In this document: positions 1 to 64,000 of the stretch, piece after piece
How positions within the stretch are numbered: position 1 is the stretch's first letter
How the letters are laid out: each line of letters opens with the position of its first letter
Origin: Clostridia bacterium
GTDB lineage: Bacteria; Bacillota; Clostridia; Oscillospirales; Acutalibacteraceae
DNA length: 64,000 bases
NCBI GenBank assembly: GCA_017502085.1
Contig: JAFVVQ010000050.1
Span: 97,973 to 161,972, forward strand
Reading direction: 5' to 3'
Program-made: the position numbers and the translations under genes
The notes under the pieces: generated by a model
What the model was told of the DNA's origin: nothing
The model's input: only the letters and a program-made list of their open reading frames with translations
The model's database searches: none

Positions 1-1
1 C

Positions 2-283
2 GGTTTCGGTGACAATGCTTTTCTTTCTGTTTTCGTTGCCGTGCTGACGGGTGTCGGCGGCGGTGTACTGCGTGACATTCTCGCCGGCAGAGCTCCGAAA
101 ATACTGCACAGAAGAGTCTATGCCCTTGCAGCAATTCTCGGTGCGCTGATCTACTATTATCTGCTCGAGTTCAACATATTCCCCGAAACGGTTTCGATGC
201 TCATCGGTGCTGGCTCGGTTCTTCTGATAAGAATCCTCGCAACGGTTTTCCATTGGAATCTGCCGTCAATCAAAAACATATAA
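2..283 (+). CDS. TRIC/UPF0126-type membrane channel, C-terminal part
   Basis: The open frame runs in from the left edge (frame 2) and stops with TAA at 281-283, so only the last 93 codons are present. It contains the glycine-rich motif LTGVGGGVLRDILAG followed by hydrophobic segments (ALAAILGALIYYYLL and MLIGAGSVLLIRILATVF), which is the hallmark of the bacterial UPF0126 / trimeric intracellular cation channel family. Proteins of this family are about 200-residue integral membrane proteins built from two repeats of three helices; this is the second repeat. The physiological substrate in bacteria is not settled. A strong hairpin terminator follows directly. The start, promoter and upstream neighbours lie outside the window. 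Confidence 0.8.
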   Translation, partial: GFGDNAFLSVFVAVLTGVGGGVLRDILAGRAPKILHRRVYALAAILGALIYYYLLEFNIFPETVSMLIGAGSVLLIRILATVFHWNLPSIKNI

Positions 284-291
284 GAGACTAA

Positions 292-325
292 AAAGGCTTG
301 TACGGGTCACCCTGTACAAGCCTTT
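292..325. terminator. Bidirectional intrinsic terminator
   Basis: A perfect 12-base inverted repeat (AAAGGCTTGTAC at 292-303, its complement at 314-325) is followed by a T-rich stretch on the plus strand and preceded by A residues. It lies between convergent genes (TRIC-like, plus; lipoprotein, minus) and probably ends both. Confidence 0.85.
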
Positions 326-337
326 CTGTTTGTTTCA

Positions 338-784
338 TTATTCTGCAGCGGGCACTATGACGTATCCCTCAACATTTTCCGCTGCCGCAAGGATTTCATC
401 ATACGTCATACCCTTGACTGCCTCGGAATCGCTGAAAATCAGCTGACGGTTGGCGTCAATCTCGCCGACAAAAGCATATTTCCCTTCGTTTTTCTTCGCC
501 TTAGCCGCTTCATATTCAGCATCGGTATCGTAGAATTTATAAATCATAACGTTGGCACCGTTGTTCCCGGAATCGGTCATTATCTCAACGTAATCACGGG
601 AATCGGCACTTTTAAGCATTATACTCTTACCGGCAATAATCGCGGGTTTTGTCTGTGGCGCTTTTTCGGTTGTTGACTCAACAACAGGTGATGCAGTTGT
701 TTCTTCGGCGGTCTTTTTGTCGGAGCATGACGCAAAGGTGAATACCACCGAAAGTATAAGCAAAAACGATAAAATCTTTTTCAT
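338..784 (-). CDS. Small secreted lipoprotein, paralogue of its upstream neighbour
   Basis: Encodes 148 residues starting MKKILSFLLILSVVFTFASC, a lipoprotein signal with lipobox FASC, so the mature protein should be lipid-anchored on the outer face of the membrane. The ATG at 784 is chosen because GAGAGTG lies about 7 bases upstream; an upstream in-frame ATG at 799 lacks a ribosome-binding site. A Thr/Glu-rich linker follows the lipobox, then a globular domain. This domain shares the pattern Y-x-D-A-E-x-E-x-A-K and a terminal GYVIV/GYTVV strand with the next gene, so the two look like tandem duplicates. Start and stop regions of the pair nearly overlap, which suggests co-translation. No enzymatic motif is visible and the function is unknown. 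Confidence 0.75.
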   Translation of the reverse strand: MKKILSFLLILSVVFTFASCSDKKTAEETTASPVVESTTEKAPQTKPAIIAGKSIMLKSADSRDYVEIMTDSGNNGANVMIYKFYDTDAEYEAAKAKKNEGKYAFVGEIDANRQLIFSDSEAVKGMTYDEILAAAENVEGYVIVPAAE

Positions 785-795
785 ATTGTTCACTC

Positions 796-1308
796 TCATT
801 CAACTACGGTGTAGCCGAAATCCCTCACATTCTTAAGCATTGTGTCAAAATCAGTGCCTTCGAAAAGTTTCTTGTTTTTGTTTTCGTATACGATAACTCT
901 GAGATCCTTGTCGCTGTCAACAATTTTGAAATTACCTGACTTTGAGCCCTTCTTGGCAATTTCAAATTCTTCCGCATCATTGAAGTAAGTGTATCTTACC
1001 CAGCTTTCAGCCTTACCCGACTTACCTACTTTAATAACCTCATACTGTTCAATGCCCGAACTTGATTTGAAAACTATCTGCTTGCCCTTTTCTGTTTTGC
1101 CGAGGCTTTCGAGGGTCTGAGCTTTGAATTCAACGATATCCTCTTCTTGCTTGATGGATGCCACAATTCTTGATTCGTATTCTGCCTGAGCCTTTGAATG
1201 CTCAGCGGCATATGATGCTTCGACCTCTGCGGGAGTGAGATTTCTCTTGCAGGATGCGAGTGTAAAAATCACTGCAAAAATACCGATAACTGCTAAGATT
1301 TTTTTCAT
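796..1308 (-). CDS. Small secreted lipoprotein of unknown function
   Basis: Encodes 170 residues with signal MKKILAVIGIFAVIFTLASC and lipobox LASC. The start has a good AAGGGGGA ribosome-binding site. After the lipobox there is a charged helical stretch rich in Glu and Lys, then a mixed alpha/beta region with YFNDAEEFEIAKK and a C-terminal FGYTVVE strand, matching the downstream paralogue. It is the first gene of a two-gene minus-strand operon that ends at the 292-325 terminator. Surface-exposed lipoproteins of this kind often bind ligands or envelope parts, but nothing here identifies the partner. No known domain was recognised. Confidence 0.75.
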   Translation of the reverse strand: MKKILAVIGIFAVIFTLASCKRNLTPAEVEASYAAEHSKAQAEYESRIVASIKQEEDIVEFKAQTLESLGKTEKGKQIVFKSSSGIEQYEVIKVGKSGKAESWVRYTYFNDAEEFEIAKKGSKSGNFKIVDSDKDLRVIVYENKNKKLFEGTDFDTMLKNVRDFGYTVVE

Positions 1309-1506
1309 AGGTAATCCCCCTTAAATAAATTGTTACTCTATTATTTGTGACACATTTCAGGAAAAATGTCAATGCTTTTGAAGAAAAATTCATTTTTCTG
1401 TTATGAAATTATCATATTTCCCCCATTCATCTGCGAATCACCGGAAACATTTTATCACCCAATCAAAAAAATAACCATAAACCGTCAAAAATGACTTCTT
1501 GTTTTG

Positions 1507-1535
1507 TTGACAATAGACAATACATATGTTAAAAT
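1507..1535 (+). promoter_or_regulatory. Sigma-A type promoter of the SCP2/aminotransferase/transketolase operon
   Basis: TTGACA at 1507-1512 and TAAAAT at 1530-1535 are separated by exactly 17 bases, 63 bases upstream of the first start codon. The preceding 1394-1506 stretch is AT-rich and shows no gene. Confidence 0.8.
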
Positions 1536-1598
1536 AAATTGATTATTTATAGGTCAGGGGCATCCGCCTCTGCTATTAGAACAAAGGAGGAAACAAAA

Positions 1599-2357
1599 AT
1601 GACTGACTCAAGAACCCTTGCGTATATTAATCTCTACGCAGTGCTCGGTTCCCTCGAAAACCTCTGTGAGCTCGCGCCCGAGGCAAGCAGTCTGCTGACA
1701 AACAAAAAGCCCATCTCCATCGGCTTTGAAGTCAAAGGCGGTCCCAGTGCCACCATTACTTTCAAAAACGACAAGTGCAGAATGGAGCAGGGCTGCGAAA
1801 AGTGCGACGTTAAGCTCCCCTTCAGTTCCTGCGAAAAGTTCAACGGACTTATTGACGGCACAACAACTCCCATCCCTTCAAAAGGTTTCCACCACATCGG
1901 ATTCCTTCTCAACAGCTTCACAAAGCTGACCGATCTTCTTTCCAAGTATATGAGACCCGATCCCGAAGATCTCAAGGATCCCGATTTCTTCAGAATCAGC
2001 ACCCTTCTGCTGCTCAACACAATCACGGTTGCCATTGCTCAGATCGGTAACAACGACGAAATCGGCAAGTTCTCTGCAAGCAATATGGTTGACGGCGAAA
2101 TCTCGTTCAGCATCAAAGGCGCCGCTTCAACGACAATCAGAGTCAAGAATCACCGCCTTCTCGGCATCAAGAAAGCAAGCGAAAATCCCAGAGCAATTAT
2201 GGAATTCAGCTCAATCGAACTTGCAAGAGATCTCTTTGACGGTAACGTTAACGCAATTGCTTGTATCGGCACAGGCGATATCGTTATGAAGGGTATGATC
2301 TCAATGCTCGATAACCTCAACAGAATTCTTGACAGAGTTGCTCTGTATCTTGCATAA
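1599..2357 (+). CDS. Duplicated SCP2-like domain protein, first gene of operon
   Basis: Encodes 252 residues; ATG 1599 is preceded by AAAGGAGG at ideal spacing. The chain appears to hold two half-repeats with the SCP2 (sterol carrier protein 2-like) rhythm: a beta segment giving ATITFKNDKCRM, then LPFSSCEKFNGLIDG and a helix, and again TTIRVKNHRLL, then MEFSSIELARDLFDG and a helix. SCP2-like folds form a hydrophobic pocket that binds lipids or other apolar ligands. There is no signal peptide or membrane segment, so it is likely cytoplasmic. It sits 15 bases before a PLP aminotransferase gene and in the same operon as a split transketolase and a second SCP2-like protein, which suggests it carries or binds a substrate or product of that pathway. 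The family call rests on pattern alone. Confidence 0.65.
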   Translation: MTDSRTLAYINLYAVLGSLENLCELAPEASSLLTNKKPISIGFEVKGGPSATITFKNDKCRMEQGCEKCDVKLPFSSCEKFNGLIDGTTTPIPSKGFHHIGFLLNSFTKLTDLLSKYMRPDPEDLKDPDFFRISTLLLLNTITVAIAQIGNNDEIGKFSASNMVDGEISFSIKGAASTTIRVKNHRLLGIKKASENPRAIMEFSSIELARDLFDGNVNAIACIGTGDIVMKGMISMLDNLNRILDRVALYLA

Positions 2358-2372
2358 GGAGGTAAAGAGAAT

Positions 2373-3635
2373 ATGAGTTTCGCTATCAATACACACGAAA
2401 AAAGTGCAGAACTCTTCCAGAGAGCTGCAAAAGTTATTCCCTCAGGACTTTACGGCCATCAGGGTCCTGCAGAAGGCTGCTGCATCCCCGTTTCAGCTTA
2501 TCCTCTCTTCAGTCAGAAAGCTCAGGGTACATATTTCTGGGACGTTGACGGTCACAGATATATAGACTATATGTGTGCTTACGGCCCCAACGTGCTCGGT
2601 TACAACGACCCCGACGTTGATAAGGCTGTTATGGAGCAGATGAAGATTGAAAACTGCGTTACTGCTCCCTCAACAAAAATCATTGAGTTCGCAGAACTCA
2701 TGGTTGACACCGTTGCTTCTGCTGACTGGGCATTCTTCGCAAAGAACGGCGGCGACACAACAACAGCCGCTATTATGACAGCAAGAGCCGCTACTCACAG
2801 AAAGAAAATCATTTTCGTTAAAGGCTATTATCACGGTGTTGCACCCTGGTGCCAGAAGGTTGACTACCCCGGTGTTATCCCCGAAGACGTTGCAAACAAC
2901 CTCTACGTTGAATGGAACAACTTCGAAGACCTCAAAAGAATCGTTGCCGAAAATGAAGGCGAAATCGCCGCTTTCATTTCAACACCCTATATGCACGGCA
3001 ACTTCATTGATAACGTTCTCCCCGCCGAAGGCTATTGGCAGAAAGTCCGCAAGCTCTGCACAGAGAAGGGCATCGTTCTCATCGTAGATGACGTTCGCTG
3101 CGGTTTCAGACTTGACCTTGCCGGCTCCGACCATCATTACGGCTTCGAGGCTGACCTTATCTGCTTCTGCAAGGCTCTTGCCAACGGCTGGAACGTTTCC
3201 GCTCTCTGCGGTAAGGATTGGCTCAAGAGTGCAATCAGCGGCCTTTCTTACACAGGCAGTTACTGGATGAGTGCAGTCCCCTTCGCAGCTGCAATCGCCT
3301 GCATCAACAAGATGAAGGAAATCGACCTTCCCAAGATTTGTCTTGAAAAGGGCACAATGCTCACAGACGGTCTCAAGGCTGCCGCTGCAAACAACGGCTT
3401 CAATCTCAGCGTCACAGGCGAACCCGCTCTCTTCTATCTGATGCTTAAGGATGACAACTCCCTTATGCTTCATCAGGAGTGGATTGCCGAAATCGTCAAG
3501 AGAGGCGTATTTATGACCAACCATCATAACCACTTTATCAACGCATCTCTTTCTGACGAAGATATTAAGTTCACAATCGATGTTGCCGAGGATGCATTCA
3601 ACACTCTCCGCAAAAATCATCCCGAACTTAAATAA
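2373..3635 (+). CDS. Class III PLP-dependent aminotransferase (glutamate-1-semialdehyde aminotransferase-like)
   Basis: Encodes 420 residues with AAGGAGG upstream of ATG 2373. Fold-type I features are clear: substrate-entry motif YFWDVDGHRYIDY, FFAKNGGDTTTAAIMTAR for phosphate binding, GYYHG, the cofactor Asp in VLIVDDVRCGFR, and the Schiff-base lysine in FCKALANGW. These match the HemL/GSA-type branch of class III aminotransferases, which move an amino group to an aldehyde or ketone, or isomerise amino groups. Length is typical (about 420-430). No heme-synthesis genes are nearby, so tetrapyrrole synthesis is unlikely. The neighbours are a split transketolase and two SCP2-like proteins; a plausible job is amination of a keto- or aldo-sugar made by the transketolase. 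The substrate is not known. Confidence 0.85.
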   Translation: MSFAINTHEKSAELFQRAAKVIPSGLYGHQGPAEGCCIPVSAYPLFSQKAQGTYFWDVDGHRYIDYMCAYGPNVLGYNDPDVDKAVMEQMKIENCVTAPSTKIIEFAELMVDTVASADWAFFAKNGGDTTTAAIMTARAATHRKKIIFVKGYYHGVAPWCQKVDYPGVIPEDVANNLYVEWNNFEDLKRIVAENEGEIAAFISTPYMHGNFIDNVLPAEGYWQKVRKLCTEKGIVLIVDDVRCGFRLDLAGSDHHYGFEADLICFCKALANGWNVSALCGKDWLKSAISGLSYTGSYWMSAVPFAAAIACINKMKEIDLPKICLEKGTMLTDGLKAAAANNGFNLSVTGEPALFYLMLKDDNSLMLHQEWIAEIVKRGVFMTNHHNHFINASLSDEDIKFTIDVAEDAFNTLRKNHPELK

Positions 3636-3692
3636 GTACCGTAAGCGGTTTCATCCGCTGAATTATAAACATTATAAAGGAGGAATATTCCT

Positions 3693-4565
3693 ATGGCATT
3701 AACAAAACAGGAATGGCTTGCTCTTGAAGAAAAGGCTTATGAGCTTCGTCAGCTCTGCCTCGACACCACATTCTGGGCAGGCAGTGCTCACATCGGCGGC
3801 GGTATGAGCGTTATGGATATGCTCGCCATTCTCTACTACAAGTATATGAAGTATGACGTCGAAAATCCCAACTGGGAAGACAGAGACCGCTTCATCCTCA
3901 GCAAGGGTCACGCAGGTGTTGCTCTTGCAAGCCTTGTTTGTCACATTGGTTTTGACGACAAAGAAAAACTCAAGACATTCAACCTCAGCAACTCAACAAT
4001 GGGTATCCACCTCGACTCCAACAAAGTCAAGGGCGTTGATGCTTCAACAGGTTCACTCGGTCACGGTCTTCCCATTGCTCTCGGCACTGCACTCGCAGCA
4101 AGAGTTCTCGGCAAGGATTACAAGACCTTCTGCATCATGGGCGACGGCGAACTTGACGAAGGTTCAAACTGGGAAGCAGCTATGGCTGCCGCTCACTTCA
4201 AGGCAGATAACCTCATTTCTTTCGTTGACCGCAACAAGTGCATGATCGACGGCAGAACAGAAGACGTTATGGCGCTTGAACCTCTTGCAGACAAATGGGC
4301 AGCTTTCGGCTTCATCGTTAAGGTTGTCAACGGTCACAACTTCAACGAACTTGCAGAAGCTATTGACTTCGCTCTCGAAAACAAGAGCGGCAAGCCCGTT
4401 ATGATCATCGCCGACACCATCAAGGGTGAAGGCGTTGACTTCATGGAAGACAACTTCATGTGGCATTACGGTGCTATCAACGAAGAAAAATATGAACTTG
4501 CAAAAGCAAGTCTTGAAAAACACTATGCTAAGCGCGTAGCTCGCGCAGAAAAGGAGGGCATCTGA
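3693..4565 (+). CDS. Transketolase, N-terminal (thiamine diphosphate-binding) subunit
   Basis: Encodes 290 residues, AAAGGAGGA before ATG 3693. It carries the transketolase N-half signature: WAGSAHIGGGMS, ILSKGHAG, STGSLGHGLPIALG, and the thiamine diphosphate/Mg motif starting GDGELDEGSNWEA with the distal Asn in VDRN. Split transketolases with separate N and C chains are common in Clostridia and Archaea and assemble as heterotetramers that move two-carbon ketol units between sugar phosphates. Here the gene is placed after an aminotransferase rather than with pentose-phosphate genes, and the C-half starts 2 bases after the stop. This suggests a pathway-dedicated enzyme instead of, or besides, the housekeeping one. 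Confidence 0.93.
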   Translation: MALTKQEWLALEEKAYELRQLCLDTTFWAGSAHIGGGMSVMDMLAILYYKYMKYDVENPNWEDRDRFILSKGHAGVALASLVCHIGFDDKEKLKTFNLSNSTMGIHLDSNKVKGVDASTGSLGHGLPIALGTALAARVLGKDYKTFCIMGDGELDEGSNWEAAMAAAHFKADNLISFVDRNKCMIDGRTEDVMALEPLADKWAAFGFIVKVVNGHNFNELAEAIDFALENKSGKPVMIIADTIKGEGVDFMEDNFMWHYGAINEEKYELAKASLEKHYAKRVARAEKEGI

Positions 4566-4567
4566 TC

Positions 4568-5578
4568 ATGGCAGGAGGATTAACCTACACAGCTGCAGAA
4601 TCAACCGCTTTTTCAACTGCTGAAATTTACGGTAAGGCTCTCTGCGAGCTCGGCGAAAAGCATCCTGAGGTAGTAGCTCTTACTGCTGACCTCGGTAAAT
4701 CAACAAAAATCGGTATGTTCGGCGAAAAGTTCCCCGAGAGATTCTTCAACGTCGGTATCGCTGAACAGAATATGTTCGGTGTTGCCGCAGGTATGGCAAA
4801 GGCAGGTCTCGTTCCCTTCCTTTCAACATTCTCGGTTTTCGCTTCTCTCAGAAGTGCCGATCAGCTTCATACCGACATCTGCTATCAGAACATCAACGCA
4901 AAGGTTATCGCTACCCACGCAGGTACATCTTTCGGTCAGGCAGGTTCAACTCACCACGCAATCTGCGACCTTGCAGTTTGCCGTTCAATCCCCAATCTGA
5001 CAGTTATCTGCCCCGCTGACGGTCTCGAAACCTACAATGCAGTTCACGCCGCATACGACAACTTCGGTCCTTATTACATCCGTATCAACAGAGGCTTTGA
5101 CCGCGTTCTCTATGAGAACTCCGACTACGGCTTCGAGGTTGGTAAGGCTGTTACAATCAACGAAGGCTCCGATATTACCGTTATTGCTTGCGGTTCATGC
5201 GTATTCCAGGCATATCAGGCAGCAAAGTTCCTTGAAACAAACGACGGTCTTAAGGTAAGAGTGCTCAATATGCACACCATAAAGCCCATCGATAAGGAAG
5301 CTATCATCAAGGCTGTTATGGATACCCGCCGCATCATCACTGTTGAAGACCATAACGTTATCGGCGGTCTCGGCAGTGCAGTTGCAGAGGTTATCGTTGA
5401 AGCAGGTAAGGGTTGCGCATTCAAGCAGCTCGGTATCCCCGATAAGTTTGCACCCATCGGTCTTCACGAAGACATTATGTCCGCTCTCGGCATCGACCAG
5501 AACGGTATCATCGATGCAGTCCGCGAAGTTATGGGTAAAGACTTCGAACTTGATGACGACTGGGATGACGAAGCATAA
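4568..5578 (+). CDS. Transketolase, C-terminal (pyrimidine-binding and C) subunit
   Basis: Encodes 336 residues, starting ATG 4568 immediately after the N-subunit stop and with AGGAGG located inside the previous gene, so the pair is translationally coupled. Typical features are FFNVGIAEQNMFGVAAGMA with the catalytic Glu that activates thiamine, HTDICYQNINAKVIATHAG, SIPNLTVICPADG, YYIRINRG, and the C-terminal domain with MHTIKPID and TVEDHNVIGGLGSAVAE. Together with the N-subunit it should form a full transketolase-like enzyme in the cytoplasm. The last residues are very acidic (ELDDDWDDEA). Confusion with 1-deoxyxylulose-5-phosphate synthase is unlikely because that enzyme is a single chain. 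Confidence 0.93.
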   Translation: MAGGLTYTAAESTAFSTAEIYGKALCELGEKHPEVVALTADLGKSTKIGMFGEKFPERFFNVGIAEQNMFGVAAGMAKAGLVPFLSTFSVFASLRSADQLHTDICYQNINAKVIATHAGTSFGQAGSTHHAICDLAVCRSIPNLTVICPADGLETYNAVHAAYDNFGPYYIRINRGFDRVLYENSDYGFEVGKAVTINEGSDITVIACGSCVFQAYQAAKFLETNDGLKVRVLNMHTIKPIDKEAIIKAVMDTRRIITVEDHNVIGGLGSAVAEVIVEAGKGCAFKQLGIPDKFAPIGLHEDIMSALGIDQNGIIDAVREVMGKDFELDDDWDDEA

Positions 5579-5600
5579 TTTGAGTTATTTTCACTTTCTC

Positions 5601-5824
5601 GGTCGGTCGTGTATAAAAAATACACTTCCCTTCCTGCGAAAGCGAAACTGATCTCAAATCTGTAATTGGTTTTTGATTTCAGGTCGGCCGTGTATAAAAT
5701 ACACTTTCCTCCCTGCGAAAGCGAAACTGATCTCAAATCTGTAATTGGATTTTGATTTCAGATCGGCCGTGTATAAAATACACTTCCCTCCCTGCGAAAG
5801 CGAAACTGATCTCAGATCCGAAAT
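5601..5824 (+). repeat. Tandem repeat, about 80 bases, 2.8 copies
   Basis: Three copies start at 5601, 5682 and 5761 (81, 79 and about 64 bases, the last truncated). They are almost identical. Each copy holds a short palindrome GTGTATAAAATACAC (with two extra A residues in copy 1) and the invariant block CCTGCGAAAGCGAAACTGAT. Full copies also hold the near-inverted arms GATCTCAAATC and GATTTCAGATC. The array fills the intergenic space between the transketolase C gene and the next SCP2-like gene and is not coding. Confidence 0.9.
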
Positions 5825-5859
5825 CTTATCCCATCGATTAATTGAAAGGAATGATTTAT

Positions 5860-6669
5860 ATGGCTTCGAGAGAAGATTTTTTGACCAATAAAATTTTCCT
5901 TTGTGCAGTTCTTCCCCTTATCAAAACAATCGCTATGGATGACCCCAAACTTGCAAAAAAGTTTGAGCACGCTCATGCTGTTATCCAGGTAAGTGCAAAA
6001 GATCCCGATGCTCCCGACGGAAAGTTTTCAACTCATTTCGTCGTCAACAGCGGTGAATGGATCTGCCACACCGATAAGGTTGCAACAAATGCTCACATCG
6101 AACTTGAGTTCAAGAGCATTGAAACAATGAACGCATTCTTCAAAGGAAAGATCGGCCCCGCAACCCTTCCCGCAATGAAGGGTATTGCAAAGAAGCCTGC
6201 GGTATTTGCCGCATTTATGATGACTCTTCTCAAAATGTCATCACTTCTCACTGCAAAAGAGCCTCCCGCTGACGAAGAAACCAAGAAACTCCTTGTCAAG
6301 TGCTATTTCTATCTGCTTTCAAGCGGTATCAGCACACTCAACAAGCAGGGTCACGAGGAAATCCACAACTGGACCCTCAAGAGCCCCGACAGAGTTTACG
6401 CTTGGGCAGTTAACGGTTATCCCGAAATTTCAGCATATATCCGCATCAAGGCAGGTAAGTCAAAGGCAGGTAGAGGCACATACAAGCGCGCTCTCCCCTT
6501 CTTCACAATGAGATTTGACTCACTTGACAGTGCGCTCGGCATCCTTATGGGTACTGCCGATATGCTTGAATTCACAAAGGCAAGCAAACTTATTATGGAC
6601 GGTGCTCCCGAATTCGGTGCACAGATCGGTGCATATATGATGATGGTCGGCGACTACGCTCAGGGCTGA
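5860..6669 (+). CDS. Second duplicated SCP2-like domain protein
   Basis: Encodes 269 residues. ATG 5860 is preferred because GAAAGGA lies 9 bases upstream; an in-frame ATG at 5851 sits too close to it. Like the first gene of the operon it shows two SCP2-like half-repeats: HIELEFKSIETMNAFFKGK followed by a hydrophobic helical stretch (VFAAFMMTLLKMSSLL), and FTMRFDSLDSALGILMG near the C-terminus. The middle section contains conserved-looking aromatic residues (IHNWTLKSPDRVYAWAVNGYPEI begins near residue 166). There is no signal peptide. It follows the tandem-repeat array and ends at a strong terminator, so it is probably the last gene of the aminotransferase/transketolase operon. The ligand is unknown. 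Confidence 0.6.
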   Translation: MASREDFLTNKIFLCAVLPLIKTIAMDDPKLAKKFEHAHAVIQVSAKDPDAPDGKFSTHFVVNSGEWICHTDKVATNAHIELEFKSIETMNAFFKGKIGPATLPAMKGIAKKPAVFAAFMMTLLKMSSLLTAKEPPADEETKKLLVKCYFYLLSSGISTLNKQGHEEIHNWTLKSPDRVYAWAVNGYPEISAYIRIKAGKSKAGRGTYKRALPFFTMRFDSLDSALGILMGTADMLEFTKASKLIMDGAPEFGAQIGAYMMMVGDYAQG

Positions 6670-6685
6670 TAAAGCATAAAATTTT

Positions 6686-6715
6686 ACCGCTGTTTCCTTT
6701 TCGGGAAACAGCGGT
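6686..6715. terminator. Intrinsic terminator between convergent genes
   Basis: A 12-base perfect stem (ACCGCTGTTTCC at 6686-6697, complement at 6704-6715) with a 6-base loop and T-rich flank; it closes the SCP2/transketolase operon and probably also the minus-strand lipoprotein gene. Confidence 0.85.
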
Positions 6716-6719
6716 TGTT

Positions 6720-7670
6720 TCATTTCACTATTGCTTTATACACAGAGTCAATCACCTTTGAATTTTCATCAACAGAAAGACCTTCTGTAAGTTTTTCGAT
6801 TCTCTCCTCGTTTTGCTCCGCATAAAGGTCATTGATGCAGGTAGTACGGTATGCCGCATACACTCCTTCACCCTTATCGGCAAGATTTTCTTTATAAATG
6901 GCAAAAACGCAGTCGTCATAAATTATAATCTGAACTGTCGAATCCGCCTGAATACGTACGGATTCAAAAAATCCCTCGGGATATCCGTCAGAGTTTCTCT
7001 TGAGTATAACGGTATCCGAAACCGCATAGCCCGTGTCGGCAAAGCTTTTTTCAAAATCCTCCGCGGTGATTGTCTTTCCGTCTGACAGAGAACTGAAAAA
7101 GTTGAGCATCTCCGTCTTTTCGAGCTGAGTCATGGGAGTGCCGTTTGCAGAGCTGAAATACGCACATACTGTCAGGAAGCTGACGTAATTATCATAAAAG
7201 TAATTCTGAATCGTCTTTTCTGCGGCAACGTCTCCGACACCTTTATCATAAAGTGCAGTAAAGACAGCCTCTTCATATTTCCCCGCAGTCACTATTTTGG
7301 TGAGGGTCTGTTTAGTGACTCCGATGGAATTATAGTGATTTTCAGAGCGCATCCAGATGTTGTTGACTCGCTCCGAAATCTCAACCTTCTGTGCAGAAGT
7401 AAGCGGTCTGCCGCTGTTGACAAAATCCGTGTTGACCGCTATATATCTTTTGCATTCCTTGACAGCGGCATCTTTAAACTCCTTTTCGGAAGCGTCTTTT
7501 CCGAGACCGTAGCTTTCAGGTGATGCCGTAACCTTGTCAAGATAATAAGCGAAAATCTCACTGTTCAGGGCCGTGCCTTCGATCGTAAGTGCGGTTTTGG
7601 GGGCCGAAGAGCATCCGCTGACCGAAAACATCATAACCGCTGCAATAAGTGCAGCAATAATCTTTTTCAT
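6720..7670 (-). CDS. PrsA/SurA-like chaperone lipoprotein without evident PPIase domain
   Basis: Encodes 316 residues beginning MKKIIAALIAAVMMFSVSGC, a lipoprotein signal with lipobox VSGC, so it is anchored outside the membrane. The mature chain starts with a short strand (LTIEGTALNSEIFAYYLDKV) and long amphipathic helices, as in the N-domain of SurA/PrsA foldases, which assist folding of exported proteins. The parvulin-type peptidyl-prolyl isomerase motifs are not visible, so it may be a chaperone-only member. It is a single-gene unit with its own promoter, divergent from zapA. The assignment to the foldase group is from the N-terminal pattern and size. Confidence 0.6.
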   Translation of the reverse strand: MKKIIAALIAAVMMFSVSGCSSAPKTALTIEGTALNSEIFAYYLDKVTASPESYGLGKDASEKEFKDAAVKECKRYIAVNTDFVNSGRPLTSAQKVEISERVNNIWMRSENHYNSIGVTKQTLTKIVTAGKYEEAVFTALYDKGVGDVAAEKTIQNYFYDNYVSFLTVCAYFSSANGTPMTQLEKTEMLNFFSSLSDGKTITAEDFEKSFADTGYAVSDTVILKRNSDGYPEGFFESVRIQADSTVQIIIYDDCVFAIYKENLADKGEGVYAAYRTTCINDLYAEQNEERIEKLTEGLSVDENSKVIDSVYKAIVK

Positions 7671-7705
7671 AAACGCTTTCCTTTCAGATGTTTTTCTCTG
7701 TCTGT

Positions 7706-7734
7706 ACTATATCATAATTTTTATGATTCTGCAA
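7706..7734 (-). promoter_or_regulatory. Promoter of the foldase-like lipoprotein gene
   Basis: On the minus strand, TTGCAG (7734-7729) and TATAGT (7711-7706) are separated by 17 bases, 35 bases upstream of the start codon at 7670. Confidence 0.6.
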
Positions 7735-7836
7735 CGAAAAGTAATTTTCAGACGAAAAAAATTTAAAAAACATCTTTATTCTTTTAAAATTATGCTGTAT
7801 AATTAATTTGTATTAAAATATTTTGGAGTGAAAACT

Positions 7837-8172
7837 ATGGAAAAAATCAGACTTATGATCGCAGGCGAAGAATATAATCTTTCAACCGATAACGATCTTG
7901 ATTACGTTGAAGCCCTCGGCGCAGAACTCAACGAAAAAATCAACACTCTTATGAACAGCAACACCAGAATTTCAGTCACTCAGGCGGCTATCGTAACCGC
8001 ACTCGAATATGCTGATGCCGCAAAAAAAGGCGAGGCCACCGCTGAAAATCTCCGCACACAGATTCAGGAGTATCTTGAAGACGCAGCGAGAGCAAGAACA
8101 GATGCCGAAATCTCAAAGCGTGAAGCTGAAAGACTCGCAAAAGAACTTGCATCACTCAAAGCCGGTAACTGA
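7837..8172 (+). CDS. zapA: Cell division protein ZapA
   Basis: Encodes 111 residues from ATG 7837, with TTTGGAG 8 bases upstream (an in-frame GTG at 7828 overlaps the ribosome-binding site). The N-terminal strand-turn-strand KIRLMIAGEEYNLSTDNDLDYVEALGAELNEKI is the ZapA signature, followed by a long helix with coiled-coil heptads to the C-terminus. ZapA binds FtsZ and bundles protofilaments at the division ring. Its stop overlaps the start of the U32 peptidase gene by one base (TGATG). A TATAAT hexamer at 7798-7803 is a likely -10 element. The zapA-U32 pairing is a familiar arrangement in clostridia. Confidence 0.88.
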   Translation: MEKIRLMIAGEEYNLSTDNDLDYVEALGAELNEKINTLMNSNTRISVTQAAIVTALEYADAAKKGEATAENLRTQIQEYLEDAARARTDAEISKREAERLAKELASLKAGN

Positions 8173-10217
8173 TGGCAACCGAAATTCTCGCTCCTGCGGG
8201 CAGTTTTGAATCCCTGCAGGCGGCCGTCAGGTGCGGCGCAAATGCCGTTTATCTCGGCGGAAAAAGTTTTAACGCAAGGCGAAATGCCTCGAATTTTGAC
8301 GATGAGGGATTGAAAGAGGCCGTTGACTACTGTCACAAACGAAACGTCAAGGTTTATCTGACCCTTAACACACTTGTCAGCGACAGCGAAATCCCAACTG
8401 CATATGATGCGATAAAATCCGCTTGCGATGCAAGTGTTGATGCTTTTATCGTTCAGGATATCGGACTCGCCGCCCTCGTGCGTCGGGTCTGTTCGTCTGT
8501 ACCGCTTCACGCATCGACACAAATGTCTGTGCAAAGTATCGAGGGTATCCGCATACTCGAAAAGCTCGGATTTTCAAGAGCTGTTCTTCCCCGCGAACTT
8601 TCCGAAAAAGAAATCGCCGCCATTTCGGCACAGACCGATATGGAACTCGAATATTTTGTTCACGGCGCACTGTGTATGTGCGTTTCGGGTCAATGCCTGA
8701 TGAGTTCGGTTCTCGGTGGCAGAAGCGGAAACCGCGGTCTCTGCGCTCAGCCCTGCCGACTCCCCTTCGGTGTCAACGGCAAGGGCGGAAGCAATCTGAG
8801 CCTCAAGGATTTGTCTCTCGTCGACGAAATCCGCCGACTTGAAAAAGCAGGTATATGCTCCTTCAAAATTGAAGGCAGAATGAAGCGTCCTGAATACGTT
8901 GCGGCGGCAGTTACCGCCTGCAAAAACAGTCTTAACGGAATGAACGATGAGAATATAAGCCGTTCTCTTCAGGCGGTTTTCTCCCGTTCGGGCTTCACAA
9001 AAGGTTATTTTGAGGGTAAACTCGGAAAAGATATGTTCGGAACACGCAGAAAAGAAGATGTTGAAGGTGCTTCCGGCGTACTTTCGGAACTGAAAAAGCT
9101 TTATGAGAAAGAAAATCCTCTTATTCCCGTTGATTTCTCCCTGACTTTTCTGCCCGATTCGCCAATGATGCTCTCCGCATCCGCTCTCGGAAAAACCGTC
9201 TGTGTTGAAGGCGGAATTCCGCAGGCTGCACTCAACCGCGCAGTCACACGTGACGAGCTCTGCGACAGACTTTCAAAATGCGGCGGCACACAGTTTTTCG
9301 TTCAGAATACCCACGTTGACTTTTATGACGGACTTTTCGTTTCTGCAGGTGAACTGAATTCGCTCCGACGAAATGCACTTTCGGCTCTCGAAAATTCAAT
9401 TGCAGAAAAGCCATATAATAATGTTATTATATACAATAATAATATAGCCCCTCACACCGTACAGAAAACTCTGCTTCACGCAAGATTTTTTGATGCAAAC
9501 ACAATTCCTGATAGCCTCGACGGTATTTCAAGAGTAATTGTTCCGCTTGACACCGACGTCGGAACCGTCGAGCGACTCTGCAAGGCAGGTGTCGAGGTTG
9601 CGGCAGAAATACCCTCGGCGGTATTTTCAAATTCAGAAAAGTATATCTCTGAGCTCATCCGCCTAAAAACTCACGGTTTATCCCTTGCGTGGGTCTGCAC
9701 CCTTGACGGAATTTCAATTGCCGCAAAAGCGGGGCTTCCCTTCTGCGGCGGCTTCGGAATGAATATCTTCAACAGTGTTTCGCTCGGTGAAATCGAAACC
9801 CTTGGCGCAAAAGACACTCTTCTTTCGTGCGAACTTGGTCTTTCGCAGATATCACGTATGGGTGGAAACATTCCGCGCGGAATTATGGCATACGGAAGAA
9901 TACCGCTTATGCTGACAAGAAACTGCCCCGTCAGAAACAAGCTCTCCTGCAACGAATGTGATAAAAAGAGCTTTCTCGTTGACAGAATGGGCGTTGAATT
10001 CCCCGTCAGATGCAAAAACGGATGCAGTTATATTCTCAATTCCCGTCCGTTATGGCTCGCAGACAAGCAGTCCGACATCAGAAACTGCGATTATTTCTTG
10101 CTTTATTTCACGACTGAAACAAAGGATGAGGCATCCCGAATCATCCGTGATTTCATCTGCAAAAAAGGTCCCGAGGGTGATTTCACCAGAGGCTTGTATT
10201 ATAAAGGTGTCACTTAA
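8172..10217 (+). CDS. Peptidase U32 family protein, long form (RlhA/YhbU-like)
   Basis: Encodes 681 residues, coupled to zapA by a one-base overlap. The N-terminal half is a TIM-barrel-like U32 domain: EILAPAGSFESLQAAVRCGA, GGKSFNARRNASNF, VYLTLNTLV, and the Cys-rich core HGALCMCVSGQCLMSS followed by RGLCAQPCRLPF, which in this family holds an iron-sulfur cluster. The C-terminal half is the extension (DUF3656-like) of the long subgroup, with RNCPVRNKLSCNECDKK. Although named peptidases, characterised long-form members such as E. coli RlhA hydroxylate 23S rRNA cytidine. The same role is likely but not shown here. The gene is followed by a promoter for ddh. Confidence 0.85.
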   Translation: MATEILAPAGSFESLQAAVRCGANAVYLGGKSFNARRNASNFDDEGLKEAVDYCHKRNVKVYLTLNTLVSDSEIPTAYDAIKSACDASVDAFIVQDIGLAALVRRVCSSVPLHASTQMSVQSIEGIRILEKLGFSRAVLPRELSEKEIAAISAQTDMELEYFVHGALCMCVSGQCLMSSVLGGRSGNRGLCAQPCRLPFGVNGKGGSNLSLKDLSLVDEIRRLEKAGICSFKIEGRMKRPEYVAAAVTACKNSLNGMNDENISRSLQAVFSRSGFTKGYFEGKLGKDMFGTRRKEDVEGASGVLSELKKLYEKENPLIPVDFSLTFLPDSPMMLSASALGKTVCVEGGIPQAALNRAVTRDELCDRLSKCGGTQFFVQNTHVDFYDGLFVSAGELNSLRRNALSALENSIAEKPYNNVIIYNNNIAPHTVQKTLLHARFFDANTIPDSLDGISRVIVPLDTDVGTVERLCKAGVEVAAEIPSAVFSNSEKYISELIRLKTHGLSLAWVCTLDGISIAAKAGLPFCGGFGMNIFNSVSLGEIETLGAKDTLLSCELGLSQISRMGGNIPRGIMAYGRIPLMLTRNCPVRNKLSCNECDKKSFLVDRMGVEFPVRCKNGCSYILNSRPLWLADKQSDIRNCDYFLLYFTTETKDEASRIIRDFICKKGPEGDFTRGLYYKGVT

Positions 10218-10239
10218 CAAAAAAATTTGCAAAAAACAC

Positions 10240-10268
10240 TTGTATGTTGTTTTTTGCGGGTGTATAAT
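10240..10268 (+). promoter_or_regulatory. Promoter of ddh
   Basis: TTGTAT at 10240-10245 and TATAAT at 10263-10268 with a 17-base spacer, 36 bases before the ddh start. Confidence 0.65.
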
Positions 10269-10303
10269 TTCAAAATAATTAACCTAAAAAAGAAGGTATG
10301 AAT

Positions 10304-11287
10304 ATGAGCATAAAAATCGGTATTTTCGGTTACGGTAACCTCGGCAGAGGCGTTGAATGTGCAGTCCGCCAGAATCCTGATATGGAAACAGTTGCCGTTT
10401 TCACCCGCAGAGACCCCTCTCAGGTCAGAACGGTTTTCAGCGACACTCCGGTTTATCACGCAGACAAGGTGCTTGATTTCAAAGACAGCATCGACGTTAT
10501 GATTCTCTGCGGCGGCAGTGCAACAGATCTGCCTGTGCAGACTCCCTCTCTCGCTGAAAACTTCAACGTTGTTGACAGCTTCGATACGCACGCTCGTATC
10601 CCCGAGCACTTCGGCAACGTCGACAAATCGGCAAAGGCTTCGGGCAAAACCGCAATCATCTCCGTCGGCTGGGATCCCGGTCTGTTTTCGCTCAATCACC
10701 TTTATGCCGCTTCAATTCTCCCCGACGGCAAGAACTACACCTTCTGGGGCAAGGGCGTAAGCCAGGGTCATTCCGATGCAATCCGCCGCATAGACGGTGT
10801 AGCAGACGCAAGACAGTATACGGTGCCCGTGCCTGCGGCACTTGAAGCCGTCAGAAGCGGTTCGGATCCCGAACTCACAACACGTATGAAACACACAAGA
10901 GAATGCTACGTCGTTGCAGAGGAAGGCGCTGACCTCACAAGAATCGAAAACGAAATCAAAACAATGCCCAACTATTTTGCGGATTACGACACAACTGTAA
11001 CATTCATTTCTCAGGAAGAACTCAATGAGAAACACAGCGGTCTTCCCCATCAGGGATTTGTTATCCGTTCCGCACGTACGGGCGCTGAAAATGAGCATAA
11101 CCACATTATCGAATATTCTCTCAAGCTTGACTCAAACCCCGAATTCACCGCAAGCGTTCTCGTCGCTTACGCAAGAGCCGCTTGCAAACTCAACCGCAAG
11201 GGTGACACGGGATGTAAGAGCGTGCTTGATATAGCCCCCGCAATGCTTTCTCCCTTCAGCGGTGACGAACTTTTCAGATATCTTTGA
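10304..11287 (+). CDS. ddh: meso-Diaminopimelate D-dehydrogenase
   Basis: Encodes 327 residues. ATG 10304 (MSIKIGIFGYGNLGRG) is preferred over ATG 10298 because AGAAGG lies 6 bases before it. The N-terminal Rossmann motif GYGNLGRG binds NADPH. The family segments VDSFDTHARIPEHF, ISVGWDPGLFSLNHL, GVSQGHSDAIRRIDGV and ECYVVAEEGAD are all present, and length is the usual 320-330. The enzyme makes meso-diaminopimelate from tetrahydrodipicolinate in one reductive amination, giving lysine and the peptidoglycan crosslinking residue. It is monocistronic, with its own promoter. The following gene cluster has a separate promoter. Confidence 0.93.
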   Translation: MSIKIGIFGYGNLGRGVECAVRQNPDMETVAVFTRRDPSQVRTVFSDTPVYHADKVLDFKDSIDVMILCGGSATDLPVQTPSLAENFNVVDSFDTHARIPEHFGNVDKSAKASGKTAIISVGWDPGLFSLNHLYAASILPDGKNYTFWGKGVSQGHSDAIRRIDGVADARQYTVPVPAALEAVRSGSDPELTTRMKHTRECYVVAEEGADLTRIENEIKTMPNYFADYDTTVTFISQEELNEKHSGLPHQGFVIRSARTGAENEHNHIIEYSLKLDSNPEFTASVLVAYARAACKLNRKGDTGCKSVLDIAPAMLSPFSGDELFRYL

Positions 11288-11388
11288 TTAAAAACGGCAT
11301 TTTTATGTTGATATTGCAACATATATAAAAGTAATAAATATATAAAACGCAAAGAATTTTACAAATTTCATAAAAACAAAAAAAGTTC

Positions 11389-11417
11389 TTGACTGCGGCG
11401 GTAGGATGTGATATCAT
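11389..11417 (+). promoter_or_regulatory. Promoter of the rpmG-secE-nusG operon
   Basis: TTGACT at 11389-11394 and TATCAT at 11412-11417 with a 17-base spacer. The preceding 11288-11388 stretch is AT-rich with no gene. Confidence 0.7.
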
Positions 11418-11423
11418 AATTCT

Positions 11424-11555
11424 ACCTCTGCAGAAGGGTTCTTTTTTTGCGCCCGAAATTTTGATGTTACGCAGAGGGAGGCTTGAGCAGCGGCTTTGAG
11501 TTGCCTGATAGACTTAAGCTGCGCTAAAAATTCCGATTAAATGGAGGTGCCGCAC
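11424..11555 (+). promoter_or_regulatory. Structured 5' leader of the rpmG operon
   Basis: About 130 untranslated bases before rpmG. The arms CCTCTGC (11425-11431) and GCAGAGG (11471-11477) pair over a loop that includes a GGGTTC...GCGCCC stem and a T7 run, and AGCAGC/GCTGCG arms can pair further on. This could be an autoregulatory ribosomal-protein leader, but no known class was recognised. Confidence 0.4.
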
Positions 11556-11720
11556 ATGGCTGCTAACGGTAAAAGAGTTAAGATTACGCTTTCTTGCACC
11601 GAATGCAAACAACGCAATTACAACACAATGAAAAACAAGCAGAACACACCCGACAGGTTGGAGATGAACAAGTACTGCCGTTTCTGCAAGAAACACACTC
11701 TCCACAAAGAATCTAAATAA
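11556..11720 (+). CDS. rpmG: 50S ribosomal protein L33
   Basis: Encodes 54 residues starting [20 protein letters not shown], with ATGGAGGTG ribosome-binding site 9 bases before ATG 11556. Two zinc-binding pairs are seen: C-T-E-C near residue 14 and C-R-F-C near residue 41, so this is the zinc-containing (C+) L33 form. The protein binds 23S rRNA near the E site. Position directly before secE and nusG is the normal bacterial arrangement. The neighbouring tRNA-Trp gene that some genomes have between rpmG and secE is absent here. Confidence 0.95.
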
Positions 11721-11737
11721 GCGGGAGGATTACACCT

Positions 11738-12106
11738 ATGGCTAAAAAGGAAGTTTCCCAGGCAGCAGAAAAGGTTGCCGCCGCTGAAAAGAAGCACGAC
11801 AAGAAACCTGCCAACCCCAACGGCAATTTCTTTGTGAGAGCCGGCAAGGCAATCAAGAAGTTCTGCAAAGATCTCAAGGGCGAAATCAAAAAGATTCAGT
11901 GGCCCGATGCAAAGACCGTTTTCAAATCAACCGCAATCGTTCTCGCAGTTGTTCTCGTAGTTGGTCTCGTTATCTTCGGTATCGACACTCTTCTCACAGA
12001 AGGCATTTCTCTTCTTCAGGGTCTTGCTGATAAGAAGGATGTTGCCGCAGAAGTAACAACACAGGCTGCAGCTGCAATCAACAACGCTGATTTCTTCATC
12101 GGCTAA
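11738..12106 (+). CDS. secE: Preprotein translocase subunit SecE
   Basis: Encodes 122 residues, GGGAGG before ATG 11738. The conserved SecE core is FCKDLKGEIKKIQWPDAKTV followed by one membrane helix (STAIVLAVVLVVGLVIFGID). SecE clamps the SecY channel of the general secretion machine. The protein is longer than the 60-70-residue gram-positive norm: it has a Lys/Ala-rich N-terminal extension of about 45 residues and an Ala-rich C-terminal tail of about 30. It is co-transcribed with rpmG and nusG. Confidence 0.92.
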   Translation: MAKKEVSQAAEKVAAAEKKHDKKPANPNGNFFVRAGKAIKKFCKDLKGEIKKIQWPDAKTVFKSTAIVLAVVLVVGLVIFGIDTLLTEGISLLQGLADKKDVAAEVTTQAAAAINNADFFIG

Positions 12107-12122
12107 TCCGGGAGGGTTAAAA

Positions 12123-12671
12123 ATGTCACCTGATACAAGATGGTACGTTGTTCACACCTACTCCGGTTATGAGAACAAGGTTGCAACCAATATTGAGAAA
12201 ATGGTTGAAAACCGCAAAATGCAGGATCAGATTCTCGAGGTCAAAATTCCTACCGAAATCGTTGTCGATGCGGAGAAGAAAAAAGAGGTTGAGCGCAAGC
12301 TCTTCCCCGGTTACGTCCTCGTTAAAGTCGCAGTCACACCCGATAAGGATAATCGCCCCGCTATGAGCGACGAAACATGGCTTTTAATCCGAAATACCCG
12401 CGGTGTTACGGGATTTGTAGGTCCTGAAAACAAGGCAATACCTCTTACAGACGAAGAAGTTATCAGGCTCGGAGTCGAAAAGAGAAGCGTTGAAGTTTCC
12501 TATAACGTTGGCGACACTGTCAACATTATCGATGAAATCTTTGACGGATTCAGCGGTGTTGTCGAAGAAATCGACCTTGAAAACAATATGGTCAAGGTTA
12601 CGGTTTCAGCACTCTTTGGCAAAGAAACAACTGTTGAGCTTGAGCTCGATCAGGTTGAACTTGCCGAATAA
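12123..12671 (+). CDS. nusG: Transcription termination/antitermination factor NusG
   Basis: Encodes 182 residues with GGGAGGG before ATG 12123. The N-terminal NGN domain is clear (RWYVVHTYSGYENKVATNI, LFPGYVLVKV, WLLIRNTRGVTGFVG) and the C-terminal KOW motif is present (VNIIDEIFDGFSGVVEEID). NusG binds RNA polymerase and modulates pausing, Rho action and transcription-translation coupling. Length and position after secE are standard. Confidence 0.96.
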   Translation: MSPDTRWYVVHTYSGYENKVATNIEKMVENRKMQDQILEVKIPTEIVVDAEKKKEVERKLFPGYVLVKVAVTPDKDNRPAMSDETWLLIRNTRGVTGFVGPENKAIPLTDEEVIRLGVEKRSVEVSYNVGDTVNIIDEIFDGFSGVVEEIDLENNMVKVTVSALFGKETTVELELDQVELAE

Positions 12672-12678
12672 TCACGGT

Positions 12679-12790
12679 AATTTGAGGGTTTCACCCGTTC
12701 AAATTTAGTGCCTTGACGGCACAGTCAGAGCAAATCGCTCCGGCTTCGTGGGAGGAGCAAAAAATTTCAGATTGCTCCGCCATTTACCAC
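12679..12790 (+). promoter_or_regulatory. Multi-hairpin leader before rplK
   Basis: The nusG-rplK gap of 141 bases holds several potential RNA hairpins: AATTTGA-GGGT pairing with ACCC-GT-TCAAATT (12679-12705), GTGCC/GGCAC, GAGC/GCTC and GGAGCAA/TTGCTCC (near 12750-12778). None has a T-run, so these are not terminators. They may form an L1- or L11-type autoregulatory site. Confidence 0.4.
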
Positions 12791-12812
12791 ATCATATTTG
12801 GAGGTTTTAATT

Positions 12813-13238
12813 ATGGCACAGAAAGTTGTTGGCTTAATTAAGTTACAGATTCCCGCAGGTAAGGCCACTCCGGCTCCCCCTGTAGGTCCTGCCCTCGGTC
12901 AGCACGGCGTTAACATTATGTCCTTCACAAAGGAATTCAATGAACGCACAAAGAACGATATGGGTCTTATCATCCCCGTAGTTATCACAGTTTATGCTGA
13001 CCGCACATTCTCATTCATCACCAAGACTCCGCCTGCTGCAGTTCTCATCAAGAAGGCTTGCGGCATTGACAGCGGTTCAGGCGTTCCCAACAAAACCAAG
13101 GTTGCAACAATCACATCCGAACAGGTTCGCAAGATTGCTGAGCAGAAGATGCCCGACCTCAACGCTGCAATAGTTGAAGCAGCTATGAGCATGATCGCCG
13201 GCACAGCTCGCTCCATGGGCGTTACCGTAACCGATTGA
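12813..13238 (+). CDS. rplK: 50S ribosomal protein L11
   Basis: Encodes 141 residues, the canonical L11 length, from ATG 12813 with TTGGAGG upstream. N-terminal [20 protein letters not shown] and the C-terminal RNA-binding domain ([20 protein letters not shown] and [10 protein letters not shown]) are typical. L11 forms the GTPase-associated centre with the L10/L12 stalk. It leads the rplK-rplA pair. Confidence 0.96.
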
Positions 13239-13296
13239 TTGCATACTGTGGGAGGAACAAATCCGATTAACCACATGATTGGGAGGAAAAATTAAC

Positions 13297-14004
13297 ATGA
13301 AACACGGAAAGAAATATGTTGAAAGCGCAAAGCTCGTAGATAAGGCTACTCTCTACGACGTAAACGAAGCGCTTGATCTTGCAGTTAAGACTGCAAGTGC
13401 TAAATTTGACGAAACTGTTGAAGTTCACGTTCGTCTGGGCGTTGACTCACGTCACGCTGACCAGCAGGTCAGAGGCGCTGTAGTTCTCCCCAACGGCACA
13501 GGCCGTACAGTAAGAGTTGCTGTTTTTGCTAAGGGCGCAGATGCTGATGCAGCTGCCGCAGCAGGCGCAGAAGTTGTCGGCGCTGAAGACCTTGTTGCAA
13601 GAATCCAGGGCGAAGGCTTCATGGATTTCGACGTTTGCATCGCAGCACCCAATATGATGGGTCTCGTCGGTCGTCTCGGTAAGGTCCTCGGTCCCCGTGG
13701 TCTTATGCCCAGCCCCAAGGCAGGTACTGTTACTCCTGACGTTGCTAAGGCTGTTACAGAAGCTAAGGCAGGTAAGATTGAGTATCGTCTTGACAAAACC
13801 AACATCATCCACTGCCCCATCGGTAAGGTTTCCTTCGGTGCAGAGAAGCTTGGCGAAAACTTCACCACTCTTCTTGACGCTATCATCAAGGCTAAGCCCG
13901 CTGCTGCTAAGGGTCAGTACATCCGTTCCTGCGTTCTCGCAACCACAATGGGTCCCGGCGTAAAGGTTAACCCCAACAAGGTCGGCACAACTCAGGAAGC
14001 ATAA
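13297..14004 (+). CDS. rplA: 50S ribosomal protein L1
   Basis: Encodes 235 residues from ATG 13297 with GGGAGG upstream. The family motifs [40 protein letters not shown] and [15 protein letters not shown] are intact. L1 binds the mobile E-site stalk of 23S rRNA and often represses its own operon by binding a leader that mimics the rRNA site. The frame ends just before the rplJL promoter. Confidence 0.96.
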
Positions 14005-14017
14005 TTTAAAAAAATGC

Positions 14018-14046
14018 TTGACACACACATGAAAGTGTGTTATCAT
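14018..14046 (+). promoter_or_regulatory. Promoter of rplJ-rplL
   Basis: TTGACA at 14018-14023 and TATCAT at 14041-14046 with a 17-base spacer that itself contains the palindrome ACACAC...GTGTGT. Confidence 0.8.
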
Positions 14047-14053
14047 AGCTAAG

Positions 14054-14189
14054 CTGTTCTTTTTAAGACAGCAGGTGCTTTTCGCATAAAGGTTATAAAA
14101 CCGCCTGCCGAGAGAGGATGCATACAGATATTTTCATAATATAAGTATGTTATGCCCTTTCTGCAGATGCGGAAAGGGCTTTTAATTTT
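14054..14189 (+). promoter_or_regulatory. L10-type ribosomal protein leader with attenuator
   Basis: The leader contains GCAGGTGC (14071-14078) and the CCGCCTGCCGAGAGAGGATG block from 14101, resembling the Firmicute L10 leader, in which L10(L12)4 binds the RNA. It ends in a terminator: GCCCTTTC (14154-14161) pairing with GAAAGGGC (14172-14179), then TTTTAATTTT. Expression of rplJ-rplL is probably controlled by L10 feedback through this attenuator. Confidence 0.75.
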
Positions 14190-14217
14190 GTTATTCAACC
14201 AACGGAGGTGAAAATAA

Positions 14218-14754
14218 ATGCCCAGCGCAAAAGTTTTAGAGCAGAAAAAGCAGGTTGTTGCAGAACTTACCGAGCAGCTTCAGAACTCAGTAGCAGGTGT
14301 TGTTGTTGACTACAAGGGCATCAACGTTGCTGATGATACCAAACTCCGTAAGGAGCTTCGTGAAGCAGGCATTAAGTACACTGTAGTTAAGAACACTCTT
14401 CTCGGTCTCGCTGCCAAGAACGCAGGTCTTGACGATCTCTGCAACGTTCTCGAGGGTACAACAGCTATCGCTATCAGCCCCGAAGACCACACAGCAGCTG
14501 CAAGAATCCTTTCCAAGTTTGCTGACACTCACAAGAACTTCTCCGTTAAGAGCGGTTATCTTGACGGCGCTGTTGTTGACACAGCAACAATCGATTCACT
14601 CGCAAAGCTGCCCACAAGAGAAATCCTTCTTGCAACAGTTTGCAACGCATTCAACGCACCCATCGCTGCTTTCGCACGTGTTATCCAGGCTATTGTTGAT
14701 AAGGACGGCGAAGCCGCTCCTGCAGCAGCTGAAGCAGCACCCGCAGAAGCATAA
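14218..14754 (+). CDS. rplJ: 50S ribosomal protein L10
   Basis: Encodes 178 residues from ATG 14218 after ACGGAGG. The N-terminal rRNA-binding domain (KKQVVAELTEQLQNSVAGVV, IKYTVVKNTLLGLAAK) is typical. The C-terminal helix carrying the L12-binding sites is followed by an Ala/Glu/Pro-rich tail (AAPAAAEAAPAEA). L10 anchors L7/L12 dimers to the ribosome stalk. It lies downstream of its likely autoregulatory leader and 45 bases before rplL. Confidence 0.95.
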   Translation: MPSAKVLEQKKQVVAELTEQLQNSVAGVVVDYKGINVADDTKLRKELREAGIKYTVVKNTLLGLAAKNAGLDDLCNVLEGTTAIAISPEDHTAAARILSKFADTHKNFSVKSGYLDGAVVDTATIDSLAKLPTREILLATVCNAFNAPIAAFARVIQAIVDKDGEAAPAAAEAAPAEA

Positions 14755-14799
14755 TCAAATTTTAGTTTAAAAATTATTTATTAATTGGAGGAAAATAAA

Positions 14800-15177
14800 A
14801 TGGCATCAGAAAAGATTGCAGCAATGATTGAAACAATCAAAGAACTCACAGTACTTGAGCTTTCAGAGCTCGTTCACGCAGTAGAAGAAGAATTCGGCGT
14901 ATCCGCAGCTGCTGCTGTAGCTGTTGCAGGTCCTGTTGACGCAGGCGCTGCTGCTGCTGAAGAAAAGACAGAATTCGACGTTATCCTTGCTGAAGTTGGT
15001 TCAGAAAAGGTTAAGGTTATCAAGGCTGTTCGTGAAATCACAGGTCTCGGCCTCGTTGAAGCTAAGGCTGTTGTTGACGGCGCTCCCAAGACCCTTAAGG
15101 AAGCTGTTTCCAAGGACGATGCAGAAGCTATCAAGGCTAAGCTCGAAGAAGTTGGCGCAAAGGTTGAAATCAAATAA
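14800..15177 (+). CDS. rplL: 50S ribosomal protein L7/L12
   Basis: Encodes 125 residues from ATG 14800 with TTGGAGG upstream. It has the N-terminal dimerisation helices ([20 protein letters not shown]), an Ala-rich hinge and the C-terminal factor-binding domain ([40 protein letters not shown]). Codon use is strongly biased, as expected of an abundant protein. It is the last gene before a strong terminator. Confidence 0.97.
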
Positions 15178-15198
15178 TTTTGCCCCAAAAGCAAATCA

Positions 15199-15222
15199 CC
15201 CCAAACTCCTCGGAGTTTGGGG
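15199..15222. terminator. Terminator of the rplJ-rplL unit
   Basis: An 11-base perfect stem CCCCAAACTCC / GGAGTTTGGGG with a 2-base central loop, followed by CTTTTTCTTTTTTT; probably also stops the convergent minus-strand gene. Confidence 0.9.
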
Positions 15223-15237
15223 CTTTTTCTTTTTTTA

Positions 15238-15897
15238 TTAACCTTGTGTTGCCTCTCCGTTGCCGCTTATCGGAATTGCATCTCCGAGATAGGTCGGTTT
15301 CGGCTTGAATATTGAAAACACAAAATCTTTGTTTCTCGCAAGAACTTCTCTGAAATCAAAGTAAAGCTGATTGCCGTAATCCATTGACGGCTCAGCAATT
15401 ACACCGTAGGCTTCAAGACCAAGTGCCCTCGCATCATAGATTGCTCTGTAAAGGTGGTATTCCTGCGTGACAATCAGAATCTTCTTTGCCCTGAACACTT
15501 CCTTTGCTCTGTACATACTCTCATACGTCGAAAATCCTGCGTGATCCTCAAAAATATCTCTTGAAGGTACTCCCCGCTCCTCTGCATATGCCTTCATGAC
15601 ACCGACCTCATCGTAACCGTCTCTGCCGTGGTCACCCGTCATCAGAAGTCTGTCACTCGCCACGCCGTAAAGCTCAACGCCCTGCGATAGTCTGTCACGC
15701 AACATCAGACTCGGGCTGTTTCCGTTGACCTTGCAGCCAAGCACAAGAATGCAGTCAAAGTCGCCATCCGTTTCATCGGCATCGATAATATAATCCGCTG
15801 CACTTGATTTTACGTAATGGTTGATACCCAGAATTGCGACGGGAACTATAAACACAAACGTCAAAACGAATGAAATAATCTTTTTCAGTATCCTCAT
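15238..15897 (-). CDS. SanA/YdcF-like DUF218 membrane-anchored protein
   Basis: Encodes 219 residues from ATG 15897, with AAGGAGG 10 bases before it (an in-frame GTG at 15903 is the alternative). An N-terminal membrane anchor (IISFVLTFVFIVPVAILGI) is followed by the DUF218 core: DCILVLGCKVNG, RLSQGVELYG, LLMTGDHGRDGYDEVGVMK, YESMYRAKEVF, ILIVTQEYHLYRA. This matches the SanA group, in which E. coli SanA affects envelope permeability to vancomycin. The biochemical activity is not established. The domain should lie outside the membrane. It is a single-gene unit convergent with rplL. Confidence 0.85.
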   Translation of the reverse strand: MRILKKIISFVLTFVFIVPVAILGINHYVKSSAADYIIDADETDGDFDCILVLGCKVNGNSPSLMLRDRLSQGVELYGVASDRLLMTGDHGRDGYDEVGVMKAYAEERGVPSRDIFEDHAGFSTYESMYRAKEVFRAKKILIVTQEYHLYRAIYDARALGLEAYGVIAEPSMDYGNQLYFDFREVLARNKDFVFSIFKPKPTYLGDAIPISGNGEATQG

Positions 15898-15970
15898 TTT
15901 CACTCATCCTCCTTGATTCACGTTCATTATACATCCCAATTATAACAAATCTGTTACAAAATAATAAAAA

Positions 15971-15996
15971 ATCCCCGTACAGCTGAGTACGGGGAT
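15971..15996 (-). terminator. Terminator of the secreted phosphoesterase gene
   Basis: Perfect 10-base stem ATCCCCGTAC / GTACGGGGAT with a 6-base loop; on the minus strand it is followed by TTTTTTATT. Confidence 0.85.
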
Positions 15997-16002
15997 GGAT
16001 GA

Positions 16003-17418
16003 TTAAAAATGACCGCCTCGGATTTCAACAACGATATTGTCGATTTTCTGATATACAATTCCGAGGAATTCAACAAACTTATATACAAAGCGGTGAAGCT
16101 TCTGAAGAATTCCGTTATCCTTGAACTCCTTGGTCTTCTTGAGAGTCAGACTGTCAAGAAGTTCACTGTTATCGCCTCTTCTGGTTTCGATTACAAGAGT
16201 ATCATCCTCAAACTCGAGAGTTGTGTAAGTGGTGATGTCGTTTTCAAAGAAACTGTATGCACTGTAGTGCGAGGATGCGCTGAAACTGTTCTGATCGCAG
16301 ATTGCATTTGTATTAAGATAGACAGTGCCTCTGGGATCAGTATAAGTCTTGCCGCTTTCTGCTTTACCGACAACCGAACTTTCCCAGATAAAATGTGAAC
16401 GGCCCTGAAGATGGCTGTGACCGTTGATAACAAGGTCAAGGTCGTAGGAATCAAAAATCGGGCTGAACACCGCATTGAGAAGAATCGACGTTTCGGGATC
16501 GAGAACACTGTAACCGGGGCCGAAAAGTGCCTGATGCATAACACCGATACGCCATTTTGCATCGGGATTCGCTTCGACGGCTTCTTTTGCCATTGCCATA
16601 TGGTCAGCTGCTGCGGGCGAGCACGCATCAAACACAAGGTAAAGCACGTCGCCGTGTCGGAACCAGAAATCTCTGTCGAGACCTTCGAAATAGTTGCCGT
16701 AGAATTCGTTGGGCATATTGGTGTAATAGTTATACATCATACCCTTTTTATCGTGATTGCCGATCGCAAGGGCAAGGGGCAGCCCTCTGAGTGCTTCGGG
16801 CATAAGAAGTGTCTGCCATTCTGCGGCAGTTTTGCCCGTTGAGGTGTTGTCACCTGCCGAAAGCAAAAAGCTGACGTCAGGATTCTCTGAAAGCGCTTCT
16901 GCAAGAACACTGTTCCAGTCATAACCGTTCTGAGACTGCACCTCAGTCGATTCCGTCTGACCGCCGATCTGAATGTCACCTATAACAAGAGTCTTGTGGT
17001 TGCCGAATGACTTTGTTTCATATTTGCAGCTTTCGCTCCAGCCGTTGTCGGTATACCACTGATAATAATAGGTTGAATTTTCTTCAAGACCCGTAACTGT
17101 TACACGGCAGACTGATTGCTCATCATTTTCTGATTCGGTTGTTTTGCCTGCGAAAGTTTTTGCTCCGTTCATATCCGCATTGTCAGCAATCCTGACCTGA
17201 GCCACGGCAGTATCCTTATCTGCGTGCCAGCAAAGACTGACTTCGCTCTCGTTCGCACCGACGCAGAGCATAGGCAAGGTATTATAGTCCTTAAGCGAAG
17301 CATAATAACTGTCCCACTCGGGCTTTGTGAGTGCAGGTGCATTGAAATCCGCGAATGCAAACACACACACCTGAAAAAGCATAACGATTGACATTGAGAC
17401 TGAAATAATTTTTTTCAT
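16003..17418 (-). CDS. Secreted metallophosphoesterase with purple-acid-phosphatase-like N-domain
   Basis: Encodes 471 residues from ATG 17418 (AAGGAGG 8 bases upstream; an earlier in-frame ATG at 17439 has none). A signal peptide (KKIISVSMSIVMLFQVCVFAFA) is followed by a fibronectin-III-like domain with CRVTVTGLEENSTYYYQWYT. The calcineurin-type catalytic domain has all metal motifs: VIGDIQIGG, SAGDNTS, IGNHDKK, GVMHQALFG and INGHSHLQGRS. A hydrophobic/amphipathic segment follows near the C-terminus. It is predicted to act outside the cell on phosphate mono- or diesters, such as phosphate scavenging from nucleotides. It has its own promoter and terminator. Confidence 0.87.
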   Translation of the reverse strand: MKKIISVSMSIVMLFQVCVFAFADFNAPALTKPEWDSYYASLKDYNTLPMLCVGANESEVSLCWHADKDTAVAQVRIADNADMNGAKTFAGKTTESENDEQSVCRVTVTGLEENSTYYYQWYTDNGWSESCKYETKSFGNHKTLVIGDIQIGGQTESTEVQSQNGYDWNSVLAEALSENPDVSFLLSAGDNTSTGKTAAEWQTLLMPEALRGLPLALAIGNHDKKGMMYNYYTNMPNEFYGNYFEGLDRDFWFRHGDVLYLVFDACSPAAADHMAMAKEAVEANPDAKWRIGVMHQALFGPGYSVLDPETSILLNAVFSPIFDSYDLDLVINGHSHLQGRSHFIWESSVVGKAESGKTYTDPRGTVYLNTNAICDQNSFSASSHYSAYSFFENDITTYTTLEFEDDTLVIETRRGDNSELLDSLTLKKTKEFKDNGILQKLHRFVYKFVEFLGIVYQKIDNIVVEIRGGHF

Positions 17419-17447
17419 CTGAATTTCCTCCTTTTTCATTAGATATT

Positions 17448-17476
17448 ATTTTAACAGAATGTATAATGTTTGTAAA
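17448..17476 (-). promoter_or_regulatory. Promoter of the secreted phosphoesterase gene
   Basis: On the minus strand TTTACA (17476-17471) and TAAAAT (17453-17448) are 17 bases apart, 30 bases upstream of the start codon. Confidence 0.6.
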
Positions 17477-17481
17477 GCATA

Positions 17482-17510
17482 TTGTCAAAGACTTGTTTTT
17501 ATGTTATACT
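17482..17510 (+). promoter_or_regulatory. Promoter of the GH4 glycosidase gene
   Basis: TTGTCA at 17482-17487 and TATACT at 17505-17510 with a 17-base spacer, back-to-back with the minus-strand promoter at 17448-17476. A 120-base AT-rich leader follows, with no clear riboswitch. Confidence 0.65.
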
Positions 17511-17633
17511 CATATCGGATTATCGGTTCAGATAAAATAAATAATCTGCAGACCGATGCAACAATTACTTTGTTTTTGCACACTTATTTATAGGTGGAAT
17601 CCTTTGATTTTCAATCTAAAAGGAGACAAACTT

Positions 17634-18956
17634 ATGCCTAAGATTACATTTATGGGTGCAGGCAGCACAGTTTTCGCAAGAAACGTTCTCGGTGACTGTA
17701 TGTGCACACCCGCACTTCGTGACAGCGTTATCGCTCTTTACGATATTGATGCAGAAAGACTTGAGGACAGCTACATCATTATCAGTGCAATCAATAACAA
17801 TATAAACGAGGGCCGTGCAAAAATCGAAAAATACTGCGGTGTTGAAAACAGAAAGGATGCTCTCAGAGGAGCAGATTTTGTTGTCAACGCAATTCAGGTC
17901 GGTCTCTATGACCCCTGCACAATCATCGACTTTGAAGTTCCGAAGAAATACGGTCTGCGTCAGACTATCGCCGATACACTCGGCATCGGCGGTATTATGA
18001 GAGGTCTGAGAACAATCCCCGTTCTTAAGGATTTTGCCGACGATATGGAAGAGGTTTGCCCCGATGCGTGGTTCCTCAACTACACCAACCCCATGGCAAT
18101 CCTTTCGGGCTATATGCAGAGATACACCAAAATCAAAACAATCGGTCTTTGCCACAGCGTTCAGAGCTGCTCGAGAGACCTTCTTAAAGCCCTCGGTATG
18201 GAGGACAAGCTTGAAGGCAGAAAAGAACTTATTGCGGGCATAAACCATATGGGCTGGCTGCTTGAGATTCAGGATAAAGACGGCAACGATCTCTATCCCG
18301 AAATCCGCCGCAGAGCCGCAGAAAAGAATGCCAACGAAAAACACAGCGATATGGTCAGATTCGAATATATCAAGAATTTCGGCTATTACTGCACCGAATC
18401 CAGTGAACATAATTCGGAATACAACTGCTTCTACATCAAGTCAAAGTATCCCGAACTGATCGAAAGATATAATATTCCGCTTGATGAATATCCCCGCCGT
18501 TGCATCAACCAGATCAAAGGCTGGAAAGAAGAAAAAGAAAGAATCCTTGCCGACGGCAAAATTACTCACGAACGTTCCGGTGAATACGCTTCATATATTA
18601 TGGAAGCCATCGTTACGGGCAACCCCTATAAAATCGGCGGTAACGTTCTCAACACAGGTCTTATCGACAACCTTCCCGCAGATGCTTGCGTTGAGGTTCC
18701 CTGCCTTATCGACGGAAGAGGCTGCAATCCCTGCCACGTAGGTAAACTCCCCGTTCAGCTTGCCGCAATGAATATGACAAATATCAATGCTCAGCTTCTT
18801 ACTATCAATGCCGCAGTTACAAAAAAACGCGAAGATATCTATATGGCTGCTATGCTTGATCCTCACACTGCTGCCGAGCTTTCGATTGACGATATCAAAG
18901 CAATGGTTGACGAACTCATCGAAGCTCACGGCGAGTATATGAAGGACTATAAATAA
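17634..18956 (+). CDS. Glycoside hydrolase family 4 (alpha-galactosidase/MelA-like)
   Basis: Encodes 440 residues from ATG 17634 with AAAGGAGAC upstream. The NAD-binding N-terminus is KITFMGAGSTVFARNVLGD. GH4 metal and catalytic motifs are NYTNPMAILSGY, GLCHSVQSC (metal-binding Cys) and AGINHMGW (metal-binding His). GH4 enzymes use NAD+, Mn2+ and a redox elimination mechanism and act in the cytoplasm. The MelA branch splits alpha-galactosides, but alpha-glucosidases and alpha-galacturonidases share these motifs, so the sugar is uncertain. No transporter gene is adjacent. A small ORF follows 51 bases downstream, possibly in the same transcript. Confidence 0.87.
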   Translation: MPKITFMGAGSTVFARNVLGDCMCTPALRDSVIALYDIDAERLEDSYIIISAINNNINEGRAKIEKYCGVENRKDALRGADFVVNAIQVGLYDPCTIIDFEVPKKYGLRQTIADTLGIGGIMRGLRTIPVLKDFADDMEEVCPDAWFLNYTNPMAILSGYMQRYTKIKTIGLCHSVQSCSRDLLKALGMEDKLEGRKELIAGINHMGWLLEIQDKDGNDLYPEIRRRAAEKNANEKHSDMVRFEYIKNFGYYCTESSEHNSEYNCFYIKSKYPELIERYNIPLDEYPRRCINQIKGWKEEKERILADGKITHERSGEYASYIMEAIVTGNPYKIGGNVLNTGLIDNLPADACVEVPCLIDGRGCNPCHVGKLPVQLAAMNMTNINAQLLTINAAVTKKREDIYMAAMLDPHTAAELSIDDIKAMVDELIEAHGEYMKDYK

Positions 18957-19007
18957 GATAACATTGGCATATGCCTCGTTATAAATCTCAGGAAAGGAGT
19001 TTCTGCT

Positions 19008-19157
19008 ATGCTTTCAATTCTTGCAATTCTCAGCGATATCCCCACTTTTATTCTTTCTCTCGTTGAACAGTTCACAGGCAAAGATATGACTTCCGTCAGC
19101 ACAATGATCGGTGACATCTTCTCTGCCGTTGTAGATTTCGTCAGCAAAGTTGGTTAA
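19008..19157 (+). CDS. Small hydrophobic/amphipathic protein, 49 residues
   Basis: ATG 19008 has a strong GGAAAGGAG site 8 bases upstream, and the frame ends with TAA 15 bases before a good terminator, so expression is likely. The peptide begins MLSILAILSDIPTFILSLVE, has a short polar middle (QFTGKDMTSVST) and ends MIGDIFSAVVDFVSKVG. Both halves can form amphipathic helices, with few charges, a pattern seen in small membrane-active or membrane-associated peptides. No known family was recognised. It may share the GH4 transcript. Confidence 0.6.
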   Translation: MLSILAILSDIPTFILSLVEQFTGKDMTSVSTMIGDIFSAVVDFVSKVG

Positions 19158-19172
19158 TCGCAAACAAACAAG

Positions 19173-19196
19173 GCACACAGTCATCCGGCTGTGTGC
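19173..19196 (+). terminator. Intrinsic terminator after the 49-residue ORF
   Basis: Stem GCACACAG / CTGTGTGC with an 8-base loop followed by six T residues. Confidence 0.85.
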
Positions 19197-19283
19197 TTTT
19201 TTCGTAATATTCAAAAATAATCTTGCCAAAAAGTAAGCTTACTGTTAAAATGGTTGATAGATTTGTTCGGAGGTATTTCAATC

Positions 19284-20132
19284 ATGATGTACGGTTTACT
19301 TGCGGCATCGGCGTTACTCTTCGCCCTGCAATTTTTTTTCAATCAGCAGTATCAGAAGCTCAGGGGTGACGGCACGGATTCCGCTGTCACACTCTCCCTC
19401 TATATGCACGGAATTTCTTTTCTGATAATGCTCGTGCTCAACGGCTTCAAACTGAATATTACGTGGTTTTCCGTGCTGATGGCGGTATTCTATGCCGCAG
19501 TTGTGCTCGGCTACAGTTTCTCGAGCCTCAAGGCATTCAAAACGGCAAACCTCTCGGTTTTCTCGATTTTTGCAATGCTCGGCGGTATGCTTCTTCCCCT
19601 CGCCTACGGAATAATTTTCAACAATGAGGATTTCACCGTTTTCAAAGCGGTCTGCGTTATTCTTATCGGAATCGCAACGGCAATGAGTTTTGAAAAAGGC
19701 AAAAAATCCAGAGGAAATATGAAATATTACCTTGCAGTTTTCGTGCTCAACGGTCTTGTCGGCGTTGTTTCAACAATTCATCAGTCCTCGCCCGACCTGG
19801 CTGTTGACAGCCGAAGCTTTATGGCAACTGTCAACATCTGTGTTGTCATTGCCTGTACGGCATATCAGCTCATAGTCAACAAGAAAATTTCCCATGTCTC
19901 TCTCAAGGAGCTCGGATATCTTGCAGGCTATGCGGGATGTAACGGCATCGGCAACCTTTTCTGCCTGATTGCTCTTACTAGTCTGCCCGCATCCGTTCAG
20001 TTTCCGATTGTCACGGGCGGTACAATGTTTTTTTCAACCGCCGTCAGTATCATCCGCAAAGAAAAACCTTCTGCAAAAACTGTCATTGCAGCTCTCGTTG
20101 CATTCGCCGCAACCGTACTTATGATGTTTTAA
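19284..20132 (+). CDS. DMT-superfamily (EamA-like) membrane transporter
   Basis: Encodes 282 residues from ATG 19284 (CGGAGG 9 bases upstream). About ten hydrophobic helices are visible, e.g. YGLLAASALLFALQFFF, ISFLIMLVLNGF, FSIFAMLGGMLLPLAYGIIF, FKAVCVILIGIATAMSF, NICVVIACTAYQLIV and a final VIAALVAFAATVLMMF. This is the 10-helix drug/metabolite transporter architecture. The substrate cannot be read from the sequence. It is a single-gene unit closed by a terminator. Confidence 0.75.
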   Translation: MMYGLLAASALLFALQFFFNQQYQKLRGDGTDSAVTLSLYMHGISFLIMLVLNGFKLNITWFSVLMAVFYAAVVLGYSFSSLKAFKTANLSVFSIFAMLGGMLLPLAYGIIFNNEDFTVFKAVCVILIGIATAMSFEKGKKSRGNMKYYLAVFVLNGLVGVVSTIHQSSPDLAVDSRSFMATVNICVVIACTAYQLIVNKKISHVSLKELGYLAGYAGCNGIGNLFCLIALTSLPASVQFPIVTGGTMFFSTAVSIIRKEKPSAKTVIAALVAFAATVLMMF

Positions 20133-20139
20133 ACTTCCG

Positions 20140-20161
20140 CACTCCGCCACACGGCGGGGTG
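20140..20161 (+). terminator. Terminator of the DMT transporter gene
   Basis: CACTCCGCC / GGCGGGGTG stem with a short ACAC loop (one wobble pair) followed by TTTTTTG. Confidence 0.8.
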
Positions 20162-20294
20162 TTTTTTGTCTGAAATTATTTTTTTTTATGAAAAACTTTG
20201 TATTTTGCGGTTAAAAGTCCGTTTTTTGGGACACCTTCGCAGATATAATTAAGACATAAGGTGAAACACAAATTCAGACTAAGGAGATACAAAT

Positions 20295-20447
20295 ATGAAA
20301 CTTTTATACCGTTTTTACGAATTTCTTCTCGGCGAGGATACCGACGTTCCGTTCGAAGATCCCGAAGATCTTTATGAAATCCCCGAAGACAAACCCCAGC
20401 CCCGCTCCGTTAAGCTTATTCTCATCACGGGTAATGATGCGGCATAA
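20295..20447 (+). CDS. Small acidic ORF, 50 residues
   Basis: ATG 20295 has AAGGAGAT 7 bases upstream and an upstream TATAAT at 20244-20249 that could serve as a -10 element. The product begins MKLLYRFYEFLLGEDTDVPF, continues with an acidic, Pro-rich middle (EDPEDLYEIPEDKPQPR) and ends SVKLILITGNDAA. It is not obviously secreted. No homologue was recognised. The leader and the structured, G-free region downstream make this an isolated short transcript candidate. Confidence 0.55.
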   Translation: MKLLYRFYEFLLGEDTDVPFEDPEDLYEIPEDKPQPRSVKLILITGNDAA

Positions 20448-20462
20448 TCATCTATGAAAAAA

Positions 20463-20556
20463 GAGACGGCAGATAAAAACCTTTCACTATACTCTTTCAC
20501 TCTTTTCATTTATTCTCACTTTCATTTTTTTACTTCCTCTTTCTTTTCGCCGTCTC
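20463..20556 (+). other. GC stem enclosing a G-free pyrimidine-rich loop
   Basis: GAGACGGC (20463-20470) pairs perfectly with GCCGTCTC (20549-20556). Between them, 20479-20547 contains no G at all on the plus strand and is mainly C/T, with repeated CTTTCAC-like words. It lies 3' of the 50-residue ORF. Confidence 0.6.
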
Positions 20557-20562
20557 ATTTTC

Positions 20563-20594
20563 AACAGACCGCAAGGTAATTCCTGCGGTCTGTT
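20563..20594 (+). terminator. Strong hairpin terminator-like structure
   Basis: AACAGACCGCA-A-GG pairs with CC-TGCGGTCTGTT, one bulged A. It is followed by CATATTTTCGG, so the T-run is modest. Confidence 0.7.
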
Positions 20595-20679
20595 CATATT
20601 TTCGGCATTGATTTCCATTCAGATTTATGGTATATAAATTATACGTTGTATATAAGAATTTTTATAATGGAGGGTAATT

Positions 20680-21378
20680 ATGGTTTATGTAACTTCCGAC
20701 CTTCACGGATATCCCCTTGATATGTTTAAGGAAATCCTTGAAAAGGTCAACTTCTCCGCCGACGATTTTCTCTATATCCTCGGCGACGTAATCGACAGAG
20801 GTCCTGACGGTGTCAGAATCCTTAAATGGCTGCTTTCCCAACCGAATGTCCAGCTCATCCTTGGCAATCACGAGATGATGATGCTCTCCTGTGACTTTCT
20901 CTTCGACGAAATCACAGATGCTTCCATCGATAACCTCACGGGCTCAAAGCTGATTTCCTATTCAGTGTGGGCATCAAACAGCGCCCAGCCGACACTCACC
21001 GCTCTCTCGGCAACAAGAAACAGAGAAATCCAATATATTCTCGATTATCTTCGCGATGCGCCTCTCTATGAGCTGATTACCGTCAACGGCAGAGATTTTC
21101 TGCTTGTTCACAGCGGCCTCGGAAACTTCAGCGAAAACAAAAAGCTCTCGGAATACTCCGATATGGAGCTTTTGTGGACACGCCCCACCCTCGCCGACAG
21201 ATATTTTGAGAATATCACTACCGTTTTCGGCCACACCCCGACGGTATATTTCGGTGAAAAATATAAAGGCAAGGCAATCGCCACCGATACGTGGATTGAT
21301 ATTGACGTCGGTGCCGGACTTGGTCTCACCCCGATGCTTCTCCGCCTTGATGATATGAAAGAATTTTATTTTGGATAA
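20680..21378 (+). CDS. PPP-type metallophosphoesterase (Ser/Thr phosphatase/ApaH-like)
   Basis: Encodes 232 residues from ATG 20680 with ATGGAGG upstream. The PPP-family metal motifs appear in order: VTSDLHGYP, LGDVIDRGPDGV, LILGNHEMMM, LLVHSGL and VFGHTPTV. This is the cytoplasmic bacterial group that includes symmetrical Ap4A hydrolases and Ser/Thr or Tyr protein phosphatases. The substrate is not decidable from sequence. No kinase is adjacent; a DUF1292 gene follows at 76 bases. Confidence 0.88.
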   Translation: MVYVTSDLHGYPLDMFKEILEKVNFSADDFLYILGDVIDRGPDGVRILKWLLSQPNVQLILGNHEMMMLSCDFLFDEITDASIDNLTGSKLISYSVWASNSAQPTLTALSATRNREIQYILDYLRDAPLYELITVNGRDFLLVHSGLGNFSENKKLSEYSDMELLWTRPTLADRYFENITTVFGHTPTVYFGEKYKGKAIATDTWIDIDVGAGLGLTPMLLRLDDMKEFYFG

Positions 21379-21454
21379 GCACTTGAAATCATCCGCAATC
21401 AATATTAACATAGAATAAAACCATATATAAATTATTAATCAGGAGGTCCTTCAA

Positions 21455-21829
21455 ATGACTGACAAAGACGATTTGGACAAGAAGCTCGAAGCAATGTTTG
21501 ACGACCTTTTCGGAGATCTTGACGATGTTGATGCCGATGATGCCGACAGTCTCAATGATCTCTCCGAAAATATTATTATGCTTAATGACGAAAGCGGCAA
21601 CGAAGTTCCCTTCGAATTTCTTGATCTTATCAATTACAAAGATGAAGAATATGTCATCCTTTTGCCTGTAGGTGACGAAGCAGGTGAGGTTGTAATTCTC
21701 AAAATAGACACCGACAACTTTGATGAGGAATCAGAATCATATGTCAGCGTAGATGACGACAAAACGCTTATGGCTGTGTTTGAAATTTTCAAAGAAAAAT
21801 TCAAGGATGATTTCGACTTCGTCGATTAA
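21455..21829 (+). CDS. DUF1292 (YrzB-like) acidic protein
   Basis: Encodes 124 residues from ATG 21455 with AGGAGG upstream. The N-terminal third is a very acidic low-complexity segment (FGDLDDVDADDADSLND). The DUF1292 core follows: NIIMLNDESGNEVPFEFLD, YKDEEYVILLPV and a C-terminal MAVFEIFKEKF. In Firmicutes this family usually sits beside yrzL and a Holliday-junction resolvase gene, neither of which is here, and its role is unknown. The protein is longer than the usual 90-100 residues because of the acidic extension. Confidence 0.8.
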   Translation: MTDKDDLDKKLEAMFDDLFGDLDDVDADDADSLNDLSENIIMLNDESGNEVPFEFLDLINYKDEEYVILLPVGDEAGEVVILKIDTDNFDEESESYVSVDDDKTLMAVFEIFKEKFKDDFDFVD

Positions 21830-21916
21830 GTAATTTTCTCAAGAAACAGCAAGTCAGGTCTTATCCCTGACCGTACATAAAGTGTAACAACCGTCTTGAA
21901 AAAAGGGAGAAAGAAT

Positions 21917-22828
21917 ATGTATAAAATCGAATTCGGAAAAAGCGGCATTCAGGTGCCCACCGTTGCTGTCGGTTGTATGCGTATAGCCGATATGGACAGC
22001 AAGCAGGTTGATGCTTTCGTCGATACTGCCCTTGCCAATAATGCAAACTTCTTCGACCATGCCGATATCTACGGCGGCGGCAAAAGTGAGGAGGTTTTCG
22101 GAAAATCGATATCACGCTATAACCGTGAAGATTTCATTATCCAGACAAAGTGCGGAATCCGCAACGGTATGTTCGACTTTTCTTACGAACACATCACGAA
22201 CTCTGTTGACGGCAGTCTCAAACGCCTCGGCACGGATTACATTGACGTGCTTCTTCTTCACCGCCCGGATGCCCTGATGGAACCCGAAGAGGTTGCAAGA
22301 GCATTTTCATATCTCAAGGAATCAGGCAAAGTGCGTCATTTCGGCGTTTCAAACCAGAATCCATATCAAATGCAGCTGCTTCAGAGTTGCCTCGATATGC
22401 CGATTTGCGCAAATCAGCTTCAGTTCGGTATTATGCACTCACCTATGATTCAGTCAGGCATCAACGTGAATATGTATAACGATTCCGCAGTCAACCGTGA
22501 TGGCGGCGTACTCGATTTCTGCAGACTTAACGGTATTACCATACAGCCCTGGTCACCTATGCAATACGGATTCTTCAAGGGATGCTTCATTGATAACGAG
22601 AAATTTCCCGAACTGAATTCAACACTTGAAAATATTGCAGAAAAATACGGGGTTTCAAAAACAACAATGGCATTCGCCTGGATTCTCCGTCATCCCGCAA
22701 AGATGCAGCCCATAACGGGCACAACAAATCTTCAGAGACTTAAGGATTGCCTCAACGCCGCAAATCTCTCCATAACACGTGAAGAATGGTATGAAATCTA
22801 CCGCGCCGCAGGCAATATTCTTCCTTAA
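21917..22828 (+). CDS. Aldo/keto reductase
   Basis: Encodes 303 residues from ATG 21917 with AAAGGGAGA upstream. The (beta/alpha)8 family landmarks are the catalytic Asp and Tyr in FFDHADIYGGG, the Lys in FIIQTKCG, the His in VLLLHRPD, then GVSNQNPYQMQLL, and the C-terminal cofactor segment PITGTTNLQRL. The group resembles YdhF-type oxidoreductases. It would reduce a carbonyl with NAD(P)H in the cytoplasm. Substrate unknown. It is followed by a terminator and by a promoter for a glycosidase gene. Confidence 0.88.
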   Translation: MYKIEFGKSGIQVPTVAVGCMRIADMDSKQVDAFVDTALANNANFFDHADIYGGGKSEEVFGKSISRYNREDFIIQTKCGIRNGMFDFSYEHITNSVDGSLKRLGTDYIDVLLLHRPDALMEPEEVARAFSYLKESGKVRHFGVSNQNPYQMQLLQSCLDMPICANQLQFGIMHSPMIQSGINVNMYNDSAVNRDGGVLDFCRLNGITIQPWSPMQYGFFKGCFIDNEKFPELNSTLENIAEKYGVSKTTMAFAWILRHPAKMQPITGTTNLQRLKDCLNAANLSITREEWYEIYRAAGNILP

Positions 22829-22837
22829 AAATCAATG

Positions 22838-22864
22838 CCGCTGAACCGTAATTCGGCCAGGCGG
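22838..22864 (+). terminator. Probable terminator of the aldo/keto reductase gene
   Basis: CCGC/GCGG and CCG/CGG pair across an imperfect stem, followed by TATTTTTTT. Confidence 0.55.
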
Positions 22865-22876
22865 TATTTTTTTCTC

Positions 22877-22905
22877 TTGATTTAATCTTCAATAGTATTT
22901 ATAAT
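22877..22905 (+). promoter_or_regulatory. Promoter of the GH95-like gene
   Basis: TTGATT at 22877-22882 and TATAAT at 22900-22905 with a 17-base spacer, leaving a leader of about 15 bases. Confidence 0.7.
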
Positions 22906-22926
22906 GTTTTGAAGGCTGGTGATGCA

Positions 22927-25020
22927 ATGAACACATATTTCAATGAAATAACTTCCGCACCCGTAAACGAGATTGACGGCAAGATTCTCTACAAAATACC
23001 GTCGGGCGCATTTTGCAGCAACGGTGACCTCGGTGTGGTTTTCGACAACAATGACAAGAATCTGATTCTCCATATTTCCAAATGCGATTTCTGGAAATTC
23101 TTCCCCGGTGTACATGGGGACGGCGGAATCAAAAATGTCGGCAAAATAATAATCTCCGACATTAATCTGACGGAATACAACATAAAGCAATATTTCGACA
23201 AAGGTCTGCTCGATTGCCGTTTCGGTGACGTTGAAATCGAGTTCTTTATTGCACCCGAAAACATTATTTATTTTGAAATCAGGACTCCCGATTCAAAGAG
23301 TGATCCGACCGTCGGTATTGAAATTCCCGAAACCTGTAATTCGGAAAATTCTACCTCCGATATTAACGGTGTCAGATGTTATACACGTAAATTCAACAGC
23401 GAAAACGTTGTCAGGAAAACAGCTGTAAATCTCTGTTTGCGTGAAACAGACAGCCGAATCTCCGACGGACTCATAATCACCCGTTACTGTATTTCGGTTG
23501 TCACGAATTTCGATGATGCCGAATATCAGAGCAAGGCTCTTGATATGGTGCTGAATAGCAATTATGACGGTGACAAGGCTAAAACCGAAGAAAAATGGAA
23601 AAAATTCTTTTCTGCTTCAAAGGTCACCCTTGAGGATAAAGAAATCGAAAGCTTCTATAACTCCAGTCTTTATCATCTTGCAGGATGTATGGGCAACAAA
23701 GAGTTCCCTCCCGGACTTTTCGGCAACTTTGTGACCGACGATTTCTTCCCCTGGGCGGGCGACTATCATATGAATTACAACTACGAAGCGCCCTACTACT
23801 GCATATTCTCTGCAAACCATCCCGAACTTTTTGACGGATATATGGCACCCATAAATGAAATGAAAGATGCCGCAAAAGGCTTTGCGAAGTTTTTCGGTTG
23901 CAGCGGATACGCTTTCCCGGTCAGTTTCGGTCCCAAGGCTCTCGACGTTTATTCAATGAAAGAATGCAAGGAGCACGGCGTACTTTTCCTCGGTCAGAAA
24001 AGCCACGCCGCCTACGCCTGTGTGATACCGATTATGCACTGGTTTTCAACCTACGATAAAGAATATGCTCTCAAAAACTACTATGATTTTGTGCTTAATA
24101 CCGCCGCTTTCTGGGAGGATTACCTCGTAAAGAAAAACGGCAAATATCTCATCAAAGGCGATGCGGCTCACGAAATCCCCTATTACAGAGGCGAAAAATT
24201 CAGATATATCACTCACAAGGGTCAGATTGAAGCCGTCAACGCCATCAATTCCCTCGGTCTCGTAAAAATGCTTTTCAATGCGGTTTACGATATGGCGAAG
24301 GAGCTGAATCTCAATCCGGAAAAGTATCCCGTATGGGAGGATATCATTGCAAACCTGAGCGATTTTCCCACCTTCATCAAGAAAGGCAAGAAATGCTTCC
24401 GATATTCCAAGAGAGGTATCCGTTGGAGAGATGACAATACAGTAGGACTTCAGCATATTTATCCCGCTTCTCAAATCGGATTTTCATCGGACGAAAAACT
24501 GCTGAAAATCGCAAGAAACACTTATTTCATCAATGACAGACGCCTTGATGACAATGGTTCAAATTCCTATCTGCCCGCAGGCGCAAGAATTGGTGTTGAT
24601 CCCCATTTTGTTCTTGACGGAATAAAAATGAACATCAGAGAATTCGGTATGCCCAACAGACTTTTCCGTCATCACGGCGGCGGAATCGAGCATCTCACGA
24701 CGGTACCCGCAACCGTCAATGAAATGCTGATGCAGAGCTATGAAAAAATCATCAGGCTCTTCCCCTGCTGGGACAAAAAGATGAATGCCTCGTTTAAGAA
24801 CCTCCGTGCAGACGGTGCATTCCTCGTTTCTTCGGCACTTGAAAACGGCGAGATAACCTCTCTTAAAATCAAGAGTCTCAGAGGCAGAAACTGCAAGGTC
24901 GAATGCTCCGATATCAAGAGCATTATAAAGGAATCTGACAAATCGGAAATTGCCTTCACCAGAGACGGCAATACAGTTTCATTCGAAACCGCAGCAAACG
25001 AAACCTACACTCTTATATAG
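22927..25020 (+). CDS. GH95-like six-hairpin glycosidase (fucosidase-related)
   Basis: Encodes 697 residues from ATG 22927; the ribosome-binding site is weak (GAAGG, 11 bases upstream). The N-terminal third is a beta-rich domain. The central (alpha/alpha)6 region has FFPWAGDYHMNYNYEAPYY. The C-terminal HHGGGIEHLTTVPATVNEML, then IIRLFPCW, KNLRADGAFLVSSALENGE and a final beta domain are strongly reminiscent of GH95 alpha-L-fucosidases/galactosidases. There is no signal peptide, so it should act in the cytoplasm on imported oligosaccharides. The GH95 motif normally reading NINTQMNYW is replaced by a divergent form, so its sugar specificity may differ. It is a single-gene unit. Confidence 0.7.
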   Translation: MNTYFNEITSAPVNEIDGKILYKIPSGAFCSNGDLGVVFDNNDKNLILHISKCDFWKFFPGVHGDGGIKNVGKIIISDINLTEYNIKQYFDKGLLDCRFGDVEIEFFIAPENIIYFEIRTPDSKSDPTVGIEIPETCNSENSTSDINGVRCYTRKFNSENVVRKTAVNLCLRETDSRISDGLIITRYCISVVTNFDDAEYQSKALDMVLNSNYDGDKAKTEEKWKKFFSASKVTLEDKEIESFYNSSLYHLAGCMGNKEFPPGLFGNFVTDDFFPWAGDYHMNYNYEAPYYCIFSANHPELFDGYMAPINEMKDAAKGFAKFFGCSGYAFPVSFGPKALDVYSMKECKEHGVLFLGQKSHAAYACVIPIMHWFSTYDKEYALKNYYDFVLNTAAFWEDYLVKKNGKYLIKGDAAHEIPYYRGEKFRYITHKGQIEAVNAINSLGLVKMLFNAVYDMAKELNLNPEKYPVWEDIIANLSDFPTFIKKGKKCFRYSKRGIRWRDDNTVGLQHIYPASQIGFSSDEKLLKIARNTYFINDRRLDDNGSNSYLPAGARIGVDPHFVLDGIKMNIREFGMPNRLFRHHGGGIEHLTTVPATVNEMLMQSYEKIIRLFPCWDKKMNASFKNLRADGAFLVSSALENGEITSLKIKSLRGRNCKVECSDIKSIIKESDKSEIAFTRDGNTVSFETAANETYTLI

Positions 25021-25021
25021 C

Positions 25022-25049
25022 AAAAAGCCGCTCATCCGAGCGGCTTTTT
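25022..25049. terminator. Terminator of the GH95-like gene
   Basis: AAAAAGCCGCTC / GAGCGGCTTTTT with an ATCC loop, T-rich on both strands. Confidence 0.9.
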
Positions 25050-25051
25050 CT

Positions 25052-25195
25052 TTACAATAAATTCAGAATCACTTTTCCGTATGCCCTGACACCGCCAGGC
25101 ATATCGCTCGGAAGCTGTCCTTCGTTTCTTCCGCGTAAATATTCGATACCTTTCTGATTCCTTTGTTGAAACGCCCGGCGTTTTATGATATAATA
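25052..25195 (-). pseudogene. Possible 3' remnant of a lost minus-strand gene
   Basis: An open minus-strand frame without a start ends at TAA 25054-25052. It reads as ordinary protein (…GIEYLRGRNEGQLPSD, then MPGGVRAYGKVILNLL). An in-frame stop lies just upstream, and a sigma-A promoter for the opposite strand now lies inside it. No family recognised. It may be chance coding-like sequence. Confidence 0.3.
25166..25194 (+). promoter_or_regulatory. Promoter of the OFA-family MFS gene
   Basis: TTGAAA at 25166-25171 and TATAAT at 25189-25194 with a 17-base spacer, 30 bases before the start codon. Confidence 0.8.
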
Positions 25196-25223
25196 CTACA
25201 AATTTCTTTTATGGAGTGATTTT

Positions 25224-26486
25224 TTGTCAACTCAAAATTGTCTGAAAAAAAGATGGGTTTACCTTGCAACCGGCATTTTTACAATGCTTTTTTCGGGCGT
25301 ACTTTATTCATGGTCAATCCTTAAAGTTCCGTTCAAAGAGAATTTGGGGTTCAGCGAAGACGTGCTTTCACTGAATTTCACCCTCGCAATGTGTTTTTTC
25401 TGCCTTGGTGCATTTTTCGGCAGTATCATCTGCAAAAAAATCGGAGTAAAAATCACCCTCATCATCGCTGGTTTGCTTGTCGGTGTCGGATTCATTGCAA
25501 CAGGTATGCTTACGGCAGAATCAGCCGCGGAGCTTCTCTATATCACCTACGCAATCCTGGCCGGTACAGGCATCGGAATTTCGTATAACGTCGTTGTATC
25601 AGCCGTCTGCGCATGGTTCCCTGACAGAAAGGGATTCTGCTCCGGTTGTCTTATGATGGGATTCGGTATCAGCACTCTGCTGATGGGCAACGTTATCAGC
25701 TTTCTGTTCAGCAACGAAGATTTCGGTGTGAGCAAAACCTATGTTATGCTCGGCATCATCCTTGCGGTTGTACTTGTTCTTGCGGGAATCATTATTCGCA
25801 AACCCTCTGCAGAAGACAAACTTCCCTCACCCAAAGTAAATAAGAGTATAAAAAAAGAGGCATTTGAAAGCCGTGATTTCACAACCGCTGAAATGCTCAG
25901 AAGTTTCACCTTCTGGAGAGCCTTTGCGTGTATGGCATTCATAACCGCTGTCGGCAATTCGGTAATCAGCTTTGCGAGAGACCTTGCAATTTCAGTTGAA
26001 GCGCCTGAAACTCTTGCAGTTACGCTTGTAGGAGTTCTTTCCGTTTGCAACGGCATAGGCAGAATCCTCACGGGTATGCTTTACGATGCACTCGGCCGCC
26101 GCACAACGATGATTTCGGCAAATATTCTCACAATTGTTGCTGCAGGCATAACTCTTCTTGCAGTGCGGCTCAACTCACTGCCGGTATGCATCGTCGGTCT
26201 TTGCCTCACGGGTCTTTCCTACGGCTCCTGTCCTACTCTGACCTCGGCATTCACCTCATCCTTCTACGGACAGAAATATTTTCCGGTCAATTACAGTCTC
26301 ACGAATTTCAATCTGATTGTTGCCGCATTTATAGCAAAATTCGCAAACACTCTTCTTGCGCAGTATGGCGGATACACCGCACCGTTTGCTATGCTTCTGA
26401 TTCTTGCTGTTGCGGCACTCGGACTCAACGTTTCGATTAAGAAACCGTTTTCGGAAACAAAGGTTGACCCGACATCATTTAACTGA
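25224..26486 (+). CDS. MFS transporter, OFA (oxalate/formate antiporter-like) family
   Basis: Encodes 420 residues from a TTG start at 25224, supported by GGAGTG 7 bases upstream and by the absence of any nearby ATG in frame. Twelve hydrophobic helices are visible. The opening RWVYLATGIFTMLFSGVLYSW, with LKVPFKENLGFSED, is the OFA signature. GIGISYNVVVSAVCAWFPDRKGFCSG and GRILTGMLYDALGRRTTM are the typical MFS loop motifs. OFA members exchange small carboxylates, but many are unassigned. It forms a single-gene unit between a GC-rich terminator and a divergent region. Confidence 0.85.
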   Translation: MSTQNCLKKRWVYLATGIFTMLFSGVLYSWSILKVPFKENLGFSEDVLSLNFTLAMCFFCLGAFFGSIICKKIGVKITLIIAGLLVGVGFIATGMLTAESAAELLYITYAILAGTGIGISYNVVVSAVCAWFPDRKGFCSGCLMMGFGISTLLMGNVISFLFSNEDFGVSKTYVMLGIILAVVLVLAGIIIRKPSAEDKLPSPKVNKSIKKEAFESRDFTTAEMLRSFTFWRAFACMAFITAVGNSVISFARDLAISVEAPETLAVTLVGVLSVCNGIGRILTGMLYDALGRRTTMISANILTIVAAGITLLAVRLNSLPVCIVGLCLTGLSYGSCPTLTSAFTSSFYGQKYFPVNYSLTNFNLIVAAFIAKFANTLLAQYGGYTAPFAMLLILAVAALGLNVSIKKPFSETKVDPTSFN

Positions 26487-26491
26487 CGCAA

Positions 26492-26522
26492 AAAGCTCTC
26501 CTGCACACCGCAGGAGAGCTTT
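26492..26522. terminator. Bidirectional terminator
   Basis: AAAGCTCTCCTGC / GCAGGAGAGCTTT, perfect 13-base stem with a 5-base loop, T-rich on both strands; ends the OFA transporter gene. Confidence 0.9.
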
Positions 26523-26527
26523 CTTTT

Positions 26528-26704
26528 TTATCTCATATATGACAACGGCGTGTAATCCGTACTGTTTTGTAAATATACTTCCGTCTTGCCGCTGAGCAGC
26601 AGTCCGACACAACTCACGGCTGTCAACTGCGTTGAAATAATATTACATTAACGTTTCGCAGCCTTTGATTCTGCCCATCTGTCAAGGATTGGACTCTGAA
26701 TCAT
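26528..26704 (-). pseudogene. Decayed short frame coupled to the MFS gene stop
   Basis: An ATG at 26704 overlaps the TGA stop of the upstream MFS gene (TGATG). The frame reads MIQSPILDRWAESKAAKR, then TAA, then stays open in the same frame for 40 more codons (with LLLSGKTEVYLQNSTDYTPL) to a second TAA at 26528. It looks like a coupled downstream gene interrupted by one nonsense codon or heavily deleted. No family was recognised and chance is possible. Confidence 0.3.
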
Positions 26705-27894
26705 CAAGCATCTTCACGCCTGTCTGTTTCAACCGATTTCAGCTTTCTTAACGTAACAACCGTTGCCCCGATAACTCCGAGACACAAAGCAAGAAGCATA
26801 AACGGAGTTATGGCAAATGTTGTTGCGGAAGCAATGTATCCGTATGCAAACTGAACGAAAAATCCTATTCCGTATGCACCGCTCATATGGTAACCCGTAA
26901 TATCAGCCGAATAGTCTGCACCGAATCTCGCGGGCACGCTGTGGAGTACGCTCGGAAATACGGGGCCGTAGCCCATACCAATCAAAAGCAGACCGGCAAG
27001 TGCGGTTTTGCCGATGGGCAGAAGAAGAACAACCATTCCGACCGCCGAAATCGCCATACCGCCTTTAATAAGTGTATTGTCGGAGAGCTTTTCGGATAAA
27101 AACCCTGCAACAACTCTGCTGATCATAATTCCGCCGAAATATAGCGAAATCCATTTTGCGGCTTCGTCGGGTGAAACTGCGAGAACGTTGACCGCATAGG
27201 TTGCGCCCCAAGTGCCGATAGTGAATTCGCCTGCACAGTACAGTCCGAGGGATAGAATGCTCGTCAACATTCCTTTTTCTTTCATCAGATCAAAAAAGCT
27301 TTTCTTTGGCAACTCCCTTTGCACCGTTTCGGTTTTGGCAGACTTTTTCGGTTGAACATTCCACTTTTTAAGAGAAACCAGAATTATCAGAGCAATCGCA
27401 AACTGCAAAAACGCAATAACTCTGTATCCGTTTCGCCAGGTGCCGTCACCGCCGAGAAATGCAGACATTATTATCGGGCTCACCGTAACACCGAGACCCC
27501 AGCAACAATGAAGCCAGTTCATATGCTTTGCCTTGTAGTGAAGCGAAACGAAGTTGTTGAGACCCGTATCAATCGCACCGGCACCGTAACCCATAATGAT
27601 TGTGCAAATCATCATCACAACGATATTCGGTGAAAAACTGATGCCTATAAGTCCGAGTGCGGTGAGGAGGGTTGAGAAAAACGTTACTCTGCCCGTACCG
27701 AATTTGCGCAGAAGCGGACCTGCAATGAATGCGATGCCGCCGGTAGAAACAGCTGTAACGACGCTGTAAACCGAACCAAAGCTTTCGGGCAGACCGAATT
27801 CAACGTGAACAACGGGCCACGAAACACCGAAAAGCGAATCGGGGAATCCAAGCGAAACAAAAGCAATATAAATTACAATAAGCAATGCCGTCAT
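26704..27894 (-). CDS. MFS sugar-permease-like transporter
   Basis: Encodes 396 residues from ATG 27894, with GGAG 7 bases upstream. Twelve hydrophobic helices are present, with the signature GFPDSLFGVSWPVVHVEFG in the first loop and DTGLNNFVSLHYKAKHMNWL after helix 4. This pattern is typical of a fucose-permease-like MFS group common in gut Firmicutes. A sugar or related small molecule is the probable substrate. It has its own promoter; the next reading frame is coupled but broken. Confidence 0.78.
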   Translation of the reverse strand: MTALLIVIYIAFVSLGFPDSLFGVSWPVVHVEFGLPESFGSVYSVVTAVSTGGIAFIAGPLLRKFGTGRVTFFSTLLTALGLIGISFSPNIVVMMICTIIMGYGAGAIDTGLNNFVSLHYKAKHMNWLHCCWGLGVTVSPIIMSAFLGGDGTWRNGYRVIAFLQFAIALIILVSLKKWNVQPKKSAKTETVQRELPKKSFFDLMKEKGMLTSILSLGLYCAGEFTIGTWGATYAVNVLAVSPDEAAKWISLYFGGIMISRVVAGFLSEKLSDNTLIKGGMAISAVGMVVLLLPIGKTALAGLLLIGMGYGPVFPSVLHSVPARFGADYSADITGYHMSGAYGIGFFVQFAYGYIASATTFAITPFMLLALCLGVIGATVVTLRKLKSVETDRREDA

Positions 27895-27928
27895 ATAAAT
27901 CTCCATTCAGATTATAAATTACAGACTT

Positions 27929-27957
27929 ATTGTAGCATATTTACGGTTGGTTATCAA
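27929..27957 (-). promoter_or_regulatory. Promoter of the sugar-permease-like gene
   Basis: On the minus strand TTGATA (27957-27952) and TACAAT (27934-27929) are 17 bases apart. Confidence 0.65.
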
Positions 27958-27961
27958 TAAT

Positions 27962-28005
27962 AAACACCGCTACGCCGTTTTTCATTGTCACGACAAGCGG
28001 TGTTT
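27962..28005. terminator. Hairpin with AAACACCGCT arms
   Basis: AAACACCGCT (27962-27971) and AGCGGTGTTT near 27996-28005 pair over a 24-base loop, with TTTTT following on the plus strand. On the minus strand it lies between the SpoIIE-type gene's start region side and the permease promoter; its polarity is unclear. Confidence 0.5.
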
Positions 28006-28069
28006 TTCTTTGTTTGATGATTATAACGTTTTTAAGAAATATGAATTTATCCGGATAAGCAGACTGCGT

Positions 28070-30313
28070 TTATGAAAAGCACTTACGGATTTTCAAAATA
28101 TTCATTCCGTCTTTATACTCATAGGAGATTTCGTCCATTATGTTTTTTGCAATAAAGATTCCGAGACCTCCGACCTGCCTTTTATCTGCGGAAAGAGTAA
28201 TGTCTGGCTCCGCCTGAATAAGAGGGTTATAAGGCACACCGCTGTCGATAAAAGTTATATCAGCAGCCTGTGGATTATCTCCGTTCTCAATGCTGACGGT
28301 TACATCTCCCGTTTCGGTGGTATATGCATAGTGAGCAATATTGCCGAAAATTTCGTCAACCGCAATATCTATCTGTGTCTTTGCCTTCATCGGGCAACCA
28401 AAGGCTTCAAGCTGTTCATTGATAAAATCCGTGACGGTCTGAATATTCTCAACGGTTGCAGCAACGGTTATTTCTTTCATCGAGGCAGATTTCTCTCCGT
28501 TAAACTTAAGACAAAGCATAGTGATATCATCAAACCGGGATGCTTCGCCCACAAACAAATCAACATCAGCCTTGACTTCGTGACAGATTTTCTGTGTGCC
28601 GCATTCTGAATTCTTATTCAGCACTTCAAGCAAACGTTTTTCGCCGTAAAGCTCATTTTCTGTGTTCATTGCTTCAGTAACGCCGTCGGTATAAAGATAG
28701 ATTATATCGCCCTTTTCAAGCTGATATTCATTCTTGCGGTAACGGATGCCTTCCATACCTGCGAGAACAAAACCAGGTCTTGTTTTGAGATAGCTGAAGC
28801 TTCCGTCTGCGCGCTTTATAAGTGGAGGATTGTGGCCTGCGTTTGCAAAGGTGACAAGACCCGTTTTCGTGTTCAGCAGACCCATCCATGCGGTAACAAA
28901 CATTCCCGCATCATTGCCCTCACAGAGTTTTTCGTTTGCGTTTGTAAAAACATCTTCGACGCTCATGCCTGATTCCGCATAGCTTTTGAGAAGGGTTTTT
29001 GACTGCATCATAAACATTGCCGCAGGGATTCCCTTGCCCGAAACATCGGCAACAAGGAAGGCAAGCGTATCCTCATCGACAAAATAAAAATCGTAAAAAT
29101 CACCGCCAACCTCTTTTGCTGTGTGCATAGTTGCGCTGATATCAAATTCTTTTCTGTTAGGATACGGCGGAAAAACCGACGGCAACGCCGAATGCTGAAT
29201 CGCTTTTGCAAAGGCAAGCTCCGCATCAATTCTCGCTTCCGCCTCGGAAATATATTTTTTCAGTGTGTTGACGGTAGAGTTGATGTCATCCGAAAGTGCA
29301 TCAAACTCAATGTGTGAGCGCACGTCTACAACGGTATCGAGATTTCCTTCGGTTATAGCGGAAAGAGAATCATTGACCTTATATATGTTTTCAACAACAA
29401 GTCGTTTTACAAGCATGAAAATCATAATAAAAAGCGCTGCAAAAACAATAATCTGCATCACCGTTGTAACGCCTACCGAAACGTTTCGCGAAAGAGCCGC
29501 TTCGCTTTTGGGCATAACGGCAACTATGCGGTATCCCTCTGTCAACTGGTGCATACAGTAACAGGGTTCACCGTAAACATCGGCTGTAAACGCCTCGTTT
29601 TCGGGTATATTATCGGTATCAATCCAGATTCCCGTAACGTCAAGATTCTCTCCTTCATTGCCGTAACGGTCGCTGACAATGTTCCAGTTTTCATCAACAA
29701 TTATAATTGAGCCGCCTTCGCCTACATGTCGGTTTCGGGTAACGCCGACAACGAATTCATCAATATCTTTCTGAAAACGTTCCGCACCGTAGCCAACCTG
29801 CACGAATCCGCCGTTTTCAAGCGTAACACCGCCGTACTTTCTCGAAATGGAAGCATCATAAGAAACAGGCTGATAGCTCTGCACATATTCGGTTTCGTCC
29901 GAAAGCAAAACCATAAATTCAGCAGACTGCCCGCCGCTTCTCATATCATAATTGAGAAAATCAGGATATGTGCTTGCGAAAATTATTCCGTCGGAATTTA
30001 TGCAGTTGATTTCGGTAACACCGTATTTTTTTGTGAGCTCGGCAAGCAGTTCGGAAGTTATTCTTTCCGATTGATTCAAATCATCCGCTATCTGATTTGT
30101 GAGCTTTAAGAGGTTTTCGTCGGATGCGTCGATGATATCTTCTCTGACATCGGAAATGTTAAGTTCAAGCAAGTTAATCGCATTATTCTGCGAAATTTTT
30201 GTTTGCGAAATCCAGAGAAAAGCAGTTGTTGCCAGAAAAGCAATAACCACAAGCACCAACAGCCAACGCCCGAATGCACCTGATATATTCTGTTTTTTAT
30301 TTCTCATAATCAT
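28070..30313 (-). CDS. SpoIIE-type PP2C phosphatase with extracellular sensor, HAMP and C-terminal kinase-like ATPase domain
   Basis: Encodes 747 residues; the start ATG overlaps the stop of the STAS gene by 4 bases. Order of domains: membrane helix (WLLVLVVIAFLATTAFLWI), an extracytoplasmic sensor of about 250 residues, second helix (MQIIVFAALFIMIFMLV), HAMP (to about residue 365), SpoIIE/PP2C (VGGDFYDFY, VADVSGKGIPAAMFM, LYTDGVTEAMN, RFDDITMLCLK), and a HATPase domain (IDIAVDEIFGNIAHYAY, FIDSGVPYNPL, GGLGIFIAKNIMDE). It should dephosphorylate a STAS antagonist and may also rephosphorylate it or bind a sigma factor. The neighbouring STAS protein is the obvious partner. This is the last gene of the NHLM export operon. 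Confidence 0.88.
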   Translation of the reverse strand: MIMRNKKQNISGAFGRWLLVLVVIAFLATTAFLWISQTKISQNNAINLLELNISDVREDIIDASDENLLKLTNQIADDLNQSERITSELLAELTKKYGVTEINCINSDGIIFASTYPDFLNYDMRSGGQSAEFMVLLSDETEYVQSYQPVSYDASISRKYGGVTLENGGFVQVGYGAERFQKDIDEFVVGVTRNRHVGEGGSIIIVDENWNIVSDRYGNEGENLDVTGIWIDTDNIPENEAFTADVYGEPCYCMHQLTEGYRIVAVMPKSEAALSRNVSVGVTTVMQIIVFAALFIMIFMLVKRLVVENIYKVNDSLSAITEGNLDTVVDVRSHIEFDALSDDINSTVNTLKKYISEAEARIDAELAFAKAIQHSALPSVFPPYPNRKEFDISATMHTAKEVGGDFYDFYFVDEDTLAFLVADVSGKGIPAAMFMMQSKTLLKSYAESGMSVEDVFTNANEKLCEGNDAGMFVTAWMGLLNTKTGLVTFANAGHNPPLIKRADGSFSYLKTRPGFVLAGMEGIRYRKNEYQLEKGDIIYLYTDGVTEAMNTENELYGEKRLLEVLNKNSECGTQKICHEVKADVDLFVGEASRFDDITMLCLKFNGEKSASMKEITVAATVENIQTVTDFINEQLEAFGCPMKAKTQIDIAVDEIFGNIAHYAYTTETGDVTVSIENGDNPQAADITFIDSGVPYNPLIQAEPDITLSADKRQVGGLGIFIAKNIMDEISYEYKDGMNILKIRKCFS

Positions 30314-30606
30314 TCAATGGTCAGAACGTCGCAGAAACCTGTGATTTCAAAAATTTCCATTATGGTTTCGTTTACGTTTCTGACAATCATTTCGCCCTGC
30401 TTATTCATAAATTTCTGTGCGCCCAGAAGCACACGCAGACCTGCAGACGAAAGATACTCAAGCGATGCAAAATCAAAAACAAGCTTTTCTATCCCGTCTA
30501 TACTCTGATTAAGCTCCGCTTCCAGTTGAGGGGCGGTTGCGGTATCGAGTCTGCCCTCAAGGGCGATTGAAAGTTCATTTCCGTTAGCTGTTTTATTGAT
30601 ATTCAT
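30310..30606 (-). CDS. STAS-domain anti-sigma factor antagonist
   Basis: Encodes 98 residues, the usual single-STAS length. Key features are LSIALEGRLDTATAPQLEAE, LVFDFASLEYLSSAGLRVLL with the phosphorylatable Ser in SSAGL, and a C-terminal IFEITGFCDVLTIE. Such proteins switch between free and kinase-bound states depending on phosphorylation. The ATGA overlap with the SpoIIE-type phosphatase gene indicates tight co-translation. No sigma factor gene is in the window. Confidence 0.92.
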   Translation of the reverse strand: MNINKTANGNELSIALEGRLDTATAPQLEAELNQSIDGIEKLVFDFASLEYLSSAGLRVLLGAQKFMNKQGEMIVRNVNETIMEIFEITGFCDVLTIE

Positions 30607-30623
30607 AGCTGTTTCCTCACTTT

Positions 30624-30923
30624 TTATACCCTGCGCACGATAACATGTTCAATCTCGCTTGTTTTATATCCGCAACATTTTCGGGTAATCCAATATATCG
30701 GATTGCCGTTCAGAATACCGCGTACACCTGTAATCGTTGCCTCGTAATTTTTAAGCAGTTTAGCGCATCTCGGACAATAATCGATTGTCGGAGGGTTTAT
30801 TATTACAACGTCTCCGACCCTATATTTGAGGGTTACAACGGTGTCTGCACCTGTTCCGCCTGAGACTGCATCAAGCATATCGTCGTCAATTTCAAAGTTT
30901 TTGTTGTTCAATTCGTTATTCAT
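30624..30923 (-). CDS. Double-glycine leader precursor peptide B, Cys-containing
   Basis: Encodes 99 residues from ATG 30923 with AAAGGTGA upstream. The leader NKNFEIDDDMLDAVSGG ends in the Gly-Gly cleavage site used by C39 peptidases. The 75-residue core has a beta-rich start (LKYRVGDVVIINPP), then D-Y-C-P-R-C, and R-K-C-C-G-Y, giving four Cys arranged like a zinc ribbon. It ends with VIVRRV. It lies 17 bases after precursor A and 17 bases before the STAS gene. It is likely exported and cleaved by the transporters upstream. Whether it is a bacteriocin, a signal or a metal-binding effector is unknown. Confidence 0.7.
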   Translation of the reverse strand: MNNELNNKNFEIDDDMLDAVSGGTGADTVVTLKYRVGDVVIINPPTIDYCPRCAKLLKNYEATITGVRGILNGNPIYWITRKCCGYKTSEIEHVIVRRV

Positions 30924-30940
30924 AATCTTTCACCTTTCAA

Positions 30941-31294
30941 TCAGAATGAGCTTACATATTCCCGGTCACTGTTAACATCCCGGACCCATTTTGCCGAAGT
31001 CCCAGAGCTTCCGTAATAACCTGTGCCGCATTTGGTGCAGGTCAGCATACACAGCTTTTTATACTCTCCGTTAGTGCAACAGACAAACTTTGCTTCATAA
31101 CGGAAACGTTCATAATGCAGTTCGCAATTCCAGCACGCCCTTCCCGCTATATTGCGCACAATGCTGTGATTCGGAATCTTGCACTCCGAAAAATCAGCGG
31201 CGCATTCACCGCCTGCAACTGCATCAAGCTCGTCATCGCTGAGTTCTACGGGACCGTTGTTTTCCAAGATGTTATCAAGTTTCTCGTTTGATAT
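30941..31294 (-). CDS. Double-glycine leader precursor peptide A, Cys-rich
   Basis: The leader SNEKLDNILENN, then GPVELSDDELDAVAGG, ends in a C39-type Gly-Gly site; the core of about 88 residues has nine Cys (E-C, S-E-C, C-W-N-C, V-C-C, L-C-M-L-T-C-T-K-C). The start is unusual: a strong AAGGAGG at 31309-31303 points to ATA 31294 (8-base spacing) or ATT 31297, with no ATG or GTG. A TTG at 31267 is the nearest ordinary alternative but lacks a ribosome-binding site and gives 108 residues. I report the longer form. Gene order puts it directly after the second ABC transporter. Confidence 0.65.
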   Translation of the reverse strand: MSNEKLDNILENNGPVELSDDELDAVAGGECAADFSECKIPNHSIVRNIAGRACWNCELHYERFRYEAKFVCCTNGEYKKLCMLTCTKCGTGYYGSSGTSAKWVRDVNSDREYVSSF

Positions 31295-31317
31295 AATAAA
31301 TTCCTCCTTGAATTAAA

Positions 31318-33501
31318 TTAAATATCAAGACGCTGTCTTTCAACAAGCTCAGCGAACTTTCCGTTTTTTGCTATCAATTCATCATAAGTGCCGTCCTCAA
31401 CGATTTTGCCTTTTTCAAGATAGATGATACGGTCACATTGTCTGATGGTTGAAAGTCTGTGGGCAATAACGATTCTGGTACACTTGAGTTTATCGAGCGA
31501 ATCCGAAACAATCTTTTGCGTGATATTATCAAGGGCGCTTGTTGCCTCGTCAAACATCAGGATTTTCGGCTTGGGAGCAATTGCTCTTGCAATCATCAGC
31601 CTTTGGCGCTGACCGCCCGAAACACCGCCTGAGCCTTCGGAGATGATTGTGTGCATTCCCATAGGCATTCTGCGGATATCATCGGCAATGCCTGCCATTT
31701 CTGCGGCATCCCACGCATCGTCAAGAGATAAGTGCGGTGCGGAAATCACAATATTTGAGTAAATATCCCCCTGAAAGAGTTTGCCGTCTTGCAGAACAAC
31801 GCCGATTTTGCGGCGGAGTGAACGCAGGTCAACGGAATTAAGGTCTTTGCCGTCATAATAAACCGCGCCTTTCTGCGGCTTTTCAAATCCCAACAGAATT
31901 CTCATAAGAGTTGATTTACCGCAGCCTGTGGCGCCGACTATTGCCACATACTGTCCCGCACGGATTTTGAGCGAAAGGTCATCGATTACAAGCGGCATAT
32001 TTTCGTTGTAGCGGAAAGAAACGTTGTTAAGCTCAATTCCGCCCGAAAGTCTGTCAATAACAAGCTTTCCTTCAGATATCTCGGGAACGGTTTCCATAAT
32101 CGGTTTTGCCATTTCGATGATTGGCTTGAACTTTGCGATTGTGGTCGCTATGCCTGCAAGCGACATAAATGCACCCGAGATCATACCGTAAGCCGCATTG
32201 AAAGAACAGTAATCGGCAACGGAAATTTTACTTTTAACAGACATATAGTACATCACGATAACTCCGACAAGAGAAATGGCTGTGCTGAGCGTACCGTTCA
32301 CCCTCAGAAACATCGGGGTATTGTATGTAGTTCTGACTACTTTTGCATAGAGTGACGACCAACGGGAATAAGCTCTTTTTTCGGAGCCCGAGAGTCTGAT
32401 TTTCTGTATTCCCGAAATCAGAGCGTAGCTCATACCGTTTTCCTGCGCACCGAGCTCCATCTGCTTTTTGCTGTAATGCATCTGCAAGAATGACGTGACA
32501 AGCGAAAAAACAACGGTAATTAAAATAATTATCAATGCAGGAACTACCAGGTTCGGGGTGTAAGCGAAAATCTGTGTTATATATAAAAGCGAAAAAATTG
32601 AGGTAAGACCTGTGTTGAACACGGTTGATACAAGCATCGAGCACAGAGTCTGAATATTACCCGATCTGCTTGAAAGTTCACCCGAACTGTATTGCTTGAA
32701 GAAATCGGCAGGCAGAGATAAAATCCTCATCATTGTTGCCGCCTGAACAGAAAGCTCAAGCTTCGTTCCGACCCTTGCAGACAGAAGTCTTCTGACCGTC
32801 TGAAACAGCAGGGAGCTGACGGAAACGCAAATCATAAATATTGTTATGCCTGCCAGCATTTTTAAGCTTTGGTTTTCAACAACCGTACCGAAAAGAATAT
32901 TGTTGAGCATGGGTGTCAGCATACCAACAGCCGTAACGGCAAGGGTTGCGGCGGCAACGAGAACGATGTCAGCAACCGACATAGTTTCGATTATGTATCT
33001 TGCCAGATCGTGAAGAGTAAGCTTTTTAAGAGGAAACGGCTTATAAAAGCAAATTGCTTCGCTTTCAAAAAGATTTTCATTTTTCTTTGAGAGTTTTATC
33101 CATTTGCCTGACGGAGCGTCAAAAAAGCTATATCCAGTAAGACCTTTCGGAATAAACGCAACAACACTGCCATCATCTTTTCTTGTGCCCAGAATTGCTC
33201 CGACCGCATCTTTATACCAACCTTTTTCAAGATTGATGTTTCTGCTCATAATGCCGTTGGGGCGCAGAAGATATTCAAGGCGGTCATTAAGATTTTTGAG
33301 ATTATCGGGCACTTCAACGGGTTTGATTTTATAGTATCTGAGTATGTAATCGATTGCGCTGTCGGCTTTTTCGGCGTCGCTTTTATATGCTTCAGACATT
33401 TTTGTGCCGAGAACCGCATCTGCCATACCTACAAACGATTCTTCAAGAATTGCATCGTCATTTTTCTTGCGCAATTTTATCTGTTCGTCAAACCAACCCA
33501 T
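31318..33501 (-). CDS. NHLM-type ABC transporter, ATP-binding/permease protein without peptidase
   Basis: Encodes 727 residues, AAGGAGGTGG before ATG 33501. The N-terminal 170 residues are a non-peptidase domain typical of the second transporter of NHLM bacteriocin systems (RPNGIMSRNINLEKGWYKDA, FIPKGLTGYSFFD). Six membrane helices follow (e.g. DIVLVAAATLAVTAVGML), then an ABC domain: Walker A GATGCGKSTL, signature VSGGQRQRLMIARAI, Walker B ILMFDEATSALD and IAHRLSTIRQ. It most likely pairs with the peptidase-bearing transporter encoded 14 bases upstream to export the two double-glycine peptides. Confidence 0.87.
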   Translation of the reverse strand: MGWFDEQIKLRKKNDDAILEESFVGMADAVLGTKMSEAYKSDAEKADSAIDYILRYYKIKPVEVPDNLKNLNDRLEYLLRPNGIMSRNINLEKGWYKDAVGAILGTRKDDGSVVAFIPKGLTGYSFFDAPSGKWIKLSKKNENLFESEAICFYKPFPLKKLTLHDLARYIIETMSVADIVLVAAATLAVTAVGMLTPMLNNILFGTVVENQSLKMLAGITIFMICVSVSSLLFQTVRRLLSARVGTKLELSVQAATMMRILSLPADFFKQYSSGELSSRSGNIQTLCSMLVSTVFNTGLTSIFSLLYITQIFAYTPNLVVPALIIILITVVFSLVTSFLQMHYSKKQMELGAQENGMSYALISGIQKIRLSGSEKRAYSRWSSLYAKVVRTTYNTPMFLRVNGTLSTAISLVGVIVMYYMSVKSKISVADYCSFNAAYGMISGAFMSLAGIATTIAKFKPIIEMAKPIMETVPEISEGKLVIDRLSGGIELNNVSFRYNENMPLVIDDLSLKIRAGQYVAIVGATGCGKSTLMRILLGFEKPQKGAVYYDGKDLNSVDLRSLRRKIGVVLQDGKLFQGDIYSNIVISAPHLSLDDAWDAAEMAGIADDIRRMPMGMHTIISEGSGGVSGGQRQRLMIARAIAPKPKILMFDEATSALDNITQKIVSDSLDKLKCTRIVIAHRLSTIRQCDRIIYLEKGKIVEDGTYDELIAKNGKFAELVERQRLDI

Positions 33502-33515
33502 TTATGACCACCTCC

Positions 33516-35702
33516 TTAATCGTTAGTTACAAGCTTCGTATAGAAGCCGTTAAGGGCATAAAGATCATCGTGCGTTCCGCGTTCAACAACAACACCGTTA
33601 TCCAGAACTATAATTTCATCGCAATCCCTGATGGTTGAAAGACGGTGGGCAACCACAATACAGGTTATTCCCCTGTCTTTGATGGATTCGACTACCTCAT
33701 ATTCTGTTTTTGCATCAAGTGCCGACGTCGCTTCGTCAAGAATAATGATTGTGGGATCCTGGGCAAGCACACGCGCAATCTCCATTCGTTGTCTCTGCCC
33801 GCCCGAAAAATCCTTTCCGCCTTCTGTAAGCTTATAATTATAGCCGCCGTCACGCTGCATAATATCCTCGTGCAAATGAGCATCTCTTGCGGCAAGAATC
33901 ATTTCAAAATCTTCAATCGAACTGTCCCACATTTTGATGTTGTTTGCAATTGTGTCTTCAAAAAGAATAACGTCCTGGTCAACAACAGCAAGAGAACCTC
34001 TGAAAACACTTTTGTCAATCTGCGTTATCGGTTTTCCGTCAAAGAGAATTTCGCCCTCCCACGGTTGATAAAGACCTGAAATAAGCTTTGATAATGTTGA
34101 TTTTCCGCATCCCGAAGTGCCGACGAATGCAACTCTGCTTCCGGGTTTTAAAGTAAGATTGAAATCCCTGATTAACGGGTCGCCGAGCTTCGAATAACCA
34201 AAGCTGAGGTTTTTGATTTCCACTGCGCCCGTAAGTTTACTGTAAACCTCGTTTTCATCAAAAACACCGTTTTCACACGCAATATCATCGGGGTATCTCA
34301 TAACGTCTTCAATGCGTTCCATCTCCGTTCTCATTTCCTGCATGGTCTGACCCGCGGTAATGAGATTTGATGCCGGGCTGATAAATGATGAGAGCATACC
34401 CTGAAATGCCATTATCATACCGACAGTGAATTCACCGTTAAACGTGAGAAAAACACCGACTGTCAGAACAGCCGTATTGGTTAAAACAGAAACTATTTGC
34501 GGAATAAGACCCAGAACATTATCAACCTTTGAAAACTTAACAGTCTGCGAATTGACACTCGCCTGATATCCCGACCACTTTTCAAAAAAACCGTTTTCCG
34601 CACCGCCGGCCTTGATTGTTTCTATCATCTCAATACCTGCAACCGATGTGCTTGCAAGTTTTCCGCTGTCACGGGACAAAACACGGGTCGAATTAATTCT
34701 CTTTTTAGAGATTATTCTTGAAACAAAAACGTCAATAACGATTGCAACCAAACCTATCATTGTAAGTACGGCATTGTATCTTATCATCACAACGAAATAG
34801 AAAATCATCATAAATGCATCAATGGCAAGGGGTGCAACCGTCGATATCAGCGTGTTTGAAACCGATGCGTTGGAGCTTTTTCTTGTCTGAATATCTCCTG
34901 CCATGCGCTGTGAAAAGAAATCCATGGGCAGATGAAGAACTTTCCACATAAAAGTGGTGTTACCGACGGCAGCTATTTTTGCGTTGATTCTTGCAGAATA
35001 AATTGCCTGAATCAAAGAAACCGTAAGCTGTATCACGGTCAGTGCCGCCAGACCCAGGATAAAAGGCAAAAACCACTCAGGGTTTTTCCCCGTCAGAAGA
35101 CGGTCCATAAAAACTCTGGTAAACGCAGGGTTGATTATCCCTGTCAGCGAAGCGATAACCGTTGAGATTATTGTAAAAGCAACCGCAACACCCGCACCTT
35201 TGAGTCTTTTCTTTGCAAAATCATATACGCTGTCGGGTTTACCGCCCGGCTCAAAATTTTCTGACGGTTCAAACATCAGACAAATTCCCGTGAACGATTT
35301 GTCAAACGCCTCCATCGTCACGGAATATGTTCCTTTTGCAGGGTCATTAAGCACAGCCTTGTTGCCTTTGAAGCCGTCAAGCACAACAAAGTGATTGAAA
35401 TTCCAGTGAATGATGCAAGGGAATCTGCCGTTCTTTTTTAATTGATCGGGTTCAAAACGGTAGCCTTTTGCCTCAAGACCGTAACTTCTTGCCGCTCTCA
35501 GAACATTTTTTGCGTTGGACCCGTCTCTGGAAACTCCGCAATCAGCACGCACCTGCTCAAGCGGAATCCATTTTCCATAATATGCAAGTATCATTGCCAG
35601 TGATGCGGCTCCGCATTCAAGCGCTTCCATCTGCATAACAACAGGCACTTTGGCAACGCCCGAATTCAACGGCTGTTTGACCGGTTTGTTCTTTTTTGCC
35701 AT
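33516..35702 (-). CDS. NHLM-type C39-peptidase ABC transporter
   Basis: Encodes 728 residues from ATG 35702 (GAGGTG 6 bases upstream; GTG 35711 is less well placed). The N-terminal C39 peptidase has the active Cys in MEALECGAASLAMILAYYG, the His in HWNFNHFVVLDGF and the Asp in LNDPAKGTY, so it should cut after Gly-Gly leaders. Six transmembrane helices follow (residues about 170-450), then the ABC domain: Walker A GTSGCGKSTLSK, signature FSGGQRQRMEIARVL, Walker B IIILDEATSALD. This matches the peptidase/ATP-binding component of NHLM bacteriocin export. Confidence 0.92.
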   Translation of the reverse strand: MAKKNKPVKQPLNSGVAKVPVVMQMEALECGAASLAMILAYYGKWIPLEQVRADCGVSRDGSNAKNVLRAARSYGLEAKGYRFEPDQLKKNGRFPCIIHWNFNHFVVLDGFKGNKAVLNDPAKGTYSVTMEAFDKSFTGICLMFEPSENFEPGGKPDSVYDFAKKRLKGAGVAVAFTIISTVIASLTGIINPAFTRVFMDRLLTGKNPEWFLPFILGLAALTVIQLTVSLIQAIYSARINAKIAAVGNTTFMWKVLHLPMDFFSQRMAGDIQTRKSSNASVSNTLISTVAPLAIDAFMMIFYFVVMIRYNAVLTMIGLVAIVIDVFVSRIISKKRINSTRVLSRDSGKLASTSVAGIEMIETIKAGGAENGFFEKWSGYQASVNSQTVKFSKVDNVLGLIPQIVSVLTNTAVLTVGVFLTFNGEFTVGMIMAFQGMLSSFISPASNLITAGQTMQEMRTEMERIEDVMRYPDDIACENGVFDENEVYSKLTGAVEIKNLSFGYSKLGDPLIRDFNLTLKPGSRVAFVGTSGCGKSTLSKLISGLYQPWEGEILFDGKPITQIDKSVFRGSLAVVDQDVILFEDTIANNIKMWDSSIEDFEMILAARDAHLHEDIMQRDGGYNYKLTEGGKDFSGGQRQRMEIARVLAQDPTIIILDEATSALDAKTEYEVVESIKDRGITCIVVAHRLSTIRDCDEIIVLDNGVVVERGTHDDLYALNGFYTKLVTND

Positions 35703-35712
35703 AACCTGCACC

Positions 35713-36186
35713 TCAATTTATCACAAAGGATATCGGGGATATACTTTCTATAATGATTTCGGCGCTGTAGATTCCTTCGGCAGAATCGCCGTCTACCGAA
35801 ACGGGATAAACCCATTCTCCGTTTTGCAGGTTTCCGACATATCGTACATATTCTGAAAAATCATTGCCGACGAGAACGGGCTGAACCGAAATATCGGTTA
35901 TCACACCTTCCTTGCCTCCTATCATAACGTTCATACCCTCTTGGATTTGCTCAATATCCGATTCTTTGACATATACGGTTATCCCTGAATTCTCAACAAC
36001 CGCTACCGTTGTAACCGCAGTGTCAAGATGTCCGAGAATCCCCCATACACAAACACCGACAAGAAGAATCACGATGGCAGCAAGAACCATCCACACTCCC
36101 GGATTAGATACCCTTATATATTCGTTAAACTGTTCGGGCGAAGAAATCTTTTCCATACTCTTTTTTCTGAATAACTGTTCGTCCAT
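35713..36186 (-). CDS. Short HlyD-like NHLM secretion adaptor
   Basis: Encodes 157 residues from ATG 36186. The N-terminal LFRKKSMEKISSPEQFNEYI, then one membrane helix (WMVLAAIVILLVGVCVWGIL) and GHLDT, match the start of NHLM-system secretion proteins. A beta-barrel-like C-terminus follows (GITVYVKESDIEQIQEGMNV, GKEGVITDISVQPV). The long coiled-coil hairpin of normal HlyD proteins is missing, so the chain is well under half the usual length. It could be a minimal adaptor for a gram-positive envelope. The gene lies 6 bases after the TetR gene. Confidence 0.72.
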   Translation of the reverse strand: MDEQLFRKKSMEKISSPEQFNEYIRVSNPGVWMVLAAIVILLVGVCVWGILGHLDTAVTTVAVVENSGITVYVKESDIEQIQEGMNVMIGGKEGVITDISVQPVLVGNDFSEYVRYVGNLQNGEWVYPVSVDGDSAEGIYSAEIIIESISPISFVIN

Positions 36187-36192
36187 AACGTT

Positions 36193-36900
36193 TTATCCTT
36201 TCTTCGCCGCAACATCTTCAAATGCCGCAGCAGTTACTTTTTCTACATATTCAATAAAATCTCTCAATATCCGCTGACCGATTGCACGGTAATCCATATT
36301 GAGAACTGCGGCTATCTTCATTTTCCGTGTTTCTTCAGGTATGCCGTATATACTCATTATCTGATTCAATGCTCCCGAAATTCTGACATTAAGCGGTGCT
36401 GAATTCTCTGTTGTCATAAGAGTTGCATATTCAATACCCGAAACAAGCGTTTCAGCTTCGATATACTGATATTCAGCCCAATCCTCGCAGTAATCGGTAT
36501 AAACCTTCTTTGACCTTTCAAGGTCGTTTTTACGAATAATTTCAAGCGTCATCGGGCTTTGATATGCAGAAACAAAAAAGTCCTTTGCAATTTCATTTTC
36601 CTCACAAACCGCCGCCATCGACATAAGTTCAAGGCAGATTGACATAACCGGACCTGTGATGTCATCGGTTTCATTTTCCATCAGCTTCCACTGAAAATCA
36701 CACAGCATATCAACAAGCTGTGCAAGCAGATGCTCTTTGGTCGGGAAATGAAACATAACGTTGCCCGGGCTGATTCCGACCTTTTCGCCGATTTGCCTTA
36801 TTGATGTAACGGAATAGCCTTCTTCAAGAAACAATCGGCTGGCAATCCGAATAATTTCCAGCTTCGTAACGCTCGGTTTCTTTTTTCGCTTTAATGCCAT
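36193..36900 (-). CDS. TetR/AcrR-family regulator at the head of the NHLM operon
   Basis: Encodes 235 residues from ATG 36900 (GAGGAG 9 bases upstream). The N-terminal helix-turn-helix is clear: TKLEIIRIASRLFLEEGY, SVTSIRQIGEKVGISPGNVM, FHFPTKEHLLAQLV. The C-terminal ligand domain contains FQWKLMENE, AKDFFVSAYQSP, GIEYATL and RISGALNQIMSIYGIPEE. It is closely paralogous to the TetR gene at 55500-56177 along the whole chain. As first gene of an operon with a palindrome next to its -10 element, it most likely represses its own operon; the inducer is unknown. Confidence 0.87.
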   Translation of the reverse strand: MALKRKKKPSVTKLEIIRIASRLFLEEGYSVTSIRQIGEKVGISPGNVMFHFPTKEHLLAQLVDMLCDFQWKLMENETDDITGPVMSICLELMSMAAVCEENEIAKDFFVSAYQSPMTLEIIRKNDLERSKKVYTDYCEDWAEYQYIEAETLVSGIEYATLMTTENSAPLNVRISGALNQIMSIYGIPEETRKMKIAAVLNMDYRAIGQRILRDFIEYVEKVTAAAFEDVAAKKG

Positions 36901-36940
36901 CTCAGGTTTCTCCTCAATCGTCTGTAATAGAATACACTTT

Positions 36941-36964
36941 AGAGCGTGTTTTAGAACACGTTCT
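36941..36964 (-). promoter_or_regulatory. Candidate TetR operator
   Basis: A 24-base inverted repeat with half-sites AGAGCGTGTTTT and AGAACACGTTCT (two mismatched pairs) directly follows the -10 element of the NHLM operon promoter, where a bound repressor would block transcription. Confidence 0.6.
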
Positions 36965-36993
36965 ATTTTAAATTAAACCAACACTGTTGTCAA
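36965..36993 (-). promoter_or_regulatory. Promoter of the NHLM operon
   Basis: On the minus strand, TTGACA (36993-36988) and TAAAAT (36970-36965) with a 17-base spacer. Confidence 0.8.
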
Positions 36994-37033
36994 TAGTTTT
37001 TATAAAAGAACTCGTTGTTTCGATCCTTTGACC

Positions 37034-37083
37034 AAAACAATTAATTGTTTTACCGTGAATAATTTATGTTTTAAGCATAAATT
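37034..37083. promoter_or_regulatory. Two palindromes in the 37000-37218 intergenic region
   Basis: AAAACAATTAATTGTTTT (37034-37051) is a perfect 18-base palindrome, and AATTTATG / CATAAATT (37061-37083) flank a 7-base centre. Apart from these the region 36994-37218 shows no gene. Confidence 0.4.
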
Positions 37084-37218
37084 GATAATCAAACCATACC
37101 GATACTAAAAATAACCTGTTATTTACAACATCGTCACGGTTGATTGCCTGTTGTGCAACAATACTTAAGCTTGAAAAACAGTGGGATTTAAAACCGGACG
37201 GCGATTAAACATAACAGT

Positions 37219-37250
37219 AAAGACTGCATGGATTGTTCCGTGCAGTCTTT
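37219..37250. terminator. Hairpin terminator (repeated element)
   Basis: AAAGACTGCA / TGCAGTCTTT with a 12-base loop. Almost the same hairpin occurs at 55351-55383. On the minus strand it would end the flavin oxidoreductase gene. Confidence 0.75.
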
Positions 37251-37266
37251 GTTATTGCATATGCAG

Positions 37267-39333
37267 TTATATTCTCTTCACACACTCAAATGCGCTTCTT
37301 GTTGCATCGGCAATTCTGCCAACCTTTTCGGCATCACCGATAAGATAGGTGTTTACACCTGAATTTTTAAGCTCGGTATAGAGTGATTTTTCGCTTTTTG
37401 CTCCGAGAGAAAGAACAACAAAATCCGTTGCAACTTCCGATTTATTCCCCTTTTTATCCTCGATAACAATCGATTCTTCCTTGATTGCGGTTAGCTTTTT
37501 TGCGGTGAGAAATGCGGTATTCTTAGCTTCGAGGCGAGGCATTATATCGTTGACATGCTGATGCCATACACCGGGTGCGATTTCATCCGCCATTTCAACA
37601 ACGGTCACATTGTTGCCCGTAACGGTAAGTAACTCTGCGGTTTCAAGACCCGTCATACCACTGCCGATAACGGCAACTTTTTTGTTTTCAAGCACAACGC
37701 TTCCATCGAGAATATCGGTTGTTGTATAAACATTTTCACGGTCATAGCCGTCAATAAATTTCGGTCTTGAAGCATATGCACCCGTTGCACAGATAACGGC
37801 GAAAGGCTTTGCGTTTTCAACAAAAACTTTGGTAACTTCCGTATTCATCAGAAACTCAACGCCGAGTTTCTGACAGCTTGTGTGAAGGTCTTCTATGCAC
37901 CACAAAAGCTTATCCTTATGGGGCGGTTTTACCGCAAGGTCAACCTGACCGCCGAGCTTATCGCTCTTTTCTGCAACGGTAACGGCAAAACCTCTTTTTG
38001 CGAACAATTCTGCGGCGGTGAGTCCTGCGGGACCCGAACCGACAACAAGAATCTTCCTGCCGTTTCCGTCTTTTTTAAGCTCATATTTTTCGCTCCCCAC
38101 AAAGGGATTGACGGCACAATATCCGTGGTCGCCTATGTAAGCGTTATTCTGCATACTCTCGATGCAGTAAAGGCAGCAGATACAACGCTTGATATCCTCT
38201 GCGTGTCCGCTTTCCGCTTTCTTTGCCCAATAGGGGTCGGCAATATGCGGTCTGCCCAGCGAAATAATATCCTGAACACCCTCATTGAGTTGGCTTTCAG
38301 CCTGCTCGGGACTTCTGATAAGATTTGCAGCTATAACAGGAATGCTGACAGCATTTTTGACCGCCTGAGCCATATATTTTCTCCAGCCGCATTCAAACGA
38401 GGTCGGCTCAAGCCAGAAGTTAAACGCATCATAGGATGCCGACGAAACATCAATGGCATCAACGCCTGCTTTTTCAAGCCTTTTTGCTATTTCAACGCCT
38501 TCGTTGAGGTCGTATCCCTTATCTTTTTTGCCAATCATCGAGTAGCATTCGTCAACCGTGAGACGGACTATAATCGGGAAATCAGCGCCGCATTTTTCTC
38601 TGATGCCTGCGATGATTTCAAGAATAAATCTCATTCGGTTTTCGAGACTGCCGCCGTATTCATCGGTACGTTTGTTGGTGTTGGGCGATAAAAACTGCTG
38701 AAGCAGGTATCCGTGAGATGCGTGAAGCTGAACGCCGTCGCAACCCGATTTTTTGACTCTGACAGCTGCATCGATAAAGTCATTTATAAGGTTCTTGATT
38801 TCTTTTTTGGTGAGTGCTCTGTTGTTGCCGTCGGAGAAATAACTGTTTTCGCATTTTGAGGGTGCAACAACTCTCGGAACGATGTGATGCTTCATAAGAA
38901 GTTTACCTGCCGGCACAACCTTATAGAGCATATCTTTGAAAAACGGCATCGCTTTATCGCACGCAATACTCAACGGAAGAGTGCCGATGAGCAGACCCAT
39001 ATTCTGCCTGCCGGGATGATGAAGCTGAACAAAAAGCTTTGAGCCGTGGGAATGAATACGATTGGCAAACTCCGCCATTCCCTCAATCTGATAATCGTGA
39101 CTCATGCCAAGCTGTGCAAACGCCGCACCGCCCGTAACATCGTTGACTCTTGTGATTTCGGTTATGATAAGGCCCGTACCGCCTTTGGCTCTTTCTTCGT
39201 AGTAATCCATAAGTTGCTCTGTTGTGCGTCCGTCAAACTGACCGAAATCCATGAGCATCGGAGCCATACATATTCTGTTTTTTATTTCAACATTTCCGAT
39301 TTTAATGGGAGAAAAAAGAGTTTCGTATTTCAT
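37267..39333 (-). CDS. Old-yellow-enzyme type NADH:flavin oxidoreductase (2,4-dienoyl-CoA reductase-like)
   Basis: Encodes 688 residues from ATG 39333 (AAAGGGGA 9 bases upstream). The N-terminal TIM barrel binds FMN (LFSPIKIGNVEIKNRICMAP, ASHGYLLQQFLSPNTNKR, IIVRLTVDE). A 4Fe-4S cluster motif follows (CICCLYCIES and a Cys in GDHGYCAVNP). The C-terminal half has FAD and NAD(P) Rossmann folds (VVGSGPAGLTAAELF, VIGSGMTGLETAELL). The same layout is found in FadH, trimethylamine dehydrogenase and the bile-acid BaiCD/BaiH enzymes. It should reduce an activated C=C bond; the substrate is unknown. Divergent from an SDR gene. Confidence 0.88.
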   Translation of the reverse strand: MKYETLFSPIKIGNVEIKNRICMAPMLMDFGQFDGRTTEQLMDYYEERAKGGTGLIITEITRVNDVTGGAAFAQLGMSHDYQIEGMAEFANRIHSHGSKLFVQLHHPGRQNMGLLIGTLPLSIACDKAMPFFKDMLYKVVPAGKLLMKHHIVPRVVAPSKCENSYFSDGNNRALTKKEIKNLINDFIDAAVRVKKSGCDGVQLHASHGYLLQQFLSPNTNKRTDEYGGSLENRMRFILEIIAGIREKCGADFPIIVRLTVDECYSMIGKKDKGYDLNEGVEIAKRLEKAGVDAIDVSSASYDAFNFWLEPTSFECGWRKYMAQAVKNAVSIPVIAANLIRSPEQAESQLNEGVQDIISLGRPHIADPYWAKKAESGHAEDIKRCICCLYCIESMQNNAYIGDHGYCAVNPFVGSEKYELKKDGNGRKILVVGSGPAGLTAAELFAKRGFAVTVAEKSDKLGGQVDLAVKPPHKDKLLWCIEDLHTSCQKLGVEFLMNTEVTKVFVENAKPFAVICATGAYASRPKFIDGYDRENVYTTTDILDGSVVLENKKVAVIGSGMTGLETAELLTVTGNNVTVVEMADEIAPGVWHQHVNDIMPRLEAKNTAFLTAKKLTAIKEESIVIEDKKGNKSEVATDFVVLSLGAKSEKSLYTELKNSGVNTYLIGDAEKVGRIADATRSAFECVKRI

Positions 39334-39401
39334 TTCAACAAATCCCCTTTCTGATATATACAAATTTTATCATTTTTGTTCAGAAAACGCAACCTGTTTT
39401 A

Positions 39402-39430
39402 TTGACACAGAGATGAATATAGAATATCAT
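39402..39430 (+). promoter_or_regulatory. Promoter of the SDR gene
   Basis: TTGACA at 39402-39407 and TATCAT at 39425-39430 with a 17-base spacer, in the divergent gap with the flavin oxidoreductase gene. Confidence 0.75.
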
Positions 39431-39459
39431 AGGTATATACTCTGACAAGGAGAGATATT

Positions 39460-40245
39460 ATGATTAAAAATAAAAAAATCGTTCTTACGGGTGCAGACAG
39501 CGGTATAGGTCTTGAAGTTCTCAGAATCCTTGCGGCTGAAGAATCCAATAAAATACTTGCCGTTGATATTAACTGCAACAATATGGATAAATTTTCCGAT
39601 AACGTTACTCCGTTTGTCTGTGACGTTTCATCGCAGGAAAATGTTGACCTGATATTCAACAAGGCTAAAAAGCTTTTCGGCAAGATAGATATTTTCTATG
39701 CGAATGCAGGTTATCCCTACTATGAACTGATGGATTACACCGATTGGGACAGAACGGCAAGAATGTTTGAAACCAATGTTTATTCTCCCATATATTCATA
39801 TCAGAAATTCGTGCGTCATCTCAACGGCAGAAAGGGACATTTCTGCATAACCGTTTCGGCAATCGGCAAAATGGCAATGCCCGGATTTACTACATATTCC
39901 GCATCAAAATTTGCAATGGAGGGTTTCCAGCAGGGAATCCGCTTTGAATTGCCGGAGAATGTAAAACTCACCTGCCTTTATCCCATCGCAACAGACACAA
40001 ACTTCTTCGCAACCGCAAATGAGGTTGAGTTTGAAAGACCGTTCCCTGTGCAGAGCCCGAAAACGGTTGCAAAGAAGATGGTCAAGGGTATCGAAAAGGG
40101 CAAAAAGAGTGTTAATCCGAGCTTCCTTTTCACTCTTTCGGGCGTGCTTTTCACAATTTGTCCGCCAATAAAAAAGGTTTATCTTGCTCTTGAAAAAGGC
40201 AAGCTGAAAAGATTTGCCGAAAAAGTCGGCAAAAAAGTTGACTGA
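39460..40245 (+). CDS. Short-chain dehydrogenase/reductase
   Basis: Encodes 261 residues from ATG 39460 with AAGGAGAG upstream. The cofactor motif is VLTGADSGIG (TGxxxGxG type), followed by VDIN, FYANAG, and the catalytic Ser and YxxxK in ITVSAIGK and TYSASKFAMEGF. It is a classical NAD(P)-dependent SDR of normal size. A somewhat hydrophobic C-terminal segment (FLFTLSGVLFTICPPIKKVYL) may bind membrane or lipid substrates. Its divergent neighbour is a flavin enoate reductase, and they may act on the same compound class. Confidence 0.87.
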   Translation: MIKNKKIVLTGADSGIGLEVLRILAAEESNKILAVDINCNNMDKFSDNVTPFVCDVSSQENVDLIFNKAKKLFGKIDIFYANAGYPYYELMDYTDWDRTARMFETNVYSPIYSYQKFVRHLNGRKGHFCITVSAIGKMAMPGFTTYSASKFAMEGFQQGIRFELPENVKLTCLYPIATDTNFFATANEVEFERPFPVQSPKTVAKKMVKGIEKGKKSVNPSFLFTLSGVLFTICPPIKKVYLALEKGKLKRFAEKVGKKVD

Positions 40246-40259
40246 GAATTTAATTAAAG

Positions 40260-40279
40260 CCGCCCGATTACTCGGACGG
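40260..40279 (+). terminator. Terminator of the SDR gene
   Basis: CCGCCCGA / TCGGACGG (one mismatch) with a TTAC loop followed by TTTTTG. Confidence 0.8.
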
Positions 40280-40304
40280 TTTTTGCGTTATATCTTCTTA
40301 TTCA

Positions 40305-40463
40305 TCAATCCGTGTTTGATGCAATAGATATGCAGATATCCTCTGCCACGGAGTTGTAAGCGGGTTTCTGCATTGCCTTCGGGATAGAATTTGACAAACC
40401 CTCGTTCAAAAAATCGGGGGTTATCTTTTTCATATTTTGAGCAACTGCCGTAAGCAGACATTA
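40305..40463 (-). pseudogene. Probable 3' remnant of a DDE transposase
   Basis: A minus-strand frame with no start reads CLLTAVAQNMKKITPDFLNE, continues GLSNSIPKAMQKPAYNSV and stops at TGA 40307-40305. The LLTAVAQNMKKI stretch resembles the C-terminal end of IS1182/IS5-type transposases. Terminal repeats were not found. A second minus-strand frame (57 codons, 40288-40461) overlaps it. The rest of the 40280-40591 region shows no gene. Confidence 0.4.
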
Positions 40464-40591
40464 CTGTGCTGATTTTCCTGTTTTAAATCCTTATATATCA
40501 ATGGTTCTGCTATACTGTTCACAAACAGAATACGGTAAAACTATAATTTATCGAAGAACGTTCAAATTAAATTTTTATTAACCAATATTTA

Positions 40592-40620
40592 TTGAATAAT
40601 GTATATTTTTTTGCTATACT
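40592..40620 (+). promoter_or_regulatory. Promoter of the nucleotidyltransferase-GH35-GH123 operon
   Basis: TTGAAT at 40592-40597 and TATACT at 40615-40620 with a 17-base spacer, 33 bases before the first start codon. Confidence 0.75.
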
Positions 40621-40652
40621 TATTGCAAATCCATAATAAAGGAGCTTGAAAT

Positions 40653-41561
40653 ATGAAAGACATCACTTTAATTATTATGGCTGCAGGTATGGGCAGCAGA
40701 TACGGCGGCCTTAAGCAGATTGACCCCATCGGAGCAAACGGCGAAATTATACTTGATTATTCTGTATACGATGCTATAGAGGCTGGTTTTGACAAGGTTA
40801 TCTTTGTTATCAAGCACGAAATTGAAAAAGACATTAAAGAGATTATGCATGGCAAATATGAAGACAGAATCAAAGTCGGATATGCTTATCAGGATATAAA
40901 CAATCTGCCTGACGGTTACAAGGTACCTGAGGGAAGAACAAAGCCTTGGGGTACAGGTCACGCAGTACTCTCTTGCGACAGTATGGTTGACGGACCATTT
41001 GCGGTTATCAATGCCGATGATTATTACGGCAAAGAAACTTTCAGACTTATTTACGATGAACTGAAAAACAACAAGAGTGAAAATGAATTCTGTATGGTAG
41101 GATTCAAGATTGAAAACACCTTGACAGAAAACGGTCATGTTGCAAGAGGAGTCTGTCAGACTGACGCCGAGGGTTATCTTACAGATATTGTTGAAAGAAC
41201 AAAAATTGCACTCAGAGACGGTAAAATTATGTTTACCGAAGATGACGGTGAAAGTTGGACAGAGCTTGAGAGAGGAAGCACCGTATCAATGAACTGCTGG
41301 GGTTTCAGCAGTATGATGATGACGGAGCTGAAAAACCGTTTTGCTGATTTCCTTGATAAAAACGAAGACAATATGCTCAAATGTGAATACTTCCTGCCCT
41401 TTGTTGTTGATGACTTGCTGAAAGAAGGCAAAATCAGTGTAAAGGTTATGGATACCACAGAAAAATGGTACGGTGTTACATATAAAGAAGATAAGCAGGC
41501 TGTAGTTGATGCCATAAGGCAGAAGATAACTGACGGTGTTTATCCTGAAAATTTGTGGTGA
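40653..41561 (+). CDS. Sugar-phosphate nucleotidyltransferase
   Basis: Encodes 302 residues from ATG 40653 with AAAGGAG upstream. The N-terminal LIIMAAGMGSRYGGLKQ is the nucleotide-binding motif of NTP-transferases (GlmU/RfbA fold). VINADDYYG provides metal-binding acidic residues, and GTGHAVL lies in the base-binding loop. It transfers a nucleotidyl group from NTP to a hexose- or hexosamine-1-phosphate. Its place at the head of a galactosidase/hexosaminidase operon suggests that it recycles or activates sugars freed by those enzymes, but the sugar is unknown. Confidence 0.82.
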   Translation: MKDITLIIMAAGMGSRYGGLKQIDPIGANGEIILDYSVYDAIEAGFDKVIFVIKHEIEKDIKEIMHGKYEDRIKVGYAYQDINNLPDGYKVPEGRTKPWGTGHAVLSCDSMVDGPFAVINADDYYGKETFRLIYDELKNNKSENEFCMVGFKIENTLTENGHVARGVCQTDAEGYLTDIVERTKIALRDGKIMFTEDDGESWTELERGSTVSMNCWGFSSMMMTELKNRFADFLDKNEDNMLKCEYFLPFVVDDLLKEGKISVKVMDTTEKWYGVTYKEDKQAVVDAIRQKITDGVYPENLW

Positions 41562-41626
41562 TTGCAGACAATCTTTTATTTGAAGACACCGGGAAAATGG
41601 TAAAAACCTTAACGAAGGAGATAACA

Positions 41627-43393
41627 ATGGCAAATTCATTTGAAATCAAAGGCTCTGAGTTTTACCTTAACGGCAAGCCCTTTAAGATTTATTCGGGAGC
41701 TATGCATTACTTTCGTACCCTCCCCGAATATTGGGAAGACAGATTATTAAAGCTGAAACTTGCAGGCTTCAATACTGTTGAAACCTATGTTTGCTGGAAT
41801 CTTCATGAACCCGAAAAGGGTGTCTTTGATTTCAGCGGTATGCTTGATATCGTAAGGTTTATCGAAACAGCTCATAAGCTCGGTCTGTATGCAATAGTAA
41901 GACCCGGTCCGTATATCTGTGCAGAATGGGACTTCGGCGGTTTTCCTGCCTGGCTTTTAAGGGATAAAAATATCGAACTCCGCTGTAACAATGAAGCTTA
42001 CCTCGGTCACGTAAGAGATTACTTTGAAAAACTGTTTTCAATTCTTAAACCTTTGTTTATCACTAACGGCGGAAATATTATTGCTATGCAGATTGAGAAT
42101 GAATACGGCAGTTACTCCAACGATAAAAAGTATCTTTGTGCACTTTCCGATATGTATGATGAGCTTGGTGTGGATATATTGAAGTTCACTTCTGACGGAG
42201 CATGGTGTAATATGCTTTCAGGCGGAACGACAGACGGTATTTTACCTACTCTCAACTTCGGTTCACGTGCTTCAACTGCTTTCGACGCATTAAAACCTTA
42301 CGGTGAAATACCGAAAATGTGTATGGAGTTCTGGTGCGGTTGGTTTGACCACTGGGGTGAAAAACATCACACGAGGAAAGCTGATAATTTGATTCCCGAG
42401 CTCGAAGAATTCCTTAACCAAGGAGCTTCCTTTAATATGTATATGTTCCTTGGCGGAACTAACTTTGGTTTTACTGCAGGTGCAAATCATCAGAAGGGCT
42501 ATGAACCTACTGTTACAAGCTATGATTATTGTGCTCCCTTAACTGAATGGGGGGATTATACCGATACATATCACAAAATAAGAAAACTTCTTTGCGAAAA
42601 ACAGAATATTCCTATGGCTGAGTTGCCTGCACCGCCTGAAATGCAGAATATCGGTACGGTAAAGCTCACAGAGTCTGCAGATTTGTTTGATAATCTTGGC
42701 AATATTGCTCAGAAACACTATTCACCGCTTCCGAGAAGCATGGAATCATACGGTCAAAACTTCGGTCTGATTTATTACGTTACAAAGCTTAAAGGCAATT
42801 ATGATGCAGGATTTCTTTCAATTGATGATGTTCACGATTATGCATACGTTTATTTTGAAAAGAAAAAAATCGCAACAATAAACAGGTGTAAAGAAAAATC
42901 TCTGTTCAACAGGATCAAACTAAAAAAACAGCTTTTCGTTAAGGGTACAAAGTCCGAAAGTGAAATAGGTATCCTTGTTGAGGGAATGGGCAGAGTAAAT
43001 TACGGCAAAAAGCTTTATGATCGTAAGGGTATTTCAAATGTTCATTTTGCAAATCAGGTGTTGACCGATTTTGATGTTTACACAATACCCTTAGATAATC
43101 TCGAAAGTATTAAGTTCAAGAATATTAAAACGGAAAATAAAAACGGACCTGTGTTCCTCAAAGGTAAATTCAAAGCAGGTAATGGTGAGTGCTTTGTTAA
43201 TATGAACGGCTTTACAAAGGGTTATGTTTTTGTCAACGGATTCAATCTCGGCAGATATTGGAATATAGGTCCGCAAAAAGCTTTGTATCTGCCCGGAGCA
43301 ATTCTCAAGGATGAAAACGAGATTATAATTTTTGAAATTGAAAAATACAAAACACCTGAAGTTGTTATCGGAGCAAATCCAATGTTAGGGTAA
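41627..43393 (+). CDS. Glycoside hydrolase family 35 beta-galactosidase
   Basis: Encodes 588 residues from ATG 41627 with GAAGGAG upstream. GH35 landmarks are LNGKPFKIYSGAMHYFR, VRPGPYICAEWDFGGFPAWL, the acid/base Glu159 in MQIENEYGSY and the nucleophile Glu234 in CMEFWCGWFDHWG. The C-terminal half has beta-sandwich domains (GYVFVNGFNLGRYWNIGPQK). There is no signal peptide, so it works inside the cell. GH35 enzymes of gut bacteria often cut beta-1,3- or beta-1,4-galactosides from host glycans. It is followed 26 bases later by a GH123-like gene. Confidence 0.93.
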   Translation: MANSFEIKGSEFYLNGKPFKIYSGAMHYFRTLPEYWEDRLLKLKLAGFNTVETYVCWNLHEPEKGVFDFSGMLDIVRFIETAHKLGLYAIVRPGPYICAEWDFGGFPAWLLRDKNIELRCNNEAYLGHVRDYFEKLFSILKPLFITNGGNIIAMQIENEYGSYSNDKKYLCALSDMYDELGVDILKFTSDGAWCNMLSGGTTDGILPTLNFGSRASTAFDALKPYGEIPKMCMEFWCGWFDHWGEKHHTRKADNLIPELEEFLNQGASFNMYMFLGGTNFGFTAGANHQKGYEPTVTSYDYCAPLTEWGDYTDTYHKIRKLLCEKQNIPMAELPAPPEMQNIGTVKLTESADLFDNLGNIAQKHYSPLPRSMESYGQNFGLIYYVTKLKGNYDAGFLSIDDVHDYAYVYFEKKKIATINRCKEKSLFNRIKLKKQLFVKGTKSESEIGILVEGMGRVNYGKKLYDRKGISNVHFANQVLTDFDVYTIPLDNLESIKFKNIKTENKNGPVFLKGKFKAGNGECFVNMNGFTKGYVFVNGFNLGRYWNIGPQKALYLPGAILKDENEIIIFEIEKYKTPEVVIGANPMLG

Positions 43394-43419
43394 AGAAAAT
43401 ATAGTGTTGAGGTAACCGT

Positions 43420-45042
43420 ATGATCAACATAAAAGACATTAAGATCTTATCTTCTCTTGAAAAAATCTACGACAGCGATAAAATGCCAACAGCCGAATAT
43501 AAAGGTTTTTCTATGCTGAAAAATGAAAAGAAATCTTTTCAGCTTGCAATAGAAACTACAGAGGATTGTGAAATAAATTTAGTATATAAAAGCACGGTTA
43601 AAGACTTGCGCATATATACTGTCCGGAATATCAAATCCGATTTCCCTATGTGGAAAAAAGGTGCCGACGACTATTTCAGATTCAGCGAAAGCGGATATTA
43701 TCCCGATTTGCTTTTGCCCTCTGACGGCAAAGTGAATGCCGAGAAGGGCATAACTGTTTTTTGGTTCGAGGTTGACGCTGCTCAGAACGACGCAGGTAAA
43801 CACAGAATAGACTTCACCGTCGGCAGCAAGAAAGCAAGCATTGAAATTGAAATTATTGATGCAGAGCTTGATTTCAAAGATTTTGTTTACACTTGCTGGT
43901 TTCATACGGATTGCCTGATGACTTATTATAAATTCGATGCTTTCTCTGATGAATACTGGAGAGTAACGGAAAACTTTCTGAAAACTGCAAAAGAGTACGG
44001 AATGAACTGTGTTCTGACTCCGATTTTTACGCCTCCTCTTGACACACAAAAAGGCAAGGAAAGACCCACGGTTCAGCTTATTGATATAACAGTAAAAGAC
44101 GGTGTTTACTCTTTTAACTTTGACAAGCTTACACAGTGGATTGAAATGGCTCATCGCTGTGGTATTGAATATTTTGAACTTGCTCATTTTTACACACAAT
44201 GGGGAGCAAAGCACGCTCCTAAAATTATGGCAACGGTCGACGGTAACTATAAAAGGATTTTTGGTTGGAAGACGCGTGCAAACTCACGCAGGTATAAAGA
44301 CTTCCTTACGGCTCTTTCTGTTGAACTTAAGAAATATTTTGAAGAAAGAAGTCTCAAAAGCAAGGTGCTCATCCATGTAAGTGATGAGCCTAATGCCGCT
44401 ATGCTCCGTACTTATAAAAAAGCTTCCATGCATATTCACAGCCTTTTTGAAGGTTATAAAATTGTAGATGCTCTTTCGGATTACTCTTTCTATAAAAAGA
44501 AAATAGTTTCAAATCCAATACCCGCAAGTGACCATATAGATAAGTTTATCGGAAATGTTGATAATCTCTGGGTATATTATTGCAGTGCCCAAACGAATCA
44601 CAATGTTGCCAACAGATTTTTCTGTAACGAATCAATAAGAACAAGAGTCATCGGTTATCAGATGTTCAAATTTGGCATAAGAGGTTTTTTGCAGTGGGGG
44701 TATAATTTCTATTTTACAAGGCTTTCAAAAGCTCCTGTAAACCCTTACGAGGTTACAGATGCAGGCAAAGCGTTTCCGTCAGGTGACAGTTTTGTAGTGT
44801 ATCCGGCAGAAAACGGCACAGCTTATCATTCGCTCAGGCTTAAAGTTTTCTATGATGCTCTGCAGGACATGGCTGCACTCAATACGCTGGAAAAACTTAC
44901 AGATAAAAGATATTGTCTTTCTGTTATCGAAGAAGAAGGAAAGCATAATATAACATTCAGAGAATATCCTCATAATGACGGATGGCTGCTTACAACAAGA
45001 GAAAATATAAACGCTGCTATCAAAGAAAACATGTGTAAATAA
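43420..45042 (+). CDS. GH123-like / DUF4091 glycosidase
   Basis: Encodes 540 residues. An N-terminal beta-sandwich (residues about 1-160) is followed by a TIM-barrel-like domain. The candidate catalytic Asp-Glu pair lies in VLIHVSDEPNAAM (near residue 320), as in GH123 beta-N-acetylgalactosaminidases, which use substrate-assisted catalysis. LQWGYNFYFTRLSKAPVNPY and GDSFVVYP match the DUF4091 end. It lacks a signal peptide. With the GH35 and the convergent GH129-like enzyme it would dismantle GalNAc-containing oligosaccharides. A terminator closes the operon. Confidence 0.78.
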   Translation: MINIKDIKILSSLEKIYDSDKMPTAEYKGFSMLKNEKKSFQLAIETTEDCEINLVYKSTVKDLRIYTVRNIKSDFPMWKKGADDYFRFSESGYYPDLLLPSDGKVNAEKGITVFWFEVDAAQNDAGKHRIDFTVGSKKASIEIEIIDAELDFKDFVYTCWFHTDCLMTYYKFDAFSDEYWRVTENFLKTAKEYGMNCVLTPIFTPPLDTQKGKERPTVQLIDITVKDGVYSFNFDKLTQWIEMAHRCGIEYFELAHFYTQWGAKHAPKIMATVDGNYKRIFGWKTRANSRRYKDFLTALSVELKKYFEERSLKSKVLIHVSDEPNAAMLRTYKKASMHIHSLFEGYKIVDALSDYSFYKKKIVSNPIPASDHIDKFIGNVDNLWVYYCSAQTNHNVANRFFCNESIRTRVIGYQMFKFGIRGFLQWGYNFYFTRLSKAPVNPYEVTDAGKAFPSGDSFVVYPAENGTAYHSLRLKVFYDALQDMAALNTLEKLTDKRYCLSVIEEEGKHNITFREYPHNDGWLLTTRENINAAIKENMCK

Positions 45043-45053
45043 ACAAGAAAAAG

Positions 45054-45089
45054 CAACCACCGGCTCAACTGTGTATGAGCCGGTGGTTG
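45054..45089. terminator. Bidirectional terminator between convergent glycosidase genes
   Basis: Perfect 14-base stem CAACCACCGGCTCA / TGAGCCGGTGGTTG with an 8-base loop. Confidence 0.9.
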
Positions 45090-45129
45090 TGTAATTTTTG
45101 CTTGCAGTTAAAATAACAAGCGAATAATA

Positions 45130-47046
45130 CTACTGCAAATCGATTTTATATGTATTTTTGTCCAAATCAATAACGACAGATGTGCCGTCTGAATAAGTAG
45201 CTTTTTGTTTACGGTAACTTCCCAGGAACTCGTGCTTTGACATTTCCTTGTTATAGAGCTTTGCCTGCAACTCGCAAAGAGGTCTGATGCGTTCAAACTC
45301 TTTCTTCAAGTCTTCGTCGCTCATCATTTCAATATCAGCTGTACGGTTGTCTGTTCCGATTTTACGAAGAGAATTTCCATATGGGTGAATATACGGCATA
45401 CCTGCATTCAATGCGCCGTATAAGTCACCGTCTTCGCCTTTGGGAATACCCCAGTTGTTAAACCAATTCCACGGAACCATAATACAATCGTGATAAACAA
45501 GATTTCCGAGAGGAACAGGAATTCCGACCGCCTCGCCGTTTTCTTGAGGGCGAAGAGCATGGGGGCCGTGATGTACAAGCGCAAGGTGGTTGAGAAGCTG
45601 CATCCCCGGCTCTTCGGAAGACATGACAAACCCCTTTTTGTTAAGATAATCAAAGCACTCGCCACGGAATTGCATGCTTTCCTCTCTTGTAATTCGGTGG
45701 TCTTTGTGGAAACACTCATCTCCCTGCATAATTGAAAAAACATCAAGATATGCTCCCTGTACATCGACACCGTGTTCTTCGAGCTCGGAATAAGTTCTTT
45801 TTACGGCTTCAAGAGCAAATCCAGAGCAAAGATAGCTGTGTTCACCGCCATCCCAAATTGAGCAATACGGATTTGTGCCATCAATATTTGTCACGGCTTT
45901 TTCTTTGTCAAAAACAGGACTGTCGTAATAATAATCTCTGTATTGGTCATGCAAAGCAAATACATAGCCAAGTTCACGGCAAACTTCAGAAAATTTCTTG
46001 AAGCCGTCCCATCCGCCTGCTTCTTCACAAGGCGGAAGAATATAGGGGTGCTTGTTGTCGTATCCGTCTTTACCCCAGCCGTCAGTATGAATATACAGCT
46101 TATCCAGACCAAGAGTTTTAAGCCTTTTCATTTGTTCCGCACGCTCACGGAATGTGGCGCAAAGAATTTCATTCGAGCCGTTTTTGTCATAGAACTGCGA
46201 TTTCTCATTGATTTTTGAGAATATTTTGTGATGAAGAACGGGAGCACCGATAATCTTTTTTATGTTGGGATTTTTTGCGATTTTTTCATCGATGGTAACA
46301 AGCTGATTTTTCTCAATCAGATAATTGCGGTAATCCTTTGCAACGGTATTGTAATCACCGTTTTCGTGGAAAACAAATCGGATTTTTCTTTCATAGGACA
46401 GTTTGCCGAGTGATGATTGCCAGTAAACTGAATTAACAAATGCCCTGTGTTTTCCGAATGATGAATACATAGAAGCGTCATAAGGAGTGTCAACAATAGC
46501 CGTAAACGTATGTCCATCGCATACCCGGCCCCAGACAGGCATATAACAATCGCCTGTGTTTATCGGGCGTTTTATGTGTGCATATCCGTATATTGTTGTA
46601 AAATTCTTTTTATATCCGTCAGGAAGGATAAAGCCTTGACGCATAGGGTCAACGTGATAAGAGATTTTTCTTTTTAATTTTGAATTAAACGGTGCGGGAA
46701 AATAGACAGCCTGAATGTCATATCCTGCTTCATTTTCTGCTTTCAAAGAGAATTCAACAGTATCTTCACCTGTTATCTCGGCAGTGCAGACAATAGTAAA
46801 AGGCAGCTTTTTGCCGAATGCTATGAAATCAGAATAGCGGGTAACGATTTTTTTCTCCGAAAATTTAGTTTTCTTTTTTAGAGCTGACCAAAAAGGACGG
46901 GATATGGCTATATACTTATCCCCGACTTTTTTGCGGATAGTTATATAAGGCTTTCTGCCATCGCTTATCCATGAAAAGCCGTTGTGTGCAATCTCGTAAT
47001 TTCCGCTGAATTTACTGAAATTTAGTTTAATATTTTTTTCGGCCAT
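45130..47046 (-). CDS. GH129/DUF5696-like glycosidase, candidate alpha-N-acetylgalactosaminidase
   Basis: Encodes 638 residues from ATG 47046 with CGGAGG upstream. An N-terminal beta domain (about 1-270) precedes a TIM barrel with LYIHTDGWGKDGYDNKHPY, FALHDQYRDYYYDSP and GAYLDVFS, where Asp435 is the candidate nucleophile, then SSEEPGMQLLNHLALVHHGP. Length and this motif order fit GH129 (bifidobacterial NagBb type, which removes GalNAc from Ser/Thr) and the related DUF5696 group. There is no signal peptide. The neighbouring GH35 and GH123-like genes agree with mucin-core breakdown. Specificity is inferred. Confidence 0.65.
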   Translation of the reverse strand: MAEKNIKLNFSKFSGNYEIAHNGFSWISDGRKPYITIRKKVGDKYIAISRPFWSALKKKTKFSEKKIVTRYSDFIAFGKKLPFTIVCTAEITGEDTVEFSLKAENEAGYDIQAVYFPAPFNSKLKRKISYHVDPMRQGFILPDGYKKNFTTIYGYAHIKRPINTGDCYMPVWGRVCDGHTFTAIVDTPYDASMYSSFGKHRAFVNSVYWQSSLGKLSYERKIRFVFHENGDYNTVAKDYRNYLIEKNQLVTIDEKIAKNPNIKKIIGAPVLHHKIFSKINEKSQFYDKNGSNEILCATFRERAEQMKRLKTLGLDKLYIHTDGWGKDGYDNKHPYILPPCEEAGGWDGFKKFSEVCRELGYVFALHDQYRDYYYDSPVFDKEKAVTNIDGTNPYCSIWDGGEHSYLCSGFALEAVKRTYSELEEHGVDVQGAYLDVFSIMQGDECFHKDHRITREESMQFRGECFDYLNKKGFVMSSEEPGMQLLNHLALVHHGPHALRPQENGEAVGIPVPLGNLVYHDCIMVPWNWFNNWGIPKGEDGDLYGALNAGMPYIHPYGNSLRKIGTDNRTADIEMMSDEDLKKEFERIRPLCELQAKLYNKEMSKHEFLGSYRKQKATYSDGTSVVIDLDKNTYKIDLQ

Positions 47047-47238
47047 TTCAAACCTCCGAATTTACAATATAATGATGGTTGAACTTATCTGTAACCTTTT
47101 TTGTCAACAACTGTTTTGTTCATAAAATCATCCTCAAAAACAATTCACACATATTCAATTATTATAACTTTTCCGTATTAATCTGTCAACTGACTTGCTA
47201 ATCCGATCCACCTTATATCCCATCTTGAAAACATTTAA

Positions 47239-47355
47239 CAATTGTATAAAAAAATCGGGTATTTTGTTGCTGTTCCCGATTTCAAGAGCGTTGGTGTAAG
47301 AGACGGCAAGCGAGATTTCACGCCCAAACCTGTGGGAACCATCGGATTCGAGTAA
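47239..47355 (+). pseudogene. 3' remnant of a lost plus-strand gene
   Basis: An open frame of 38 codons without a start, in a 455-base gap, reads KIGYFVAVPDFKSVGVRDGK, continues RDFTPKPVGTIGFE and stops at TAA 47355. It reads as the C-terminus of an ordinary enzyme. A hairpin follows at 47410-47447, as expected after a gene end. The family was not recognised. The rest of the gap is AT-rich and empty. Confidence 0.4.
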
Positions 47356-47409
47356 TGATTATATTTAACTGAATATCAAAGCATCAGATTTATCTGCTTG
47401 AAAAAGTAC

Positions 47410-47447
47410 AACGGCGGCATGGAGAGCTGATACTCCTTGCCGCCGTT
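47410..47447. terminator. Hairpin terminator
   Basis: AACGGCGGCA / TGCCGCCGTT with an inner GGAG/CTCC pairing. It could end the lost plus-strand gene and, read on the minus strand, the transporter gene at 47502-49898. Confidence 0.75.
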
Positions 47448-47501
47448 ATTTTAAAATTGCATATTCAATTCATTGTTGGTTTTATGCTTTTATTTTACAG
47501 A

Positions 47502-49898
47502 TTATTTAGCTTTAAGTCTCTTTTCATAAGCCTTCTTTTCTGCTTCTGCAAGTTCTGCTTCTATACGGGCATCTTCCATAGCTTTTTCGTGTCTTGCTTT
47601 TGCATCTTCATAAAGACCTTCGATTTCTTCAAGCTTTGCGTAATTTTCTGCCTGAATCAAAAGTTTTTGAGCCTTAATTACAGGACGGGCAGCACGTGAA
47701 TAAAGTGAATTCTCGGTTGTTGCATCTTTTATTTCTTTTTCAACAACCTTGTGTTCATTTTTCAGGCTCTTGATTTCTGCTTTGAAACGTGCAATTGCCT
47801 CTTGATCTTTTTCGTCTTTAGCCTTGTAAAGATTGTTATATGCCTCTTCAATTTTTGCGGTGATTTCGTCTTCACGTTCAAAGAGTTTTTCAAATACTCT
47901 TGCATCAAACTCTGTAATGCTGTTGCCAAAGTGTTTCTTTGCAACTTTTTGTGCATCAACAAAATCCTTAGCAACGGAAATTGCATTTTTTCTGAATTCT
48001 TTTTCTTCTGTTGTGCTCTTTGGCAAAGCCCTTGCATTTACAAGGTCATTACGGTTATAGTTATAAATTGCCTCATAACCTGAAGAAGCGGTTGTTCTTG
48101 CTTGTTCAAGTTGAATTCTGCCAAAGGCTGTATTGAAACGGGACATTTCTTCAAGAACTATTTTTGAAATTTCAAGATCAACATTGAATTGTTTTGCCGC
48201 TTTGTATTCTTTTTTTGCCGCTTTCTTTTCTGCTTTATCTTTTGCCTGTTTTATTGCAAGCTTGTATTCTGAAAGATTTTTTGGCTGTGCATTTTCAAGG
48301 TCTTTTGCCTTTTTAATTATGTCCATTGTTTCTACAAGGTCGCCGTCCTGAAGGACACCGTTACCGTAGTCTTCAAACAATGCACGGATTTTAAGAACCT
48401 TGATAATTCCTTGCTGTTTAACCTCTGTAAGATCATAGAAGAAATAAGGAACAACATTCATAAATGCACCGATAACAGATGCTGCAATTAAAACGCCGAA
48501 AATGGCTATGAATGTTTCTTTATGGTAAAGAACATTGTAAACATTGGTCGGGTCATCAAGAGGTCCTTCCTGTGCGATAATTAAAGGTAATAATTCCTGA
48601 AGTTTTGTTTCGTTAAATCCGACTTTTTCGTAAATAGCGGGAAGAACGGAACTTGTTGCCATTGTAACAATACTGCCGATAAGACCGACAGCAGCAAACA
48701 TACCGTCAATTCTTTCGCCTGAAACATACTGCTGGTAGTCACGGATATCACCGTTAATGCTTGGTGTAAGGATATGTCCGAAAGCACCGACAAGTGCATT
48801 CATCCAAAGGCAGATAAGAACAAGCCAAATCATAATGCTCATATCGGAATATTTAACAATAGGATAAATAGCACCGATAAAGATGATATTCAATGTATTT
48901 ATCAGAAGGAGAGTTTTTCCTTTGCCGATTTTCTTAATTGCAATCGGAGCCAAAAGCATACCCCAAAGAGATGCATTACCGTAAACGGTAGTAATAAGAG
49001 CATATTGACCTGCAGTACAAGCGTGTTGGTATGAGTAAAGCCAGTTGAGAATGTTGAAACAAGCACCCTCAAGGAAGCCTAACCAACCTGCAAGCGATGT
49101 AATCCAAAAATACTTGTTCTTTGTAACCTCACGCAGAGCATCCATAAACTTGATCTGCACAACATGGGTTTTTGCCTGAATTATTTTTTCGTTAGTATTT
49201 GCATAAACGATAATGCTGAGGAAAAGACCCAGAATAAGAATGGGCACCCAGATGTATCTGTAAATTCTGATATCGTTAAGGTTATCGGTACCTATAAAGT
49301 TCTTTGCAAAAAGCGGAATGATGATACCTGTAACTGACGGTCCAAAGGATTCAACAACCGCTTTGACAGATGAAACATTTGCTCTTTCCTGAGTGTTGGG
49401 AGAAAGAACGACTACATAATTGTAGTATGCTTCATAAAGAAAATTATAGAAGAATTGGAAACCGATGTTGAAGAGAAGAACAACAACGCACTTTGTAACC
49501 TGACTCTCCATTTTTTCATAAGGCATCCAGAAATAACCGATTGATAATAATACGGTAGGAATGCCCATTGAAATCAGATACGGTCTGTATTTACCCTTTT
49601 TATTTCTTGTGTTATCGACTATATATGCTCTTACCATTGTAAGAGGGAAGCTGATAACAACCGCAATAAGATATATGTAATATAGTTTCATCGGTTCAAT
49701 ACCGATGGTATTGCCCACAAAAACGTTGGTGGCAGATAAAAGCACCGATGAAACACACTGGGTAATGAATCGGATACCCATACCGCCGCCGGCAAGAGAT
49801 GCAATCTCTTTAACGCTCATATAATTGCCTAACGGTGGCGTTTTCCAGTAAGTTTTTACATAAGAAAAACCATCTTTAACTTTATTGACTAAAGTCAT
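47502..49898 (-). CDS. GPH-type sugar symporter with long charged cytosolic tail (A)
   Basis: Encodes 798 residues from ATG 49898 (CGGAGAGTGG upstream). Residues about 1-485 carry twelve hydrophobic helices of the GPH/MFS_2 (glycoside-pentoside-hexuronide:cation) type, with GGMGIRFITQCVSSVLLSAT, FYNFLYEAYYNYVVVLSPN and DIRDYQQYVSGERIDGMFA. A tail of about 310 residues follows, rich in Lys, Glu and Ala and probably coiled-coil, with NARALPKSTTEEKEFRKNAI. Normal GPH proteins have about 450-500 residues. The tail is shared with the divergent gene at 50108. It likely imports oligosaccharides or glycosides for the adjacent hydrolases. Confidence 0.82.
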   Translation of the reverse strand: MTLVNKVKDGFSYVKTYWKTPPLGNYMSVKEIASLAGGGMGIRFITQCVSSVLLSATNVFVGNTIGIEPMKLYYIYLIAVVISFPLTMVRAYIVDNTRNKKGKYRPYLISMGIPTVLLSIGYFWMPYEKMESQVTKCVVVLLFNIGFQFFYNFLYEAYYNYVVVLSPNTQERANVSSVKAVVESFGPSVTGIIIPLFAKNFIGTDNLNDIRIYRYIWVPILILGLFLSIIVYANTNEKIIQAKTHVVQIKFMDALREVTKNKYFWITSLAGWLGFLEGACFNILNWLYSYQHACTAGQYALITTVYGNASLWGMLLAPIAIKKIGKGKTLLLINTLNIIFIGAIYPIVKYSDMSIMIWLVLICLWMNALVGAFGHILTPSINGDIRDYQQYVSGERIDGMFAAVGLIGSIVTMATSSVLPAIYEKVGFNETKLQELLPLIIAQEGPLDDPTNVYNVLYHKETFIAIFGVLIAASVIGAFMNVVPYFFYDLTEVKQQGIIKVLKIRALFEDYGNGVLQDGDLVETMDIIKKAKDLENAQPKNLSEYKLAIKQAKDKAEKKAAKKEYKAAKQFNVDLEISKIVLEEMSRFNTAFGRIQLEQARTTASSGYEAIYNYNRNDLVNARALPKSTTEEKEFRKNAISVAKDFVDAQKVAKKHFGNSITEFDARVFEKLFEREDEITAKIEEAYNNLYKAKDEKDQEAIARFKAEIKSLKNEHKVVEKEIKDATTENSLYSRAARPVIKAQKLLIQAENYAKLEEIEGLYEDAKARHEKAMEDARIEAELAEAEKKAYEKRLKAK

Positions 49899-49928
49899 AT
49901 TTCCACTCTCCGGATTTTATTTTATAAA

Positions 49929-49957
49929 ATTATAGCATTTTAAAAAAGATAAATCAA
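49929..49957 (-). promoter_or_regulatory. Promoter of symporter gene A
   Basis: On the minus strand TTGATT (49957-49952) and TATAAT (49934-49929) with a 17-base spacer. Confidence 0.7.
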
Positions 49958-50043
49958 TATTCTGATAACTATTCTTCTTTTTTAAGTGCAGACTGACAAA
50001 TGTGTTATGAATAAATCATTAAAGTTATAACAGCTTTTTGGAC

Positions 50044-50072
50044 TTGTAACCCAAAAAGAGTTATGATATACT
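50044..50072 (+). promoter_or_regulatory. Promoter of symporter gene B operon
   Basis: TTGTAA at 50044-50049 and TATACT at 50067-50072 with a 17-base spacer; divergent from the promoter of symporter A, 87 bases away. Confidence 0.7.
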
Positions 50073-50107
50073 TAACTTATAATATTTTATACGGAGGTTT
50101 TCGTTAT

Positions 50108-52201
50108 ATGGAAAGCGAAGCTAAAACAGGCATTTTTGCAAAAGCGAAGGACACAATCCGTACTGTTAAAGAATATTGGAATGTACCTGCCAAAGGTAAT
50201 TATATTCCTTATAAAGAAGTTGTTGCAATCAGCGGTGCAGGTTTTGGCGTGAACTGGGCAATGCTTCTTGCAGGTCAAATCGGTCTGAGTGCAGGTAATT
50301 TCCTTGTCGGTGCAAGCATCGGACTCCGTCCCATGGATTTGCAGATAATGCTCACCGTTGCCAATCTTATCGGCATTCCTATCGGTATTTTCCGAAGCTG
50401 GTATTATGACAACCATCATATTCCCGGCGGAAAATTTTTGCCTTTTATAAAAAGAACAGGACTGCCCATTGTTCTGATATCAATGATATTTGTATGGCTT
50501 CCGTATGAATATTTCAACTATACGACAAAAGCGGTTGTTGTCTGGCTGATGTATTTTCTGCTCAGTCAGTTCCTTTGCTTCTACAATGAAAGCTACACCT
50601 ATTTTCAGCAGATAATATCGCCCAATGCTCAGGAAAGAGCCAACGTAATGAGCATTTCGCAGGTTATCTATTCCCTTGCACCGACGATTTCAAATTTGTT
50701 CATTCCGATGATTGCAGGCATGACATGGGGTCTTGACAACATATGGACCTACCGTGTTATTTTTCCGGTTTTCACAATAATAGGTTTTATTATCAGCACA
50801 ATTTTCTTCCGTAAGGTAAAAGAAAGACTTATTCTTCCCAAAAAGAAGCTTGAGCCCGTCAGAATGCTTGATGCTATCCGTGAGGTAGCAAAGAATAAGT
50901 ATTACTGGATTATTCATGCGGCTGCATGGGTTGTTTTCCTTGAATCGGGCTACGGCATCATTCTTAACTGGTCGTTTGTTTATGCACACAACGGACAATA
51001 CGATTCCTATCTCGGTCTTGCAAACACCGTTATCGGCAATGCGGCACTGTGGTCGATGCTTCTTGCGCCGCTTGCGATCAAGGTGATGGGCAAAAGAAAT
51101 CTTCTCATAACATCTAACACAATTAATATATTCGTTCTCATTATTCTTTATTTTACATACCGCAATCTCATCCTGATTTGCGTTCTCTGGTATTTTAACA
51201 CGTTTATAAGCACATTCTGGAATATAGTTCAGCACCAGATAAGTGCGGATATGAGGGACTATCACCAGTGGAAAACGGGTGTCAGAGTTGACGGACTTTT
51301 CGGACCTCTCGGCATGATAGGAACGATTATCGGCTTCTTTACAGGTATGGTATATCCCGCAATCTATGAAAAAATGGGTCTGCTTGAGGATTACAGCGTA
51401 CTTTATGATGACACAATCCGCAATAATCTTTTTGAGGTGCTTATTATATGCTCCGCAGTTGGCGCTTTCCTCAATCTTATTCCGTTCTGCTTCTATGACC
51501 TTACTGAAAACAAGCACAAAGCATATGTTGATGTGCTTAAAATCCGAGCTATGTTTGAAAACTATTCTCTCGGTGTTCTTGAAGACGGCGAGCTTGAAGA
51601 GGCTATGGAGATTATCCGTGAGGCAAATGATAATTTCGGCAAAGAAAAAGTCAAGGCAGATAAAACCGCATCAAAAGCAGAAAAGAAGGCAATAAAAGAA
51701 ACCAACCTTGCCATAGAGAGAGCCGATATTATTATGCAGGATCTCAACAAATTCTCGGGGGAAGCGGGTATCGCAAGATTAACGCAGGCAAGAGCCGACT
51801 ACGCAAACGGAAATCTTTATTTCTATGAAAATACTCGCGAAGGAATGAGAAATGCCAGAAGTCTGCCGAAATCAACTGAAACAGAAAAAGAAATCCGTTC
51901 CGATGCAATCAAAAATGCACGGGTCAAGAAAGAAGCCGCTTCTCTTATTAAAAAATACGGAATTGATAATATTGTTGCTCCTGATGAATCTGTAAAAGAG
52001 GAACTTCAGAACAGAGAAACAAACAGCTTTGCTGAAAGCATAAAGGTAAGAAAAGAGCTCAGAGCATATCTTAAGGCGGTTTCAATCTACGAAAGAGCCG
52101 TAAAGCCTTATACCGATGCGAAAAATCTTATCGAACAGGCTGAAAACTATACTCATTACGAAGAAATTGAAGCAAGATATGCGGCAATTTCGGAAGAATA
52201 A
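50108..52201 (+). CDS. GPH-type sugar symporter with long charged cytosolic tail (B)
   Basis: Encodes 697 residues from ATG 50108 (CGGAGG 9 bases upstream; an in-frame ATG at 50063 lies within the promoter). Residues about 1-465 form the twelve-helix GPH core with FLCFYNESYTYFQQIISPN and DMRDYHQWKTGVRVDGLFG, clearly paralogous to the divergent gene A. The tail of about 230 residues has NARSLPKSTETEKEIRSDAI and EQAENYTHYEEIEARY, matching tail A. It is followed 21 bases later by a GH18 gene, so transport and hydrolysis are linked in one transcript. Confidence 0.83.
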   Translation: MESEAKTGIFAKAKDTIRTVKEYWNVPAKGNYIPYKEVVAISGAGFGVNWAMLLAGQIGLSAGNFLVGASIGLRPMDLQIMLTVANLIGIPIGIFRSWYYDNHHIPGGKFLPFIKRTGLPIVLISMIFVWLPYEYFNYTTKAVVVWLMYFLLSQFLCFYNESYTYFQQIISPNAQERANVMSISQVIYSLAPTISNLFIPMIAGMTWGLDNIWTYRVIFPVFTIIGFIISTIFFRKVKERLILPKKKLEPVRMLDAIREVAKNKYYWIIHAAAWVVFLESGYGIILNWSFVYAHNGQYDSYLGLANTVIGNAALWSMLLAPLAIKVMGKRNLLITSNTINIFVLIILYFTYRNLILICVLWYFNTFISTFWNIVQHQISADMRDYHQWKTGVRVDGLFGPLGMIGTIIGFFTGMVYPAIYEKMGLLEDYSVLYDDTIRNNLFEVLIICSAVGAFLNLIPFCFYDLTENKHKAYVDVLKIRAMFENYSLGVLEDGELEEAMEIIREANDNFGKEKVKADKTASKAEKKAIKETNLAIERADIIMQDLNKFSGEAGIARLTQARADYANGNLYFYENTREGMRNARSLPKSTETEKEIRSDAIKNARVKKEAASLIKKYGIDNIVAPDESVKEELQNRETNSFAESIKVRKELRAYLKAVSIYERAVKPYTDAKNLIEQAENYTHYEEIEARYAAISEE

Positions 52202-52222
52202 TCAGGAAAAGGACTAAGCGAT

Positions 52223-53248
52223 ATGGAAATTCTTATTAAGCAAACAGTTTCATTTTTAACATCAATTGCACTTGTTGTTGCAAATTTTTTTGGCATAACC
52301 TCACTTTCTTTCATTGAAAAGGTTGACGACTTCAAAGTTACAACATATATCAGGGGCGAATATGTTCAGTCCGAAAACAGTCTTTATCCGGAAGACTTTG
52401 ATATTGTAACCGACGTCATTCTTTTTGAATGTGCATCATTTAACAATAAGGGTGAGGTTATCTGCAATGAGCCCGTTCTTGAAACCGCACTTGCCAATAT
52501 CCGAAAGGCAATCGGCGACAGAGATATCAGCATTACACTCAACTTCCTCGGGCCGTGGGGTGTAACTGATTCGGATGTATGGGAAGAACAGATGGAAGCT
52601 CAGAGCAATGAACACAACAAGGCTTTCACAAGCGGTGTTCTTGAAGACAATATCATCGCCGTGCTTGATAAATATGATTTTGACGGAGTTCATTTTGACT
52701 ATGAATATCCTCTTTCAGACAACGCGTGGAAGTATTATAACGACTTCCTCGTTTCTCTTGATAAGAAGCTCGGCAACTACACTCTCGGAGTAGCAGGCAA
52801 CTACTGGAACATTTATTTTACCCGTGAAGCCCTCAACGCTATTGATACTTTTGAGCTTATGATTTACGACATGGTAGACGGTGAAGGCAGACATGCCACT
52901 TATGAAGACACAGTAGCAGCTGTTCAGAGGCTCGGATTTCAGGGCATGATTTTTGAGAAGGTCAATATCGGACTTCCGTTCTATTCACGACCCACAGATA
53001 TGTCAGCCTATTGGTACGGATATAACGGCTGTTACGAAGGGATTGACGAAAACGGCTGGTATCATTGTGACAACACAAACAAAGATTTCTGGTTCAACAC
53101 TCCCGAAGTTATAGAAGCAAAAACAGAGTACGCAATCAACAACGGTTTCGGCGGAGTTATGATATGGCATTATAACTGTGACCTGCCTTCAACTCACGAA
53201 GATTCCCTTCTCAGAGCGGTTGACAGCGCGATAAAAAAGTGTAAATAA
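52223..53248 (+). CDS. Glycoside hydrolase family 18 protein
   Basis: Encodes 341 residues from ATG 52223. The N-terminal hydrophobic stretch (TVSFLTSIALVVANFFGIT) is a signal peptide or membrane anchor. The GH18 barrel is marked by the DxxDxDxE motif in FDGVHFDYEYP, with Glu161 as the acid/base, and by LMIYDM and GGVMIWHYNCD. GH18 covers chitinases and endo-beta-N-acetylglucosaminidases. Given the host-glycan neighbours, an endo-type enzyme acting on N-glycans or other GlcNAc chains outside the cell is plausible. It is co-transcribed with symporter B. Confidence 0.88.
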   Translation: MEILIKQTVSFLTSIALVVANFFGITSLSFIEKVDDFKVTTYIRGEYVQSENSLYPEDFDIVTDVILFECASFNNKGEVICNEPVLETALANIRKAIGDRDISITLNFLGPWGVTDSDVWEEQMEAQSNEHNKAFTSGVLEDNIIAVLDKYDFDGVHFDYEYPLSDNAWKYYNDFLVSLDKKLGNYTLGVAGNYWNIYFTREALNAIDTFELMIYDMVDGEGRHATYEDTVAAVQRLGFQGMIFEKVNIGLPFYSRPTDMSAYWYGYNGCYEGIDENGWYHCDNTNKDFWFNTPEVIEAKTEYAINNGFGGVMIWHYNCDLPSTHEDSLLRAVDSAIKKCK

Positions 53249-53279
53249 TAAACCTCTTATCAAAAGGGAATGAAAAGCA

Positions 53280-53366
53280 GTGGAATTTAAAACTGTTTTC
53301 GGTCCGGATACAGGCGTACCTTCGGATTATTACAGAATAAAAACAAAGAACAGTGATAACAATTAA
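53280..53366 (+). CDS. Very short ORF, 28 residues, uncertain
   Basis: A GTG-started frame after AAAAGGGA reads MEFKTVFGPDTGVPSDYYRI and continues KTKNSDNN. It looks protein-like but spacing is 10 bases and no family was recognised. It could be the start of a decayed gene. Confidence 0.25.
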   Translation: MEFKTVFGPDTGVPSDYYRIKTKNSDNN

Positions 53367-53400
53367 GTGGTACAGACTGAAACGGCACGGTAAAAAAGCC

Positions 53401-53444
53401 AAAAGAACTGCAATCTTACCGAAAGGTTTGGTTGCAGTTCTTTT
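53401..53444 (+). terminator. Terminator of the symporter B-GH18 operon
   Basis: AAAAGAACTGCAA / TTGCAGTTCTTTT, perfect 13-base stem, 18-base loop that contains ACC/GGT pairing. Confidence 0.8.
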
Positions 53445-53483
53445 AAGATAAAATTATATTTATATGTATTAAAGGAGAAGTGT

Positions 53484-54431
53484 ATGAAACACACATTGAT
53501 TTCTAAAGATAAAAACCAATACGTTGCAAACCTGCATTGCCACACCACACTCTCTGACGGAAGAAAATCCCCCGAAGAAATCCGTGACGCATATAAAGCG
53601 CAGGGATACAGTATTGTTGCATTTTCAGACCACGATAATTATTTTGATCACAGCGATTTCTGCACGGATGATTTTATTGCCATAAATTCCTTTGAGGCAG
53701 ATATCAGCGACAATATTGTAAGCAGCAGTCAGTTCCGCAGATGCTATCATCTTAACGCATTCAATATCAATGGTGACAAAGAGGTTACACTGCCCGCAAC
53801 ACCCGATTACAGAGATATGAAGGCGGTAAACGAATACATACATAAGCTCAGGGATCTGGGATTCATCGTTGCCTATAACCACCCCTACTGGTCAATGCAA
53901 TGCCTCGACGATTACCGTAACCTTGAAGGTTGCAGTATTGTTGAAATATATAATAACTCTGTTTTTATTGAGGGCGGTGACGACGGTCAGGAGCAGGTTT
54001 ATGATGAAATGCTCCGTAGCGGAAAACGACTGTTTTGTACTATGGCAGACGATAATCATAATGAATTTCCTTTTGGCGATGTGCGTTGCGACAGTTTTGG
54101 GGGTAAAACAGTTTTTCTCTGTGATTCGCTCAGCTACGAATCTGTTATCTCCGCTATGCAGAGCGGGTCGTTTTATTGTACCCGTGAACCTAAAATTTTC
54201 GAGCTTACTTTGGAAGACGGCAAGGTTCACATTGAATGTTCACAGGCTCAACGCATAGCACTTTCAACTGCAGGCAGACGTTCAAAAGCATTGCACGCCC
54301 CTGAGGGTGAATACGTAACTCAAGCAGATTTTCAACTGGAGAATGAGGATACATACTTCCGAATTGAAGTGATAGGACCATCAGGGAAAAAAGCAAACAC
54401 TAACGCATATTTTGTTGAAGATTATGAATAA
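53484..54431 (+). CDS. PHP-domain metal-dependent phosphoesterase
   Basis: Encodes 315 residues from ATG 53484 with AAAGGAGAA upstream. The PHP metal motifs are LHCHTTLSDGRKSPEE, VAFSDHDNYFD, VAYNHPYWS and MADDNHNEFPFGD. A C-terminal beta domain follows (FELTLEDGKVHIECSQAQRI, YFRIEVIGPSGKKANTNAYF). This is the YciV/TrpH-like class of tri-metal phosphoesterases, often found in carbohydrate loci of gut bacteria. The substrate may be a phosphorylated sugar or nucleotide. No signal peptide is visible. Confidence 0.87.
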   Translation: MKHTLISKDKNQYVANLHCHTTLSDGRKSPEEIRDAYKAQGYSIVAFSDHDNYFDHSDFCTDDFIAINSFEADISDNIVSSSQFRRCYHLNAFNINGDKEVTLPATPDYRDMKAVNEYIHKLRDLGFIVAYNHPYWSMQCLDDYRNLEGCSIVEIYNNSVFIEGGDDGQEQVYDEMLRSGKRLFCTMADDNHNEFPFGDVRCDSFGGKTVFLCDSLSYESVISAMQSGSFYCTREPKIFELTLEDGKVHIECSQAQRIALSTAGRRSKALHAPEGEYVTQADFQLENEDTYFRIEVIGPSGKKANTNAYFVEDYE

Positions 54432-54509
54432 TTAAAACGAACACCTCTTGCCGAAAGACAGGATTACGGTCCTTCTATAATAGATCATTCGTCTGCTAAA
54501 GGCAGATAT

Positions 54510-54809
54510 TTATGCAAAGTATTTTATCAGGTAAAGCACCAACATATGCACGGGGTAAAATGCATAGAAACCGTACTGCATCATTTTGTTCGAGCAACCT
54601 TTTCTGCCGCCGTAAAGCCAAATGGGTATCAATGCAAAAACAGCAAAACCCTGAGATGGTATTTCAAAAATTTTGCCGAAAACTTCAATCGGGAAAACCT
54701 GACCTTCAAAAAATACAATATTAATCAGCGCCATCGACGTTAACTGAGCAAGCCACGCAAACGGAAAATCCCTTAAAAGGCAGAACATTACTACCGTAAT
54801 CATTCCCAA
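54510..54809 (-). pseudogene. TraX-like membrane protein, C-terminal fragment
   Basis: About 99 codons without a good start. The C-terminal pattern FAVFALIPIWLYGGRKG, then YAFYPVHMLVLYLIKYF, is that of TraX-family acetyltransferase-like membrane proteins, in which the full protein has about 230-250 residues and 8 helices. Only the last three helices remain, and a different frame overlaps at 54721-54809. Confidence 0.65.
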
Positions 54810-55002
54810 AAAGCCTAATCAACAAAGCCGATATACCTACCAAAAAATAGGAGAACAACCATATTAAATCATATAAAAAAATATTAGGATTATCAAAACT
54901 TAATGATATTTTTGCTCCCGATTTTGCATTACCTAAAACACTTAATAGCTGTAAAAGAACAAGTATAAATCCAATAATTATTCTGACTTTACCTTTTTTC
55001 AT
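54721..55002 (-). pseudogene. N-terminal fragment of a small membrane protein fused out of frame to the TraX remnant
   Basis: Starts MKKGKVRIIIGFILVLLQLL with GGAGAATT upstream of ATG 55002 and has two hydrophobic helices (FLYDLIWLFSYFLVGISALLIR begins near residue 42). After about residue 70 it becomes unlike a membrane protein and runs over the TraX-like frame. This suggests a deletion joined the front of this gene to the back of a TraX gene with a frameshift. Confidence 0.5.
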
Positions 55003-55134
55003 GAATAATTCTCCTTTATAATTATGTTGTTATTACACAACGAATATACAAAAAAGTAAACAACGGCAGTATAAATTACATCCTTTTGCAGACAATAACA
55101 TCAAGATTTGTCTGAAAAAGGAGAAAGATATAAA

Positions 55135-55305
55135 ATGAAAGCCACAGGTATTGTCAGAAGAATCGACGACCTCGGAAGAGTCGTTATCCCCAAGGAAATC
55201 CGCCGCACCATGCGTATCCGCGAAGGCGACCCGTTACAGACAACATTGACACAGTCAGAAAACTACATTTCCGCTATGTTGGATTTGGAGAAACGGCTTG
55301 AGTAA
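55135..55305 (+). pseudogene. Truncated AbrB/SpoVT-type DNA-binding protein
   Basis: Encodes 56 residues from ATG 55135 (AAAGGAGAAAG upstream). The first 34 residues (ATGIVRRIDDLGRVVIPKEI, then RRTMRIREGDPL) are an almost consensus AbrB swapped-hairpin start. The rest, QTTLTQSENYISAMLDLEKR, is unrelated and replaces the last strands of the fold and the regulatory domain. The fragment is therefore probably non-functional, although it retains a good ribosome-binding site. Confidence 0.7.
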
Positions 55306-55350
55306 ATCCCTTACATATCAACGGTTTCAGGCGTTTGATATATAAATTCC

Positions 55351-55383
55351 AAAGACTGCATGGGATGACCCCGTGCAGTCTTT
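55351..55383 (+). terminator. Hairpin terminator (repeated element)
   Basis: AAAGACTGCATGGG pairs with CCC-G-TGCAGTCTTT and is followed by a T-run. It is nearly the same as the hairpin at 37219-37250. Confidence 0.85.
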
Positions 55384-55425
55384 TTTGCTATATGAATATA
55401 AAACTAAACAAATCAAAAAAATATG

Positions 55426-55455
55426 TTGACATATACAACCAAATTTGTATATAAT
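55426..55455 (+). promoter_or_regulatory. Promoter of the second TetR gene
   Basis: TTGACA at 55426-55431 and TATAAT at 55450-55455 with an 18-base spacer. Confidence 0.78.
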
Positions 55456-55489
55456 TTACACATAGTCAAATTAGTATATATACAATTTT
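55431..55489 (+). promoter_or_regulatory. Candidate TetR operators overlapping the promoter
   Basis: The arms ATATACAA (55431-55438) and TTGTATAT (55445-55452) lie between and over the -35 and -10 elements. A second, imperfect palindrome is centred on GTATATATAC (55474-55483). Confidence 0.5.
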
Positions 55490-55499
55490 ACAGGAAAGA

Positions 55500-56177
55500 G
55501 TGATTATTATCGGCAGAAGGAAAGTCAACACAACCAAACTGGAGATTATTCAGGTTGCAACGAGCAGATTCATTAAAAAGGGATATTCGTCAACAACATT
55601 CAGAATGATTGCAGACGAGCTTGATACAAGCACCGGGCATATAGTTTTCTATTTTCCGTCAAAAGAATCTCTGCTTGCCGAACTTGTTGAAATGCTATGC
55701 AATTTTCAATGGAAACTGATAAAGGAAGAAGCAGATGAGGGTATGAGTTCGCTGCTTGCCCTTTGCTTTGAACTGATGACAATGGCGGCGGCTTGTGAAG
55801 AAAGCGAAGTTGCGAAAGACTTTTTTATCTCGTCATATCAGAGTCCGAAATGTCTTGAAATTATTCATAATAACGACACCGCAAGGGCAAAGGAAGTTTT
55901 TGCGGAATACTGTCCCGATTGGACAGACGAACAGTTCAGAGAAGCGGAAATTCTTGTTGCAGGCATTGAATACGCAACGCTGAATGCCATTGATATAACC
56001 GTACCGCTTGAAACACGTATTTCGGGTGCGCTGAACGCAATTATGATGATTTACAACGTGCCCGAAGAAATCCGCAGGATAAAGATTGATAAGGTTCTTG
56101 CAATGGATTACTGTTCAATCGGCAAACGCATTTTCAACGAGTTCAAAGAATATGTTGAAAAAGAAAATGCTTTTTAA
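55500..56177 (+). CDS. TetR/AcrR-family regulator, paralogue of the NHLM-operon regulator
   Basis: Encodes 225 residues, probably from GTG 55500; the AGGA site is only 4 bases away, so the start is uncertain. The helix-turn-helix is TTKLEIIQVATSRFIKKGY, STTFRMIADELDTSTGHIVF, YFPSKESLLAELV. The C-terminal domain shares FQWKL, AKDFF, YQSP, GIEYATL, RISGALN and MDY with the protein encoded at 36193-36900. It stands 42 bases before the giant surface-protein gene and probably controls itself and that gene. Confidence 0.87.
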   Translation: MIIIGRRKVNTTKLEIIQVATSRFIKKGYSSTTFRMIADELDTSTGHIVFYFPSKESLLAELVEMLCNFQWKLIKEEADEGMSSLLALCFELMTMAAACEESEVAKDFFISSYQSPKCLEIIHNNDTARAKEVFAEYCPDWTDEQFREAEILVAGIEYATLNAIDITVPLETRISGALNAIMMIYNVPEEIRRIKIDKVLAMDYCSIGKRIFNEFKEYVEKENAF

Positions 56178-56219
56178 TTACGTTAATAATTTGTATTTAC
56201 ATACAAAGGAGGAAACCCT

Positions 56220-59200
56220 ATGCAAAAGAAAATCAAAAAATCATTGGCGGCCATACTCTCGCTTCTGATGATTATGACGGCCATTCCGTTTACACCTGTT
56301 GCTGTGGCAACAGACGGTGCGGATCCGATTACCGAAAAGGATTGTACAGAGCACGCCGACACAGACGGCAACGAATTCTGCGACGTATGCGGTGAACTTA
56401 TCAACGCAAAGGTGATTACGGCAGATTCGGACGGTATGGTTTATGTTGACGGTGAGGCACTTGAGATTACCGGTTATTACAATAATGATCTTATTCTCCC
56501 TGCAGGTAATTATAAGCTTACGGGAGACGTTACGTCAGCATATTATATAGGAGCAAGAGAAGGTGATGTCACTCTTGACCTTAACGGATATGTATGGGAT
56601 ATGAAAGACTGTTATTTGTTGTTGTTGTCCCATCAATTTTCTCTTTATGACACATCCGATGCCGGGACGGGTAAGCTTACTTCTTCATGGATAGAGACCG
56701 TATATATCGGTAAAACTGACACACAGTGCGGAACATTTAACCTTTACAGCGGTACTGTAGAAAACACTTCAACGCTTACAGATTCCTATATTATAAGTGC
56801 GTCATACGGAGACGCAAATCTTTACGGCGGAAAAATCAAGGGCAACGCTTATGCTTTCTTTAATTATATGTTTTCGGATTTGACAATTAACCTTGACGGT
56901 ACGGTGATTGAAAACGGCGAAGGTTATGCTCAGGTTAAATCCGATCTTATGGACGGCGATACACCGAAAACTGTTATTGACGTGACAGACTATACAGGTG
57001 AATCTTTTACGGTTGACGCAGAAATTGATGAAGAAGGCAAAATCAAAATTTTTGAAGGAATCAAATCTGCTCAGGAAGCGGAAAACTATCAGATAAACTT
57101 TTTAACTAAGTACGGCGAAGTATACTGTGAAAAAACAGAATATGACGAAGCAACAGGTGAAAAGTATATCTATGTTTTGAAAAACGCATTTACTCAGCAG
57201 CCCTCTGATAAAAATAACTACACCGTTGAATTCAACAATCCCGATGCTTCATTCCAATGGTATGAGGTTAATGAAAATGAGATTGGTAAATATACGACTG
57301 AAGAAAGAGACCTTTTGTTTACATATGATTTTGAAAAAGGTGACATATTAAAGGTCACAACAGTCTCAGAGATAGAGTATGCAGTTATAGAGGCAGGTTC
57401 TTACCGTTTGCGTTTAGACAAGGAAAATAAAACTGCAACGGTTACAATCGATGAAGATGAGACGATTGAAATTTTTACGCGTTTTGTTGATCCGGAAAAT
57501 GACGTTGAATTAAATTTCAGTGTCATAAAAGAAATTTCACTTAAAGGTGAAACCGGTAAAACTTTACAGACCCCCGAGCATGAAAAATCATATTGGTGCA
57601 AAGCAACTGTAGGCACAAAGGTTTATCCTTCAGATATTGCTTTTATATGTTATACGCACGACTACGACGAAAACGGCAAGTGTTACTATTGCAAAATGCA
57701 GGCAGCCGCAAAGGTAACCGACAAGGATGGTAATAAGCTTTCGGACTCACCGTATGATACCTTTGCAGAGGCAGTCACAGCGGCAAGTGCAAGCGAGGGC
57801 AGTACACTCACCCTGCTTGATGATGTTACGCTTACCAAAGAGCAGAATATTCGCTCAGGCAAGTTCACGCTTGATCTTAACGGCAAAAACCTGATTAACG
57901 TAACCGGCAGAGTTCTGTATATATATGAAGAAGTTGATTTGACAATTAAGGACAGCGGTGAAACCGGCACTCTTGAAAGCATGAACGACGGAAGTTCTGT
58001 AATTTGGAATTACGGTACACTTACCGTTGAATCGGGCATCATAAAGGGCGCCGGCGGTATTGACAACAAAGGTACACTTACCTTTAAAGACGGCACGGTG
58101 GAGGTTGTTACCTATTCGGCAATCTATAATACCGGCACGGCTTATGTTTATGACGGCGTGCTGAAACACGCTAAATCACACGCAATCGGAAACTACGGTA
58201 CACTTTATGTTTACGATGGCGAGATTGACGGCATCATAAACGGTTGCGATGCCTATATCTCCGGCGGCGAAATAGACTGCGACAACTATGCGGCACTCAA
58301 TCTGCTTGGCGGTAAGCTTGAGGTAACCGGCGGCAGCTTCACAGGAACAGACCTTGCAAGCGGTTATTACAGCGGCACACCCTACGGCGAATGGACTGTT
58401 TACTTTGGTGAAGATGCAACCCTCACCCTCAAGGGCGGTGAGTTCCCCAACGGTTTTGCTGTTGCTAATACAACCGCAAACACATCCCTCGCAGAGGGCT
58501 ATGCTTTCTATGATAAGGACGGCAACAAGATAACCGTTGCAGATGATGCAAAAATTATCGACGGCTATGTTCAGGTCAAGGAGCGTTTCGTTGCTTCCGT
58601 AACCGACAAAGACGGTAACGAGCTTGAAGGTTCACCGTATAAGACCTTTGCTGATGCAATTACAGCGGCATCCGCAAGCGAAGGCAGTACACTCACACTG
58701 CTTGATGATATTACGCTTACCGAAACCGCCAGAATCTCTTCGGGCAAGTTTATTCTTGATCTTAACGGCAAAACCATTCTTAACAAAACTGATGATGCTT
58801 TAATGGTTTATTACGATGCAAACATAACAATCAAGGACAGCTGCGAAGGCGGTACAGTTGAAACAGGCGGCGATTATTGTTATGGAATTCTTAACTCGGC
58901 TGAGCTTACCGTTGAATCCGGTACTATAAAGGGTAATGGCTCAGGCATCTCAAACCACGGCACACTCACCGTTAACGGTGGTAATTTTGAGTCTTATACA
59001 TATGGTGCAATAACTAACAAAGGAACAGCTAAAATCTACGGCGGTGTTTTTGAGGGCATAGACAGAGGTGAGGGCGTTCAAAACGACGGCAACGGTGAGA
59101 TTTATATTTATGGTGGCGAAATAATCGGCAATACAGCTTTATTAAATACCGGCACAGCCTATATTTCCGGCGGTGAATTTAACGGTAACGACTATGCGGC

Positions 59201-62200
59201 ATTAAACATTCTTAAAGGCACGGTTGAAGTAACCGGCGGCAGCTTCACGGGAACAGACTTTTCAAACGGTTATTTCAGCGGCACACCCTACGGCGAATGG
59301 ACAGTTGATTTTAACTCCGAAGCAACCTTCATCCTCAAGGGTGGCGAATTCCCGAACGGTTTTGTTATTGATGAAACAACCGCAAACACATTCCTTGCAG
59401 AGGGCTATGCTTTCTATGATAAAGATGGCAATAAGATAACCGTTGCAGATGATGCAACAAAGATTGAAGGATACGTTCAGGTTAAGGAGCGTTTCGTTGC
59501 TTCCGTAACCGATAAGGACGGCAACGCTGTCGGTACTTACAAAACCTTTGCAGATGCAATCACAGCGGCACAGGGCAGTGAGGGCAGCACACTCACCCTG
59601 CTTGATGATATTACACTTACCGCAGAGCAGGTTATTCGCTCCGGCAAGTTCACCCTTGACCTTAACGGTAATAACTTGATTAACGAAAACGGCAGAGTTC
59701 TCTATATTTTCGATGAAGCCGATTTAACAATTAAGGACAGCGGTGAAGGCGGTACGGTTGAAACTAAACGCATGTATACGAAATGTATTGATAATTCCGG
59801 TAAACTCACTGTTGAATCAGGTATAATCAAGGGCGACGGCGGCATTGACAACTACGGTGTTTTGTATTTTAATGACGGAACGGTTGAAGCTGACAACTAT
59901 GGGGCGATAGCAAATTTTAGTGACTGCACTGTTTATGTTTATAACGGTGTTCTGAAAAGTTCAAACTCCGGCGCAGTTGAAAACAGCGGTACGCTTTACA
60001 TTTACGATGGCGAGATTAAAGGCATCACTAATTCTAACACTGTATATATTTCCGGTGGCACAATAGACCGTGATGATTATGAGGTACTTAATCTGCTCGG
60101 CGGTACGCTTGAAGTAACCGGCGGCAGCTTTACGGGTGGAAAATGGACTGTTGGCTGTACTGAAGGTGCAGCCCTTATCCTCAAGGGCGGTGAATTCCCC
60201 AACGGCTTTGTTGCTTATAATGCAACTGCAAACGCATTCCTCGCAGAGGATTATTACTACAAAGATGCCGACGGTAAGCTTATTGATGTTGCAGATGATG
60301 CAAAAATCATTAACGGCTACGTTAAAGTAAGCAAGGGTGCTGACCTCTCCGAAGCAGTTATCACTCTTGACCAAACTCAGTTCACCTACAGCGGCACGGA
60401 GCACAAGCCCACGGTTATCGTAACAGTCGGCGGCAAAACTCTCACAGAGGGCAAGGACTATACACTCACATTTGCAAACAACGTTAATGCAGGTATTGCA
60501 ACCGTAACGGTAAGAGGTATCAGTCAGGCGGCAGGCGGTATCGCAGGCGGCGGTGAGGATATCGGAAACAGCTCGAATTCGGGTGATATTACCGAAAGCA
60601 TCTACACGGGCGAAATCATCAAGAATTTCACAATCAAGCCCGCAACGGTTGATATCATCTGGGAAGGCGACGTGTTCTATTACACAGGCAATCCCCACAA
60701 AGTAACAGCGAAATATGTTGACGTAAACGGCGATGAAAATCCCGCGGCAATCACACAGAACAAAACCAACACCGAAATCGGTAAATATATCGCAACCGCA
60801 GTTGTTGAAGATTCAAACTACACTGTAAACGGCGCAACCGTCAACCACGCCTACGAAATCAAGTGGTATGACGGCGCACCCGATGCAACGTTCAGCGGCA
60901 CAAAGGGCGAAAACGGTTGGTACACAAGCGAAGTAACCGTAACTGCTCCTGAAGGCTATGCAATCAGCACTTTGGCTGACGGCATCTACGGCAGCGAAGT
61001 CACCTTTGGAAACGAAGAAAAGGTGGTTTATTATCTCAAGCAGGCAGAAACAGGATATATTGCAAAAATTGAGCTTGGTAAATTTGCTGTTGACCTTAAT
61101 GACCCTGAAGCCGAAATCGTAATCGGCGAATATAAATGGAATACAAATGCAACTGCGATTTCATTCGGTCTGTTCTTTAAGGAAACAAAAGCGTTCAGCA
61201 TTTCTGCTTCCGATTCCGAAAGCGGCATTGCATACGTTGAATACTTTGTTGCAACCGAAAAAATCACAGATTTCGGAAATATTGAATGGGTTGAATATAC
61301 AGGTGCAGTCAGCATCAGTCCCAACAGCAAAAACATTATCTACGCAAAGGTAACTGATAATTCGGGCAGATATGTAATCGTAAATTCCGACGGTATCGTG
61401 CTTTATACCGACAGCACACTCGACACATCCTTCAAGGATGAGGTTGTTTATGTTCTCACCAAAAATGCAAGCCAGTCATTCAATCTCAACCTCAACGGCA
61501 ACACCGTTGCTTACGTTAAGATTGGCGAAACCGTTCTCGCCGCTGAAAATTACGAAGTTCTCGGAAATATGATTATAGTTTCATCCGATGTTCTTGAAAA
61601 CCTCGCGGCAGGTGAATACGTAATCACGGTCGGCTTCAATCCGATGGGCGAAGCCTATGCCGAAGGCGATGCTCCTGCAGAAGTCACAATTCCTCTTACC
61701 GTCAAAAAAGCAGATGTAACGATTGAAATTTCTGATTTCGGCAAGGTTTATGACGGCAAGCCCGTAACCGCAGACTATAAAATCAGCAAATCAAGCGATT
61801 CTTCGCCTGCGGCAAGCAATATTGACTATAACGAAACCGTTGAATTCAAGGTAAAGGATTCAGACGATTCAACCTACACAACCGAAGCTCCCGTAAACGC
61901 AGGAGAATACACAGTCAGAATCACAGTTACCGAAACAGACAAGATTAATTCTGCAGAGGCAACCGCAGATTTCACAATCGAAAAGAAGTTCGTAACCGCC
62001 ACCGCCACCGCACCTGACAAGGTTTATGACGGAACGAATTCTGTTGATATTTCAAAGGCAACAGTTACTCTTAACGGCATTGTTGAAGGTGATGACGTTA
62101 AAATTGAAATCGGCAACGGAATTTTTACCGATTCAAATGTCGGCAAAAATATAAGAGTTATTCTTTCTTATACCGTAAGTGGAGATGATTTGAATAACTA

Positions 62201-63824
62201 TGAATTCCCTGAAGACGGCATGGTAAGCTTTCCTGAAACGGACAAAGACATTTATAATGCATTTACCGTCGCCTCCATTACCGCAAAGGATATTTCCGAC
62301 GGATTTATCCTTCTCGGCGAATCTCTCACCTATAACGGCACAGAGCAGACCCAGACCGTTGAAAAGGTGCTTCCGACAGGCTCCGCTCCCGAAGCGACCT
62401 ACACCGTAAGCGGCAACAAAGCAACAAACGTCGGTGTATATCTGCTCACGGTAACAGGTACGGGCAACTTCACGGGTGAAGCAAAGATTGCTTATGAAAT
62501 CGCTGTTGATATGAATGGTGTCGATTTTGACCAGTTGCACCCTCTGAATGTAAAGGAAACCGATAGAGAAAAGATTGAATATATTTATAACCAGTTTGAC
62601 AATGCATTCAGAGATTATGCTGATGAAGAAAAGAGAAACGAGTGGGATAACAATAAATCTTATTGCGTTGAACTTCTCAAAATGATTGAAAGCGTTGCAA
62701 ATCATATTGAAAGCTTTGAGAATGATTTGGCGAAATATGATATTAATACCGTAACATCAGATGATGATGCTGATTTGGAAAGTTTCCAGAATAGTGTCGG
62801 CTATTTCTATGATTATTATTTTGACAATCTGACAGATGAACAGGAAAAGAAAACAAGCGATATTTTTTGGACGATTGAAAAACTTGAAATCAGAATCACC
62901 GATGTTGCAAAAGAAATCACAAGAATAACAAATTCCGTAAACTCCTACGGTGAGGATTCTGTTAAGTCAACCGACAAGGCAGACCTTGAACAGCTTAAGG
63001 CTGATATCAAGGCTCTCACAGACGGTCAGAATATCACTGATGGTGAAAGAGAAAAGCTTGCTGAGCTTGATGCAAAGCTTGATGCTCTTCTCAAGAAGAT
63101 TGCTGACACTCAGGCTGAAATCGATGAACTCGGCAAGAACGCTGACTCCTACGCGGAAGAAACTGTCAAATCCTCCGACAGCGAAGACCTTGCACAGCTC
63201 AAAGAAGATATTCAGAATCTTATCGACAGCGACAATACCACCGAAAACGAAAAGACTGTTCTCGAAGATATGATTAAGGATATCGAAGGTCTTGAAGATA
63301 AGATTACCGAAACAGAAGAAAAGCTTGAAGAAATCAAGGGTATCGAAAACAACTTCAATCCTGAAAATGTTTCAAGCGACGACAAGACGGCTATTGAAGA
63401 TAAGATTGCCGAAATTGAAGAGGTAAATCCTGATAATCTCACCGATGAGCAGAAAGCTGAATATGATGAAATCAAGGCAGGCTTTGAGGCTCTTTTTGAA
63501 GAAATCGCAGCAGCAGAAAAGACGGTTGCAGATATCGGCATTGAGCTTGAAATGTTTGACGAAAAGAGAGTAACAATATTCTGGGAAGACGATATTGAAG
63601 CTCTCAAAGCAAAGATTGATGAACTCCTTGCAGATGAGAATATGGGCGAAGCGGAAAAAGCAAAGCTCAACGAGTACAAGGCCCAGGCTGAAAAGCTCAT
63701 CGAAATCATCAACACACCCGTCAAGTATTTCTCACTCCGTTTCTTCTACTTCATCTGGGATTCACTTCATTGGCTCTCATCTCACGTTATATTCATCTTC
63801 AACTGGATTGTAGCAATGTTCTGA
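56220..63824 (+). CDS. Giant repeat-containing secreted surface protein
   Basis: Encodes 2534 residues from ATG 56220 with AAAGGAGG upstream. A signal peptide (KKSLAAILSLLMIMTAIPFTP) comes first, then a Cys-containing stretch (FCDVCGELI). Three long repeats of about 295, 302 and 277 residues start at residues 499, 794 and 1096. Each opens with VTDKDGN and TLLDD, then a beta-helix-like region full of GTLTVESG-type rungs. MBG/Ig-like modules follow (FGKVYDGKPVTADYKIS, ESLTYNGTEQTQTVEKV). The C-terminal 400 residues form acidic helical repeats of 68-70 residues, and the chain ends in a hydrophobic helix (YFSLRFFYFIWDSLHWL). No LPXTG motif is present. It is likely an adhesin or cell-wall-binding protein. 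Confidence 0.85.
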   Translation: MQKKIKKSLAAILSLLMIMTAIPFTPVAVATDGADPITEKDCTEHADTDGNEFCDVCGELINAKVITADSDGMVYVDGEALEITGYYNNDLILPAGNYKLTGDVTSAYYIGAREGDVTLDLNGYVWDMKDCYLLLLSHQFSLYDTSDAGTGKLTSSWIETVYIGKTDTQCGTFNLYSGTVENTSTLTDSYIISASYGDANLYGGKIKGNAYAFFNYMFSDLTINLDGTVIENGEGYAQVKSDLMDGDTPKTVIDVTDYTGESFTVDAEIDEEGKIKIFEGIKSAQEAENYQINFLTKYGEVYCEKTEYDEATGEKYIYVLKNAFTQQPSDKNNYTVEFNNPDASFQWYEVNENEIGKYTTEERDLLFTYDFEKGDILKVTTVSEIEYAVIEAGSYRLRLDKENKTATVTIDEDETIEIFTRFVDPENDVELNFSVIKEISLKGETGKTLQTPEHEKSYWCKATVGTKVYPSDIAFICYTHDYDENGKCYYCKMQAAAKVTDKDGNKLSDSPYDTFAEAVTAASASEGSTLTLLDDVTLTKEQNIRSGKFTLDLNGKNLINVTGRVLYIYEEVDLTIKDSGETGTLESMNDGSSVIWNYGTLTVESGIIKGAGGIDNKGTLTFKDGTVEVVTYSAIYNTGTAYVYDGVLKHAKSHAIGNYGTLYVYDGEIDGIINGCDAYISGGEIDCDNYAALNLLGGKLEVTGGSFTGTDLASGYYSGTPYGEWTVYFGEDATLTLKGGEFPNGFAVANTTANTSLAEGYAFYDKDGNKITVADDAKIIDGYVQVKERFVASVTDKDGNELEGSPYKTFADAITAASASEGSTLTLLDDITLTETARISSGKFILDLNGKTILNKTDDALMVYYDANITIKDSCEGGTVETGGDYCYGILNSAELTVESGTIKGNGSGISNHGTLTVNGGNFESYTYGAITNKGTAKIYGGVFEGIDRGEGVQNDGNGEIYIYGGEIIGNTALLNTGTAYISGGEFNGNDYAALNILKGTVEVTGGSFTGTDFSNGYFSGTPYGEWTVDFNSEATFILKGGEFPNGFVIDETTANTFLAEGYAFYDKDGNKITVADDATKIEGYVQVKERFVASVTDKDGNAVGTYKTFADAITAAQGSEGSTLTLLDDITLTAEQVIRSGKFTLDLNGNNLINENGRVLYIFDEADLTIKDSGEGGTVETKRMYTKCIDNSGKLTVESGIIKGDGGIDNYGVLYFNDGTVEADNYGAIANFSDCTVYVYNGVLKSSNSGAVENSGTLYIYDGEIKGITNSNTVYISGGTIDRDDYEVLNLLGGTLEVTGGSFTGGKWTVGCTEGAALILKGGEFPNGFVAYNATANAFLAEDYYYKDADGKLIDVADDAKIINGYVKVSKGADLSEAVITLDQTQFTYSGTEHKPTVIVTVGGKTLTEGKDYTLTFANNVNAGIATVTVRGISQAAGGIAGGGEDIGNSSNSGDITESIYTGEIIKNFTIKPATVDIIWEGDVFYYTGNPHKVTAKYVDVNGDENPAAITQNKTNTEIGKYIATAVVEDSNYTVNGATVNHAYEIKWYDGAPDATFSGTKGENGWYTSEVTVTAPEGYAISTLADGIYGSEVTFGNEEKVVYYLKQAETGYIAKIELGKFAVDLNDPEAEIVIGEYKWNTNATAISFGLFFKETKAFSISASDSESGIAYVEYFVATEKITDFGNIEWVEYTGAVSISPNSKNIIYAKVTDNSGRYVIVNSDGIVLYTDSTLDTSFKDEVVYVLTKNASQSFNLNLNGNTVAYVKIGETVLAAENYEVLGNMIIVSSDVLENLAAGEYVITVGFNPMGEAYAEGDAPAEVTIPLTVKKADVTIEISDFGKVYDGKPVTADYKISKSSDSSPAASNIDYNETVEFKVKDSDDSTYTTEAPVNAGEYTVRITVTETDKINSAEATADFTIEKKFVTATATAPDKVYDGTNSVDISKATVTLNGIVEGDDVKIEIGNGIFTDSNVGKNIRVILSYTVSGDDLNNYEFPEDGMVSFPETDKDIYNAFTVASITAKDISDGFILLGESLTYNGTEQTQTVEKVLPTGSAPEATYTVSGNKATNVGVYLLTVTGTGNFTGEAKIAYEIAVDMNGVDFDQLHPLNVKETDREKIEYIYNQFDNAFRDYADEEKRNEWDNNKSYCVELLKMIESVANHIESFENDLAKYDINTVTSDDDADLESFQNSVGYFYDYYFDNLTDEQEKKTSDIFWTIEKLEIRITDVAKEITRITNSVNSYGEDSVKSTDKADLEQLKADIKALTDGQNITDGEREKLAELDAKLDALLKKIADTQAEIDELGKNADSYAEETVKSSDSEDLAQLKEDIQNLIDSDNTTENEKTVLEDMIKDIEGLEDKITETEEKLEEIKGIENNFNPENVSSDDKTAIEDKIAEIEEVNPDNLTDEQKAEYDEIKAGFEALFEEIAAAEKTVADIGIELEMFDEKRVTIFWEDDIEALKAKIDELLADENMGEAEKAKLNEYKAQAEKLIEIINTPVKYFSLRFFYFIWDSLHWLSSHVIFIFNWIVAMF
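57714..60337 (+). repeat. Three tandem intragenic repeats of 830-906 bases
   Basis: Units start at 57714, 58599 and 59505 (885, 906 and about 830 bases), all inside the giant surface-protein gene and in frame. Openings (VTDKDGN…TFA) and closings (GYVQVKERFVAS) are nearly identical, while the central beta-helix rungs diverge, and the third unit has lost part of the segment before GEWTV. Confidence 0.9.
62733..63560 (+). repeat. Four 68-70-residue helical repeats in the surface protein
   Basis: Repeat openings KYDINTVTSDD, SYGEDSVKSTD, SYAEETVKSSD and NFNPENVSSDD lie at residues about 2172, 2242, 2310 and 2378, each followed by a Leu/Lys/Glu-rich coiled-coil-like helix. Confidence 0.8.
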
Positions 63825-63916
63825 TAATCAAATAATCACCAAAGCCGACGGAATAATCCGCGGGGTTCGTAAAACAGTTTCTGTTTAATTTCTGAAAATT
63901 GAATATTTTCAAGGTT

Positions 63917-63938
63917 CGGCGTGACTTCGGTCACGCCG
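63917..63938. terminator. Terminator with UUCG tetraloop
   Basis: CGGCGTGAC-TTCG-GTCACGCCG followed by TTTTCTTTT on the plus strand; it closes the giant gene and overlaps the end of the next minus-strand gene. Confidence 0.9.
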
Positions 63939-63999
63939 TTTTCTTTTGCATAAGTTCGTTCAGCGGTATGAATCCAATAAAATCGTATTCAATTGAAAT
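63931..63999 (-). CDS. C-terminal end of a minus-strand gene, partial
   Basis: The last 22 codons, ISIEYDFIGFIPLNELMQKK and TA, end in TGA at 63933-63931. The frame enters from the right edge. The stop overlaps the terminator stem. The family cannot be judged from this length. Confidence 0.4.
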   Translation of the reverse strand: MSIEYDFIGFIPLNELMQKKTA

Positions 64000-64000
64000 G

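Follow-up and report, generated by a model that had tools for sequence, protein, structure and literature searches.

Judged by sequence, the closest studied protein to the exporter described here is LahT, the AMS/PCAT transporter of Lachnospiraceae bacterium C6A11. In the account given of that cluster, the C39 domain of LahT strips many double-glycine (GG) leaders, nine precursors carry Nif11-type leaders, and the domain is offered as a RiPP tool (PMC6363468). Mix-and-match of exporters and modifying enzymes was already suggested by Haft et al. in 2010 (PMC2887384). Groups IV and V of the cyanobacterial bacteriocin clusters described by Wang et al. (2011) include, besides the C39-ABC, a further ABC transporter that has no C39 domain (PMC3140520). 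In Synechococcus elongatus, the small GG-motif proteins EbfG1-4 are secreted with the help of the C39 transporter PteB and have a role in biofilm formation (PMC4997328).

The operon compared here lies in a 64-kb window (the whole stretch of clostridial DNA that was analysed). Its likeness to the LahT system consists in a C39 domain with 107 of 144 residues (74%) identical to LahT (PDB 6mpz) and in a cluster that holds several GG precursors differing in their cores; it differs in that its precursors, pepA and pepB, are without a Nif11 match, the leader type described for all nine precursors there (PMC6363468). With the NHLM/NHLP trio it shares a peptidase-ABC, a second ABC and an HlyD in one cluster, both ABC proteins passing their models, whereas here the HlyD has 157 residues and falls under its cut-off, the leaders are not NHLP, STAS and SpoIIE genes are linked, and no TOMM or LanM enzyme was found in the operon's own genome (PMC2887384). 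HlyD and C39-ABC genes with many varied precursors likewise recall the clusters of Wang et al., which are not from Clostridia, are expected by those authors to yield modified products and, in the sections of the paper available, are described with no mention of STAS/SpoIIE or a short adaptor (PMC3140520). The EbfG/PteB system, likened by description and not by sequence, likewise sends GG-motif proteins out through a C39 transporter, and the available account mentions no modification of them; it is cyanobacterial, and its biofilm role was shown there (PMC4997328). GG export without reported modification is thus already known, and the present operon is a variant, not a new system; the proposal of a first-pass annotation that it might be an undescribed form of the system is not supported.

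Operon layout, exporter and switch genes

ORF calls placed eight minus-strand genes at 28070-36900 (Table 1), and the order given in the first-pass annotation (TetR, short HlyD, C39-ABC, second ABC, two GG peptides, STAS, SpoIIE-type) was recovered in full. From TetR onward, the intergenic gaps are 6, 1, 14, 23, 17 and 17 bases, followed by a 4-base overlap. The spacing of at most about 25 bases claimed there therefore stands, with a largest gap of 23, but the fourth gap widens to 50 bases if pepA begins at the TTG at 31267. For ABC1, which starts at a GTG (35711), an ATG at 35702 is a possible alternative start.

Table 1. Features of the export operon and its promoter region.
Feature	Coordinates	Strand	Size	Evidence or remarks
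SpoIIE-type protein: membrane sensor (by eye), HAMP-like, phosphatase, RsbW-like kinase	28070..30313	-	747 aa	Pfam
STAS protein, anti-sigma-antagonist type	30310..30606	-	98 aa	TIGR00377 71.2 bits, cut-off 53.45
pepB, double-glycine precursor	30624..30923	-	99 aa, 76-aa core	CPRC and CC in core
pepA, double-glycine precursor	30941..31294	-	117 aa from ATA, 88-aa core	CWNC, CC, CTKC pairs; listed TTG start 31267
ABC2, permease + ATPase without C39 domain	31318..33501	-	727 aa	TIGR03797 753.1 bits, cut-off 709.4
ABC1, C39 peptidase + permease + ATPase	33516..35711	-	731 aa	TIGR03796 942.9 bits, cut-off 853.3
Short HlyD-like adaptor, one membrane span by eye	35713..36186	-	157 aa	TIGR03794 35.5 bits, cut-off 156.2
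TetR-family regulator	36193..36900	-	235 aa	PF00440 43.9 bits, cut-off 24
Inverted repeat, putative TetR operator	36940..36965	.	11 pairs	overlaps -10; recognisable at same place in two sister genomes
Sigma-70-like promoter	36965..36993	-		TTGACA-17-TAAAAT; 11/12 consensus matches

A single strong promoter had also been claimed, and the candidate listed ranks top of 21 promoter-like sites in the region. Because this total is what shuffled sequences give (mean 19.0, hence no excess), the site alone is little proof, and the argument from site counts was dropped. The promoter is backed instead by the palindrome over its -10, conserved in position in the two sisters, which is probably the operator of the operon's own TetR. 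Terminator-like sites (26 versus 10.5 in shuffles) mostly fall inside genes and were for this reason not used as an argument.

The TIGRFAM check upheld part of the claimed NHLM-type set: ABC1 and ABC2 both exceed curated cut-offs, but the HlyD does not, and since it aligns only to positions 1-55 of the 421 in the NHLM HlyD model, 'complete' was an overstatement. The low score can be put down to the use of a shrunken HlyD by this clade, with 157 residues here and about 75 in some relatives. All 40 aligned adaptors, that of the window among them, match TIGR03794 at E 0.001, the best at 2.5e-13 (about 50 bits by conversion). The C39 domain of ABC1 (PF03412, 123.8 bits) retains the active-site motifs LECGA, HWNFNHF and LNDP, and Walker and signature motifs are intact in the exporter ATPases. 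A C39 domain with intact motifs thus stands beside two GG precursors, as in C39/PCAT double-glycine exporters.

The last gene, annotated at first as a SpoIIE-type phosphatase, does encode a phosphatase domain (PF07228, 178.9 bits) and in addition an RsbW-like kinase domain (PF13581, 70.7 bits); the HAMP match (16.7 bits) is under the cut-off of 25. Phosphatase, kinase and STAS, the parts of a partner switch, are each present above their own cut-offs. STAS genes were seen in 25 of 39 relatives' stretches of at least 18 kb, and STAS or SpoIIE in 27; the window's own genome has three STAS genes in 2.63 Mb. No sigma factor is encoded within the operon, and a cluster of sigma-factor-like ORFs (named by eye) was seen at 12 of 80 relatives' loci. 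In the SypE/SypA and HsbR/HsbA switches, a multi-domain regulator reportedly acts on a STAS protein, with kinase and phosphatase in one protein; the regulator here differs in looking membrane-bound, and no receiver domain was found in a Pfam search of the operon proteins.

Cargo peptides and modifying enzymes

pepA and pepB are the only frames below 350 codons in the window with the leader pattern used. Against NHLP and Nif11 leader models of NCBIfam and Pfam, pepB gave no match, and the pepA leader matched only NF038167, a CTB bacteriocin model, at 25.5 bits (cut-off 32). Neither peptide contains a Pfam domain, and when pepB was searched by sequence against solved structures the best E was 0.58. 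In pepA, the position that suits the AGGAGG ribosome site by its spacing is occupied by ATT/ATA (31297-31292), with the in-frame TTG lying further in; relatives carry ATG at the aligned position, where the window is without a conventional start codon. When pepB was compared with 108 cores against shuffles, only that of sister locus L009 was clear (z 42); the cores at L022 and L028 were dropped as homologues, the next-best z being 4.2 with shared cysteines. Values of dN/dS for the pepB core, 0.24-0.37 among three genomes and 0.24-0.29 in the comparisons involving the window, indicate purifying selection. Corresponding values are 0.09-0.11 for the exporter, and 0.06-0.14 for ABC1, ABC2, STAS and SpoIIE in the window comparisons. 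Among 141 cargo ORFs, 45 match Nif11 at E 0.01, and three, in relatives, contain LysM domains far over the Pfam cut-off.

The reported absence of lanthionine, YcaO and radical-SAM enzymes nearby was borne out: no frame of at least 80 codons in the window resembled any of 13 radical-SAM, LanM or PqqD probes at E 1e-4, and LANC, YcaO and A1 (the radical-SAM maturase family of the relatives) each gave no match in the window's own genome, an assembly 84.5% complete. LANC and YcaO were likewise without a match in 50 genomes (the window's and those of 49 of the 80 related loci), and A1 in that of L009; such whole-genome searches covered all of the four sister drafts but G062 and G096. No frame like the 13 probes occurs in the stretches of the sisters L009, L123 and L124; stretches L125 and L126 do have such frames. 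Unlike the three sister operons, those of two same-genus carriers join the exporter to LanM, radical-SAM and PqqD genes. Of the isolates with the exporter, Sarcina sp. DSM 11001 (L087) shows no radical-SAM, LanM or PqqD frame in the stretch examined, and Anaerocolumna sedimenticola CBA3638 (L074) shows one radical-SAM frame. The exporter itself occurs in 6 of 45 same-genus genomes, the window's included.

Of the five SPASM proteins encoded in the window's own genome, one resembles sulfatase maturases and one is a SCIFF maturase accompanied by its precursor, leaving three more. The most RiPP-like of the five, in our view, forms part of an HPrK-like/radical-SAM pair on C13, unlinked to the operon. 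As a hidden maturase this pair was judged uncoupled, the enzyme being without a match at E 1e-60 in carriers G062, G096 and G099 and matched in 17 same-genus genomes that have no exporter.

At least 590 stretches with the exporter were found in relatives, mostly gut Clostridia. Homologous operons do not always carry a modification gene: 58 of 80 relatives were without a radical-SAM-like ORF in the stretch examined, 24 of these 58 reaching less than 9 kb past the ABC1 start. Nine of the 46 genomes of relatives without a local gene contain an A1 match beyond the stretch, in three cases a partial or weak one. Mapped on the ABC1 tree, the presence of an enzyme requires a minimum of 17 changes (10 of them forced by starred branches), against a mean of 19.2 in shuffles, 78 of 500 of which were as low, so that clustering is not clear. 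The tree is of a quick kind with 27 open forks, its long LanM-coupled rows are of unsure position, and the scoring left out 24 of 85 rows with less than 9 kb past the ABC1 start. The window's starred clade of 15 rows includes radical-SAM loci.

A local radical-SAM gene accompanies 14 of 21 loci with CxxC cargo versus 4 of 17 others (Fisher p 0.011), and genome-wide the counts are 16 of 21 and 6 of 17 (p 0.020); the loci being related, both p values are rough, and the counts use 38 of 42 cargo loci, setting aside L016 and L051 (only cores below 12 residues) and L064 and L068 (in genomes outside that search). Cargo ORFs at radical-SAM loci have 10.1 cysteines per 100 residues versus 3.6 elsewhere. 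Because CxxC cargo is commoner beside radical-SAM maturases, a modified ancestry of the cargo is possible; the earlier reading of it as disulfide- or metal-containing is conjectural.

Proposed explanation and its rivals

On balance, the operon probably encodes a mix-and-match exporter whose cargo in this case is a pair of cysteine-rich mini-proteins that stay unmodified, their export perhaps controlled by the linked STAS/SpoIIE-kinase switch. In this view gut Clostridia have a regulated operon for export, in which TetR, to judge from the palindrome, represses its own promoter. The C39 domain of ABC1 would cleave both precursors after Gly-Gly, as its intact motifs and the 74% identity to LahT, whose protease activity is proven, suggest, and ABC1, probably with ABC2, would export the C-terminal core parts. 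The shrunken HlyD may act as an inner-membrane adaptor, no reach to an outer membrane being needed, and the cargo, unaltered by any enzyme, would keep its cysteines free for metal binding or disulfides. The SpoIIE-kinase/STAS pair may form a membrane sensor, the phospho-STAS state tuning the operon or exporter. The exporter would be a chassis, which in relatives is coupled to LanM, to a range of radical-SAM maturases or to no enzyme that could be detected. The earlier suggestion of an unmodified export route survives in this form, though not as an undescribed system: no LANC, YcaO or A1 match was found in the 84.5% complete assembly of this genome, the three sister operons are bare in the stretches examined, and some relatives' cargo includes LysM domains.

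We consider it fairly unlikely that the cargo does undergo modification, through an enzyme whose gene lies elsewhere in the genome or is absent from the draft; the leading candidates would be a radical-SAM maturase of the relatives' family and another SPASM enzyme acting in trans. The association of CxxC cargo with radical-SAM genes, the A1 matches outside the stretch in relatives, the radical-SAM loci inside the window's own clade and the unlinked C13 pair all point that way, but A1 gave no match in either this genome or that of L009, and through incompleteness alone a gene would by estimate be missed in both drafts about 3 times in 100 (84.5% and 80% completeness, if the genome of L009 is G099 and the two are independent); the C13 enzyme does not track the exporter, and the SCIFF maturase is already paired with its precursor. 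Even less probable is decay of the locus, the exporter persisting while its product no longer works after loss of a maturase, which we regard as very unlikely. The missing ordinary start codon of pepA, the patchy distribution within the genus and the neighbouring radical-SAM loci on the tree are what decay might leave behind; the strong purifying selection on ABC1, ABC2, STAS and SpoIIE, the weaker constraint on the pepB core, the intact exporter motifs and the promoter region and palindrome still recognisable in two sisters argue against it.

GG leaders together with a C39 exporter are the pattern of class II bacteriocins, and the operon could be an ordinary unmodified one of that class whose peptides kill competitors. 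The weak likeness of the pepA leader to the CTB bacteriocin model and a core that evolves faster than the exporter fit this reading, which is nonetheless unlikely: all eight genes have an assigned identity and no immunity-like protein was recognised by eye among them, although one of an unfamiliar type could be overlooked, the cores are long and cysteine-paired, LysM domains occur among relatives' cargo, and GG proteins of Synechococcus exported via a C39 transporter are described as serving biofilm formation (PMC4997328).

Significance for gut Clostridia

Family models label such genes 'NHLP bacteriocin export', a name that raises the expectation of an antibiotic peptide carrying modifications. 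According to the evidence here, it matters little to the exporter, in a sizeable and mostly gut-dwelling group of Clostridia, whether its cargo is modified, and therefore many loci may secrete plain mini-proteins, which may be overlooked by chemistry-centred genome mining. A broader reading, which we offer tentatively and hold to be less likely than not, is that in gut Clostridia the NHLM exporter and the shortened HlyD together have become a general route by which small folded proteins (LysM, zinc-ribbon-like and others) are secreted, that maturases have repeatedly been joined to this route and lost from it, and that its use is switched by the linked membrane phosphatase/kinase-STAS module. 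The STAS switch would be a possible post-translational control of peptide export, no report of which was found in literature searches. It is predicted that a single transporter, its protease domain closely resembling that of LahT, cleaves and exports modified and unmodified cargo alike.

Exporter operon, adaptor and promoter-like site

The first-pass annotation had described an eight-gene minus-strand operon, in the order TetR, HlyD adaptor, ABC1 (C39 peptidase, permease and ATPase), ABC2 (without C39), the double-glycine precursors pepA and pepB, STAS and SpoIIE; genes, order and short gaps were all borne out. From TetR onward, the intergenic gaps are 6, 1, 14, 23, 17 and 17 bases, and STAS and SpoIIE overlap by 4 bases; the fourth gap becomes 50 bases if an inner TTG is the pepA start. 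The comparison with NHLM exporters held for both transporters, ABC1 scoring 942.9 bits against TIGR03796 (cut-off 853.3) and ABC2 753.1 bits against TIGR03797 (cut-off 709.4), but not for the adaptor, which reached 35.5 bits against TIGR03794 (cut-off 156.2) over positions 1–55 of 421. ATPase motifs are intact in both transporters, as are the C39 motifs in ABC1, and the ABC1 protease domain is identical at 107 of 144 residues to LahT147, of the C39 transporter LahT; characterization of LahT150 is described in PMC6363468.

The match to TIGR03794 was weak in 40 of 40 aligned adaptors (relatives picked by a length of 140–190 aa). The most frequent adaptor length was 157 aa, and the adaptor ORF is merely 72–80 aa in L056, L075, L076, L078, L079 and L086. 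This indicates that the short adaptor is a trait of the clade and no truncation particular to this genome. Between two sister loci, L123 and L124, TetR and HlyD are 97–99% identical (dS 0.02–0.06), whereas ABC1 and ABC2 are just 84–85% identical (dS 0.86–0.95), which makes a recombination boundary between HlyD and ABC1 likely.

A palindrome of the same type as that upstream of the operon was found at the equivalent place in two sister genomes, next to a −10 and the TetR start. Since the window's palindrome overlaps the best promoter-like site and recurs in these sisters, it is likely to be a TetR operator with autoregulation.

Coordinates and features of the window, the own genome and related loci
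Feature	Position	Strand	Remark
Eight-gene operon	28070–36900	−	filled by the eight genes
Promoter-like TTGACA-17-TAAAAT	36993–36965	−	top-scoring such site of the region
11-pair inverted repeat	36940–36965		at end of promoter-like site
pepA putative start, ATT/ATA	31292–31297	−	ATA at 31294–31292
Second TetR	55500–56177	+	54% identical to operon TetR; directly precedes repeat protein
Repeat protein, 2534 aa	56220–63824	+	signal-like start (by eye)
SPASM place 1, own genome			sulfatase-maturase-like; adjoins sulfatase-like gene (latter named by eye)
SPASM place 2, own genome, SCIFF maturase	L103:2977–4358		split across two reading frames in the assembly; adjoins its intact SCIFF precursor
SPASM places 3–5, own genome			three other SPASM proteins
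A1-family radical-SAM/SPASM maturases	L010:16716–18104; L081:4175–5566		these and relatives adjoin double-glycine cargo
LanM, 726 aa	L125:2192–4372		
LanM, 709 aa	L126:11512–13641		

Cargo peptides and the STAS/SpoIIE pair

Both precursors carry a double-glycine leader and a paired-cysteine core, and neither has a Pfam domain; pepB is 99 aa and pepA 117 aa when read from ATA. The ATT/ATA of pepA follows a good ribosome site at a position where relatives have ATG, and would be either a rare start codon or the mark of a silenced gene. Matches to pepB were found in 5 of 148 genomes searched: the own, three congeneric genomes and one from the same family, the last at E 0.004 and confined to the leader. 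Each of the three same-genus genomes has a single cargo gene with a leader of pepA type and the core of pepB. In the window these two elements are thus separated: pepA joins the sisters' type of leader to a different core, and pepB joins their core to a different leader. A dN/dS of 0.24–0.37 for the pepB core, against 0.09–0.11 for ABC1 and ABC2, shows that the core is constrained, more loosely than either transporter.

In the SpoIIE protein, PF07228 (178.9 bits) is found together with an RsbW-like PF13581 domain (70.7 bits), so that a single polypeptide unites the phosphatase and the kinase of a partner switch. The STAS protein would be their obvious substrate, and the switch may act on export. 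At thresholds of at least 50% identity for STAS and tblastn E 0.001 for SpoIIE, one or the other was present in 48 of 80 related stretches; among those of at least 18 kb, STAS was found in 25 of 39, and STAS or SpoIIE in 27. With 3 STAS genes in the 2.63 Mb of the own genome, the chance of one lying no more than 10 kb from a randomly chosen point would be about 2%, an estimate based on that genome alone. STAS and SpoIIE run in the same direction as the operon in the window and are inverted in the sisters L009, L123 and L124, so co-transcription with the exporter is not required. Downstream of the exporter, a sigma-factor-like gene (named by eye) lies at 12 loci (L017, L040, L042, L070 and others), and a 61–106 aa protein of common pattern at 8, usually just ahead of it.

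Modifying enzymes in the genome and its relatives

The proposal that no modifying enzyme serves the operon, and that its cargo is exported unmodified, stood in part. The own genome gave no LANC or YcaO match, and neither it nor the genome of L009 was matched at E 1e-30 by A1, a profile built from 13 of the radical-SAM-like ORFs; 22 of 80 related loci had such an ORF within the stretch fetched. No frame of at least 80 codons in the 64-kb window, L009, L123 or L124 was similar to 13 radical-SAM, LanM and PqqD probes, which recovered the positive controls L125 and L126 as expected. Of 34 Radical_SAM matches in the own genome, five places also have a SPASM match (see table). The C13 SPASM protein adjoins an HPrK-like gene and shares 25–27% identity with the radical-SAM proteins encoded at L125 and L126; of 45 same-genus genomes, 20 have a match to it at E 1e-60, many of these at ~40% identity, but the three sister carriers have none.

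Among 50 genomes (the own and 49 that harbour one of the 80 related loci, picked chiefly for absence of a local radical-SAM gene), LANC and YcaO matched none. A1 matched 12 at E 1e-30, namely three positive controls and nine of the 46 whose locus shows no radical-SAM gene; three of these nine are partial or weak. The radical-SAM proteins of L010, L081 and L066 fell below the cut-off of every family among the best 25 listed for each. One A1 branch accompanies repeated CACVxGGGG-type cores (L081, L044).

Of 45 genomes of the genus, six carry the exporter at E 1e-250, the own one among them. Four of the six (own, G062, G096 and G099) have the STAS/SpoIIE pair, with no enzyme detected in the stretch; G099 is judged via L009, which is probably the same assembly because its coordinates coincide with those of the G099 exporter match. 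G075 and G086 encode LanM, above the cut-off of 304 at 362.6 and 355.4 bits, along with a PqqD domain and a radical-SAM protein; the 19 kb fetched contained nothing matching STAS or SpoIIE. In L125 and L126, LanM is linked with genes for radical-SAM and PqqD proteins and with short double-glycine peptides, its best stretch beginning near position 347 of the 932-position profile. A quick tree was built from 85 ABC1 proteins, 61 of which were scored. On it, enzyme presence changed no fewer than 17 times, with 10 of the changes forced by starred branches; shuffling gave a mean of 19.2, and 78 of 500 shuffles were as low, so enzyme presence is barely tied to exporter ancestry. The commonest maturase subfamily, however, was clustered, with 8 changes and none of 500 shuffles reaching so few. 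Mix-and-match was proposed by Haft et al. 2010 (PMC2887384), where the NHLM trio is defined.

Modified or unmodified cargo

Cargo ORFs were found by leader pattern (139 ORFs at 42 loci, once antisense frames and any ORF with over three unknown residues had been dropped). Across 38 classifiable loci, a local radical-SAM gene accompanied 14 of 21 with CxxC cargo versus 4 of 17 without (p 0.011), and a genome-wide one 16 of 21 versus 6 of 17 (p 0.020). Cysteine content was 10.1 per 100 residues in the 67 ORFs at radical-SAM loci and 3.6 in the 72 elsewhere, 47 of which have no cysteine at all. The two cysteine-rich peptides of the window therefore belong to a class of cargo usually accompanied by a maturase, and the association speaks against a simple unmodified-cargo reading; at 5 of the 21 CxxC loci, sister L009 among them, no maturase was detectable.

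Scanning 141 cargo ORFs at E 0.01 gave 45 Nif11, 3 LysM and, weakly, several zinc-ribbon matches. The LysM matches, two in L083 and one in L068, lie far above the Pfam cut-off, 5.5 and 6.4 kb and 56 bases after ABC2, respectively; the L083 genome has no SPASM, LANC, YcaO or A1 match, and the L068 stretch none to the radical-SAM/LanM/PqqD probes. An SH3-like match in L087, 8 kb upstream on the opposite strand, was under the cut-off (16.2 versus 27 bits). The LysM and weak zinc-ribbon matches would speak for folded cargo.

In the literature, seven cyanobacterial cluster groups, two with a second ABC, are described by Wang et al. 2011 (PMC3140520), and PteB-dependent secretion of the double-glycine proteins EbfG1–4 in PMC4997328; PMC12648078 deals with class II bacteriocins from the gut that are unmodified. 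A search covering few subscription journals turned up no description of STAS/SpoIIE at an NHLM system of Clostridia. The product of the operon may be unmodified; as far as the own genome shows, this is an exporter of known type that lacks a maturase, has a shrunken adaptor and is linked to a phospho-switch.
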